Assembly (NCBI GenBank): GCA_003140895.1 | Contig: PLLH01000029.1 | Coordinates: forward strand, 1 to 41,107 | Length of the DNA stretch: 41,107 nt | Source: Elusimicrobiota bacterium | GTDB lineage: Bacteria; Elusimicrobiota; Elusimicrobia; F11 | Reading direction: 5' to 3' | Made by a program: the position numbers and the translations under genes | Notes under the pieces: model-generated | What the model was told of the DNA's origin: nothing | Database searches by the model: none | The model's input: only the letters and a program-made list of their open reading frames with translations | In this document: piece after piece, positions 1-41,107 of the stretch | Layout: each line of letters begins with the position of its first letter | How positions within the stretch are numbered: the stretch's first letter is position 1

Positions 1-68
1 GCTACTAGCTACTGGAGACTGGCTACTCGGATTATTGTTTGCAGGTGCTAGTCGCCAGTTACCAGGTG
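1..68. repeat. Short interspersed repeat tract at the left edge, inside an open frame
   Basis: The tract contains variants of CTACTAG, CTACTGG, GACTGG and CTAGTCGCCAGT in close succession, partly palindromic (CCAGT/ACTGG). It stays in frame with the gene on the minus strand and encodes an Asn/Ser/Pro/Gln-rich stretch. The left boundary is outside the window. Confidence 0.5.
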
Positions 69-1455
69 CGTTTTTATAGTCATTCCACTCCCCTGTCGTC
101 AGAGAAAAGTCGATGAGCTTTCCGGCCAAATAAACGAACCGGGACTGGGCGACCAAATTTTTCTGATGCTCATCTGTCGTAAGCCGGTTGAACGCCTGAT
201 TCTCAAGAGAATTAATCTCTTTAAGAAGCGTTTCTGTTTTAATGCCGTCGGTGAGAAGCACATAGCGGATGTATTCGTCAAAATGGGGTGTTCGGGCCAG
301 GGAAACGCCTTTTCGTTCGCACGTCGCTTTAAGCTCCTTATAATAATCGGCGAATCCGACGACGCCATTCTGATAGGCGAGGCTTAAGCCCACCAGCTCC
401 GACAAATCTTTGTCATTTAATTTTTTGATGAGTTTCTCAAGGACCAGCGTCCGCTCCGCTTCAATCCGCTTAAAATCAATCGTCTTCTCCATCGTGGACG
501 CCTGAAGGAAGGTTTCGGCGCAAATCGACAAAGAACCGTTGGCGGCGGTTAAGAGCTTGAGATAGTCCGCCATCGGCAGGGATCCGGCGCGATAGGCCAT
601 GACTGCGGCGTCAAAGGTCTGAAGCTCGGGGGAAAACGCCCGCCCTTTCTCGCCTTCAACTTCCCGGGCTAACGAAGCCAGCTCTCGAGCGACACGATTC
701 TTAATGGACTTGGTATTTTTATAAGCGGCGACGTTTTGGCGATACAGGTCATCGTTATCCACTCCCCAAAATGAAAGTCCGCGTTTCCCTTCCATTGCAT
801 AGGACGTGAACCCGGCATGGGCGGGGCCGGAAATCTCGCCGGATTCCAAAAATGAATCAGCCACGTCCGTCGCCACCGTTGGGTCCGGAAATTTTTTGTA
901 CACATCGTAAAGAAACGCCCCGTTGGCGCCTTCCAATCCAACGAGAACGGGAGCTGGGCCAGGCACATCGCCAAACGCTTTGATGGCGTGGGAGAGGTGG
1001 CCTTGCGCCTCTTTGTTTAAGTGAACATCTTCGAGCAGGACGACCGTAGATCTCCCGTTGGCTTGATAAAAATCACGAATTTGGACGTGGGAGAGAAAGC
1101 CTTCGGGAAGTTGAGAGAAAACGGGTGTTTTGAATTTCCTCGTTTTAGTCAGGAAAGAAAAAGAAGTCGGGGTGAGGCCGGATTTATTAAGAGAAATGGG
1201 TGGAATGACAATTCCGGCGTTTTGGGATCGGCCAACGCCGGCCATGCCCTGAGAAACGTGAAACGGAAGAGAAGCCAACTGCTGGTTTTGTTTTTCACCG
1301 CGTTCTTTCCAAAAAGATTCTTCGGGTTTGTGGGCGAACAGAACGTTCGTAAAAATAAAGACAACGGACAAAACGCGCGTGAGTGAGATCAATAAATATT
1401 TGGGTTTCCGAGTATTTTGAACGATGGACGTTAAATATGGGACGATGGATTCCAT
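1..1455 (-). CDS. Exported protein with 'LEDVH...LEGANG' motifs, 3' part missing
   Basis: An open frame of 485 codons runs leftward off the window edge, so the C-terminus is missing. The start is ATG at 1455, with an AGGGGAG ribosome site 5 nt upstream. Residues about 19-41 form a hydrophobic segment after a basic stretch, so the protein is probably exported or anchored. Residues 136-145 read STVVLLEDVH and 172-180 read VGLEGANGA. The pattern of an acidic residue and His, a later Glu-Gly, then alpha-helical sequence resembles proteins with the ChaN/TraB/erythromycin-esterase-like fold, and I recall similar long exported proteins from Omnitrophota-type genomes. Both links are from memory, and no function is known. 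Residues 466-485 turn into an Asn/Ser/Pro-rich stretch encoded by a short-repeat tract. The gene is divergent from the small membrane gene at 1659. I am confident it is coding, less so of the family. Confidence 0.7.
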   Translation of the reverse strand, partial: MESIVPYLTSIVQNTRKPKYLLISLTRVLSVVFIFTNVLFAHKPEESFWKERGEKQNQQLASLPFHVSQGMAGVGRSQNAGIVIPPISLNKSGLTPTSFSFLTKTRKFKTPVFSQLPEGFLSHVQIRDFYQANGRSTVVLLEDVHLNKEAQGHLSHAIKAFGDVPGPAPVLVGLEGANGAFLYDVYKKFPDPTVATDVADSFLESGEISGPAHAGFTSYAMEGKRGLSFWGVDNDDLYRQNVAAYKNTKSIKNRVARELASLAREVEGEKGRAFSPELQTFDAAVMAYRAGSLPMADYLKLLTAANGSLSICAETFLQASTMEKTIDFKRIEAERTLVLEKLIKKLNDKDLSELVGLSLAYQNGVVGFADYYKELKATCERKGVSLARTPHFDEYIRYVLLTDGIKTETLLKEINSLENQAFNRLTTDEHQKNLVAQSRFVYLAGKLIDFSLTTGEWNDYKNAPGNWRLAPANNNPSSQSPVASS

Positions 1456-1658
1456 GCTCACTCCCCTGAGGACTTAATTTTCTCTGGGGAACAGGCTAAC
1501 GTTTCCGTCTTAAGTTCCGGTTAAGAGATGGTAAATTTTCTGTATCGAACGCGTAAACAAAATGTAACACGTCGCCGTGGGCGGCTATCAAACAACCGTC
1601 ATTCCCAAAACCGGAACTGCCTCTGGCGACAGTTTCTTTTTCGTTGTATCCTCAACCC
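1456..1658. other. Divergent intergenic region with a 10-bp inverted repeat
   Basis: This 203-nt spacer separates two divergent genes, so it should hold promoters for both. I see no convincing -35/-10 pair. AGTTCCGGTT at 1513-1522 is matched by its exact reverse complement AACCGGAACT at 1609-1618, with 86 nt between the arms. That spacing is long for a hairpin but could suit a pair of half sites for a regulator. Confidence 0.4.
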
Positions 1659-1988
1659 ATGGCCTTCTCGCTTAAAGACTTCATCACCGATCAAATTCGC
1701 AAGGTCTTCAAAGACGGAATTGATTACCTGGCCAGCGTTTTGGCTCTCCTTCAAGCGCGCATGACGGCGTACGCCTTATCCGCCGTTCTTTTTATTGTGC
1801 TGATCGGTTTCGCTAGCCTTCTTTTTTTGGTCGCCTTCACCGTTTTGAACATCGCCCTGGGATTCTGGCTTAAAGAAATAACGAATAGTGTTTTCCAAAC
1901 GCTGCTCCTTCTCGGAGCTTTCTATGGAATCCTTGGGGCCCTTATCGGCGGGGTAGCGGTTCGGTGGCTACATAAACTGAAGTCATGA
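1659..1988 (+). CDS. Small membrane protein, Holin-X (holin superfamily III)-like
   Basis: The 109-residue protein begins with an amphipathic segment (MAFSLKDFITDQIRKVFKDG). Two hydrophobic helices follow at about residues 38-70 and 80-103, with a short basic tail. This layout fits the Holin-X/YqjE-like families (PF07332 type), small inner-membrane proteins of unclear role that often sit before genes encoding short cytoplasmic or membrane-associated partners. I chose the ATG at 1659; an in-frame TTG at 1644 would add five residues, and neither has a clear ribosome site. Its TGA overlaps the ATG of the next gene by 4 nt, so the two are translationally coupled. The family call is by hydropathy and arrangement only. 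Confidence 0.6.
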   Translation: MAFSLKDFITDQIRKVFKDGIDYLASVLALLQARMTAYALSAVLFIVLIGFASLLFLVAFTVLNIALGFWLKEITNSVFQTLLLLGAFYGILGALIGGVAVRWLHKLKS

Positions 1989-2368
1989 TCTTTCCGGATG
2001 TCCGTCTCTCAGATCTCAAACGGGAGGCGGAAGAAAAAAGAATCGCCTTCCAAAGGAGCCGGGACGAACTCTTCCAACACCTGCGAGAAGAATCCAAACC
2101 CGCGACGTTTTTAAAACGTCATCCCTCTTTGGTCTGGGGATGGGTGGCGGTCTTCCTCTCTTTCTTCCCCTTGTCCCGTCTTTTTGGAAAAGTCATACCG
2201 AAAGGGAAATCGTTTATATCTAAGGTGATTCACACCCGGTGGGCTTGGCGCTTCCTCACAGCCGTCGCTCCATTGGCGATGCAAGGGACAGTTCCTCTGG
2301 CAACCAAGGGGTTTCATTTTTTCTTAAGGAAGGCGTTTAAATCTCAGCAACGAACAAAAGCTTCTTAG
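1985..2368 (+). CDS. Hypothetical protein, 127 aa, paired with the Holin-X-like gene
   Basis: I do not recognise a family. Residues 8-40 are charged and probably helical (KREAEEKRIAFQRSRDELF). A hydrophobic segment follows at about 49-65 (LVWGWVAVFLSFFPLSRLF), then a basic, moderately hydrophobic C-terminal half. It is coupled to the upstream small membrane gene by an ATGA overlap, so the two products probably act together at the inner membrane. Its TAG stop at 2366-2368 shares two bases with the TAA stop of the convergent diguanylate cyclase gene, leaving no room for a terminator between them. Confidence 0.6.
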   Translation: MIFPDVRLSDLKREAEEKRIAFQRSRDELFQHLREESKPATFLKRHPSLVWGWVAVFLSFFPLSRLFGKVIPKGKSFISKVIHTRWAWRFLTAVAPLAMQGTVPLATKGFHFFLRKAFKSQQRTKAS

Positions 2369-3624
2369 GCCGTTACCACTCTGTTCCGTCCTGTCGCCTT
2401 GGCCTGATACATCGCTTTATCCGCCGCCGCGATGAGCTCATCCATGGATCGCCCATGTTCCGGGAAGTGCGAAAGGCCAATGCTCACCGTCACACTCAAC
2501 GACTCAAAACCGCACGCGATTCGCTCCTGCTCGATCCGTTTTCGTAAATTTTCCGCTTTTCGCTGAACGCCGTCCAACTGAGCGTGGGGCATGAGCGCCA
2601 CAAACTCCTCTCCGCCGTAGCGGCCCACGACGTCGGTCTCATAAAACGATTCTTTGAGGATCTGACCCAATCGCTGGAGCACGGCGTCTCCCGCCGCGTG
2701 GCCATGATCGTCGTTCACCCGTTTGAAATGGTCGATATCCAACATCATCACGCAAAAAGGAGTTTGAAAAACACCGGCGCGTTTCAGTTCGTTCTCCAAC
2801 CGGTCCATGAACGCCTGTCGGCGGAGCACCCCCGTGAGTCCATCCACGCGGGAATGCGTTTCCATTTGAGCGAACAAGAGCGCCTTATTGAGCGCCATGC
2901 CGATTTGCTCGCCGAATTCCTGCCCCGCCTCGAGAAGCTCCTGCTCAACGATGTCCTTCGCGTCGATTTTAAGGAACAGAACCCCATTAATCACGCGCTC
3001 GTCCGGCCCGCTGTTATAAATCGGAACCACTTGAATGGGGACCAACTCTCGTGTTTGAGGAGGATGCATGAACCCGCCGTAAGGGGGAACGGCGCCGCTC
3101 AAGGGCGGCTCCTTGATCCAGTTCCCCCGCCGGTACAACGGCGTCCATTGACCGCTCTGATCAATGGCGTAGAGAAGAAAGTCGTACGCCCCAAACACTT
3201 TTTGGATCCCCGCCGTCAAACGAGGCGCCATGTCCGTCCACGAAAGCGATTCCGCCAACGCTTTCGACACGCCGTAAATCTGGAACGACCGGTTTTCTTC
3301 TTTTTCGCCCCGGGCGATGGCGCCTTTCAGGTCCGCGTGACGCGCCTTTAAGACTTCAAAACCAAGCAACTCTTCTTCGATATCGTCCCGGCCTGAAGAC
3401 GAATGTTTCCGTGAAAAATAGGCGGCGATCCCCGTAACGAACAAGAGGAACGGGATTTGAACCAACAGCAATGTGAAATGCGGCGAACCGGAGAAAATGA
3501 ACAGTCCGCCCAAAAAGAGAACCCACGCCAGTCCCGCGCTCGAAACAACAGCCAACCGGTGCCTCGAGGCGACCAAGAGAGGCAAGAGAGGAAGAAGCAT
3601 GAGTCCATACATCAAACGGTTCAT
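2365..3624 (-). CDS. Membrane diguanylate cyclase (TM-GAF-GGDEF), without I-site
   Basis: Predicted to make cyclic di-GMP from two GTP at the inner membrane. The 419-residue protein has three hydrophobic helices (about 5-20, 25-45 and 50-68), a linker helix, a GAF-like sensor region (about 110-255) and a C-terminal GGDEF domain (about 258-419). The active-site loop is intact as GGEEF at 337-341, and the metal/substrate motif DIDHFKRVND precedes it at 296-305. The allosteric product-inhibition motif RxxD expected five residues before GGEEF reads YETD (328-331), so feedback inhibition by c-di-GMP at this site should be lost. The gene is last in the long minus-strand run and its ATG overlaps the stop of the other cyclase by 4 nt. 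Confidence 0.9.
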   Translation of the reverse strand: MNRLMYGLMLLPLLPLLVASRHRLAVVSSAGLAWVLFLGGLFIFSGSPHFTLLLVQIPFLLFVTGIAAYFSRKHSSSGRDDIEEELLGFEVLKARHADLKGAIARGEKEENRSFQIYGVSKALAESLSWTDMAPRLTAGIQKVFGAYDFLLYAIDQSGQWTPLYRRGNWIKEPPLSGAVPPYGGFMHPPQTRELVPIQVVPIYNSGPDERVINGVLFLKIDAKDIVEQELLEAGQEFGEQIGMALNKALLFAQMETHSRVDGLTGVLRRQAFMDRLENELKRAGVFQTPFCVMMLDIDHFKRVNDDHGHAAGDAVLQRLGQILKESFYETDVVGRYGGEEFVALMPHAQLDGVQRKAENLRKRIEQERIACGFESLSVTVSIGLSHFPEHGRSMDELIAAADKAMYQAKATGRNRVVTA

Positions 3625-4919
3625 CGGCCCCTCACAAGATTGCGCCCGCCTTCTTTGGCCCGGTACAACCGCTGATCCGCTTGGCGGATGAGCTGGGGAG
3701 CCGTGGTGGCGTCCTCGGGAAAACTCGCCACGCCGAAACTGCCCGTCACGGCAATGGACTGCGACCCTCCTTCAAACACCTGTTGGGAAATATCCAACCT
3801 CATCCGTTCCGCGATGGCGCAGGCCTCGGCATGCTGAATCTGAGGCAAAAGGACGATAAACTCCTCGCCGCCGTATCGGGCCACGACATCGATATCCCGG
3901 ACGTTCCTGACCAACACGTGAGCGTACCCCTGCAAAACCTGATCTCCCGCTTGATGCCCGTAGGTATCGTTCACGGTTTTAAAATGATCGAGGTCGCAGA
4001 GCAGAATCGAAAGGGCGCTTCCAAAGCGGCTGGCCTCCAAAATTTCCGATTCCAGCTTTTCCTGAAAGGCCCTGTGCGTGAGAAGGCCCGTCAAACCGTC
4101 CCGGAGCGCGGTCTGTTTAACTTGATAGAAGAGAATGCTGTTGTCGAGGGCCAGAGACGCCAAGCTGGCCATGATTTCAAGAAGCCGGAGGTCGTCCCGA
4201 GTAAACTCCATCGCTTCGTTCGCCTCGGCCACCTTTAAGACGCCGGCCACCGCGTTCCGGGCGTGGATGGGAGCCGCGATCAAGGGCCGCCCTTTAATGG
4301 TGTTGTTCGGGATTTGAAGCGAATGCCGTTGTTGCATGACGAACGAATCCACGGCGTCGCTTTGCTGGCCGTAGGAAATCGCCACTTGTTTCTGCGGGAA
4401 CAGCATCTGCGTTATTTGAAGAAGACGTGCTTGAATGGCCTGAGGGTCGAGGAGTGAGCCCAACTCACGGGCCGCGCGCGATAGAAGCCGTCGTTGCTCC
4501 GCCCGCCGGGCCAGCTCTTTCGCCCGCGATTCATAGAAAAGAATATCCCGATTGAGCGCTTGGCTGGCCGCGAACCGCCGGTCTTTTTCTTCCTTAAGCT
4601 GCGACGACCGCCCGGCGATGCGTTTAAAGTGACGGAGCCCCAAGGCGACGCATCCCCATAACACCGCAACCAGAAGAGGAACCACGCCCATCTCTTCACG
4701 CGGGGCCCTTGTTGACACGTAAATGCCGAGAAGCGTGACGAAACCGGAGAGCATAAACGCGGCCGGAGCGAATCCCGTGATCAAAACAGCCAGAACAATG
4801 ACGAGATAGGCGGGAAACAAGAGAAGAACAGGAGCGGACGGAAGAAAGAGGGCGATGGTGACCGCCGTAAAAGCGATCCCGAGAAGAATCAGAAGAACGA
4901 TTTTAAGTTTTGCCTTCAT
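3621..4919 (-). CDS. Membrane diguanylate cyclase (TM-GAF-GGDEF) with I-site
   Basis: A second c-di-GMP synthase with the same plan: several hydrophobic helices in residues 5-92, a helical, probably coiled-coil linker at 98-150, a GAF-like region at about 150-262 and GGDEF at about 270-432. The active site is GGEEF at 350-354. RDID at 341-344 matches the RxxD inhibitory site at the canonical spacing, so this enzyme should be product-inhibited, unlike its downstream neighbour. I chose the ATG at 4919 (MKAKLKIVLL) because the first transmembrane helix begins there; the in-frame ATG at 4997 lies deeper inside bioA and adds a non-conserved leader. It overlaps the end of bioA by 17 nt and the next cyclase by 4 nt. 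Confidence 0.88.
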   Translation of the reverse strand: MKAKLKIVLLILLGIAFTAVTIALFLPSAPVLLLFPAYLVIVLAVLITGFAPAAFMLSGFVTLLGIYVSTRAPREEMGVVPLLVAVLWGCVALGLRHFKRIAGRSSQLKEEKDRRFAASQALNRDILFYESRAKELARRAEQRRLLSRAARELGSLLDPQAIQARLLQITQMLFPQKQVAISYGQQSDAVDSFVMQQRHSLQIPNNTIKGRPLIAAPIHARNAVAGVLKVAEANEAMEFTRDDLRLLEIMASLASLALDNSILFYQVKQTALRDGLTGLLTHRAFQEKLESEILEASRFGSALSILLCDLDHFKTVNDTYGHQAGDQVLQGYAHVLVRNVRDIDVVARYGGEEFIVLLPQIQHAEACAIAERMRLDISQQVFEGGSQSIAVTGSFGVASFPEDATTAPQLIRQADQRLYRAKEGGRNLVRGR

Positions 4920-6363
4920 GAAGGATGACTCGCCCAACCGTTCGAACCAACCTTCGCAGATCCGTGTCTGAAATAATAAGAGGAGGCATGAGCACAATCA
5001 CATCGCCCAAAGGACGCAACCAAATTCCGTGAGAAAGAAGTTTTTTGCAAATCCGAGCTCCCATTCGTAAAGCGGATGGAAAAGGCTTTCCGGTCGTTGA
5101 ATCAGAGACCACTTCAATCCCCGCCATAAGACCCGCCTGCCGGATACTGCCCACGCGCGGGAGCCCCGCCAGTGATTGAAGTTCTTCCTTCATAATGTGC
5201 GCCTTATGATGCGATTTTTCAAGGAGTTTTGAACTTTTAATGAGTTCCAAATTGGCCACCGCCACGGCCGCGGCGAGCGGGTGGGCCGTGAAGCTATGAC
5301 CGTGAAAAAAAGTCCGCCCGGCCGCCACCGGACCCCAAAACGCTTTAAATATTTTTTCCGTGGCCATGGTGACCGCCAACGGGGCGTACCCGCCCGTAAT
5401 GGATTTGGCCAAACAGAGAAGATCGGGCGCGACATTTTCCTGGTCGCAGGCGAACAAGGAACCAGTCCGGCCGAACCCCGTGGCCACTTCATCGGCAATC
5501 ATCAAGACGTGATATTTTGTGCAAAGCCGCCGGAAACCCGCCACGTATCCCGGAGGCATCACGTTGATTCCCACCGCCCCTTGAACAACCGGTTCGATAA
5601 TGGCGCCCGCAACGCGGCCCGCCCGTTTCGTCAAGATGGATTCGACGCTTCCCAAACAGTTCCACCGGCATCCGGTTTCCCGTCGGGCTTTTCCGGGGAC
5701 GGGAACGTCGGTAATTTTTTCGCCCAAACGCGTCCGATGCCGGAGCCCCGTCTTATTAAAAGGGCAATGAACACAATCCGGAGCCATGGCAAAACGGGTT
5801 TTAAAAAGAAGGGACCTGAATTTCGCGTGATAGAGATCGATGCCCCCCACCGAAACAGCTCCAATGGTGTCTCCGTGGTAGGAACCCGTCAGGGCGAGAA
5901 ACTCCGTCTTGCGGGATGATCCCGTCCCCGACGTTTCAATCCAATATTGATACGCCATCTTGAGCGCGATCTCCACCGACGTGGCGCCGTTGTCGGAGAA
6001 GAAGGAACGAGACAGCCCCTTGGGAGCGAGTTGGGCCAAGGCGCGGGCCAAATGGATGGCCGGTGGATGAGACAAACCGAGGAAGGTGGAGTGCGCGATT
6101 TTGGACAGCTGCCGCTTGAGAGCGCGGTCCAACACGGGGTTCCGGTGTCCTTGTAGATTGAGCCAAAGAGAGGAAACGCCGTCCAGGAAGCGCCGCCCAT
6201 GAACGTCCTTTAAATAGGCGCCTTGCCCGGAGGCAATAATGAGCGTGGGTTCGTTCTGCCACAACGAATGTTGCGTGAACGGATGCCAGATGTATTTTTT
6301 GTCCCAACGTTCGAGCGAAAGCGGAGAGGAAGAGCGGTTTTTTACTTGTTTTTGTCGAACCAT
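4903..6363 (-). CDS. bioA: Adenosylmethionine-8-amino-7-oxononanoate aminotransferase
   Basis: BioA converts 8-amino-7-oxononanoate to 7,8-diaminononanoate, with S-adenosylmethionine as amino donor and PLP as cofactor. The N-terminal WHPFTQ (26-31), the PLP-contact motif IADEVATGFGRTG (289-301) and the Schiff-base Lys320 in CLAKSITGGYAPL are all present, as expected for a class III aminotransferase. At 486 residues it is longer than usual (about 430-455). Cysteine pairs CVHC (197-200) and CRWNC (232-236) mark the family's Cys-containing loop, here widened by a basic insert between them. The gene overlaps the upstream hydrolase by 22 nt and the downstream cyclase by 17 nt, and closes the biotin block. 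Confidence 0.95.
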   Translation of the reverse strand: MVRQKQVKNRSSSPLSLERWDKKYIWHPFTQHSLWQNEPTLIIASGQGAYLKDVHGRRFLDGVSSLWLNLQGHRNPVLDRALKRQLSKIAHSTFLGLSHPPAIHLARALAQLAPKGLSRSFFSDNGATSVEIALKMAYQYWIETSGTGSSRKTEFLALTGSYHGDTIGAVSVGGIDLYHAKFRSLLFKTRFAMAPDCVHCPFNKTGLRHRTRLGEKITDVPVPGKARRETGCRWNCLGSVESILTKRAGRVAGAIIEPVVQGAVGINVMPPGYVAGFRRLCTKYHVLMIADEVATGFGRTGSLFACDQENVAPDLLCLAKSITGGYAPLAVTMATEKIFKAFWGPVAAGRTFFHGHSFTAHPLAAAVAVANLELIKSSKLLEKSHHKAHIMKEELQSLAGLPRVGSIRQAGLMAGIEVVSDSTTGKPFPSALRMGARICKKLLSHGIWLRPLGDVIVLMPPLIISDTDLRRLVRTVGRVILHEGKT

Positions 6364-7088
6364 TGAAGAAGTCGGTTGAGGAGATCATCGTCCAGCATTT
6401 GAGTCCCGTGGCCCACCTTCACGTCCGACCAAAACGTGGCGGACTTTGAGATGGACGCCAACTGAACCGAACTCGCGTACGCGTATTGATCTTTGGAATT
6501 GGCCACAATCAAGACGGGCATTTTCCCCGTCTTTTGGATGGCTTCTTCAGTCCGAATCGACCGGTAATCAAGCCCCGGAGAGAGCAAAACAACTCCTTTC
6601 ACGGATCGGGTCAGAGCGGCGAAATTGAGGCACACATTGGCGCCGATACTGGCGCCGGCCAGAAAAATTGAACTTCGGCTCACTTTTTTACTTCCGCTCA
6701 AAAACCGAGCCGCGGCGCCCACGTCATCAATCATTCGCTCCCACCGTGATCCGGGACCCGGTGCTCCCAAATATTTATAAATATCCTGAGCGCTGGCATT
6801 GCGTGTTTGAGAACTTTCGCCATGGCCCCGGGCGTCATAGGCCAAAACACCCCAACCCGCCTCTGTCAATTTTTTCGCCAGCGGCAACCACTCTTCTTTC
6901 GACGAAGCTAAACCATGAAGCATGAGGACCGTGGGTTCATGAGGCTGAGCCGCCACGAAAAAACCTTTCAACATTTCTCCGTCTCTCGTTTTAAATTGAA
7001 CTTTTTCCGGGTTCCAATCGACAGCGAGGAGAGAGCTGTTTATTAAGAGAAGCGCAATGAAAGCACCCGTCATCCGTTTCGATATCAT
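6342..7088 (-). CDS. Exported alpha/beta hydrolase in the biotin operon
   Basis: The 248-residue protein has a complete alpha/beta-hydrolase triad: nucleophile Ser147 in GASIG (145-149), Asp200 and His227. MLHGLASSKEEW (56-67) supplies the oxyanion loop and YDARGHGES (84-92) follows. The start is the ATG at 7088, preceded by GGAGGG six nt away; an upstream in-frame ATG at 7220 would lie inside bioD. Residues 1-23 look like a signal peptide, so the enzyme is probably periplasmic or membrane-attached. Its place between bioD and bioA suggests a carboxylesterase such as the pimeloyl-ACP methyl esterases BioH/BioG, but export argues against that cytoplasmic role. The substrate is unknown. Confidence 0.75.
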   Translation of the reverse strand: MISKRMTGAFIALLLINSSLLAVDWNPEKVQFKTRDGEMLKGFFVAAQPHEPTVLMLHGLASSKEEWLPLAKKLTEAGWGVLAYDARGHGESSQTRNASAQDIYKYLGAPGPGSRWERMIDDVGAAARFLSGSKKVSRSSIFLAGASIGANVCLNFAALTRSVKGVVLLSPGLDYRSIRTEEAIQKTGKMPVLIVANSKDQYAYASSVQLASISKSATFWSDVKVGHGTQMLDDDLLNRLLQWFDKNK

Positions 7089-7122
7089 AAGGCCCTCCAA
7101 TAATAAGAATGAAATAAAACGG

Positions 7123-9015
<1,893 letters not shown>

Positions 9016-9019
<4 letters not shown>

Positions 9020-10155
9020 ATTTTCCCGAACAAAACGGCGCCCATCTGACCGCCGAATCCAAACGAGAGAGACAGAACGCTGTCGAGATCCTGTCGGCGA
9101 GCCGTGTGTGGAACGTAATCCAAATCGCAATCGGGATCCGGCGTCGTCAAATGAAGCGTCGGCGGAATAAACCCGTCTCGAAGCGCCAATATGGAAATGG
9201 CCGCCTCCACCGCGCCCGCCGCTCCCAAGAGATGCCCCGTCGCCGCTTTTGTCGATGAAACTGGAATTTTTTCCGCTTTGGCTCCAAAGGCCAGACGAAT
9301 CCCTTTGGTTTCCACCGCGTCATTGTAACGCGTCCCGGTCCCGTGCGCGTTAATGTAATCCGGTTCTCTGTGGGAGCCGATTGTTTCTCTAATAAGAGAG
9401 GCAATCTCCTCTCCTTGGGGATCGAAACGCACGGCGTCGGACGTATTCTGTTTCATGCGCGCTCCTCTTAACACGGCCAGAGGAGGAAAACCGCGTTCTC
9501 GCGCCGACTCTTTTGATTCCAAAACAAGGATGGCCGCCCCTTCTCCCATCGCGAAGCCGTTGCGGTTGGCGTCGAAGGGTCTCACGCAATCGGGGCTGTT
9601 CCCTTCGGAAAGAACTCCCATCTGGCTGAACCCCGCCCGGTACAAAGGATGCAAGCTCGACTCCGACGCGCCGGCCAGCGCTAGGTCGCACAGTCCGGAC
9701 CTGATCCACGATGACGCCAGCTCAATGGCGGCGATCCCCGTCGCGCACGCGGCGACGATATTTTGCGCGGGGCCTGAAAATCCAAACTCCCGTTGAACCA
9801 CCGCCTCCGCCGACCATCCGGAAAAAGAAGACATGATCAAAGAAGGGTCCAAAAGTGTCGACGAATCAGCTGATTTGAGCAGTGGTTTGCTTTGACCAAT
9901 GGCGCATCCGATTTTTTTTGTTTCAATCAACGAGGAATTGATTTCCGCGTGACGAAGCGCCTCCTGGGCCGCCACAAGAGCGAAATCACCGGTGCGGGAA
10001 CGGGCTCCATTTTCAGAAAACCCCAAGATGGGCGCTTCAAGCCCATGGCCCGTGAAGACGATGCCGGAACACCCCGCAAGAAGGTTGGACCAGGTTTGCT
10101 CCCGCGTGGAGCCGAGAGGCGTGATCATGCCGATGCCGGAGATAACAATATCCAT
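9016..10155 (-). CDS. FabF-like beta-ketoacyl-ACP synthase in the biotin operon
   Basis: A thiolase-fold condensing enzyme of the KAS I/II type. The full Cys-His-His triad is visible: Cys137 in VAACATG, His271 in NAHGTGT and His308 in STKAATGHLLGAAG, with the conserved Lys303. SFGFGGQMGAVLF near the C-terminus is the glycine-rich end motif. At 379 residues it is shorter than housekeeping FabF (about 410). The ATG at 10155 has TAGGAG five nt upstream, itself overlapping the reductase stop. It sits between a FabG-like reductase and bioF, overlapping bioF by 4 nt. It may elongate a malonyl- or glutaryl-type primer toward pimeloyl-thioester. BioZ, the known biotin-specific condensing enzyme, is KAS III-like, so this is a different type. 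The reaction in vivo is inferred. Confidence 0.85.
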
Positions 10156-10162
10156 GACGCTC

Positions 10163-10894
10163 CTACATGAGCCGGGATTCGAAGGGAAATACTTGCCCGG
10201 TCACCGATTTAAGCAGAGCGAGGCTCACCACAAATCCTCCCAGCTCATCGCGGTCCGGAAGACGGCCCAACAAATGATCAGACATGACGTCTTCTTCGAT
10301 TTTAGCCCAGACATCCTTGTTCATATCGGTCACGTGGAATCCGGGGATCACAACGTTGGCGCGGATATTATGCGGGCCCTCTTCCAACGCGGTGACTTTC
10401 GTGAGGGTGATGAGGCCCGCTTTGGCGGCGGCGTAATTGGCCACGCCTTTGGCCCCGCGAAGCGCCAGGTACGAAGAAATATTGATGATGGTCCCGTCTT
10501 TTTGGGCCCTCATGAGAGGAAGGACGGCTCGCGTGCAATAAAAAGCCCCGTCCAACACGACAGACATCACATCCCGCCATTCGTCGTCTTTCATGTTGTG
10601 GATGGTACGGCTGCGAACAATGCCGGCGTTGTTGATCAGCACGTCAATCCGCCCCCATTCCTCCGTCACGCGTTTGACCATGGCCTGCACGTCCGCCGAG
10701 CGGCTCACGTCCGCCTTAAGAAGAAGAGAAGAACCGCCGGCCTGGTGAATCAAAGACGCCGTCTCCCGCGCTTCATTCGTGTTCTGGTGATAATTGATTC
10801 CGACGGCAAACCCGTGACGGGAAAAGCTCCGCGCGATGGCGCGACCCAGCCCTTTTGAAGCGCCGGTGATGAGAGCCACAGGAGAGGAAATCAT
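10163..10894 (-). CDS. FabG-like 3-oxoacyl-ACP reductase (SDR) in the biotin operon
   Basis: A classical short-chain dehydrogenase/reductase of 243 residues. TGASKGLGRAIA (10-21) is the dinucleotide-binding motif, NNAG at 88-91 is conserved, and the catalytic residues are Ser141, Tyr154 and Lys158 (YAAAK) with FabG-like flanks (ANYAAAKAG). FabG reduces 3-oxoacyl-ACP with NADPH. The start ATG follows GGAGG by 4 nt, just after the bioB stop. Only 7 nt separate its stop from the ketosynthase start, so the two are made together and would catalyse successive condensation and reduction steps. Substrate specificity for pimelate precursors is inference from the neighbourhood. Confidence 0.85.
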   Translation of the reverse strand: MISSPVALITGASKGLGRAIARSFSRHGFAVGINYHQNTNEARETASLIHQAGGSSLLLKADVSRSADVQAMVKRVTEEWGRIDVLINNAGIVRSRTIHNMKDDEWRDVMSVVLDGAFYCTRAVLPLMRAQKDGTIINISSYLALRGAKGVANYAAAKAGLITLTKVTALEEGPHNIRANVVIPGFHVTDMNKDVWAKIEEDVMSDHLLGRLPDRDELGGFVVSLALLKSVTGQVFPFESRLM

Positions 10895-10903
10895 AGGCCT
10901 CCG

Positions 10904-11956
10904 TTAAGCGAGACTGAACGAACGCTTTTCCGCGTCAAAGGCAAGTTGATCCAACGCCCGCTCAATAAAATCGTCCGGTTGCCCAACAACCTGAAACCCG
11001 AGATCTCGAATCATCTCGAGGTCCGCCCGCGGCGATTGCCCCGGCGTCGTCAGATAATCGCCGATGAAAATGCAGTTGGCGATCATGAGCCCCAACGGTT
11101 GAAGCGTGCGCAGGTGAATCTCGCGCCCTCCGGCGATCCGAAGCTCGACGGATGGATTCACAAAACGAAATAAAGCGAGGATGCGCAGACACCGCTGGGG
11201 CGAAAGATGGTTCACGCCTTCCAACAATGTCCCCTCCATCGGCATCAGGAAATTGACCGGGATGGAATCGGCATTCTTGTCCCGAAGCGTGAAAGCCATC
11301 GACACGAGGTCCTCGTCCGTTTCTCCCATCCCCGTCAAAACGCCGCTGCACCCGGAGAGCCCCGCCCGTTTGGCGCGCTCCAACGTCCGCAACCTGTCCT
11401 GATAGGTATGCGAATCGCAAATCTTGCCGTAATACGACTCGCTCGTGTTAATGTTGTGGTTGTAGGCGAAAACCCCCGCTTCTTTAAGACGAGTCGCCTG
11501 GGCCTCTTCGAGAAAACCGAGGGAGGTGCAAATCTCAAGACGAGGATATTTTTCTTTTAGAGAACGAACCGAACAAATGATGGAATCGATTTCACGCTCG
11601 GAGGGGTTGCGCCCGCTCGCCACCAAACACGCCCGGGCCGCCCCGACCGCCACTCCGCGATCGACGCAGGCGATGATTTCTTCCGATGAGAGAAGGGGAT
11701 AAGAAGGAATGTCGGCCTGGGATATGCCGGATTGGGAACAATAAGAACAATTTTCGGAGCAAAGACCGCTTTTGATATTCACGAGGTAGTTCAGTTTCAC
11801 GCGTTGTTCAAAAAAACGCCGCCGCACATCGAACGCGGCCGCCGCGACATCCAGGAGCTCCTGATCGGAAGACCGCACGATGCCGAGCGCCTCCTCTGTA
11901 GTCAGCCGCTCGTTCCGAAAAGCCTTTTCTTGAATCCCGGCCCAGCGAGATGTCAC
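10904..11956 (-). CDS. bioB: Biotin synthase (radical SAM)
   Basis: BioB inserts sulfur into dethiobiotin by radical chemistry. The radical-SAM cluster motif CSENCSYC provides Cys66, Cys70 and Cys73, and the family sequences YNHNINTSESYY and GMGETDEDLV are clear. The length of 350 residues is typical. The start is GTG at 11956 with GGAG a few nt upstream, forming a GTGA overlap with the stop of argS. Biotin genes are therefore read through from a housekeeping gene, and there is no space for a biotin-responsive operator directly before bioB. It opens the block bioB, reductase, ketosynthase, bioF, bioD, hydrolase, bioA. Confidence 0.96.
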   Translation of the reverse strand: MTSRWAGIQEKAFRNERLTTEEALGIVRSSDQELLDVAAAAFDVRRRFFEQRVKLNYLVNIKSGLCSENCSYCSQSGISQADIPSYPLLSSEEIIACVDRGVAVGAARACLVASGRNPSEREIDSIICSVRSLKEKYPRLEICTSLGFLEEAQATRLKEAGVFAYNHNINTSESYYGKICDSHTYQDRLRTLERAKRAGLSGCSGVLTGMGETDEDLVSMAFTLRDKNADSIPVNFLMPMEGTLLEGVNHLSPQRCLRILALFRFVNPSVELRIAGGREIHLRTLQPLGLMIANCIFIGDYLTTPGQSPRADLEMIRDLGFQVVGQPDDFIERALDQLAFDAEKRSFSLA

Positions 11957-13611
11957 AACGTCTCCGGAGCCGACACGCCCAAGAGCTCGAGGCCTTTGGC
12001 CACGCGCCGGCGAAGCGCCTCCACCAGCCCCAACCGGAACGCCCGCAGAGACGGATTCTCATCCAACACGTGGCACTGCTCGTAAAAACTGTGATATTTC
12101 CCGGCCAGTTCCAACAGATAAACCGTCAACAAATGAGATGAGCATTCCTTGGCGCACGTCGCCACAACGTGATCGAAACTCATGAGTTGAAGGAGCACAG
12201 CGCGCTCCGCCTCATGGAAAGGCGTTGTTAACGCGAGCTTCTGCCAGGCCAGAGGGTCCGCGTCAAACCCGCGTTTCTCCGCCTCCCGGAAAAGTGAACA
12301 GCACCGGGCGTGAACGTATTGAACGTAATAGACGGGATTGTCCGGCGCCTGTTTTTTGGCGAGATCCAAATCGAATTCAAAATGAGCGCCGGGACTTCGA
12401 AGAGCGAAGAAAAAGCGCGCGGCGTCTTTCCCGACCTCTTCAATCACTTCCCGAAGAGAGATCATGTCTCCGGCGCGCTTTGAAAGCCGTCCGCCTTTGA
12501 TGGAGACCAGCTGATTGAGAACGATCTCAAGACTCGCCGGCTCATGCCCCAAGGCTTTCATGGCCCCTTTCAGCCGCTGGGCGTAGCCGTGATGGTCCGC
12601 TCCCCAAATATTGATGAGCCGCTCAAACCCGCGTTTGTACTTCTCAAAGTGATAGGCGATGTCGGCGGCGAAATAAGTTGGGGCTTCGTTTCCTTTTTTT
12701 AGAACGCGGTCTTTATCGTCACCAAACTCGGTGGCCCGGAACCACAGCGCCCCCTCTTCTTCATAAATGTAATTTTTCTCTTTTAAGACCTGAAACAACT
12801 GGACGACGGCGTTCTTCGCGTGGAGCGACGATTCCCGGAACCACTGATCGAACTGAACGTTGAAATCCGAAAGATCCTTTTGAATCGTCTTCAAAATCCG
12901 AACGCTCGCGAATCCGGCGGCGTCGTCTTCGTTGAACATCATCTGAGACGGCTGAATCGGCTTAAACGCTTTCCCCGACGCCTGCGCCTCTTTGGCGATG
13001 TCGATGACATAGCTCCCTTTGTATCCATCTTCCGGGAAGGGGGCGGTCTCGCCTTTGAGCTCGCGCAAACGCGCCTCGACGGAAAACCCCAAATTTCGGA
13101 TTTGCCCGCCGGAATCGTTGATATAAAATTCCGCCGTCACGTCCGCCCCCAGGTATCGAAAGATCCGGACCAACGAATCTCCGAGCGCCGCCCCTCTGCC
13201 GTGCCCCACGTGAAGAGGCCCCGTCGGGTTGGCGGAAACAAATTCAATCAGGATTTTTTCTTTTAATGAGGGGCTCGAGGCCTCGTGATCAGACAGGAGA
13301 TCCGCCAACTCCATTTTGAGAGCCGCGTCGCTCAACCGAAAATTAATGAAGCCGGGCCCGGCCACGTCGATTTTTTGGATCAGCTCATGAGACGGGAACG
13401 CCTTTTGAATTTCTTCGGCCATGCCTTTTGGAGACATGCCGGCCTTCTTCGACAGAATCAACGTGACATTCGTGGCCAAGTCTCCCCCGACTTTGGACGG
13501 AGGGACGGATAAATCAAACGGAGGGATCTCCATCGCCTTCCCTTTGGAAGACAACAGCGCGTTCGTTTTTTCCCGGATTAAGGATTTGATCTGTTCGATG
13601 ACGAGGGACAT
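11953..13611 (-). CDS. argS: Arginyl-tRNA synthetase
   Basis: This class I synthetase charges tRNA-Arg. The protein starts MSLVIEQIKSLIREK at ATG 13611 and is 552 residues long, as usual. SANPTGPLHVGHGRGAALGD carries the HIGH-type signature (HVGH, 134-137). The KMSKS region is replaced by GGRLSKRAGDMISL, which is normal for ArgRS. The frame stays open upstream to 13935, but that part lies inside rsfS and does not resemble ArgRS. Only 2 nt separate the rsfS stop from this start, and the end overlaps bioB by 4 nt. Confidence 0.95.
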   Translation of the reverse strand: MSLVIEQIKSLIREKTNALLSSKGKAMEIPPFDLSVPPSKVGGDLATNVTLILSKKAGMSPKGMAEEIQKAFPSHELIQKIDVAGPGFINFRLSDAALKMELADLLSDHEASSPSLKEKILIEFVSANPTGPLHVGHGRGAALGDSLVRIFRYLGADVTAEFYINDSGGQIRNLGFSVEARLRELKGETAPFPEDGYKGSYVIDIAKEAQASGKAFKPIQPSQMMFNEDDAAGFASVRILKTIQKDLSDFNVQFDQWFRESSLHAKNAVVQLFQVLKEKNYIYEEEGALWFRATEFGDDKDRVLKKGNEAPTYFAADIAYHFEKYKRGFERLINIWGADHHGYAQRLKGAMKALGHEPASLEIVLNQLVSIKGGRLSKRAGDMISLREVIEEVGKDAARFFFALRSPGAHFEFDLDLAKKQAPDNPVYYVQYVHARCCSLFREAEKRGFDADPLAWQKLALTTPFHEAERAVLLQLMSFDHVVATCAKECSSHLLTVYLLELAGKYHSFYEQCHVLDENPSLRAFRLGLVEALRRRVAKGLELLGVSAPETL

Positions 13612-13613
13612 GG

Positions 13614-14048
13614 TTATTTTTTCGGAGTCCGTTTTTTTCGAGGAGCCGGTTTTGTTTTTCGAGAAACCGGCTTGGTTTTTCGAGGAGCGGGCGAAGGTTC
13701 CGCGAGAGCGATTTTTGTGGCTTCGTTCCACAACCGCTCCACCGCGTAAAATTCGCGTGTTTTCTTCTCCATGATATGGACGATGAGCCCTCCGAAGTCC
13801 AACACGCGCCACAGATGCCCCCGTTGACCGTCCGTTCGCAGAAGTGGCGTGCCTTCTTCTCTCATCTTTTCCCGGATCCCGTCTTCCAAGGCGCGCACGT
13901 GAACGTGAGAATTCGCTCCCACAAAAAGAAAACAATCGGCCAAAGACGTCTGTTCCCGCACATCCAACGCCAACATATCTTGCCCTAATCTTTCGGAGGC
14001 CGCCAAGGCCGCCATCCGAGCCTGCTTAAATGCCGCTATCATCGTCAC
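13614..14048 (-). CDS. rsfS: Ribosomal silencing factor RsfS with a basic repeat tail
   Basis: RsfS binds ribosomal protein L14 and blocks subunit joining in starved cells. Residues 1-110 hold the DUF143 fold, with LADCFLFVGANSHVHVRAL and GGLIVHIMEKKTREFYAVERLW as the clearest family segments. Residues about 117-144 are an added tail of repeated PRKTKP/SRKTKP/PRKKR units, strongly basic and absent from most RsfS proteins; it may add RNA or ribosome affinity. The gene lies between the cNMP/GAF gene (4-nt overlap) and argS (2-nt gap). In many bacteria rsfS follows nadD, yqeK and an LCP gene directly; here pilT and a sensor gene intervene. Confidence 0.9.
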   Translation of the reverse strand: MTMIAAFKQARMAALAASERLGQDMLALDVREQTSLADCFLFVGANSHVHVRALEDGIREKMREEGTPLLRTDGQRGHLWRVLDFGGLIVHIMEKKTREFYAVERLWNEATKIALAEPSPAPRKTKPVSRKTKPAPRKKRTPKK

Positions 14049-15001
14049 ATCAAATACCTCTCTTGTTTAGTCCGTTCAAAGCGCTCGCGCGCCTCTTCTT
14101 CTTCCCGGCCGCGCGCGCTCGACAGCGCCGGGGCCAAAACCGCTGAGAGCGTTTCCATCATTTGCCGGTCCCCGGCGTCGAACGCATGAGTCTCAGACGC
14201 ATGATACAAGAAAAGACCCTCGGGTTTACCGTGCATATCGACGCGGGAGATCACGAGATGCCCGCCGGAAACCGTCAACGGAGACACGTTTGATCTCGAC
14301 GACGCCACATCCGCAATCGAAACCGTCTCCGCCGACCCCGCGTTGAGCAAGGGAGATCCCTTTTCAATAAGCGCGGGGAAAATCTCTTGCCGGGGGCCCT
14401 GCGAAACCAACAACGCGTAGTCCTCATTAAAGGGATTCCATCGGTAGAAACCGATCGACGCTTTCGGCCCAAACGCGGCCTGGATATGCCCCACCACCTG
14501 GCGAAGCAACTCATCCAACCGCAGCGCTCGCCCCACGAGGCGCGCCACCTCAAAAACGGTCACCAATTCCCTCGTCGTTCGGCGAAGGCGCGAGCTCACG
14601 CCGGACAAAAGAGTGAGCACCTGTTCCAAAGCGGAACGAGAGTCTTTGTCGATCAACCGATCCAGGGCTTCCCGAGGAAGGAGGAAGATCACTGATTTTT
14701 CCTGCGCCACGATGGACGCCGAATGCGGCTTATGTTCCAGAAACGACATCTCGCCGAAAAACTCTTCCGCCTCGAGCCGCGCCACGACCTTCGAGGCCCC
14801 TCCTCCCGGCTCCAGTTTCTTTTGAACCGCCACGGACCCGGATCGAATGAGGTAGAGCGCTCCGCTCACCTCTCCTTCTTTCAAAATAATCTCGCCGTCG
14901 GAAAACGTCTTCTCAACCATCTCCGCCGCCAATCGCTCCAACGCGGCGGGAGACGTGTCAGAAAAAATTTTGAGCGCGGTCAGTTGTTCAACCGAAATCA
15001 C
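14045..15001 (-). CDS. Cyclic-nucleotide-binding (CRP-like) and GAF domain sensor protein
   Basis: The 318-residue protein begins with a cyclic-nucleotide-binding beta-roll (about 5-130): FSDGEIILKEGEVSGALYLI, then FFGEMSFLEHKPHSASIVA, the phosphate-binding cassette position. A helical stretch at 130-165 leads to a GAF-like domain at about 165-298 and a charged tail. There is no DNA-binding helix-turn-helix, so it is not a CRP-type regulator; such proteins more often act as signal receivers by protein contact. The usual phosphate-contacting Arg appears replaced (HKPHSAS), so the ligand is uncertain. It is coupled by 4-nt overlaps to pilT upstream and rsfS downstream, which suggests a link to twitching motility or c-di-GMP signalling. 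Confidence 0.8.
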   Translation of the reverse strand: MISVEQLTALKIFSDTSPAALERLAAEMVEKTFSDGEIILKEGEVSGALYLIRSGSVAVQKKLEPGGGASKVVARLEAEEFFGEMSFLEHKPHSASIVAQEKSVIFLLPREALDRLIDKDSRSALEQVLTLLSGVSSRLRRTTRELVTVFEVARLVGRALRLDELLRQVVGHIQAAFGPKASIGFYRWNPFNEDYALLVSQGPRQEIFPALIEKGSPLLNAGSAETVSIADVASSRSNVSPLTVSGGHLVISRVDMHGKPEGLFLYHASETHAFDAGDRQMMETLSAVLAPALSSARGREEEEARERFERTKQERYLM

Positions 15002-16068
15002 CGCGCCCCCCCGACGGAAGAGCGAACCTTTTCCGGATCGCGCGCTTTGACGACGGCGTCGTCCACGGTGATTTTCCGGGAGCGAACCAGATCTTCCAGC
15101 GCCTGATCAAGAGAATTCATGCCAAACTTCGCTCCCGTGTCGATGGCGTTATAAATCATATGGGTTTTCCCTTCCCGAATGAGGTTGGCGATGGCGGGCG
15201 TCACGATCATGACTTCCCGCGCCGCCACCCTTGTCACGCCGTCCGCCGTGGGGATCAGCGATTGGCAGACGACCGCTTTCAAGGACGTCGACAGCTGAAC
15301 CCGAACCTGCTGTTGCTGGTGCGGCGGGAACACATCGATGATCCGGTCTACCGTTTGAGGCGCGTCCGTCGTGTGAAGCGTCGCGAAAACCAAATGGCCT
15401 GTTTCGCTCGCCGTGATGGCCAGGGAAATGGTTTCCAAATCGCGAAGCTCTCCAACCAAAATCACGTCCGGATCTTCCCGGAGCGCCGCCCGAAGGGCGT
15501 TCGAAAACGATTGCGTCGTGGTCCCCACTTCCCGCTGACGGATGATGCAGGATTTGGACTCGTAAATATATTCAATCGGATCTTCGATCGTCAGGATATG
15601 GTCGGTCCGGGACTGGTTGATGAGCTGAATAATCGCGGCGAGCGTGGTGGATTTCCCGGATCCGGTCGGGCCCGTCACAAGAACCAACCCTCGAGGAAGC
15701 TTGGCCAATGCTTCAATGGCCGGCGTAAACCCCAGATCTCCCGGGCTCGGGATCACGGAATTGATAATCCGAAGCACCGCCTCAATCCCCTGGCGGCCCA
15801 TGAGCACATTCACGCGAAAACGGGCCAAATTGGGAATCGAGAAGGAGGTGTCGAGCTCCATTTTCTCTTCAAATTTTTTCCGCTGGGCGTCATAGAGGAT
15901 GGAATAGATCAGTTTCTGGGACTCGTCTGATTGAATCGGCGAATAACCGGCCAACGGTTTGATTTCGCCGCGCACGCGAACCATGGGCGGTTTCCCAATG
16001 ACGATATGAACATCGGACGCGTGCTGACGAACGGCTTGACCTAAAATTTCAACGAAATCCAGCGCCAT
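14998..16068 (-). CDS. pilT: Type IV pilus retraction ATPase PilT
   Basis: PilT is the hexameric ATPase that pulls type IV pili back, powering twitching. The 356-residue protein has the N-terminal SDVHI segment (18-22), Walker A GPTGSGKST (133-141), the Asp-box around IEDPIEY (161-167), Walker B LVGELRD (204-210) and the His-box region HLVFATLHT (225-233). AIANLIREGK (292-301) is the C-terminal AIRNLIRE-type motif linked to retraction. The start is ATG 16068 with a GGGAGGAGG ribosome site; a longer frame to 16113 covers mostly the spacer. No pilus assembly genes are in the window. Confidence 0.93.
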   Translation of the reverse strand: MALDFVEILGQAVRQHASDVHIVIGKPPMVRVRGEIKPLAGYSPIQSDESQKLIYSILYDAQRKKFEEKMELDTSFSIPNLARFRVNVLMGRQGIEAVLRIINSVIPSPGDLGFTPAIEALAKLPRGLVLVTGPTGSGKSTTLAAIIQLINQSRTDHILTIEDPIEYIYESKSCIIRQREVGTTTQSFSNALRAALREDPDVILVGELRDLETISLAITASETGHLVFATLHTTDAPQTVDRIIDVFPPHQQQQVRVQLSTSLKAVVCQSLIPTADGVTRVAAREVMIVTPAIANLIREGKTHMIYNAIDTGAKFGMNSLDQALEDLVRSRKITVDDAVVKARDPEKVRSSVGGAR

Positions 16069-16122
16069 AACTCCTCCTCCCTTCTCTTGAACCGGCCTCG
16101 ACAACCGTATCAATTAACGACA

Positions 16123-17346
16123 TTATTTAACAGCCTGCTCCCGGTCCACAATTCCGGCCCCGGAGAAATTCTTCCCCAAAATGACATCCACATCGACAAG
16201 GCTTTTGGAATTAACCTCGGAATGAAAATTGTCGATCCCCAAATCGTCGGCCACGGCCCGCGCTTTGGAAATTTGTCCCACCCTGTCCACCACGCGCGTC
16301 GGAAGTTGCTCCAACGCGTAATTTTCCCAATCCAAAACATCGTACCCGCATTGGCGGAGGTGCTTCGTCACGAACCGCGCCAACCCTTTTTGGCCGGAGG
16401 CGTTCCACACCTTCACGGTGATATGCTCTTCCAACGGAACGATCGTCTCCACGTCGTCCACGTTAACCTTCTCTCCTAGAATCGTTTTGGCCGCCAAACG
16501 TTTGACGGCACCGGAATTCAAATGCCAAAAAACTCCCCGAGGCGTCCCCGGAAGAATATAGAAGCCGATGTTGTCTGAGCGAAGCCGCCGGTTGGCCGCC
16601 GTCAAATAAACGAAATCCCAAAACGACAGATTGGTATAAACGCTGGAGGCCACCGCTTCAACCAACTTGGGCACCCGCATCACAACGAGAGGATTCGCCA
16701 ACTGCTTCGCGATATTTCTCAAAAATTCCTGCTGGCGAAAGATCCGGCCCTTGTCTCCCGTCGATCCCCGGAACCGGACATAAAAAAGCGCCTCTTTCCC
16801 TGTAAGAAAATAACGGCCCGGCTCTTTATGAAAATGATAATTCCCGGCGGAATCGTCATAATGCATGGGCTGTTTGATGGTCACCCACACGCCGCCCAAA
16901 ATATCCATCATCCGAATGAATCCGGAGAAGTCGATCTGTAAATAATACGGGATCGTGATGGGTTTGTTCTCCGGCGAAAGTAAATATTCGACGCCTTCCT
17001 TCACTTTCATGGCCGCCGTGAGCCGGCTTTTGGTCCGGCGAAAATGAAACCCGTATATTTCATTCACCCGGTGGAAAATATACCCCGGCAGATTGACGCG
17101 CGTGTCTCTGGGAATGGACAGAAGGCTCAAGGAGTTCTGGAGCGGGTCGCACACGGACACCATCAGGGTATCCGTGTGCTGCGACGCGTCAGCGGCGTCG
17201 ATCCCGAACAAAAGGATGGGAATGCGTTCTCCGCGTTTGAGCGCGGCGGCCACCGGAGATTTATTGGCCCCCACCATGGCGACGAACGCCGCCGCCAGAA
17301 CAAGGAGGCCAAACGCCCGCTGGGCCCACAGATGTCGCTTTTTCAC
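16123..17346 (-). CDS. LytR-CpsA-Psr (LCP) family protein with LytR_C domain
   Basis: LCP proteins are membrane-anchored phosphotransferases that attach polymers to peptidoglycan or carry lipid-linked intermediates. Residues about 8-27 form a signal anchor. The catalytic core shows FGIDAADASQHTDTLMV, LLSIPRDTRVNLPG with the key Arg, and VRFRGSTGDKGRIFRQQEFL. A C-terminal LytR_C domain follows, with ITVKVWNASGQKGLA. The start is GTG at 17346, overlapping the previous stop by 4 nt as GTGA. Association with nadD and yqeK is common. In a diderm lacking wall teichoic acids the polymer substrate is unclear. Confidence 0.88.
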   Translation of the reverse strand: MKKRHLWAQRAFGLLVLAAAFVAMVGANKSPVAAALKRGERIPILLFGIDAADASQHTDTLMVSVCDPLQNSLSLLSIPRDTRVNLPGYIFHRVNEIYGFHFRRTKSRLTAAMKVKEGVEYLLSPENKPITIPYYLQIDFSGFIRMMDILGGVWVTIKQPMHYDDSAGNYHFHKEPGRYFLTGKEALFYVRFRGSTGDKGRIFRQQEFLRNIAKQLANPLVVMRVPKLVEAVASSVYTNLSFWDFVYLTAANRRLRSDNIGFYILPGTPRGVFWHLNSGAVKRLAAKTILGEKVNVDDVETIVPLEEHITVKVWNASGQKGLARFVTKHLRQCGYDVLDWENYALEQLPTRVVDRVGQISKARAVADDLGIDNFHSEVNSKSLVDVDVILGKNFSGAGIVDREQAVK

Positions 17347-17687
17347 CGCGGCACGCCGACGGGGCTCCAAAGAGCGAAAACAACGGCGACGATCACAAAC
17401 ACAAAGGAGACAATATAATTCCACCGGATGGGTTCTTTGAGATAAAGAAGGCAGAAAACGATAAAAACGGAAATAGAGATCACTTCCTGGATGATTTTAA
17501 GCTGAGGAGCGGTGAACAGGCCGTGCCCGAACCGGTTGGCCGGCACCTGAAGCGTGTATTCAGGAAGGGCGATGAGCCAACTGACGAGAATCGCCAGCCA
17601 CAAGGCGCTGGACTTGTATTTCAGATGGCCATACCAAGCGATGGTCATGAAAATATTGGAACAGATGAGAAGCAGGACTGTTTTCAT
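17343..17687 (-). CDS. DUF486/DMT-type small membrane protein
   Basis: The 114-residue protein has four hydrophobic helices and begins MKTVLLLICSNIFMTIAWYG, the typical opening of the DUF486 (PF04342) family, assigned to the drug/metabolite transporter clan. The central sequence LPEYTLQVPANRFGHG and the following APQLKIIQEVISI match the family's conserved middle. The start at 17687 gives an ATGA overlap with the yqeK stop, and the end overlaps the LCP start by 4 nt. Substrate and role are unknown. Confidence 0.8.
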   Translation of the reverse strand: MKTVLLLICSNIFMTIAWYGHLKYKSSALWLAILVSWLIALPEYTLQVPANRFGHGLFTAPQLKIIQEVISISVFIVFCLLYLKEPIRWNYIVSFVFVIVAVVFALWSPVGVPR

Positions 17688-18274
17688 TTCTTTCTTTTCG
17701 AACCCCCTCGCGCGACCTGATTCCACATGCGTATCGTTAACGGATAAAGCGGCTTGCTTTCTCGAAGGTTGGTGCTGATTTTAACGGCCAAGGAAGCGAC
17801 GAACGCGTCGTCTAAGTTTTTGAAGGCCATCCGGCGAACCATCCGGACCTCCGGGAAATCCCGGTCCAACGCGATCAGATCCGCCACGTACAAAATTTTG
17901 TCGGCTGTCCCCATGTTGAGACGCCCCAACGTATGCGCTGCGATGGCTTTCAACGCCGCCGGATTCGTCAACCATCCGTTTCTCTTGGCCAGGCCGGCGC
18001 TCACATAAGAATGAAAGAGCGCGGGGTTGTGCCTTCGGATAAAGGCGGCTTCGGGAACCTTCAGCTTAAATTTTCTGACATGCGCGTCCAAACGCTTTGA
18101 CGGCCATTCCTTCGCCACATCGTGAAGGAGCCCCGCGCGAAAAGCCATCTCCGGATCCCATCCAAACCGTTGACCCATTTTCCGGGCCAACACCGCCACC
18201 GATAGGGAATGTCGAACACGAGATGGGGAGAGATTTTCCCTGAGAATCTTAAGAAGGTCGCCGCGGGTCTTCAT
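17684..18274 (-). CDS. yqeK: HD-domain hydrolase YqeK (probable Ap4A hydrolase)
   Basis: YqeK proteins cleave diadenosine tetraphosphate symmetrically and lie beside nadD in many genomes, as here. The HD signature is visible: RHSLSVAVLA with the first His (about 22), LLHDVAKEW (HD pair about 51-52), and later HS and AAHTLG histidines with the Asp in ILYVADLIALDR. I chose the ATG at 18274 (MKTRGDLLK), preceded by a weak AGGA; an in-frame ATG at 18319 would add 15 unrelated residues. It overlaps nadD by 26 nt and the DUF486 gene by 4 nt. Confidence 0.87.
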   Translation of the reverse strand: MKTRGDLLKILRENLSPSRVRHSLSVAVLARKMGQRFGWDPEMAFRAGLLHDVAKEWPSKRLDAHVRKFKLKVPEAAFIRRHNPALFHSYVSAGLAKRNGWLTNPAALKAIAAHTLGRLNMGTADKILYVADLIALDRDFPEVRMVRRMAFKNLDDAFVASLAVKISTNLRESKPLYPLTIRMWNQVARGGSKRKK

Positions 18275-18845
18275 AAATCCTGGATTTCCGAATGAACGCT
18301 TCCACCAAGGGTGGAACAAGCCCCCCGATGGGTTTCCCCTCTCTTAAACGAGAACGGAGATCAACAGAGGAGATATCGGGGAAACGCCCCGACATCGTGA
18401 TGAGAGCCCCCTTTAAAAACTCTTCCGGCTCGACGTGCAGAGCGCCGGGGCGAAGCCCCACGATAAGCTTGGCGATCCGAACGATGGATTTACACCCGCG
18501 CCAATGCGGGAAGCTGCGCAGGCTATCCGAGCCCATGATGAAATACACCTCGGCGTTGGGATGGGCCTTTTCAAAATCCTGAAGCGTATCCAGCGTGTAG
18601 GAAGGACCTTTGCGTTTTAATTCCCAGAGGCCAACCTTAAACTTTCTCTCCCCCCGGATGGCCAAACGCAGCATTCGAAGGCGGAGGGAGGCCGGCGTGA
18701 GCGGAAGAGTCAACTTAAACGGAGACAAGGGAGACAGGACGAAATAAACCCGGTCGAGAGACAGCTGTTCAAGAGCCGCTCGGGCAAGCGTGAGATGGCC
18801 GTTGTGAATGGGGTCGAAGGAGCCGCCCAAGAGGCCGACTTTCAT
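18249..18845 (-). CDS. nadD: Nicotinate-mononucleotide adenylyltransferase
   Basis: NadD adenylates nicotinate mononucleotide in NAD synthesis. GLLGGSFDPIHNGHLTLA (4-21) holds the nucleotidyltransferase HxGH-type motif, and ISSVDLRSRLREGKPI near the end corresponds to the SSTxIR motif. FIMGSDSLRSFPHW is the conserved mid segment. At 198 residues it is full length. Its ATG overlaps the proA stop as ATGA. Confidence 0.94.
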   Translation of the reverse strand: MKVGLLGGSFDPIHNGHLTLARAALEQLSLDRVYFVLSPLSPFKLTLPLTPASLRLRMLRLAIRGERKFKVGLWELKRKGPSYTLDTLQDFEKAHPNAEVYFIMGSDSLRSFPHWRGCKSIVRIAKLIVGLRPGALHVEPEEFLKGALITMSGRFPDISSVDLRSRLREGKPIGGLVPPLVEAFIRKSRIYEDPRRPS

Positions 18846-20146
18846 TCGCGTATGTGGCCGTCGCCGTCGACAAGATATTTGGTGGTCAAGAGCTCCCGAA
18901 GTCCCATGACGCCCCGGGCATGCAGTTTCTGAGTGGAGATGCCGATCTCGGCACCAAAACCAAACACGCTGCCGTCATGTAACCGTGTCGAGGCGTTGAC
19001 CATGACGCAGGACGCGTCAACCGCTTTTTGGAACAAATCGGCCGCCTTTGGGTCGCCCGTCACAATGCTTTCCGTATGCCCCGACCCATATTCATTAATA
19101 TGAGCGATGGCTTCTTCCAGGCTACCCACGACTTTGATCGAAATTATTTTATCCAGGTATTCTGTTTTCCAGTCAAGAGGACTGGCCGCCGTCGCGTGAG
19201 ACAAAAGTCCCGTCACACGCTCATCACCTCGCATTTCAACGCCAGCCTTCAAATATTTTTCAGCCAGGGGCGGGAGGACGTCATACATCACGCTCTCATG
19301 AACGAGAAGAGTTTCCATGGCGTTACACACGCCGGGACGTTGGACCTTGGCGTTGAAAGCGATATTCACAGCCTTCTTCACATCCGCTGATTTATCGATA
19401 TAAACATGGCACACACCCTTCCCATGCCCCAAGACCGGAACCGTGGCCTGCGCCGTCACACTTTTAATCATTTCTTCCGATCCGCGAGCCACAATCATAT
19501 CCACAAGTCCAGTGAGTTGAGAGAGAACGGTGATGCTTCGCCGATCTTGCGGCGGCAAAAGCTGAATTGTCCCGTCCGGGATCTTCATTTCGCGAGCCGC
19601 TTCAGAAATCACGTCCACCAAAAGTGAGTTTGAATGAAACGCGTCTGAACCGCCGCGAAGAATAACGGCGCTCCCGGCTTTAAGGCAAAGTCCGGCCGCT
19701 TCCACCGTCACATTCGGCCGTGATTCATAAATCATGCCGATCACGCCCATCGGAACCCGGATTTGCCGGATCTTGAGGCCATTCGGCCTGGTCCATTCAC
19801 GAAGAACCTCCCCGACCGGGTCATCGAACCGGGCCATTTCATTCAAGCTCTCCGCCATGGCGTCAATACGGCTACCCGTGAGCGTCAACCGATCAATGAA
19901 GGCCTTGGTTTCTCCCGCTTTCGTCGCCGCCTCAACATCTTTCTCGTTGGCGGACAAAATGGCGGATTTGGCTTCTCGAAGAGCGGCTGCCATGCTGAGG
20001 AGAGCGTTGTTTTTCGTTTTTGAATCCATGAGGGCGAGCGCCGCCCCCGCCGCTTTGGCCCGCTTGGCCAGAAGGGTCACCTCGTTCAAAACGACGTCAG
20101 ATCCTCCCGACACCGTGCGGTGGGTTGTCTTACTTTTTTTCTTCAC
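18842..20146 (-). CDS. proA: Glutamate-5-semialdehyde dehydrogenase
   Basis: ProA reduces gamma-glutamyl phosphate to the semialdehyde in proline synthesis. Catalytic Cys lies in [15 protein letters not shown], and [23 protein letters not shown] and [22 protein letters not shown] are family hallmarks. The 434-residue protein has a roughly 20-residue basic N-terminal extension before the conserved helix. The partner kinase gene proB is not in the window. It overlaps acnA by 17 nt and nadD by 4 nt. Confidence 0.95.
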
Positions 20147-22817
20147 GCATTTGCCTCAACACGAACGGCAGAATTCCGCCGTTCAGATAGTAATCGATTT
20201 CCTTGGGTGTATCGATCCGCATCATAACAGAAAATTCGATGGCCCGGCCCCCGGAGACCGCCTTCACCTTCAGCGTCTTAAATGGAGAAAGCCCGTCTTC
20301 AATTCCTGCGATGTCGAAGACCTCCGCCCCCGTCAAACCCAAGGACGAGGCGTTTTGCCCCTCTATAAACTGAAGGGGAAGAATACCCATCATCACAAGG
20401 TTGCTTCGGTGGATGCGCTCAAAACTTTCCGCGATCACGGCCTTGATCCCCAGCATCGCCGTTCCTTTGGCCGCCCAGTCCCGCGAGGAACCGGACCCGT
20501 ACTCTTTCCCGGCCAGAACGACGAGCGGTGTTTTTTCTTTCGCGTACGCCATCGCCGCCTCATAAATGGAGGTCACCGTTCCCTCCGGGAATGTTCCCGC
20601 CGGGAATTTCGTTGTGACGCCGCCCTCGGTTCCCGGCGCGAGCAAATTCTTAAGCCGGACATTGGCGAACGTCCCGCGAATCATGACCTCATGATTTCCT
20701 CGACGGGCGCCGTACGAGTTGAAATCGGCCTTCTTAACCCCGTGTGACAGGAGATACTGCCCCGCCGGGCTTTTCTCGGCGATGGAGCTCGCCGGCGAAA
20801 TATGGTCCGTCGTCACCATGTCTCCCAACAACGCCAAGACGCGCGCGCCGGTAATATTCCCAATGGATGGGGGTTGGGCCGGAAGATTTTCCAAAAAGGA
20901 CGCCCGCCGAATGTACGTTGAATCCGCCGCCCAATCAAACAGGTCCCCTTTGGGGGCGGGAATTCTCTTCCATTCGGCGTCTCCTTGAAACACCGACTCA
21001 TTCGCTTTCTTGAAGAGCTCGGCTTGCACGTAAGCGCGAACGGCGGCGTTCACTTCTTCTTGCGACGGCCAAATGTCTTTCAAATAAACCGGTTTCCCGT
21101 CGGCGTCAAGACCGATGGCTTCACGCGTCAAATCTTTCTTGATGGATCCCGCCAAGGCAAAAGCCACGACCAGAGGCGGGCTCATCAAATAATTGGCGCG
21201 GACAAGCGGGTGAATCCGTCCTTCGAAATTCCGGTTTCCAGAAAGAACCGACGCCACCACGAGTCCCTTCTCTTTGATTTCCTTCTCCACCGCTTCCGGC
21301 AGGGGACCTGAGTTTCCAATGCAGGTGGTGCACCCATAACCGACCAAATAAAATCCCAATTTCTCCAACGGCTCCACGAGTCCCGCCTTCGTGAGATAGC
21401 TCATCACCACTTTGGACCCCGGCGCCAAACTGGTTTTGACCCACGGCTTAGACCGAAGTCCCCGGGCAAGCGCTTTCTTCGCCAGGAGGCCCGCCTGGAT
21501 AAGCACCCCCGGATTGGAGGTGTTCGTGCAACTCGTAATAGCCGAGATCACGACATCCCCGTCGGACAAGCCGCCGTCCTTTCCACGCGTTAAAACCGCG
21601 GCTTGATCCGGCGATTTTTTTGACAACGTGGGAAGCGCCGCCTCGAACGACGATTTCGCGTCCGCCAAATCCACCCGTTCATGAGGCTTTCGCGGACCCG
21701 CCACAGAGGGCTTGACCAAAGACAAATCAAGCTCCACGGTGTCCGAAAATTGCGGATCCGGCGTTTGATCGGTTCGGAAAAGTCCTTGCTCTTGGCAATA
21801 GGCGCGAACCAGATCCACCGTTTCTTTTTCGCGGCCGGTCAACTCCAAATAGCGGAGCGTCTCCTCGTCTACCGGGAAAAACCCGACGGTGGCGCCGTAC
21901 TCCGGCGCCATGTTGGCGATCACCGCCCGATCCGGAAGAGAAAGCTGGCTCAGTCCCGATCCAAAAAATTCAACAAACCGCCCCACCACTCCCTTCTTCC
22001 GAAGAATTTGCGTCACGGTGAGAACCAAATCCGTCGCGGTGGTCCCCTCAGGAAGGCGGCCTTTGAGCTTAAAACCAACCACTTCCGGAATCAACATCGA
22101 AATGGGCTGTCCCAGCATGACCGCTTCCGCTTCAATGCCCCCCACGCCCCAACCGAGAATACCGAGAGCGTTGATCATGGTGGTATGGGAATCCGTCCCA
22201 ATCACGGTATCGGGATAAGCGACGGCGCCTTTGGCAGACGGCGTTGACAACACCACCTTCCCCAAATACTCCAGGTTCACCTGGTGGACAATGCCGGTCC
22301 CAGGCGGAACAACACGGAAATTCTTGAAGGATTGCTGCCCCCAACGAAGGAAAGCGTACCTTTCCCCATTGCGCTCGTACTCGATCTGAACATTCTTTTG
22401 AAACGAATCGGGACCGCCGAAGGCGTCCACTTGAACGGAATGATCGATCACCAGATCCACCTGCTGCAAGGGATTGATCATCTCCGGGTTTCCCCCCATC
22501 TGCTGGACGGCGTCTCGCATGGACGCCAGATCCACCACGCAAGGCACGCCGGTGAAATCCTGGAGAATCACCCGCGCCGGCATGTAGGAAATTTCTTTTT
22601 CTGATCGTTTTGTGGGATCCCAGGACGCCAACGCCTGAACATCGTCTCTTTTGATATTCACGCCATCTTCATGGCGCAATAAATTCTCAAGCAGGATTTT
22701 GACGGTAAACGGCAACCGGTCGACGCGCACGTCTTTCAACCCCTTGAGATTGAAATAAGAAACCGGTTTCCCACCGATCGAGAGTGTTGATGTTGAATGA
22801 GTTGCCACTGTCGTCAT
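20130..22817 (-). CDS. acnA: Aconitate hydratase A
   Basis: Aconitase interconverts citrate and isocitrate in the TCA cycle. The 895-residue length and domain order fit the AcnA/IRP1 class. The 4Fe-4S ligands are Cys430 (SCTNTSNPG) and Cys496 and Cys499 ([12 protein letters not shown]). The swivel domain shows [14 protein letters not shown] and [11 protein letters not shown]. It is the first gene of the long minus-strand run, so its promoter may drive much of it. I see no ribosome site before the ATG; the upstream 26 nt are AT-rich, so leaderless translation is possible. A perfect 8-bp palindrome lies at 22844-22863. Confidence 0.96.
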
Positions 22818-22843
22818 ATTAAATAAAACACTTTTTTATTGGA

Positions 22844-22863
22844 TTTGTTTCCGCCGAAACAAA
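22844..22863. promoter_or_regulatory. Perfect palindrome upstream of acnA, possible operator
   Basis: TTTGTTTC (22844-22851) and GAAACAAA (22856-22863) form an exact inverted repeat around a 4-nt centre, ending about 27 nt before the acnA start codon. Neither strand has a terminator-like U-run placed after it for a known gene, so an operator is more likely than a terminator. No regulator gene is adjacent. Confidence 0.4.
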
Positions 22864-22963
22864 AACATTGCCCTTCGATTCGGCGCCGTGGCGCCTCACT
22901 CAGGGCCCATTCGATGGCATAGACGCCTTAAGAACAAACAATTGGCCTGCCATGAGCGAACGA

Positions 22964-22980
22964 GATCGCCGCAGGCGATC
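22964..22980. repeat. GC-rich palindrome, CGCCGCAGGCG core (copy 1)
   Basis: GATCGCCGCAGGCGATC is a 17-nt palindrome, 7-bp arms around a 3-nt centre. The same core occurs twice more on the other side of the adjacent tRNA gene, at 23083-23099 and 23122-23138, with different outer bases that still pair. Compensated arms in all three copies suggest selection for the hairpin. Confidence 0.65.
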
Positions 22981-22992
22981 GAGTGAGTCGAA

Positions 22993-23076
22993 TGGGCATG
23001 GAGGGAATCGAACCCACACTCGCCGAAGCAAACAGGATTTTAAGTCCTGTGCGTCTACCAGTTCCGCCACATGCCC
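22993..23076 (-). tRNA. tRNA-Leu (UAA anticodon)
   Basis: On the minus strand the acceptor arms are GGGCATG and CATGCCC with discriminator A. The D-arm GCG/CGC encloses AACTGGTAGA, the anticodon stem CAGGA/TCCTG carries the loop CTTAAAA with anticodon TAA, and a long variable arm has a TTCG-capped stem (TTGC/GCGA), as expected for a class II tRNA. The T-arm contains GGTTCGATTCC; its stem has one T-T mismatch. CCA is not encoded. It lies about 175 nt upstream of acnA on the same strand and is flanked by GC-rich palindromes. Confidence 0.95.
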
Positions 23077-23082
23077 TCCTAC

Positions 23083-23099
23083 GTTCGCCTGCGGCGAAC
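23083..23099. repeat. GC-rich palindrome, same core family (copy 2)
   Basis: GTTCGCCTGCGGCGAAC is the reverse-orientation version of the CGCCGCAGGCG core, with 7-bp arms and a 3-nt centre. It begins 7 nt beyond the 5' end of the tRNA. Confidence 0.65.
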
Positions 23100-23112
23100 T
23101 TCGGAGGGTTCA

Positions 23113-23147
23113 CCCACCGTAGCTCGCCGCAGGCGAGCGCAGGTGGG
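23113..23147. repeat. Nested hairpin containing the GC-rich palindrome (copy 3)
   Basis: GCTCGCCGCAGGCGAGC (23122-23138) is enclosed by outer arms CCCACC (23113-23118) and GGTGGG (23142-23147), giving a long interrupted stem. No U-run follows directly on either strand, so it is not a standard intrinsic terminator. Confidence 0.6.
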
Positions 23148-23363
23148 CAATTTATCATATTTTTCCTTAAGGCATGGGCGACACTTCTCCCCCCTTATTC
23201 AACGTCTAAAAGACATTGGAAACAAAAAACCGTTTCCCTCCTCCGTCCCTCTCTCAACCTCCCTTGAAAGAGGGCGGAGGAATTTCACAGGGGTGGACAA
23301 CTCATAGGAGTGAAGGGGAGAACCCCAATGGAGCCAGTATCGGATTGTGGTATAGTTATTGGC
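23148..23363. other. Intergenic region with an imperfect hairpin
   Basis: This spacer holds no credible gene. At 23240-23280 the arms CCTCCG-t-CCCTCT and AGAGGG-CGGAGG pair over 12 bp with one bulge and a purine/pyrimidine-biased loop. On the minus strand a T-rich stretch follows several nt after the stem, but no minus-strand gene ends here. A TATAGT at 23351-23356 lies just before the lipoprotein start, without a convincing -35 element. Confidence 0.4.
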
Positions 23364-24014
23364 ATGAAAAATAGGCTTCTCATCTGCTGTTCATCGCTCC
23401 TATTGGTACTCGCAAACGGTTGCGGCCCTAGTCTTAAATCCATCCAAACCTACATGGCGAGGTCACCTCATCAACGAGTGGCGGTGCTTCCCTTCGCGGC
23501 CCCGGCTGGCTATCCAACCCTAGGTGAGGAAGCCGCGGATTTGACCAGCCAGGAATTGGATGAAGTCGGGTTTACTCTCGTCGACCGGATGGACATAAAG
23601 AGAATTCTCGAGGAACAGAAGCTATCGATGACGGGAGCGGTCAAAGGCGAAGAGGCGGCGCAACTTGGAAAAATTCTCGGGGTGGAAGCCATCGTCACCG
23701 GGACCATCGGAGAAGCATCGCAGCACACCGTTCATCACCCCGCCGTCTATGCCCAGGAAACGGACGCCTCTTTTGACAACAAAGGGAAATGGAGAGAAAA
23801 ACCAAAAAAGACGCTGGTCAACCCGGCCGAAAACATTTCCGTCGCCATCTTTTCGGCCACGGTGCGGGTCATCGACGTTGATAGCGGGTCGCTTCTTTGG
23901 GTGGGATCGGGATCCGATCAGGCCGAAAACGTCACCATTCAGGAAGTGGGCACCTGGGTGCTTCACGGCATCTGCCGGGATATGGGCGCCAAATTTATTT
24001 CGAAGAAATTATAA
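23364..24014 (+). CDS. CsgG-family outer-membrane lipoprotein
   Basis: The 216-residue protein starts at ATG 23364 with a lipoprotein signal ending LLVLANGCGPSL; the lipid-carrying Cys would be residue 20. The body matches the N-terminal CsgG fold: RVAVLPFAAPAG, then ELDEVGFTLVDRMDIKRIL, EEQKLSMTGAVKGEEAAQLGK and ILGVEAIVTGTIGEA, followed by a strand pair with an inserted charged loop and DVDSGSLLWVGSGS. Full CsgG makes the curli pore; shorter relatives like this one are widespread and mostly uncharacterised. It is convergent with the PorV-OmpA fusion gene, 14 nt away, and similar in plan to the lipoprotein at 29912-30451. An in-frame upstream ATG at 23310 would bury the signal sequence. Confidence 0.8.
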   Translation: MKNRLLICCSSLLLVLANGCGPSLKSIQTYMARSPHQRVAVLPFAAPAGYPTLGEEAADLTSQELDEVGFTLVDRMDIKRILEEQKLSMTGAVKGEEAAQLGKILGVEAIVTGTIGEASQHTVHHPAVYAQETDASFDNKGKWREKPKKTLVNPAENISVAIFSATVRVIDVDSGSLLWVGSGSDQAENVTIQEVGTWVLHGICRDMGAKFISKKL

Positions 24015-24028
24015 TCCGCCGCTTCGCC

Positions 24029-26476
24029 TTACAACCCTCGTAGTTCAAACCAAATTTCAACGCGGCGGTTCCGGGCCAACGCATCGGGAGAATCTCCTTC
24101 CTCCAATGGATATTTCGATCCCATCCCTTTGATCTCATAGAGGAGATCCGGGTCCATGGTCTTTGTGCGCAGGTAATGAGCCACCGCCTCGGCTCGCGAT
24201 TTGGACAGGCGGGTGTTGGCCACCGGAGATCCGGTTTTATCCGAATGCCCTTCCACGACGACGCGGCGAGGCTTCATTTTGTTGATGGATTGGCCAATCG
24301 CATCCAGCGTCATCTGCGCTTCGACAGGGACAACCGCCTTCCCTTGTTGGAACGGAATGGTGGATTCCTGAGCCGTGATATTGAGCATCCGGACAATCGG
24401 GACCGCCGCCAAGCGCTCCAAATTTTTCCGCAGCTCCACCATCACCACTTTGAGGTCTTTTTGGATATCCCTCATCGAATACTGGGACTTGAGCAGAGCC
24501 GATTTCACTTCTTTCATTTGGGCTTTCAGCTGCCTTTTTTGTTCCCCCATTTCGACGGCCATGGATTTCTTTAAATTAAGCCTCATCTGCTGGAAATTCA
24601 GGATATCTCGCTGGAAATCCGTCTCCTGGGCACCCAACTCACCCATTTTTTTATTCAAATCCGAAACCGCGAGTTTTAATTCTCCCCGTAATGAGGACTC
24701 ACGCATGTATTCGGCGACCGACACGCCCGGAATCGCGTTCAGCTCTTTCAAATCGTGCCCGAATTTATCGGCAAAAGCCGTATCCCAACGACCTGGAATT
24801 AATTTCTCTTCGGGCGGGGTGATCGAGGTGGAAATGGCGTCTTCCTTCATCGTCGTCAACGGCCTCGTTTTTTCCTTTTTTTCTTCAGAGATCGTAAAGG
24901 TGGTGCGCGCGGAAAGTGGAGTCGTCACGCCATTGGACGTAAACGTCGCCGAACCGGAAACAATATCCAAAACCAATTTTTTATCTTCCAAATCCAATTG
25001 ACCTTGAACGCCGTCCAAATGAGCCTCTCCAACTTCCGTTTTAATATCCAGCTGTTTTCCCGGCGCCGTCACCGTGGCGAGAGAACCATGGTCGAGAGAA
25101 AGAGAACAGCGCTCGCAAATGGCGGGGCTTTCTTCGATTTTCACAAGCGTATTGGATTTAATTTCCGCCTGAGCGCCATTTGAGAAAATAAGGTGAGCGT
25201 ACGCGTTGGAGCGCGTTTGAACCATATCGCCTTGGAACAGAAATTTCCCGGGTTTGGCTTTCATCCATTGTTTTATATCCCGATGGCTCATTAACACGGA
25301 CACCGATCCTCTCGTTTTTGTGATAACCGCGTGAGGGCCGTCCGGCGTGCAAAGAGCGTCCCGGGCCAACAAACTCATAATCTTGTCTTGGGACGTCCGT
25401 TTCCCGGTCTTCGTTTTTTTCCATGGGAAAAGAGGGAGTTGGTCGGCGGTGATACGCGCCTTATAGACGGCCTTTGGTCTGCGGACAATCGGATTGTTAA
25501 ACAAAGCCGACTGAGAACTCAGCATCTCTTCTCCCCCCGGATACAACGAAGACGCATGAAACTCATAATCCAACGATATTCGATGCGTCTGCCCCAGATC
25601 GCCAAACGGAACCCAGGCGTAATTCAATTGAGCGCCGGCCCAGGAAACGCCCACGCCTCCAGCCACCCCCTTGAGCCCCGAGAGTTCGCTGGCCGCCTGC
25701 GTGTTGTACCCCGCGCGAAACGCCAACCCGAACGCGTCTCGTATCTCAAAGGCGTATTCGCTTCCCACCGCGACCCATCCATTCCCCGACCGAGGCTGCA
25801 CCACATCGGCGCTGAGAAATCCTCCGGGAATCAACTGGCAACTTAAGCCCGTGCGCCACCGCTGGGGAAGGGGCTCGGCCTTTTCGCGGAATTTAAGTTT
25901 GCCGCCAAAATTCTCCCCAACCATCGCTAAAGCAAACGGGCCAATGCCTTGATGAACGCCAAAACTCCCGGCCACCGTCGAAGCGGAATCCTGTATGGTC
26001 GATTGAATGAAGGAACCGGAGAGGCCGAGACTCGTTTTATGAAACGTTTTCGCGTACCCCATCCGAACATTGACATCCCGGGGTGAATAGGAGGGAGCGG
26101 CGGCGCCGGTGTTATCGTAAGACGCGACGGACCCCACGCTTAAATATTCGGCTCCGAACCCAAACGCGTGTTGATGCCCGAAGGGGATCGCCACCGCCAA
26201 CGTGTCAAACGTGAGGCCTTCCAGATACGCCGTGTGCATGAGGGAGAGGGACGGATTGTCTTTTCGGGACAACGTCGCGGGGTTGTACCAGAGGCCCACC
26301 GCCCCCGACGCCATCGAACTGGTGGCTTCTCCCATCGCCGCCCCCTTGGCGTCTCCCGGGAGCGACAAAAATTCGCCCGAGCTGGTTCCGGCCGCAGCCG
26401 CCACAAGTTCCTGGGAACAAGACAACGCCAACCCGACGACCCCCGCCCACAAAAGAAATCGAACGCGGCTTTTCAT
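24029..26476 (-). CDS. PorV/PorQ-like beta-barrel fused to FecR-like, coiled-coil and OmpA domains
   Basis: An unusual 815-residue outer-membrane protein. After a signal peptide (about 1-28), residues 30-305 resemble the PorV/PorQ (UPF0164) barrel: LSLPGDAKGAAMGEATS, VGLWYNPATLS, FGFGAEYLSVGS and repeated amphipathic strands. Residues about 380-530 are FecR-like (TRGSVSVL, FLFQGDMVQTRSNAYAHLIF, GAQAEIKSNTLVKIE). A charged helical, probably coiled-coil region spans 595-690. Residues 695-815 are a complete OmpA peptidoglycan-binding domain, with VEGHSDKTGSPVANTRLSKS, RAEAVAHYL and ARNRRVEIWF. PorV shuttles cargo in type IX secretion, and OmpA domains grip the wall; one chain doing both is not an arrangement I know. 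The ATG overlaps the stop of the large secreted protein gene by 4 nt, suggesting joint function. Confidence 0.82.
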   Translation of the reverse strand: MKSRVRFLLWAGVVGLALSCSQELVAAAAGTSSGEFLSLPGDAKGAAMGEATSSMASGAVGLWYNPATLSRKDNPSLSLMHTAYLEGLTFDTLAVAIPFGHQHAFGFGAEYLSVGSVASYDNTGAAAPSYSPRDVNVRMGYAKTFHKTSLGLSGSFIQSTIQDSASTVAGSFGVHQGIGPFALAMVGENFGGKLKFREKAEPLPQRWRTGLSCQLIPGGFLSADVVQPRSGNGWVAVGSEYAFEIRDAFGLAFRAGYNTQAASELSGLKGVAGGVGVSWAGAQLNYAWVPFGDLGQTHRISLDYEFHASSLYPGGEEMLSSQSALFNNPIVRRPKAVYKARITADQLPLFPWKKTKTGKRTSQDKIMSLLARDALCTPDGPHAVITKTRGSVSVLMSHRDIKQWMKAKPGKFLFQGDMVQTRSNAYAHLIFSNGAQAEIKSNTLVKIEESPAICERCSLSLDHGSLATVTAPGKQLDIKTEVGEAHLDGVQGQLDLEDKKLVLDIVSGSATFTSNGVTTPLSARTTFTISEEKKEKTRPLTTMKEDAISTSITPPEEKLIPGRWDTAFADKFGHDLKELNAIPGVSVAEYMRESSLRGELKLAVSDLNKKMGELGAQETDFQRDILNFQQMRLNLKKSMAVEMGEQKRQLKAQMKEVKSALLKSQYSMRDIQKDLKVVMVELRKNLERLAAVPIVRMLNITAQESTIPFQQGKAVVPVEAQMTLDAIGQSINKMKPRRVVVEGHSDKTGSPVANTRLSKSRAEAVAHYLRTKTMDPDLLYEIKGMGSKYPLEEGDSPDALARNRRVEIWFELRGL

Positions 26477-29400
26477 CGCTCAACGCCCCATTTGATCGTT
26501 CGATCTCCTCCGGCGTCGCTGCGCAGATAAATGAGATACACGCCGCTCGCCACCGGTTCGCCGTCATCGTTTTTCCCGTCCCATGTGGCGATGCCGGCCT
26601 GAGCCGGTTCAAATCGGAATTCTCTCACCAGCTGTCCATTGAGCGTATAAATTTGGATGAGCCCGCTTTGAGTGAGGAAAGAAAAAGTCACATTGGTTGC
26701 GTCGAATTTTCCATTGGAACCCACTTTCCATGGGCTGGGATAAATCCTGACTTGGGAAAGATCATTGGAAGCGGGAGAGCCAAAAAGCCCATAAACAGAA
26801 AAGTGGGGCAAAGAAACGTGAACGCGCCTGTTCGCCACATCCACCAGCGAATTGGCAACCGCTTCCCACAAACCGGTTGTTTCGTTGAGAACCATGATTC
26901 TCAACGAAGTGTTTCTCACCGTGACGGAATCTACAAGGCCGTCGCCGTTGGCGTCGGGATAGCGCAACGCCAAAGTGACCGCCCCGGAAAACCGCCCCGT
27001 AAAGGAACCTGAATTCGTGAACGCGAGGATTTCCCGAAGCGACCCGGGAACGAGCGACAAGCCGGAGAGATGCGTGTTGGCTGAGGTGATGAGCGCCGGA
27101 TCAATTTTCAGGGGAAAGGTCATGGGATCAAGGGACACATAAACCCGGCCGCTGCTCATGGCGCCCGCCGCCATGGTGAGAGTCGTGTCTCCATCCGGCG
27201 CCGCCAACGTCAGTCCTGTTGTCGGATAGGCCTGGATCAAAACGAAAACGCTCGACAACGCGTCCGTCACCGTCAACAGGTTTTGACCGCTCGGCGTTGA
27301 GACCTTCCCATCAATATTGTCAACTTCAATATCCCAGGAGCCCGCCGTGGTGCCGGTAAAATCCACGTTTCCGACGAGAGTTGTGGCGCCGCTCTGCCGC
27401 AAATTCGTTGGGACAATCGCTGAAAAACCGCTCCGCTTCACAAAGAACTTGGCCCCCGCCTGAAAATATTCCCCCGTCACGGTAATATCCAGTTTCCCGA
27501 GACTTTCAACCGTGGACGGGGCAACCGAATAGACCAAGGGGGGAGGAACGGGCAGCGTCATCGTGCTCACGCTGACAATGGCAGGGTCGATTTTCCCGTT
27601 TCCATTCAGGGTTTTAAGACGGTAATAGTAATGAGATCCGGGGACCAGACCCGTATCAATGAACGAGGTGGCCGTCGCGCTCGCGATGGCGGTAAAAACC
27701 ACGTTATTGGTCGAATGCTCAAGAACATAAAAAGTCCACGACGGGTTGGTGTTGGGGAGCCACGACAACGTGATGGAAGAAACGTTAACGGTGGGAGTCG
27801 GCGTTGAAGCGCTCACCGCGTTGGTGAAAATCGTGGCGATGGAAGAGGTGGACGTCCCCACATCCGTCGTGGACACCACAACACGGGAATAGGAGGTATT
27901 GGTGGAAAGTCCCACTTCCGTCCACGACGTCGTGCCGGACAGGAGCGGCGGGGACACGTCCCCTCCCGAAGACGCCTTGACGCTAAATCCGAGCGGATGG
28001 TTCACGATCGTCCACGACCACGTGATGCTGGAGACCCCCAGCGACGCTCCGGTAAATTGAGCGGGTGTCCCCAGCGTCCCCCAGTGAATGATATTGGAAG
28101 GATCGCTTTCATTCGCCTGACCGGCGTAGGTTCCTGTCGAGTCGATAACGGTGATGTCCGCCTGAAGCACACTCCCGCCCAAAACGGCCTTGATATTGGT
28201 CGTGGAGGAACTGGCTTCGAAGAGAGGAGACTCCACCGTCACACTCGCCACGCTCACAGGATCGAAATTGAGAGAAATCCCGCTGGGAATCCCGTTTCGG
28301 AAATCCAGCGATTTCAAGCGAACCGGATTGGCCCCGGCCACAAGATGAAGTCCGTTGGCGTCCAGCGAATCAAAAATGGCGGACCCTGAAATATTGATGG
28401 CGCCCGCCATCTCAGTCCCGAAATGAGACACCGTGGAAGCGGAGCTCATAAAAAGTCCGGATCCGTCCACGACTAACGTGCCGCTGTGAAGCCGCAAGAA
28501 AGAATTATTCCAGAAGACGAACCGTCCCGCGGCGGACGCCGGAACGCTCAGCGTCCCCTGCCCCACGACATCAATTTGGCTCCCCTGCATATTCACAATG
28601 CCACTATTTGAGAAGGTTCCTGTCCCAACGGTGACATTATTTTGAAACGTGATCGTACTGGCTCCGATCGAAAGAGTGGCGCCCCCGCTTGTCGAGGCGG
28701 GCCCAATGGTTGTCGTCCCCGCGACGCGATGGACAAACGAATCCCCCAAATCAAATCGGGCCGTGCTCCCGCTATCCCCGATGGAGAGATTCCCATTGAT
28801 CGTGACATTGGAAATCACATTGGCGGAAGCGCTCCCGATAAGCGAAACGTTATTGAACGCGTTTGTCGCCTTTTGCCGAATTCGATAGGTGCGAGCCCCC
28901 CCTTCGAAAACAACCATGCCCGTCCCCTGAACAAAAACTCCCCCGGTGTCATCCCAATTATTCAACGTGATCGAGTCGGCGCCCACTTGACTACCCCCGG
29001 TCAACGTGAGAGTCGAACTCCCCGCGTCGAACTGCCCTGAAAAAATATTAAAGGACCCATCAATGACCAAATCACTCAGCGCCTGAACCGACACTGTGTT
29101 CTGCGCCCATAAATTAAAGAAGTAGCTATCGTAAGCGCTCCCGACTTTATTCTTCACCATGGAGACCGTCTGGGATTGAGTTCCGTCAAAATAGACGAAT
29201 CCATCTTTCGCGGCGTGGAATTTCCCTCCCGTTTGAACAAAGGCCGATGAAATATTGATGTTATAGGCTCCCATATCAAACTCGCCGCCGGCAATCACCA
29301 CAGTCCCCAAATCCACACTGGCACCGGCCGTGGCCATGACGACCACGCTCGTAGAGAAGTTGGTGGTCATCTGGAAGTATTTGATTTCGCCAGCCAAATC

Positions 29401-29868
29401 CCAAACGCAGTTTTTGGTCGACGGCGCGACGTCGAACTGAACGGCGTCTCCATTTTGAGGCGCCACGCCGCCCGCCCAATTGGCCGTGCTGGACGCCAAC
29501 GAATCCAACCCTCCGCCGCTCCATCTTTTTCCATAAAGGAAATCCTGATTGATGGGGTCGCTGCTTAAGCTGGTGGTGGAACGAGCAAGAGGAGAAAAAA
29601 CGTATCCCGCTGTGGACGACGGAGTGACGGTATATGAATTGCCGACAACGAGATTGGGGAAGGAATACGCGCCGGCGGCATTGGTCGCTGTGAGAGAGGT
29701 GGACGACCCTGTGATGTTCAGCTGCACGTCTTGGATCGGGAGGCCATTTAAGTCGAGGATGGTGCCGGACAACGTGGCGTCCGCCCAAAGGAAAGGGCCC
29801 GCCCCGGACAGCAAGAGGGCGCAAACGAATAGCGTGGGAAATAAGTGGATCGATTTAATGAAACGCAT
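26473..29868 (-). CDS. Large secreted multidomain protein with FlgD/T9SS-like C-terminal domain
   Basis: From ATG 29868 the protein has 1131 residues; numbers here count from that start. A signal peptide (1-30) ends near FLWADA. A carboxypeptidase-regulatory/CnaB-like domain follows (about 31-112), then a long Gly/Ser/Thr/Asn-rich beta-repeat region (about 115-600) that looks like a beta-helix and opens with NWAGGVAPQNGDAVQFD. Two fibronectin-III-like domains (about 605-775), an IPT/TIG-like domain (about 780-870) and a DANGDGLVDS/HFSVYGLF module come next. The C-terminal 95 residues match the FlgD-Ig/type-A sorting plan: VRIYPSPWK, GLIQIYTLNGQLVREF, ATWDGKNDDGEPVASGVYLI. The gene is probably surface-displayed and is coupled to the PorV-OmpA fusion gene. 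Adhesin or matrix roles are inference. Confidence 0.82.
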   Translation of the reverse strand: MRFIKSIHLFPTLFVCALLLSGAGPFLWADATLSGTILDLNGLPIQDVQLNITGSSTSLTATNAAGAYSFPNLVVGNSYTVTPSSTAGYVFSPLARSTTSLSSDPINQDFLYGKRWSGGGLDSLASSTANWAGGVAPQNGDAVQFDVAPSTKNCVWDLAGEIKYFQMTTNFSTSVVVMATAGASVDLGTVVIAGGEFDMGAYNINISSAFVQTGGKFHAAKDGFVYFDGTQSQTVSMVKNKVGSAYDSYFFNLWAQNTVSVQALSDLVIDGSFNIFSGQFDAGSSTLTLTGGSQVGADSITLNNWDDTGGVFVQGTGMVVFEGGARTYRIRQKATNAFNNVSLIGSASANVISNVTINGNLSIGDSGSTARFDLGDSFVHRVAGTTTIGPASTSGGATLSIGASTITFQNNVTVGTGTFSNSGIVNMQGSQIDVVGQGTLSVPASAAGRFVFWNNSFLRLHSGTLVVDGSGLFMSSASTVSHFGTEMAGAINISGSAIFDSLDANGLHLVAGANPVRLKSLDFRNGIPSGISLNFDPVSVASVTVESPLFEASSSTTNIKAVLGGSVLQADITVIDSTGTYAGQANESDPSNIIHWGTLGTPAQFTGASLGVSSITWSWTIVNHPLGFSVKASSGGDVSPPLLSGTTSWTEVGLSTNTSYSRVVVSTTDVGTSTSSIATIFTNAVSASTPTPTVNVSSITLSWLPNTNPSWTFYVLEHSTNNVVFTAIASATATSFIDTGLVPGSHYYYRLKTLNGNGKIDPAIVSVSTMTLPVPPPLVYSVAPSTVESLGKLDITVTGEYFQAGAKFFVKRSGFSAIVPTNLRQSGATTLVGNVDFTGTTAGSWDIEVDNIDGKVSTPSGQNLLTVTDALSSVFVLIQAYPTTGLTLAAPDGDTTLTMAAGAMSSGRVYVSLDPMTFPLKIDPALITSANTHLSGLSLVPGSLREILAFTNSGSFTGRFSGAVTLALRYPDANGDGLVDSVTVRNTSLRIMVLNETTGLWEAVANSLVDVANRRVHVSLPHFSVYGLFGSPASNDLSQVRIYPSPWKVGSNGKFDATNVTFSFLTQSGLIQIYTLNGQLVREFRFEPAQAGIATWDGKNDDGEPVASGVYLIYLRSDAGGDRTIKWGVER

Positions 29869-29911
29869 GGATTTTCCGTCCATCTCGAGGGATGGGGAGC
29901 TGAAGTCTAAC

Positions 29912-30451
29912 TTATTCGGCTTTAACCGATGCGTTGAATTTCGTCTTTAATTTCTTGGCGAGATCGGCGGCGGCCCGGTACCCCACGCTCGGGTCTCCGG
30001 TGGCAAAGGTGGTGGCCATGAGCTCGGCGCTTTGGACATTCACGATGCGAAGTTCAACATGGAACTTGCTCCCGTCAGATGCCAAAACTCGAACCGTTCC
30101 CATCAAAACCATATTAATACCGAGGATTTTCCCCACTTCAACGGAGGTGGTTGTATTGACGACGCCGGAGCGTTGGAATTTTTGTTCCTTGAGGATATTG
30201 TCCACGACGTCCCGGTCGACGACGCGGAAGGAATTCTCTAAAAAGCCCGATTCCACCATGTTGCGCCAATTTTGGCGAACCACGGTGAGGTCTTCATCGC
30301 CGTAGCCGGACAATTCGATGGGAAGAACCGCGATCCGCGCCTTCTCAGGCAGAGCCAAATCGGGGCTCATGGTCGTATTCATAACAAGATTTCGGGTTGT
30401 GCAACCTGTAAGGAGACAGGAAAGAAGACCAGCGAGCAAAATGTTTTTCAT
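29912..30451 (-). CDS. CsgG-like lipoprotein, 179 aa
   Basis: The lipoprotein signal is LLAGLLSCLLTGCTT with Cys17 as the predicted lipid site. The mature part follows the CsgG N-terminal pattern: RIAVLPIELSG, FRVVDRDVVDNILKEQKFQ, VEVGKILGINMVLMGTVRVL, then FHVELRIVNVQSAELMATTF. It is paralogous in plan to the lipoprotein at 23364-24014, which points the other way; the two flank the secreted-protein/PorV-OmpA pair. A 43-nt gap leads to the large secreted protein gene on the same strand. It may form or regulate an outer-membrane complex, but that is not shown by sequence. Confidence 0.78.
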   Translation of the reverse strand: MKNILLAGLLSCLLTGCTTRNLVMNTTMSPDLALPEKARIAVLPIELSGYGDEDLTVVRQNWRNMVESGFLENSFRVVDRDVVDNILKEQKFQRSGVVNTTTSVEVGKILGINMVLMGTVRVLASDGSKFHVELRIVNVQSAELMATTFATGDPSVGYRAAADLAKKLKTKFNASVKAE

Positions 30452-30496
30452 AGGTAGGTTAAGTTTAAAAAAACCGGACTAATATACAAGGGATTA

Positions 30497-31006
30497 TTAA
30501 CATTTTTTTGGCCCCCGCAGACGTTCCGCCAGGAGATGGGAATACGGGAGAGCGGCGGGGCCAGCCCCCTGATGATCGGTCTTTTCCGTGATTCGATAAT
30601 CCTTTTCCAAATTAACGGGAGGGAAAGTGGCGTCCCCGGGAATGGAGCGGTGAATCAAGGTCAGGTAGAGTCGATCCGCCTTGGGCAACGCCGCTTCATA
30701 AATGGAAGCTCCGCCGATCACAAACGCTTCGTTTGTGCCCGGCGGGCACGCCGCCAATGCCTCGACAAGGCTGTGAACCACCGCGACGCCGTCCGCCCGA
30801 AAAGAGGCATTCCTCGATATCACGATATTTTGCCGCCCCGGAAGCGGTTTCCCAATGGACTCAAAGGTCTTCCGCCCCATAATAATCGGATGCCCCATCG
30901 TGATTTTTTTAAAGCGCTTCAAATCCTCGGAGAGATGCCACGGCAGCTGATTGTTTTTGCCGATGACCCGCTCCTCCGTCATGGCCACGATCAAAGACAA
31001 AATCAT
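30497..31006 (-). CDS. folA: Dihydrofolate reductase
   Basis: DHFR regenerates tetrahydrofolate with NADPH. The 169-residue protein shows [20 protein letters not shown] with the catalytic acidic residue, then [25 protein letters not shown] and [21 protein letters not shown]. All family blocks are intact. Its ATG overlaps the thyA stop as ATGA, the classic pairing: ThyA consumes methylene-tetrahydrofolate and releases dihydrofolate, which FolA recycles. Confidence 0.95.
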
Positions 31007-31848
31007 ACGGAGATCGGAGCGGGGATGGAAGGATGCGGGTCGTATCCGGTGAGCGTGAAGTCTTCATACTTAAAATCGAAGATAGACGTCACGCTGGGAC
31101 TCAACTGCAGGCGCGGAAGAGGTTTCGGCGGGCGAGACAGTTGAAGCTTCGCCTGCTCGATGTGATTCAAATAAAGATGCGTGTCACCCAAGGTGTGAAC
31201 AAAGAAACCGGGCTTGAGCCCCGTCACATGCGCCATCATCATGGTAAATAGGGCGTAGCTGGCGATATTAAAGGGAACGCCTAAGAAAAAGTCGGCGCTC
31301 CGCTGATACAATTGGCAGGAGAGCCTCCCGTCGGTGTGAACGTAAAATTGGAACATCGTGTGGCACGGCGGGAGCGCCATTTTTTTCAGATCCCCCACAT
31401 TCCAGGCGTTCACGATAATCCGTCTTGAATGAGGATTGTTTTTGATCAACTCCACCGCTTCTTTTATCTGATCCACCGCCGGAACCGTGGGCTCCGATGG
31501 AGAAGGCGCCTGTTCCGTGTCGCCCTTCGGCCGCCACGGTTTCCCCCAGTGTCGCCACTGAAATCCGTAAACGGGACCCAAGTCGCCGTTGGCGTCGGCC
31601 CATTCGTCCCAAATCGTCACTTTGTTATCGCGGAGATACTGGACGTTTGTATCGCCTTTTAAAAACCAAAGAAGCTCATGGATCAACGAACGGACGTGCA
31701 CTTTCTTGGTGGTCATAAGCGGAAACCCCTGGGACAAATCAAACCGCATCTGGCAACCGAAAAGACTGAGCGTGCCCGTGCCGGTCCGGTCGGAACGCTG
31801 CTCCCCTTTCGTCAACACGTCATTTAATAAGTGAAGATAGGTTTCCAT
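31003..31848 (-). CDS. thyA: Thymidylate synthase
   Basis: ThyA methylates dUMP to dTMP using methylene-tetrahydrofolate. The nucleophile Cys lies in [13 protein letters not shown], and [53 protein letters not shown] and [12 protein letters not shown] are diagnostic. At 281 residues it is longer than the E. coli enzyme (264), mostly from a proline-rich insert of about 16 residues after QWRHW ([13 protein letters not shown]). That position is a surface loop near the dimer edge and differs from the large insert of the Lactobacillus enzyme. It lies 28 nt after the large membrane protein gene. Confidence 0.95.
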
Positions 31849-31876
31849 GATTTCGGGAATTTACAATATTTGCGGA

Positions 31877-34354
31877 TTAATACGTGTTCTTGATGGTGTT
31901 CAGGACGGGATCCAACGGCAATCGAGATGATTGATCCGGCGATTGGTGCAGCTTTTTCAGGTATTCCTCCGGCGAGAACTGATAGAACCCCAAATATTCA
32001 TACAGAGAATTGACGGGCTGCCACATCCAGCCCCGCGTGTCATACGCCTGGGAAAAAGAATACTTCCGAATGATGTTGGTGGCCGCTTCCTCCGCTTTTT
32101 CCCGCGCCGCCACCCGGGCCACGTCGTCAAACCGCGCGCGCGCCAATTTGGCAACCTCCGAATAGGCCATGAACCGGATAAACTCGCCGGCGCCGATGTG
32201 ATAAAGCGCCCAATATTTTTTGTAAAGAGGGCCCAAATCTTTCACCTTCACGCGATCCTGCCCATAAAGCGGATATTTGTCCTTGGAACGACGCGCCACG
32301 TCGTTTTGCGTTCGAGCCACCTCGCACCAATCGGGATGTTCTCTCAGCATTCGTTCCACCGAAGCGGCGGCCAACTTCCATTGGTTCTCCGTGTCGGGCC
32401 CGCCGGCGCGGGCCACTCTCACATAATCCCACGCTTCTTGAAGGTAAATCTCCGCCTCGGTGATGAGACCGCTGTCTTCTTTTGACGCGACCTGGTCCAG
32501 CGACGGCTCAAAGCTCAAAGGCGATTTAATGCTGAATTTGCCGCCGTTCATATGGAACGGGTCGAACCGGAGAGCTCCCAGCGTCCGGCTGATTCCCCCG
32601 ATGAGCGCGTAGGGCTCGTGATGCGTGTTCCAGCCGAAACCAACCGGCTTATTAAGAGAGTAGGGCATCGCGTGCGCGTACGGATACGCCAGAGAGTCAT
32701 TGTCCATTTTATACGCGCCTTTAAACCCATCGCTCAAGGCGTTTTCCTTGTAATACCCCAAATAGACTTTGGCCCGGCGCTCGTTTCCGAGCAGGAGATA
32801 ATCCTCCGCCAATCGCAAATCCGCCAGCGCCATCCAGGTGGACCATTCGTCGGTTAACAGAGGTTCGCGCCCCATGCCTTTTTTAACTTTGACGTCTCCA
32901 TCCGGGCCTTCCTCTTCAAAAAGAACCAATTTGGCCCGGTCTTCGGCGGAAATAAAGTCATATCCTGAAAATTTCACTTCGGTCCCATCGTCCAGCGTTC
33001 GGACCAAATTCACCTTAAAATGATCATCAACCGCTTGCCGGATTTTCAGCGCCCCATGAGGCTCAAACCGATCTAACCCTTCGACGCCGTACACCGAAAT
33101 TTTTAGCGCCGTTGTGTCCAACGGATGAATGGGCATCACCCCCGCTTTCAACCATTGACCGATGTTGGGCTCATAGAAAGGAACCTCCGTCGTCCCGATA
33201 TAAAAGAGGTGCCTCTTCTTATCGTAAATTTTCTTATCCCACACGCTGATGAGAGCGGAGGCTTTGGCGTATTCTTCGGCGTGGGTTTCATCGACTTGAG
33301 CGAGGAGATCCGACAAGGCCTTAAAATCAGCCGCGTGCTCCCCGTTATAGAATTGATACCAAGACGGGTTCCCCGCTTTAAAATCAAGCCGTTGTTCCTG
33401 CGGGTTCTCCGGATTTCCCATGGGGCCCATCCGAATGCCGCCGTAATTCGGATCCCCTTTCTTTTCGTTTTGAAGATCTTTGATCAGCATCCACCGTTCA
33501 CGGGCAAACCGCAGATATTTTCTCTCGCCGGTGGCCCGGTACAAATGGATCGAGGCGATACCCAAATAGGCGTTCGGCCCCGCATGCGCGATGTGCTCAA
33601 TGCCGCGGCCGCCGGGACGCCCTTCGGCGCCGTCCACAATATTGACGATCCAGCCTTCCCGGATCATGCGACGGCCGTCTTTGGTAATCCATCCCGTTTT
33701 CTGGATGGCTTTGTTCGCCATGAAATAGTCGATGGTTTTTTTGGCTGTTTCAATATCTCCCGTCTTAATATGAAGAATGGTTCTCATGGCGTCGTCGTAA
33801 ATAACGCTCCAGTGCCGGAGGCGTCGATCCCCCGGGAGGCTATACGCCATATGGGTATTGCTGTTGATATTGGAATAGATGTATTTGAGGACTCGGTTCA
33901 AATGATCCACCTGTTCCAGAGTCAACGGGGGAAGATATTTGGCGAAGTTGATATTTTTTGTTTTAAACCGGGGCGAACGAGACATCTCAACCGGCATCTC
34001 CGGCTGCGATGAAAGCTGTTTGAGACGCAAAGACCGGGGAAGCGATTTCAACAATTCCGCGGCAGATCCTCCCGACATTTTCGGCAGGAACACGTCCATC
34101 AGAGTCCGATTATCGAAGAGCCAATTTAAAAGAAGTCCCAACAGGGTGGCGATCAACAAACTCATGAAAAACAAGCCGATTCCCCGCCGTTTTTTCTCCT
34201 GGGGAGCGTCGAATTTCTTAAGACGGTCTATCTCATCAAGAATTTTGGGAGGTAATAAGGTACGCGCAGGATGGAGCAGCGTCCCTCCGCGAGGAGAAGC
34301 AAGGCCGGAACGTCTCTCCGGTGAAGTTGAACCAATGGCTGACTTATTGGGCAT
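31877..34354 (-). CDS. Membrane-anchored 825-aa protein, possible (alpha/alpha)6 glycosidase-like fold
   Basis: I do not recognise a named family. Residues 1-57 are polar and basic, 59-80 form one transmembrane helix, and the remaining roughly 740 residues are soluble and mostly helical, presumably periplasmic. Features are HWSVIYDDAMRTILHIKTGD, AHAGPNAYLGIASIHLYRATGE, FYNGEHAADFKALSDLL and LTDEWSTWMALADLRLAEDY, repeating pairs of helices with aromatic and acidic residues at their ends. That resembles (alpha/alpha)6-toroid glycoside hydrolases and lyases. Catalytic residues cannot be assigned by eye. It is first in the minus-strand block leading to thyA and folA, with a 226-nt divergent spacer before it. 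A role in surface polysaccharide handling is a guess. Confidence 0.6.
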   Translation of the reverse strand: MPNKSAIGSTSPERRSGLASPRGGTLLHPARTLLPPKILDEIDRLKKFDAPQEKKRRGIGLFFMSLLIATLLGLLLNWLFDNRTLMDVFLPKMSGGSAAELLKSLPRSLRLKQLSSQPEMPVEMSRSPRFKTKNINFAKYLPPLTLEQVDHLNRVLKYIYSNINSNTHMAYSLPGDRRLRHWSVIYDDAMRTILHIKTGDIETAKKTIDYFMANKAIQKTGWITKDGRRMIREGWIVNIVDGAEGRPGGRGIEHIAHAGPNAYLGIASIHLYRATGERKYLRFARERWMLIKDLQNEKKGDPNYGGIRMGPMGNPENPQEQRLDFKAGNPSWYQFYNGEHAADFKALSDLLAQVDETHAEEYAKASALISVWDKKIYDKKRHLFYIGTTEVPFYEPNIGQWLKAGVMPIHPLDTTALKISVYGVEGLDRFEPHGALKIRQAVDDHFKVNLVRTLDDGTEVKFSGYDFISAEDRAKLVLFEEEGPDGDVKVKKGMGREPLLTDEWSTWMALADLRLAEDYLLLGNERRAKVYLGYYKENALSDGFKGAYKMDNDSLAYPYAHAMPYSLNKPVGFGWNTHHEPYALIGGISRTLGALRFDPFHMNGGKFSIKSPLSFEPSLDQVASKEDSGLITEAEIYLQEAWDYVRVARAGGPDTENQWKLAAASVERMLREHPDWCEVARTQNDVARRSKDKYPLYGQDRVKVKDLGPLYKKYWALYHIGAGEFIRFMAYSEVAKLARARFDDVARVAAREKAEEAATNIIRKYSFSQAYDTRGWMWQPVNSLYEYLGFYQFSPEEYLKKLHQSPDQSSRLPLDPVLNTIKNTY

Positions 34355-34580
34355 CGTCGAAAATAACTCTCACTGTGTAGTTTTTAAAAAAACATTCATA
34401 CTAAAAATAAAAAAACAGTGTTTCAAATGAACGTAGGGCAGGAGATTGTTTCAAACGAACGCGAGGACAGGAATATACCATATTTCCGTCGTAAAAAGAC
34501 GGACATGTTTGGAAAAAAAGCCCTAAAAACCGCGCCTTATGTATAATCCCCTCTGGAAATCATATATATACCTCTATCCC
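34355..34580. other. Divergent intergenic region with a degenerate repeat, a hairpin and a candidate -10
   Basis: The spacer separates the large membrane protein gene from the exporter operon. GTTTCAAATGAACG (34420-34433) and GTTTCAAACGAACG (34448-34461) are direct repeats 28 nt apart, followed in each case by a similar AGGRCAGGA stretch. CCGTC (34486-34490) and GACGG (34498-34502) form a short hairpin. The repeats lie between both presumed promoters and could be regulator sites. Confidence 0.45.
34542..34547 (+). promoter_or_regulatory. Candidate -10 element for the exporter operon
   Basis: TATAAT matches the sigma-70 consensus exactly and lies 33 nt before the start codon at 34581. No matching -35 hexamer is visible at 16-18 nt. 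Confidence 0.35.
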
Positions 34581-35945
34581 ATGAAACGACCAGCACTCTC
34601 ACTTGCCTTCATCCTCGCCGCGGCTCTCACTGCCTCGGCTGCCCCTCCGGAACTGAAAATGGGCCTGCGAGAGGCGGAAGCCCGAACGCTCCAAAACTCT
34701 CCCGAACTAAAATCCGCTGAATCGGAACGGGCCGCCGCTCATGAACGAACCCGAAACCAATTCACTCTTCTTTGGCCAAAGCTGAGCTTGGATGCCTCTT
34801 ATAAATACATATCCGAGGTTCCCTCTTTTAAGCCGCTCCCAACGGGACCTTCCATCGCCCTAGGAGACAACAAAAACACCTCCTACGGCCCCACTGCCAG
34901 CTGGCTCCTGTGGGATTCGGGGAATCTGTACCACAACTGGAAAAGCCAAACCGCCATTGAGAAGGCCAAAAATGAAAATGTGCTGAAAATAAAACGACAG
35001 CTCTTGTTCCAAACCCGGATGGCCTATTTCCAGGTGCAATTGGCGCTGGAGCAAGTGAAGAGCTTGATTGAATCTCTCAAGTTGTCCGACGCTCAATACA
35101 ACGACATTAAAATCCAACAACGGGCCGGCGCCCGAAGCCGGATGGACGTCTTATCGGCCCATCAAGACGTGTTGACGAGACGCCTGGAACTACGCCAGGC
35201 CCGGGCGGATCTGGCCGCGGCGTTAAGAGAACTGCTTTATCTAACCGGAACCGATATCCCCCCGGATGCGTCGGCCCCCGTCGACAAAAAAGACGAACAA
35301 GGAATGCCGGCGGAGACAGAGGCGCCCACTCTCCTCTTGGCGCTGGATCCGCTCAAAGACTCCGAGACCTATTTAGCTTCCGCGGCCGAAGGGTCTCCCA
35401 ATGAGAACCACCCTCTCCCGCAATCTCTCTTGGAAATGGCCCAGGCCGCCGATGAGTTGTCGAAATCGTTAAACTCCGACTATGGCCCTTCCCTTCAGGT
35501 GTCCGGACGGATTTCCCGCGATTATCCAAACGGACCGATTCTTGAAACCATCACTCAAAAAACCGTGGGAGTCAACGCCACCTGGCCGCTGTTTCAATGG
35601 GGAAAGACCCGATACGCCGTCAAGGAACAGAAAAACCGCGCGGAAACAACCCGCTTCGAGCGGGAACAGGTTCTCCTCAATTTAAAACGAGATTGGGATA
35701 AAGCCCAGGATCAACTGAAAGGGCGCCGAGCGCAGGAAGAAATCAACAAACAATCGGTCCTCGAAACCAAAGAGCTCGCCAAACTCACCTATTCATCTTA
35801 CGTGGCCGGACGATCCAGCTATCTGGAAGTTCAAACGGCCAACCTGCGCGCGTTGGAAACCAACATTCGAACCGCGCGAACAAACGTCCAAATTCTGATT
35901 CAATTGGCCATTCTCGACTCCATCGGAAAAGGAAACCTCCCATGA
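34581..35945 (+). CDS. TolC-family outer-membrane efflux protein
   Basis: The 454-residue protein starts at ATG 34581 with a signal peptide ending LTASAAPPE. Two OEP repeats follow, helical and rich in Ala/Glu/Gln: LREAEARTLQNSPELKSAESE opens the first, and later LSKSLNSDYGPSLQVSGRIS and VNATWPLFQWGKTRYAVKEQ open the second. The usual YKAGRSSYLEVQTA-type motif appears as YVAGRSSYLEVQTANLRALE. It should form the trimeric outer-membrane channel for the adjacent ABC-2 exporter. The stop overlaps the next ATG by 4 nt. An in-frame ATG at 34539 would put a non-signal leader before the signal peptide. Confidence 0.88.
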   Translation: MKRPALSLAFILAAALTASAAPPELKMGLREAEARTLQNSPELKSAESERAAAHERTRNQFTLLWPKLSLDASYKYISEVPSFKPLPTGPSIALGDNKNTSYGPTASWLLWDSGNLYHNWKSQTAIEKAKNENVLKIKRQLLFQTRMAYFQVQLALEQVKSLIESLKLSDAQYNDIKIQQRAGARSRMDVLSAHQDVLTRRLELRQARADLAAALRELLYLTGTDIPPDASAPVDKKDEQGMPAETEAPTLLLALDPLKDSETYLASAAEGSPNENHPLPQSLLEMAQAADELSKSLNSDYGPSLQVSGRISRDYPNGPILETITQKTVGVNATWPLFQWGKTRYAVKEQKNRAETTRFEREQVLLNLKRDWDKAQDQLKGRRAQEEINKQSVLETKELAKLTYSSYVAGRSSYLEVQTANLRALETNIRTARTNVQILIQLAILDSIGKGNLP

Positions 35946-36667
35946 AAAAACGCCTCTTCATTATCATTCCCCTTCTTCTCGCCGCCGGATTTCTTCTTTG
36001 GCGGTTCGTTCACAAATCCGGTTTTCTGTACGCCGGAACCGTTGAAGCGACAGAGATCGACATCTCTCCTCGCGTCTCGTCCCTTATCGCGTCTTACGAC
36101 GTAAAAGAAGGAGAGACCGTGAACCAAAACCAGGTTCTCGTGAGGCTGGCGTGCGAGGACATAAAAATCTCGGCGGAGCTGGCCGAGCGGGATTTCAAAC
36201 GGGCCCAAAACCTCTATAAAGAAGGCTCCATGCCAGACGAAGCGTTCGATCAACGCCGCTTCAAAGCGGAGGACACGCGCCTCAAAATGGATTGGTGCAC
36301 GATCACAGCTCCCTCCAGCGGAACGATCCTGAACACGTATCATGAAGCCGGGGAAATGGTGTCGCCGGGCATGAAACTCCTCACGCTGGGCGATCTCTCG
36401 GAAGTCTGGGCCATCATCTATGTGCCTCAACCTCTCTTGGCGAAAATTTCTCTCAATCAAACCGTTCAAGCGCGGTTACCAGAGTTGGGAATGAAACGAT
36501 ACGCGGGACGCGTTTCCCACATTAATTCCGAGGCCGAATTCACGCCGAAAAACGTTCAAACCCGGGAAGAGCGAACCCGCCTCGTGTACGGCGTCAAAGT
36601 GTCGTTTCAGAACACCGATGGGGTGTTAAAACCCGGCATGACCGTCGAAGTCGAGCTGCCGGATTAA
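35942..36667 (+). CDS. HlyD-family periplasmic adaptor, YbhG-like
   Basis: A 241-residue membrane-fusion protein linking the inner-membrane exporter to TolC. Residues 4-21 are a signal anchor. The lipoyl halves are YAGTVEATEIDISPRVSSLI (30-49) and WCTITAPSSGTILNTYHEAG, joined by a short helical hairpin. LVYGVKVSFQNTDGVLKPGMTVEVELP closes the beta-barrel, and NVQTREERTRLVYG resembles the YbhG/EmrA-like C-terminal pattern. The helical hairpin is short, so contact with TolC must be tip-to-tip. It overlaps tolC by 4 nt; 22 nt separate it from the first ATPase gene. Confidence 0.88.
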   Translation: MKKRLFIIIPLLLAAGFLLWRFVHKSGFLYAGTVEATEIDISPRVSSLIASYDVKEGETVNQNQVLVRLACEDIKISAELAERDFKRAQNLYKEGSMPDEAFDQRRFKAEDTRLKMDWCTITAPSSGTILNTYHEAGEMVSPGMKLLTLGDLSEVWAIIYVPQPLLAKISLNQTVQARLPELGMKRYAGRVSHINSEAEFTPKNVQTREERTRLVYGVKVSFQNTDGVLKPGMTVEVELPD

Positions 36668-36689
36668 TTCGACGAGGGCCGCCACGCTC

Positions 36690-37433
36690 ATGCCTTCTGA
36701 ACCGTTATCGATCGACGCGCGCCACGTGAAAAAGCGGTTTGGGACCACGCAGGCCCTTCGGGACGTGAACGCCACGTTTCAAACAGGAGTCCTCCACGGC
36801 TTGATCGGCCCCGACGGCGCCGGGAAGACAACCCTTCTTCGAACCCTCATGGGTCTTCTGCGGCCGGACGAAGGCTCGATTACTTTCACCAAAAACAAAA
36901 TCCCGGTTCCTTTTTCCTCCATCCGCCCGACAATGGCCTACATGCCTCAACAACAAAGCCTCTATCCCGATCTGTCCTGTTCGGAACACCTGGATTTTTT
37001 CCGGGATCTCTATCAAATTCCAAAAAACCTGTATCAAGAACGGCGGAAGGAACTGTTGCACATCACGCGCCTCGAACAATTCGCCGACCGTTCCGCGAGC
37101 CAACTCTCCGGCGGGATGTACAAGAAATTGGGTCTCATGTGCGCTCTTCTTCAATCCCCGACAATTCTCCTGTTGGATGAACCCACCAACGGCGTCGACC
37201 CCATCAGCCGCCGGGAATTCTGGGACCTTCTCTACCGCCTCCTGGCGCAAAATATTTTGATCCTTATTTCGACGGCGTACATGGATGAAGCCGAACGATG
37301 CGGCCACGTGCACTTGCTGGACGAAGGCGCTATCCTGGCGCACGGCGAGCCGAGAGCCCTTTTGGAAAAAGAACAGGTGAAGAATTTTGATACTTTTTTT
37401 ATTAACCGCGCGCATAAAGGAGCGGGCGTATGA
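36690..37433 (+). CDS. ABC transporter ATPase, corresponding to the N-terminal half of YbhF
   Basis: The 247-residue nucleotide-binding protein has Walker A GPDGAGKTT, the Q-loop near YMPQQQSLYPDLSC, signature LSGGM and Walker B ILLLDEPTNGVDP, followed by an H-loop in which His is replaced (LILISTAYMDEAERC). The GPDGAGKTT form and the altered switch residue are typical of the first ATPase half of YbhF-like exporters. It overlaps the second ATPase by 4 nt; in many proteobacteria the two are fused in one chain. Confidence 0.9.
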   Translation: MPSEPLSIDARHVKKRFGTTQALRDVNATFQTGVLHGLIGPDGAGKTTLLRTLMGLLRPDEGSITFTKNKIPVPFSSIRPTMAYMPQQQSLYPDLSCSEHLDFFRDLYQIPKNLYQERRKELLHITRLEQFADRSASQLSGGMYKKLGLMCALLQSPTILLLDEPTNGVDPISRREFWDLLYRLLAQNILILISTAYMDEAERCGHVHLLDEGAILAHGEPRALLEKEQVKNFDTFFINRAHKGAGV

Positions 37434-38368
37434 ACCCGGATTTCGCGGTCCAGGTGGAAGGGCTCACCATTCAATTCGGTTCCTTCACCGCCGTCGACGA
37501 CATTTCCTTCTCGGTGAAAAAAGGGGAGATTTTCGGTTTCCTGGGCGCCAACGGCGCCGGGAAAACAACCACCATCCGAACCCTCTGCGGACTCCTCACG
37601 CCGACGAAAGGACACGTGACGGTGGCCGGCCACGAATACAAAGAGGGCGACCTCTCCATTAAAAAACGTGTCGGTTATATGTCCCAAAAATTCACGCTCT
37701 ACAACGATTTAAGCGTGAAAGAAAATCTCGTCTTTGCGGCCAACTTAAGAAAAATATCCAAATCCACCCATGAGAAGCGGATCAAAGAATTGTTTGCCTT
37801 CCTGGGATTCACTCATTCCGACACCACGCTGGTGCGAGATCTTCCCGTGGGACTCAAGCAAGAATTGGCCTTGGCCGCCGCCACGCTTCATAATCCAGAA
37901 ATTATTTTTCTCGACGAGCCGACGGCGGGCGTCTCTCCGGCGGCCCGGGAGCGGTTTTGGGCGCTCATCCGGCAACTATCGGCCGCGGGGAAAACGGTGT
38001 TCGTGACCACTCATTATTTGGACGAGTCCGAACAATGCGACCGGATCGCGCTCATGCGGACAGGAAAAATCATCGCGTTGGACAGCCCCGCGGAACTCAA
38101 GAAAAAAACATTTCCCGAATCCCTCTATGAACTGGAACCCATGAGCGGCCAATCCCAAAGCGCCATTCTGTCCCAATTGGAAAAAATAAAACAGAGCGGG
38201 GCCGCTCTGGAAATCCAGCCGTACGGGATGCGCTACCACGTGATCGTGAAAGACAGCCGTCAATGGGACCTTGTGAAGGAGCAGATCAAACCCACGTTTT
38301 CGTATAAGCCAACGTTGCCTTCAATGGAAGACGTGTTTATACGCCTCGTCGAAGGAGTAGACCGATGA
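37430..38368 (+). CDS. ABC transporter ATPase, corresponding to the C-terminal half of YbhF
   Basis: A 312-residue ATPase with Walker A GANGAGKTTT, Q-loop YMSQKFTLYNDLSV, Walker B IIFLDEPTAGVSP and an intact H-loop VFVTTHYLDESEQC. The signature is LPVGL rather than LSGGQ, a variant that recurs in this half of YbhF-type exporters, so it is not decay. The C-terminal 80 residues are an added regulatory-type extension (YELEPMSGQSQSAILSQ, then MRYHVIVKD). Together with the preceding gene it should form a heterodimeric motor with one degenerate and one canonical site. Confidence 0.9.
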   Translation: MNPDFAVQVEGLTIQFGSFTAVDDISFSVKKGEIFGFLGANGAGKTTTIRTLCGLLTPTKGHVTVAGHEYKEGDLSIKKRVGYMSQKFTLYNDLSVKENLVFAANLRKISKSTHEKRIKELFAFLGFTHSDTTLVRDLPVGLKQELALAAATLHNPEIIFLDEPTAGVSPAARERFWALIRQLSAAGKTVFVTTHYLDESEQCDRIALMRTGKIIALDSPAELKKKTFPESLYELEPMSGQSQSAILSQLEKIKQSGAALEIQPYGMRYHVIVKDSRQWDLVKEQIKPTFSYKPTLPSMEDVFIRLVEGVDR

Positions 38369-39486
38369 CGTTCGATTTCAGCGTCACGCGAACTCTCTCC
38401 ATGGCCAAAAAAGAGGTGCGCCATATTCTCCAGGATCCCTTCACGCTCGCCGTGGCGCTGGGGTTTCCTCTCCTTCTCCTCACCTTCTTTGGTTACGTTA
38501 TTGATTTCAACGTGAAGAACATCCGCCTCCTTGCCGTGGATTCGGATCACTCTCGCGCTTCCCGCCAACTCATGGAGGTGTTTGAAAGCTCCCAATACTT
38601 CAAACTCACCGCCGCGCCGTCCTCCGGTCAAATCGTCCACCTCTTAGATGAGGAAAAAGCCAAAGCGGTGCTGATGATAGAGCCCGGTTTTGGCAAAGAC
38701 TGGGCCCGAAACCGAACGGCCAAAGCCCAGGTGATCTTAGACGGCGCCGACAATTCCATCGCGGGAACCATTCTCACGTACTTAAGCGGAATCCAAGCGG
38801 CCGCCCTGAAAAAACTGTCCGGCGAAGAATTTCGCCAAACCATCACGCTCAAAACCCGTTTTCTTTATAATCCCGAACTCAACAGCCAATGGTTTGTGAT
38901 ACCAGGACTGACCGTTGTCATCATCGGAATTATCTCAATTCTTCTCACGGCGCTCACCGTCGCGCGCGAATGGGAAAACGGGTCGATGGAGCTTCTGCTC
39001 TCAACGCCGGTCCGGCCGCTGGAAATCATCATTGGAAAGCTGGCCCCCTATATTCTGATCGGCCTCGGCGCGGTCGTAACGGTGTATTTGGCGGCGAGAG
39101 GGCTTTTTCAAGTTCCCTTTAAGGGAAATCATCTCCTCTATCTGGTCGCCTGCGCCCTATTTTTGGGAACGACGCTGGCGCAAGGCCTCGTGATCTCGGT
39201 CGTGGCGCGTCAGCAAGCGCTCGCCATACAACTGGCCAACATCACGGGTATGCTTCCCTCGCTTCTCCTCTCCGGTTTCATTTTCCCCATCGAGAGCATG
39301 CCCCGCTTCTTTCAGATCTTCACCTCGATTCTCCCGGCCAAGTGGTTCATGGTCATTATTCGAGGGATTTTTCTTAAGGGAGCCGGACTCCTGGATCTCA
39401 AAACCCCGTTTATCGCCCTCTTCATTATCAACGTCGTCCTTATTTTCATCGCCGCCAAAAGCTTCAAGAAGGATCTTGAGCCATGA
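38365..39486 (+). CDS. ABC-2 type permease, YbhS-like
   Basis: A 373-residue integral membrane subunit. One N-terminal helix (about 29-46, LAVALGFPLLLLTFFGYVI) is followed by a large periplasmic domain (about 50-175), then five hydrophobic segments at the C-terminus. FLYNPELNSQWFVIPGL and LTVAREWENGSMELLLSTPV are ABC-2 hallmarks. Substrates of this exporter type include hydrophobic cations and drugs in characterised cases; the substrate here is unknown. It overlaps the ATPase before it and the permease after it by 4 nt each. Confidence 0.88.
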   Translation: MTFDFSVTRTLSMAKKEVRHILQDPFTLAVALGFPLLLLTFFGYVIDFNVKNIRLLAVDSDHSRASRQLMEVFESSQYFKLTAAPSSGQIVHLLDEEKAKAVLMIEPGFGKDWARNRTAKAQVILDGADNSIAGTILTYLSGIQAAALKKLSGEEFRQTITLKTRFLYNPELNSQWFVIPGLTVVIIGIISILLTALTVAREWENGSMELLLSTPVRPLEIIIGKLAPYILIGLGAVVTVYLAARGLFQVPFKGNHLLYLVACALFLGTTLAQGLVISVVARQQALAIQLANITGMLPSLLLSGFIFPIESMPRFFQIFTSILPAKWFMVIIRGIFLKGAGLLDLKTPFIALFIINVVLIFIAAKSFKKDLEP

Positions 39487-40613
39487 TCCAAAAGATCATC
39501 AATCGGATTTTCAAAAACGACACGCTGCGCGGATTCATTCGGAAGGAATTCATCCAGGCGTTGCGCGATGTCCGGATGCGGATGCTGCTTTTTGTCATGC
39601 CGCTTATCCAACTCACGGTGTTTGGCCTCGCCCTCTCAAACGAAGTCAAAAATATTCGGCTGGGGTTTGTTCACGCCCCCAATGACATCGTCGCGAAACA
39701 TCTCGCGGACCGTTGCTTTGCGTCCAATTGGTTCATCCGGCCCCGCGAAACAAACGGAGACGCGTTCCAATGGATCCAATCGGGAGACGCCGACGCGGTT
39801 CTCGTGGTCCCGCCGGGAGGGCTGACCAAATCCATCGAAGAAGGGAAGGGCCGGCTTCAGCTCCTCGTGGACGCCACGAACGCCATGCGGGCCCGAAGCG
39901 TTGAGAATTACGTTCAACGGATTTTGATCGCTTATCAAAAAGACACCGTGACAACCACGGCCAATCCCGATCGTTTTTCTCTCGACGTACGCGTGCTCTA
40001 CAACCCATCCATGGAAACAGCGGTCTTTCTGGTGCCCGGCGTCATGGTGATGATTCTCTGCCTCCTCACCATTATTCTCACCAGCATGGCCCTGGCGCGG
40101 GAAAAAGAAATCGGCACCTTTGAAACGCTTATTTCGGCGCCGGTTCGGACGTGGGAGATTTTGGTTGGGAAAACGCTGCCGTACTTTATCCTGGGAATGA
40201 TCGACGTGCCCCTCATCATCGCGGCGGGAATGGTGTTCTTCGGAGTGCCGCTCCGAGGCGCCGTGTGGGAAATTGCCCTTTCATCGGCCATTTTCATTGC
40301 TACGACGGTGAGCGTGGGGACGCTCATCTCAACGATGGCGAAAAATCAACAACAAGCCATGATGGGCGGGTTCATCTTTCTATTTCCGGCCATTCAACTT
40401 TCAGGAATCATGTTCCCACTCGACAACATGCCGGCGGTCCTCAAAATTTTTACCTACTTGAACCCGCTCAAATATTTCGTGACGGTTTTGCGGAACGTGA
40501 TGCTGAAAGGCGGGGACCCGATGGTCGTCTGGAGCAATGTGGGAGCGATGGCGGTTTTAGCGGCGGCGGCGCTGTGGCTCAGCTTTAAACGCTTCCACCA
40601 AACCTTAGACTGA
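39483..40613 (+). CDS. ABC-2 type permease, YbhR-like
   Basis: The second 376-residue permease has the same plan: one N-terminal helix around 35-55, a large periplasmic domain, VLYNPSMETAVFLVPGVMVM and MALAREKEIGTFETLISAPV, and five C-terminal helices including GGFIFLFPAIQLSGIMFPLDNMP. It should pair with the YbhS-like subunit to form the heterodimeric transmembrane channel. Its stop overlaps the 3' end of the convergent synthase gene by 9 nt. Confidence 0.88.
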   Translation: MIQKIINRIFKNDTLRGFIRKEFIQALRDVRMRMLLFVMPLIQLTVFGLALSNEVKNIRLGFVHAPNDIVAKHLADRCFASNWFIRPRETNGDAFQWIQSGDADAVLVVPPGGLTKSIEEGKGRLQLLVDATNAMRARSVENYVQRILIAYQKDTVTTTANPDRFSLDVRVLYNPSMETAVFLVPGVMVMILCLLTIILTSMALAREKEIGTFETLISAPVRTWEILVGKTLPYFILGMIDVPLIIAAGMVFFGVPLRGAVWEIALSSAIFIATTVSVGTLISTMAKNQQQAMMGGFIFLFPAIQLSGIMFPLDNMPAVLKIFTYLNPLKYFVTVLRNVMLKGGDPMVVWSNVGAMAVLAAAALWLSFKRFHQTLD

Positions 40614-41107
40614 GGCGGTTTTGGCCCCCGTTTTTAACGCCAAGCCAAGAAGCTGTTCTTCCGAAATCCCGAGCGAATAATAATTCCCGTAATACGCTTT
40701 GATGAGTGATTGCGTTTGATCCGTGGCGATTTCTTTTTCCCGCAAATCCTTGATTTGATCGACCAGTTTTTTCACCAACTCGTCCGTGATGGAAATTCCC
40801 ACGTTCTTCAAATCGCGCTCATATTTCTTCAACACTTCTTCGACGGCCACGGTGCCCGTGTGTTTCCCAAACACAAACCGCCTCTTCCCTCCCACAAGTT
40901 CCTCCGGAATAAACTGGTAGATGAGGGGGTGTATCGCGATCCCGGCGGTATGGATACCGGATTCGTGATAAAACACGCCCTCGCCGACGATCGGCATGTG
41001 AGGTTGGATGGGAATCCCGGAATAACTCTCGATCAGCTGCCGCAGGCGAACAAGAAGGTCGTATCGAAAACCGGGAAGTTCAATCCCATAAAGAAGCTTA
41101 AGCTGCA
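40605..41107 (-). CDS. Homocitrate synthase / 2-isopropylmalate synthase family enzyme, C-terminal part
   Basis: The gene is cut by the right edge; about 167 codons remain and the frame is open to base 41107, so the Met at 40997 is internal. HMPIVGEGVFYHESGIHTAGI and FVFGKHTGTVAVEEVLKKY belong to the DRE-TIM (HMGL-like) acyltransferases that condense an acyl-CoA with a 2-oxoacid; SGIH and GKHTG are the catalytic-loop and helix motifs. FYHESGIHTAG is closer, from memory, to homocitrate-synthase-like members than to LeuA, and the long LeuA allosteric domain is absent. The product could be homocitrate for lysine or nitrogenase cofactor synthesis, or a related acid. The TIM barrel needed to decide is outside the window. 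Confidence 0.75.
   Translation of the reverse strand, partial: QLKLLYGIELPGFRYDLLVRLRQLIESYSGIPIQPHMPIVGEGVFYHESGIHTAGIAIHPLIYQFIPEELVGGKRRFVFGKHTGTVAVEEVLKKYERDLKNVGISITDELVKKLVDQIKDLREKEIATDQTQSLIKAYYGNYYSLGISEEQLLGLALKTGAKTASV

Follow-up and report, generated by a model that had tools for sequence, protein, structure and literature searches.

The 41,107-nucleotide stretch of contig PLLH01000029.1 analysed here (the window) contains a gene, P0001, whose single reading frame joins a PorV-type outer membrane barrel to a periplasmic tail ending in an OmpA-type peptidoglycan-binding domain, and whose start overlaps by 4 bp (ATGA) with the 3' end of P0002, the gene of a putative surface protein with a sorting domain of type IX secretion systems (T9SS). 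We consider it probable, at roughly 0.6, that P0001 is a cargo-dedicated type IX carrier which doubles as a peptidoglycan anchor for its cargo. The relevant features are as follows.

24029..26476, minus strand: fusion gene P0001, 815 aa, a single ORF with PorV-type barrel, FecR-like domain, helical hairpin and OmpA domain
26396..26476, minus strand: P0001 signal peptide, residues 1-27 (approximate), with a hydrophobic N-terminal helix at 2-19
25559..26380, minus strand: PorV/PorQ-family 14-strand beta-barrel with N-terminal hatch, residues 33-306 (NF033709, model, Foldseek)
24887..25339, minus strand: FecR-like/DUF7354 periplasmic beta domain, residues 380-530 (PF04773, PF24045, model)
24404..24697, minus strand: two-helix antiparallel hairpin, residues 594-691 (helices 594-641 and 645-691 in the model)
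24032..24394, minus strand: OmpA peptidoglycan-binding domain, residues 695-815, with D746 and R761 (PF00691, alignments with solved OmpA-like domains)
26473..29883, minus strand: cargo gene P0002, 1136-aa surface protein (SdrD_B-like, fn3, C-terminal sorting domain; profile searches, pair conserved in loci L040 and L041)
26476..26760, minus strand: type-A T9SS C-terminal domain of P0002, with the conserved lysine K1131 (profile, fold, family alignment)
29912..30451, minus strand: P0003, CsgG/LpoB-like lipoprotein (PF03783, E 2.2e-9), upstream of P0002 in the same direction

The PorV/PorQ family profile NF033709 matched residues 33-216 of P0001 with an E value of 4e-36 (125.2 bits, cut-off 90), and in the AlphaFold2 model (24 sequences in the alignment, mean pLDDT 81) residues 35-305 form an N-terminal helical hatch and 14 strands, mostly with pLDDT >90. 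In Foldseek searches, the top matches of the barrel were PorV chains from solved T9SS translocon structures (8gl6_F, E 2e-12; 6h3i_F, E 5e-11), and FadL and TodX came next; the predicted model and these matches describe a 14-strand FadL-type barrel with N-terminal hatch, in agreement with the PorV/PorQ-like barrel that the initial annotation had placed in the first ~300 residues. The annotation's equation of PF03349 with UPF0164 was mistaken, UPF0164 being PF03687 and PF03349 being Toluene_X/FadL. The Pfam PorV model stayed under its cut-off on P0001 (17.6 of 27 bits). Both the narrower PorV and the narrower PorQ equivalog models were likewise below their cut-offs, so that P0001, by its profile matches a PorV-family protein, is not PorV or PorQ proper. 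Inspection of the N-terminus by eye did not reveal a canonical lipobox.

The FecR-like beta domain proposed for residues 380-530 was recovered by PF04773 (FecR; E 2.7e-6, 28.1 bits, cut-off 24, residues 418-510) and DUF7354 (PF24045; E 5.6e-8, residues 379-449) and as a predicted beta domain with pLDDT >90 for most of its length; disordered linkers are predicted at 309-364 and 530-564. What had been read as a coiled coil at 595-690 is indeed helical, but rather forms one antiparallel hairpin of two helices. With a pTM of 0.44, the relative placement of the domains is not to be read from this model. The OmpA domain at 695-815 was found as annotated: residues 709-804 matched PF00691 (E 1.3e-14), and in Foldseek the tail matched OmpA-type domains, including the peptidoglycan-peptide complex 3td5. 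Asp271 and Arg286 of Acinetobacter baumannii OmpA bind diaminopimelate (PMC5974059). Since D746 and R761 of P0001 correspond to this pair by the same spacing of 15 and are invariant in 5/5 aligned sequences, the domain, which thus has both the family fold and the two diaminopimelate-binding residues, likely binds peptidoglycan. The OmpA domain of a divergent fusion (L041) is less typical, with D and R retained. Tethering of the barrel to peptidoglycan through the fusion, as originally suggested, is therefore probable; the sensor-like role that formed part of the same suggestion fails on architecture, because P0001 has a signal peptide and a barrel instead of a cytoplasmic FecR N-domain or an inner-membrane segment, and no sigma-factor family was found among the window genes scanned.

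Collinear full-length homologues occur in two other genera (800 aa, 46% identity, genome G001; 797 aa, 34%, genome G002, the Candidatus Obscuribacterium magneticum record), which excludes an assembly join of two genes; the fusion is real, and the single-gene frame of the initial annotation stands. The record Elusimicrobia bacterium RA.bin92 (G003), of a third genus, contains a 541-aa homologue ended by the contig start, and G002 contains a second fusion copy interrupted by a contig end. The two ends of the G002 contig C82 (L043, L044) repeat one another in inverted orientation, and this assembly palindrome cuts the second copy. A contig scan with P0001 alone gave no locus, a rescan with the alignment four. 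Counting the host (G000), which we assign to one family of Elusimicrobia by its relatives, the fusion is present in all four genera of that family (G000, G001, G002, G003). The survey across Elusimicrobiota proposed at the outset placed the full architecture there: in a search of 295 genomes of the phylum, the full-length profile of P0001 was confined to this family, the barrel alone being found among the matches listed elsewhere. A query with the FecR-hairpin-OmpA tail, run on 147 genomes of the class, also retrieved the tail from this family only, and elsewhere essentially the OmpA part alone matched. Conservation of the tail among the homologues is lower in its FecR-like domain.

P0002 begins with a hydrophobic, signal-like N-terminus. 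In profile searches, its C-terminal domain matched the C-terminus of PorZ (E 1.3e-11), FlgD_ig (E 5e-7) and, weakly and under cut-off, the type-A sorting model TIGR04183 (E 0.0037, 17.2 of 23 bits). A model of the last 260 residues (mean pLDDT 46.7 overall) was usable for the last 95, and Foldseek aligned the C-terminal domain with PorZ 5m11 over 99 columns at 3.1 A. A FlgD-only reading of the C-terminus was rejected, as the PorZ C-terminal domain fits better by both profile and fold. Type-A domains have a lysine near the C-terminus that is nearly invariant and matters for function (PMC10994853); P0002 has this lysine together with a C-terminal Ig-like domain and type-A motifs. The P0001/P0002 gene pair is present in three genera, in G001 along with the preceding genes of thymidylate synthase, dihydrofolate reductase and the CsgG/LpoB-like lipoprotein, and in G002 at another site. 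At the same place in G001, P0003 is about 81% identical, its neighbours 46-69%. Fused CsgG/LpoB tails of other PorV-family barrels resemble P0003 (48.9 bits for the tail at L125, with two sequences as the comparison set), a hint that P0003 is possibly a third partner in a P0001/P0002 complex. A second, related CsgG/LpoB-like lipoprotein is encoded at 23310-24014 (+) of the window and together with P0003 flanks the pair. The window further encodes, at 31877-34354 (-), a protein of 825 aa that matches neither Pfam nor NCBIfam models and may have a single membrane segment around residues 60-80. Evidence worth citing for promoter or terminator signals was not obtained.

The host genome contains about 22 PorV-family barrels and 29 matches to the sorting-domain profile, so that part of the cargo must lack a carrier or use one jointly with other cargo. 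Neighbour statistics, based on contig stretches around the loci, assigned a same-strand sorting-domain gene nearby to 20 of the 22 barrels, mostly directly before the barrel gene; the barrel gene precedes its partner in three pairs, including that of a LysM-tailed barrel. Of the two unpaired barrels, one is a fragment lying at the end of a contig and the other is fused to a subtilase. Another divergent barrel, at L089, also has a partner. Distances among barrels and among sorting domains were correlated (Mantel r 0.46, 20 pairs), a value reached by 0 of 20,000 permutations; omission of three weak or partial pairs gave r 0.41, again reached by no permutation, and the smallest subset (9 pairs, two close subgroups removed) gave p 0.06. 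The nearest relative of the P0001 barrel and that of the P0002 domain belong to the same unfused pair (L062), and the fusion thus probably arose by gain of a tail on an ordinary carrier of a duplicated pair. At 22 of 26 best-hit loci in other genomes, a sorting-domain ORF was located within the 1.5 kb flank.

Tails of other kinds occur on further barrels. A LysM tail in the host genome (L069:7128-8384 (+), contig C85), on a barrel encoded before its sorting-domain partner, is by sequence a second, unrelated wall-binding tail, and TPR tails are found at six host loci (L064, L074, L077, L078, L079, L089). Relatives have tails with HEAT repeats (L025-L027), OmpA plus LysM (L120), CsgG (L125), CarboxypepD_reg (L126) and LpoB (L129), and OmpA plus TPR occurs in another class (L123); the sample with L120, L123, L125, L126 and L129 was picked for long frames and hence indicates the range of modules, not their frequency. 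One host barrel (L075:1591-2892 (-), contig C98) matches PorP/SprF (PF11751, E 7e-8) and UPF0164 and has its own C-terminal FlgD_ig-like domain. The initial annotation, concerned with the one chain, mentioned neither these other C-terminal modules (two with OmpA) nor the overlapping cargo gene, the genome-wide pairing or the missing PorU sortase.

The SprA translocon of Bacteroidota-type T9SS is represented in the host genome by one protein of 1871 aa (L091:7267-12882), which matches TIGR04189 with E 2.2e-32, below the curated cut-off, and an Elusimicrobiota SprA homologue with E 0; the SprA_N Pfam model missed it, and a query from within the phylum recovered it. SprA was found in 58 of 60 relatives. 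The PorU sortase of the Bacteroidota-type system is missing: its family, peptidase C25, was absent from 146 of 147 genomes of the class, including all 108 of good quality, and the single match came from a genome with 14% contamination. A PorU replacement outside family C25 could exist. A subtilase (S8, E 1e-50) is fused N-terminally to a PorV-family barrel with no assigned sorting-domain partner (L076:5231-7867 (-), host contig C5), and from its domains this protein could be a protease for processing at the surface in the absence of the C25 sortase. Motor components gave no match over cut-off in searches that were insensitive for GldM_1st (0 of 60 genomes) and insensitive and without positive control for GldL (0 of 21). 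In the 60-genome sample, 47 genomes have both PorV and sorting domains; the other 13, all of family f10, gave no PorV match at E 1e-20 and 0-1 sorting domains. These 13 genomes keep SprA, which may thus have another role in Elusimicrobiota. Two further f10 genomes of the larger sample do have barrels, so that the loss of PorV is not family-wide.

In Bacteroidota, type-A cargo is collected from SprA by PorV, which then hands it over (PMC12618676, PMC10994853); type-B cargo remains on its cognate PorP/SprF carrier, for which fixation to the wall by PorE has been proposed in some cases (PMC12618676, PMC9143113). P0001 shares with the PorV proteins of Flavobacterium johnsoniae and Porphyromonas gingivalis the FadL-fold 14-strand barrel, a type-A cargo partner and an SprA in the genome; whereas those are described as shuttles that serve all type-A cargo, P0001 is one of about 22 barrels, has one paired cargo and carries a 500-residue periplasmic tail with OmpA domain. 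It resembles the PorP/SprF plus PorE systems (PG1035-PorP-PorE; Fjoh_3952-3951-3950) in that a cognate carrier is encoded directly after the cargo, and in that an OmpA-type domain is proposed to hold the assembly statically at the wall. There, however, two proteins share the tasks of carrier and wall binder, and the signal is of type B, whereas P0001 is one chain with a PorV-family barrel and a type-A signal in its partner (PMC9143113, PMC12618676). PorE, the wall-binding partner of PorP, has OmpA, TPR and carboxypeptidase-regulatory domains (PMC9143113), all of which also occur as tails of PorV-family barrels in the phylum. By analogy, P0001 is best read as a one-chain equivalent of the PorP/SprF plus PorE complex. 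Our literature search found no paper linking PorV, Elusimicrobiota and type IX secretion, and no report of PorV fused to OmpA among the hits listed. Every part of P0001 has a known counterpart; its interest lies in the context, a dedicated cargo and a set of carriers with exchangeable tails across the phylum.

In the mechanism we propose, P0002 would pass the inner membrane via Sec and enter the SprA pore; the P0001 barrel would dock at the lateral gate of SprA and grip the C-terminal domain of P0002 with its outer loops. The loaded carrier would then depart from SprA and, in the absence of a PorU sortase that would cleave the cargo and attach it anew, remain bound to it; the missing sortase and the gene pairing are the grounds for this step. 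The periplasmic tail, consisting of the beta domain, a helical hairpin of about 7 nm, flexible linkers and the OmpA domain, would grip diaminopimelate-type peptidoglycan, so that P0002 is displayed at a fixed site. Docking to SprA, cargo specificity, wall binding and lasting anchorage are thus what we infer for P0001. Against this speaks that a wall tether might hinder docking, the known PorV proteins being mobile shuttles.

P0001 could instead be a general wall-tethered shuttle for many type-A cargos, or position SprA relative to the wall, with P0002 as one client. A single PorV handles the whole of the type-A cargo in Bacteroidota (PMC12618676), and sorting domains outnumber barrels in the host genome; the nearly one-to-one pairing and the correlation of distances, in a genome that has 22 barrels, and the restriction of the fusion to one family, where it has the same P0002-type partner, make this alternative unlikely. 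Somewhat less likely still, P0001 would be mainly an envelope tether, an analogue of OmpA/Pal with the PorV-like barrel as its outer-membrane foot and no role in secretion. OmpA has an 8-strand barrel and no cargo partner. The order of barrel, spacer and OmpA domain is that of OmpA and OprF, which likewise combine an outer-membrane barrel and a periplasmic OmpA domain on one chain, and the OmpA domain of P0001 is conserved; P0001 differs, however, in its PorV-type barrel and in the beta domain and helical spacer before the OmpA domain. A general tether would need no 4-bp overlap with a sorting-domain cargo gene that is kept across genera, and paralogues without a wall-binding domain show the same cargo pairing.

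Two further readings appear very improbable. That the FecR-like domain makes P0001 a sensor, reporting cargo export or the state of the wall to a sigma factor, would agree with the PF04773 match just over cut-off and with the beta domain shared with FecR anti-sigma regulators; these, however, have the cytoplasmic domain and the inner-membrane helix which P0001 lacks, the window genes scanned include no sigma-factor family, and the domain is not the well-conserved part of the tail. The sigma-regulator reading was rejected on this architecture. Equally remote is a small-molecule channel of FadL/TodX type fused to OmpA and unrelated to secretion: FadL and TodX are structural relatives of the barrel, but the PorV/PorQ model scores above cut-off, PorV structures come first in Foldseek, and the neighbouring gene encodes a likely cargo. 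The carrier-anchor function remains the reading we prefer for P0001. Its extension to the phylum is more tentative, and we regard it as possible, though short of an even chance: a sortase-less type IX system in Elusimicrobiota, with a separate PorV carrier for every cargo. The carrier would stay bound after export, exchangeable tails (OmpA, LysM, LpoB/CsgG-like, TPR, HEAT) would set the site of the cargo in the envelope, and carriers would thereby stand in for the PorU attachment complex.

According to the papers found, a single PorV shuttle serves type-A cargo, whose next step is release or covalent attachment by PorU; dedicated carriers belong to type-B cargo. The locus and the pairing suggest that in another phylum type-A cargo, too, has dedicated carriers, some of them joined covalently to wall anchors. 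P0001 bears on the questions whether carriers must diffuse to work and how proteins are retained at the surface where the C25 sortase is absent; a wall-anchored carrier next to its likely cargo points to a means by which surface proteins could be held in place when the usual attachment enzyme is absent. The pairing also provides a rule for reading genomes in a group that is largely uncultured, in that the gene beside a PorV barrel probably encodes cargo.
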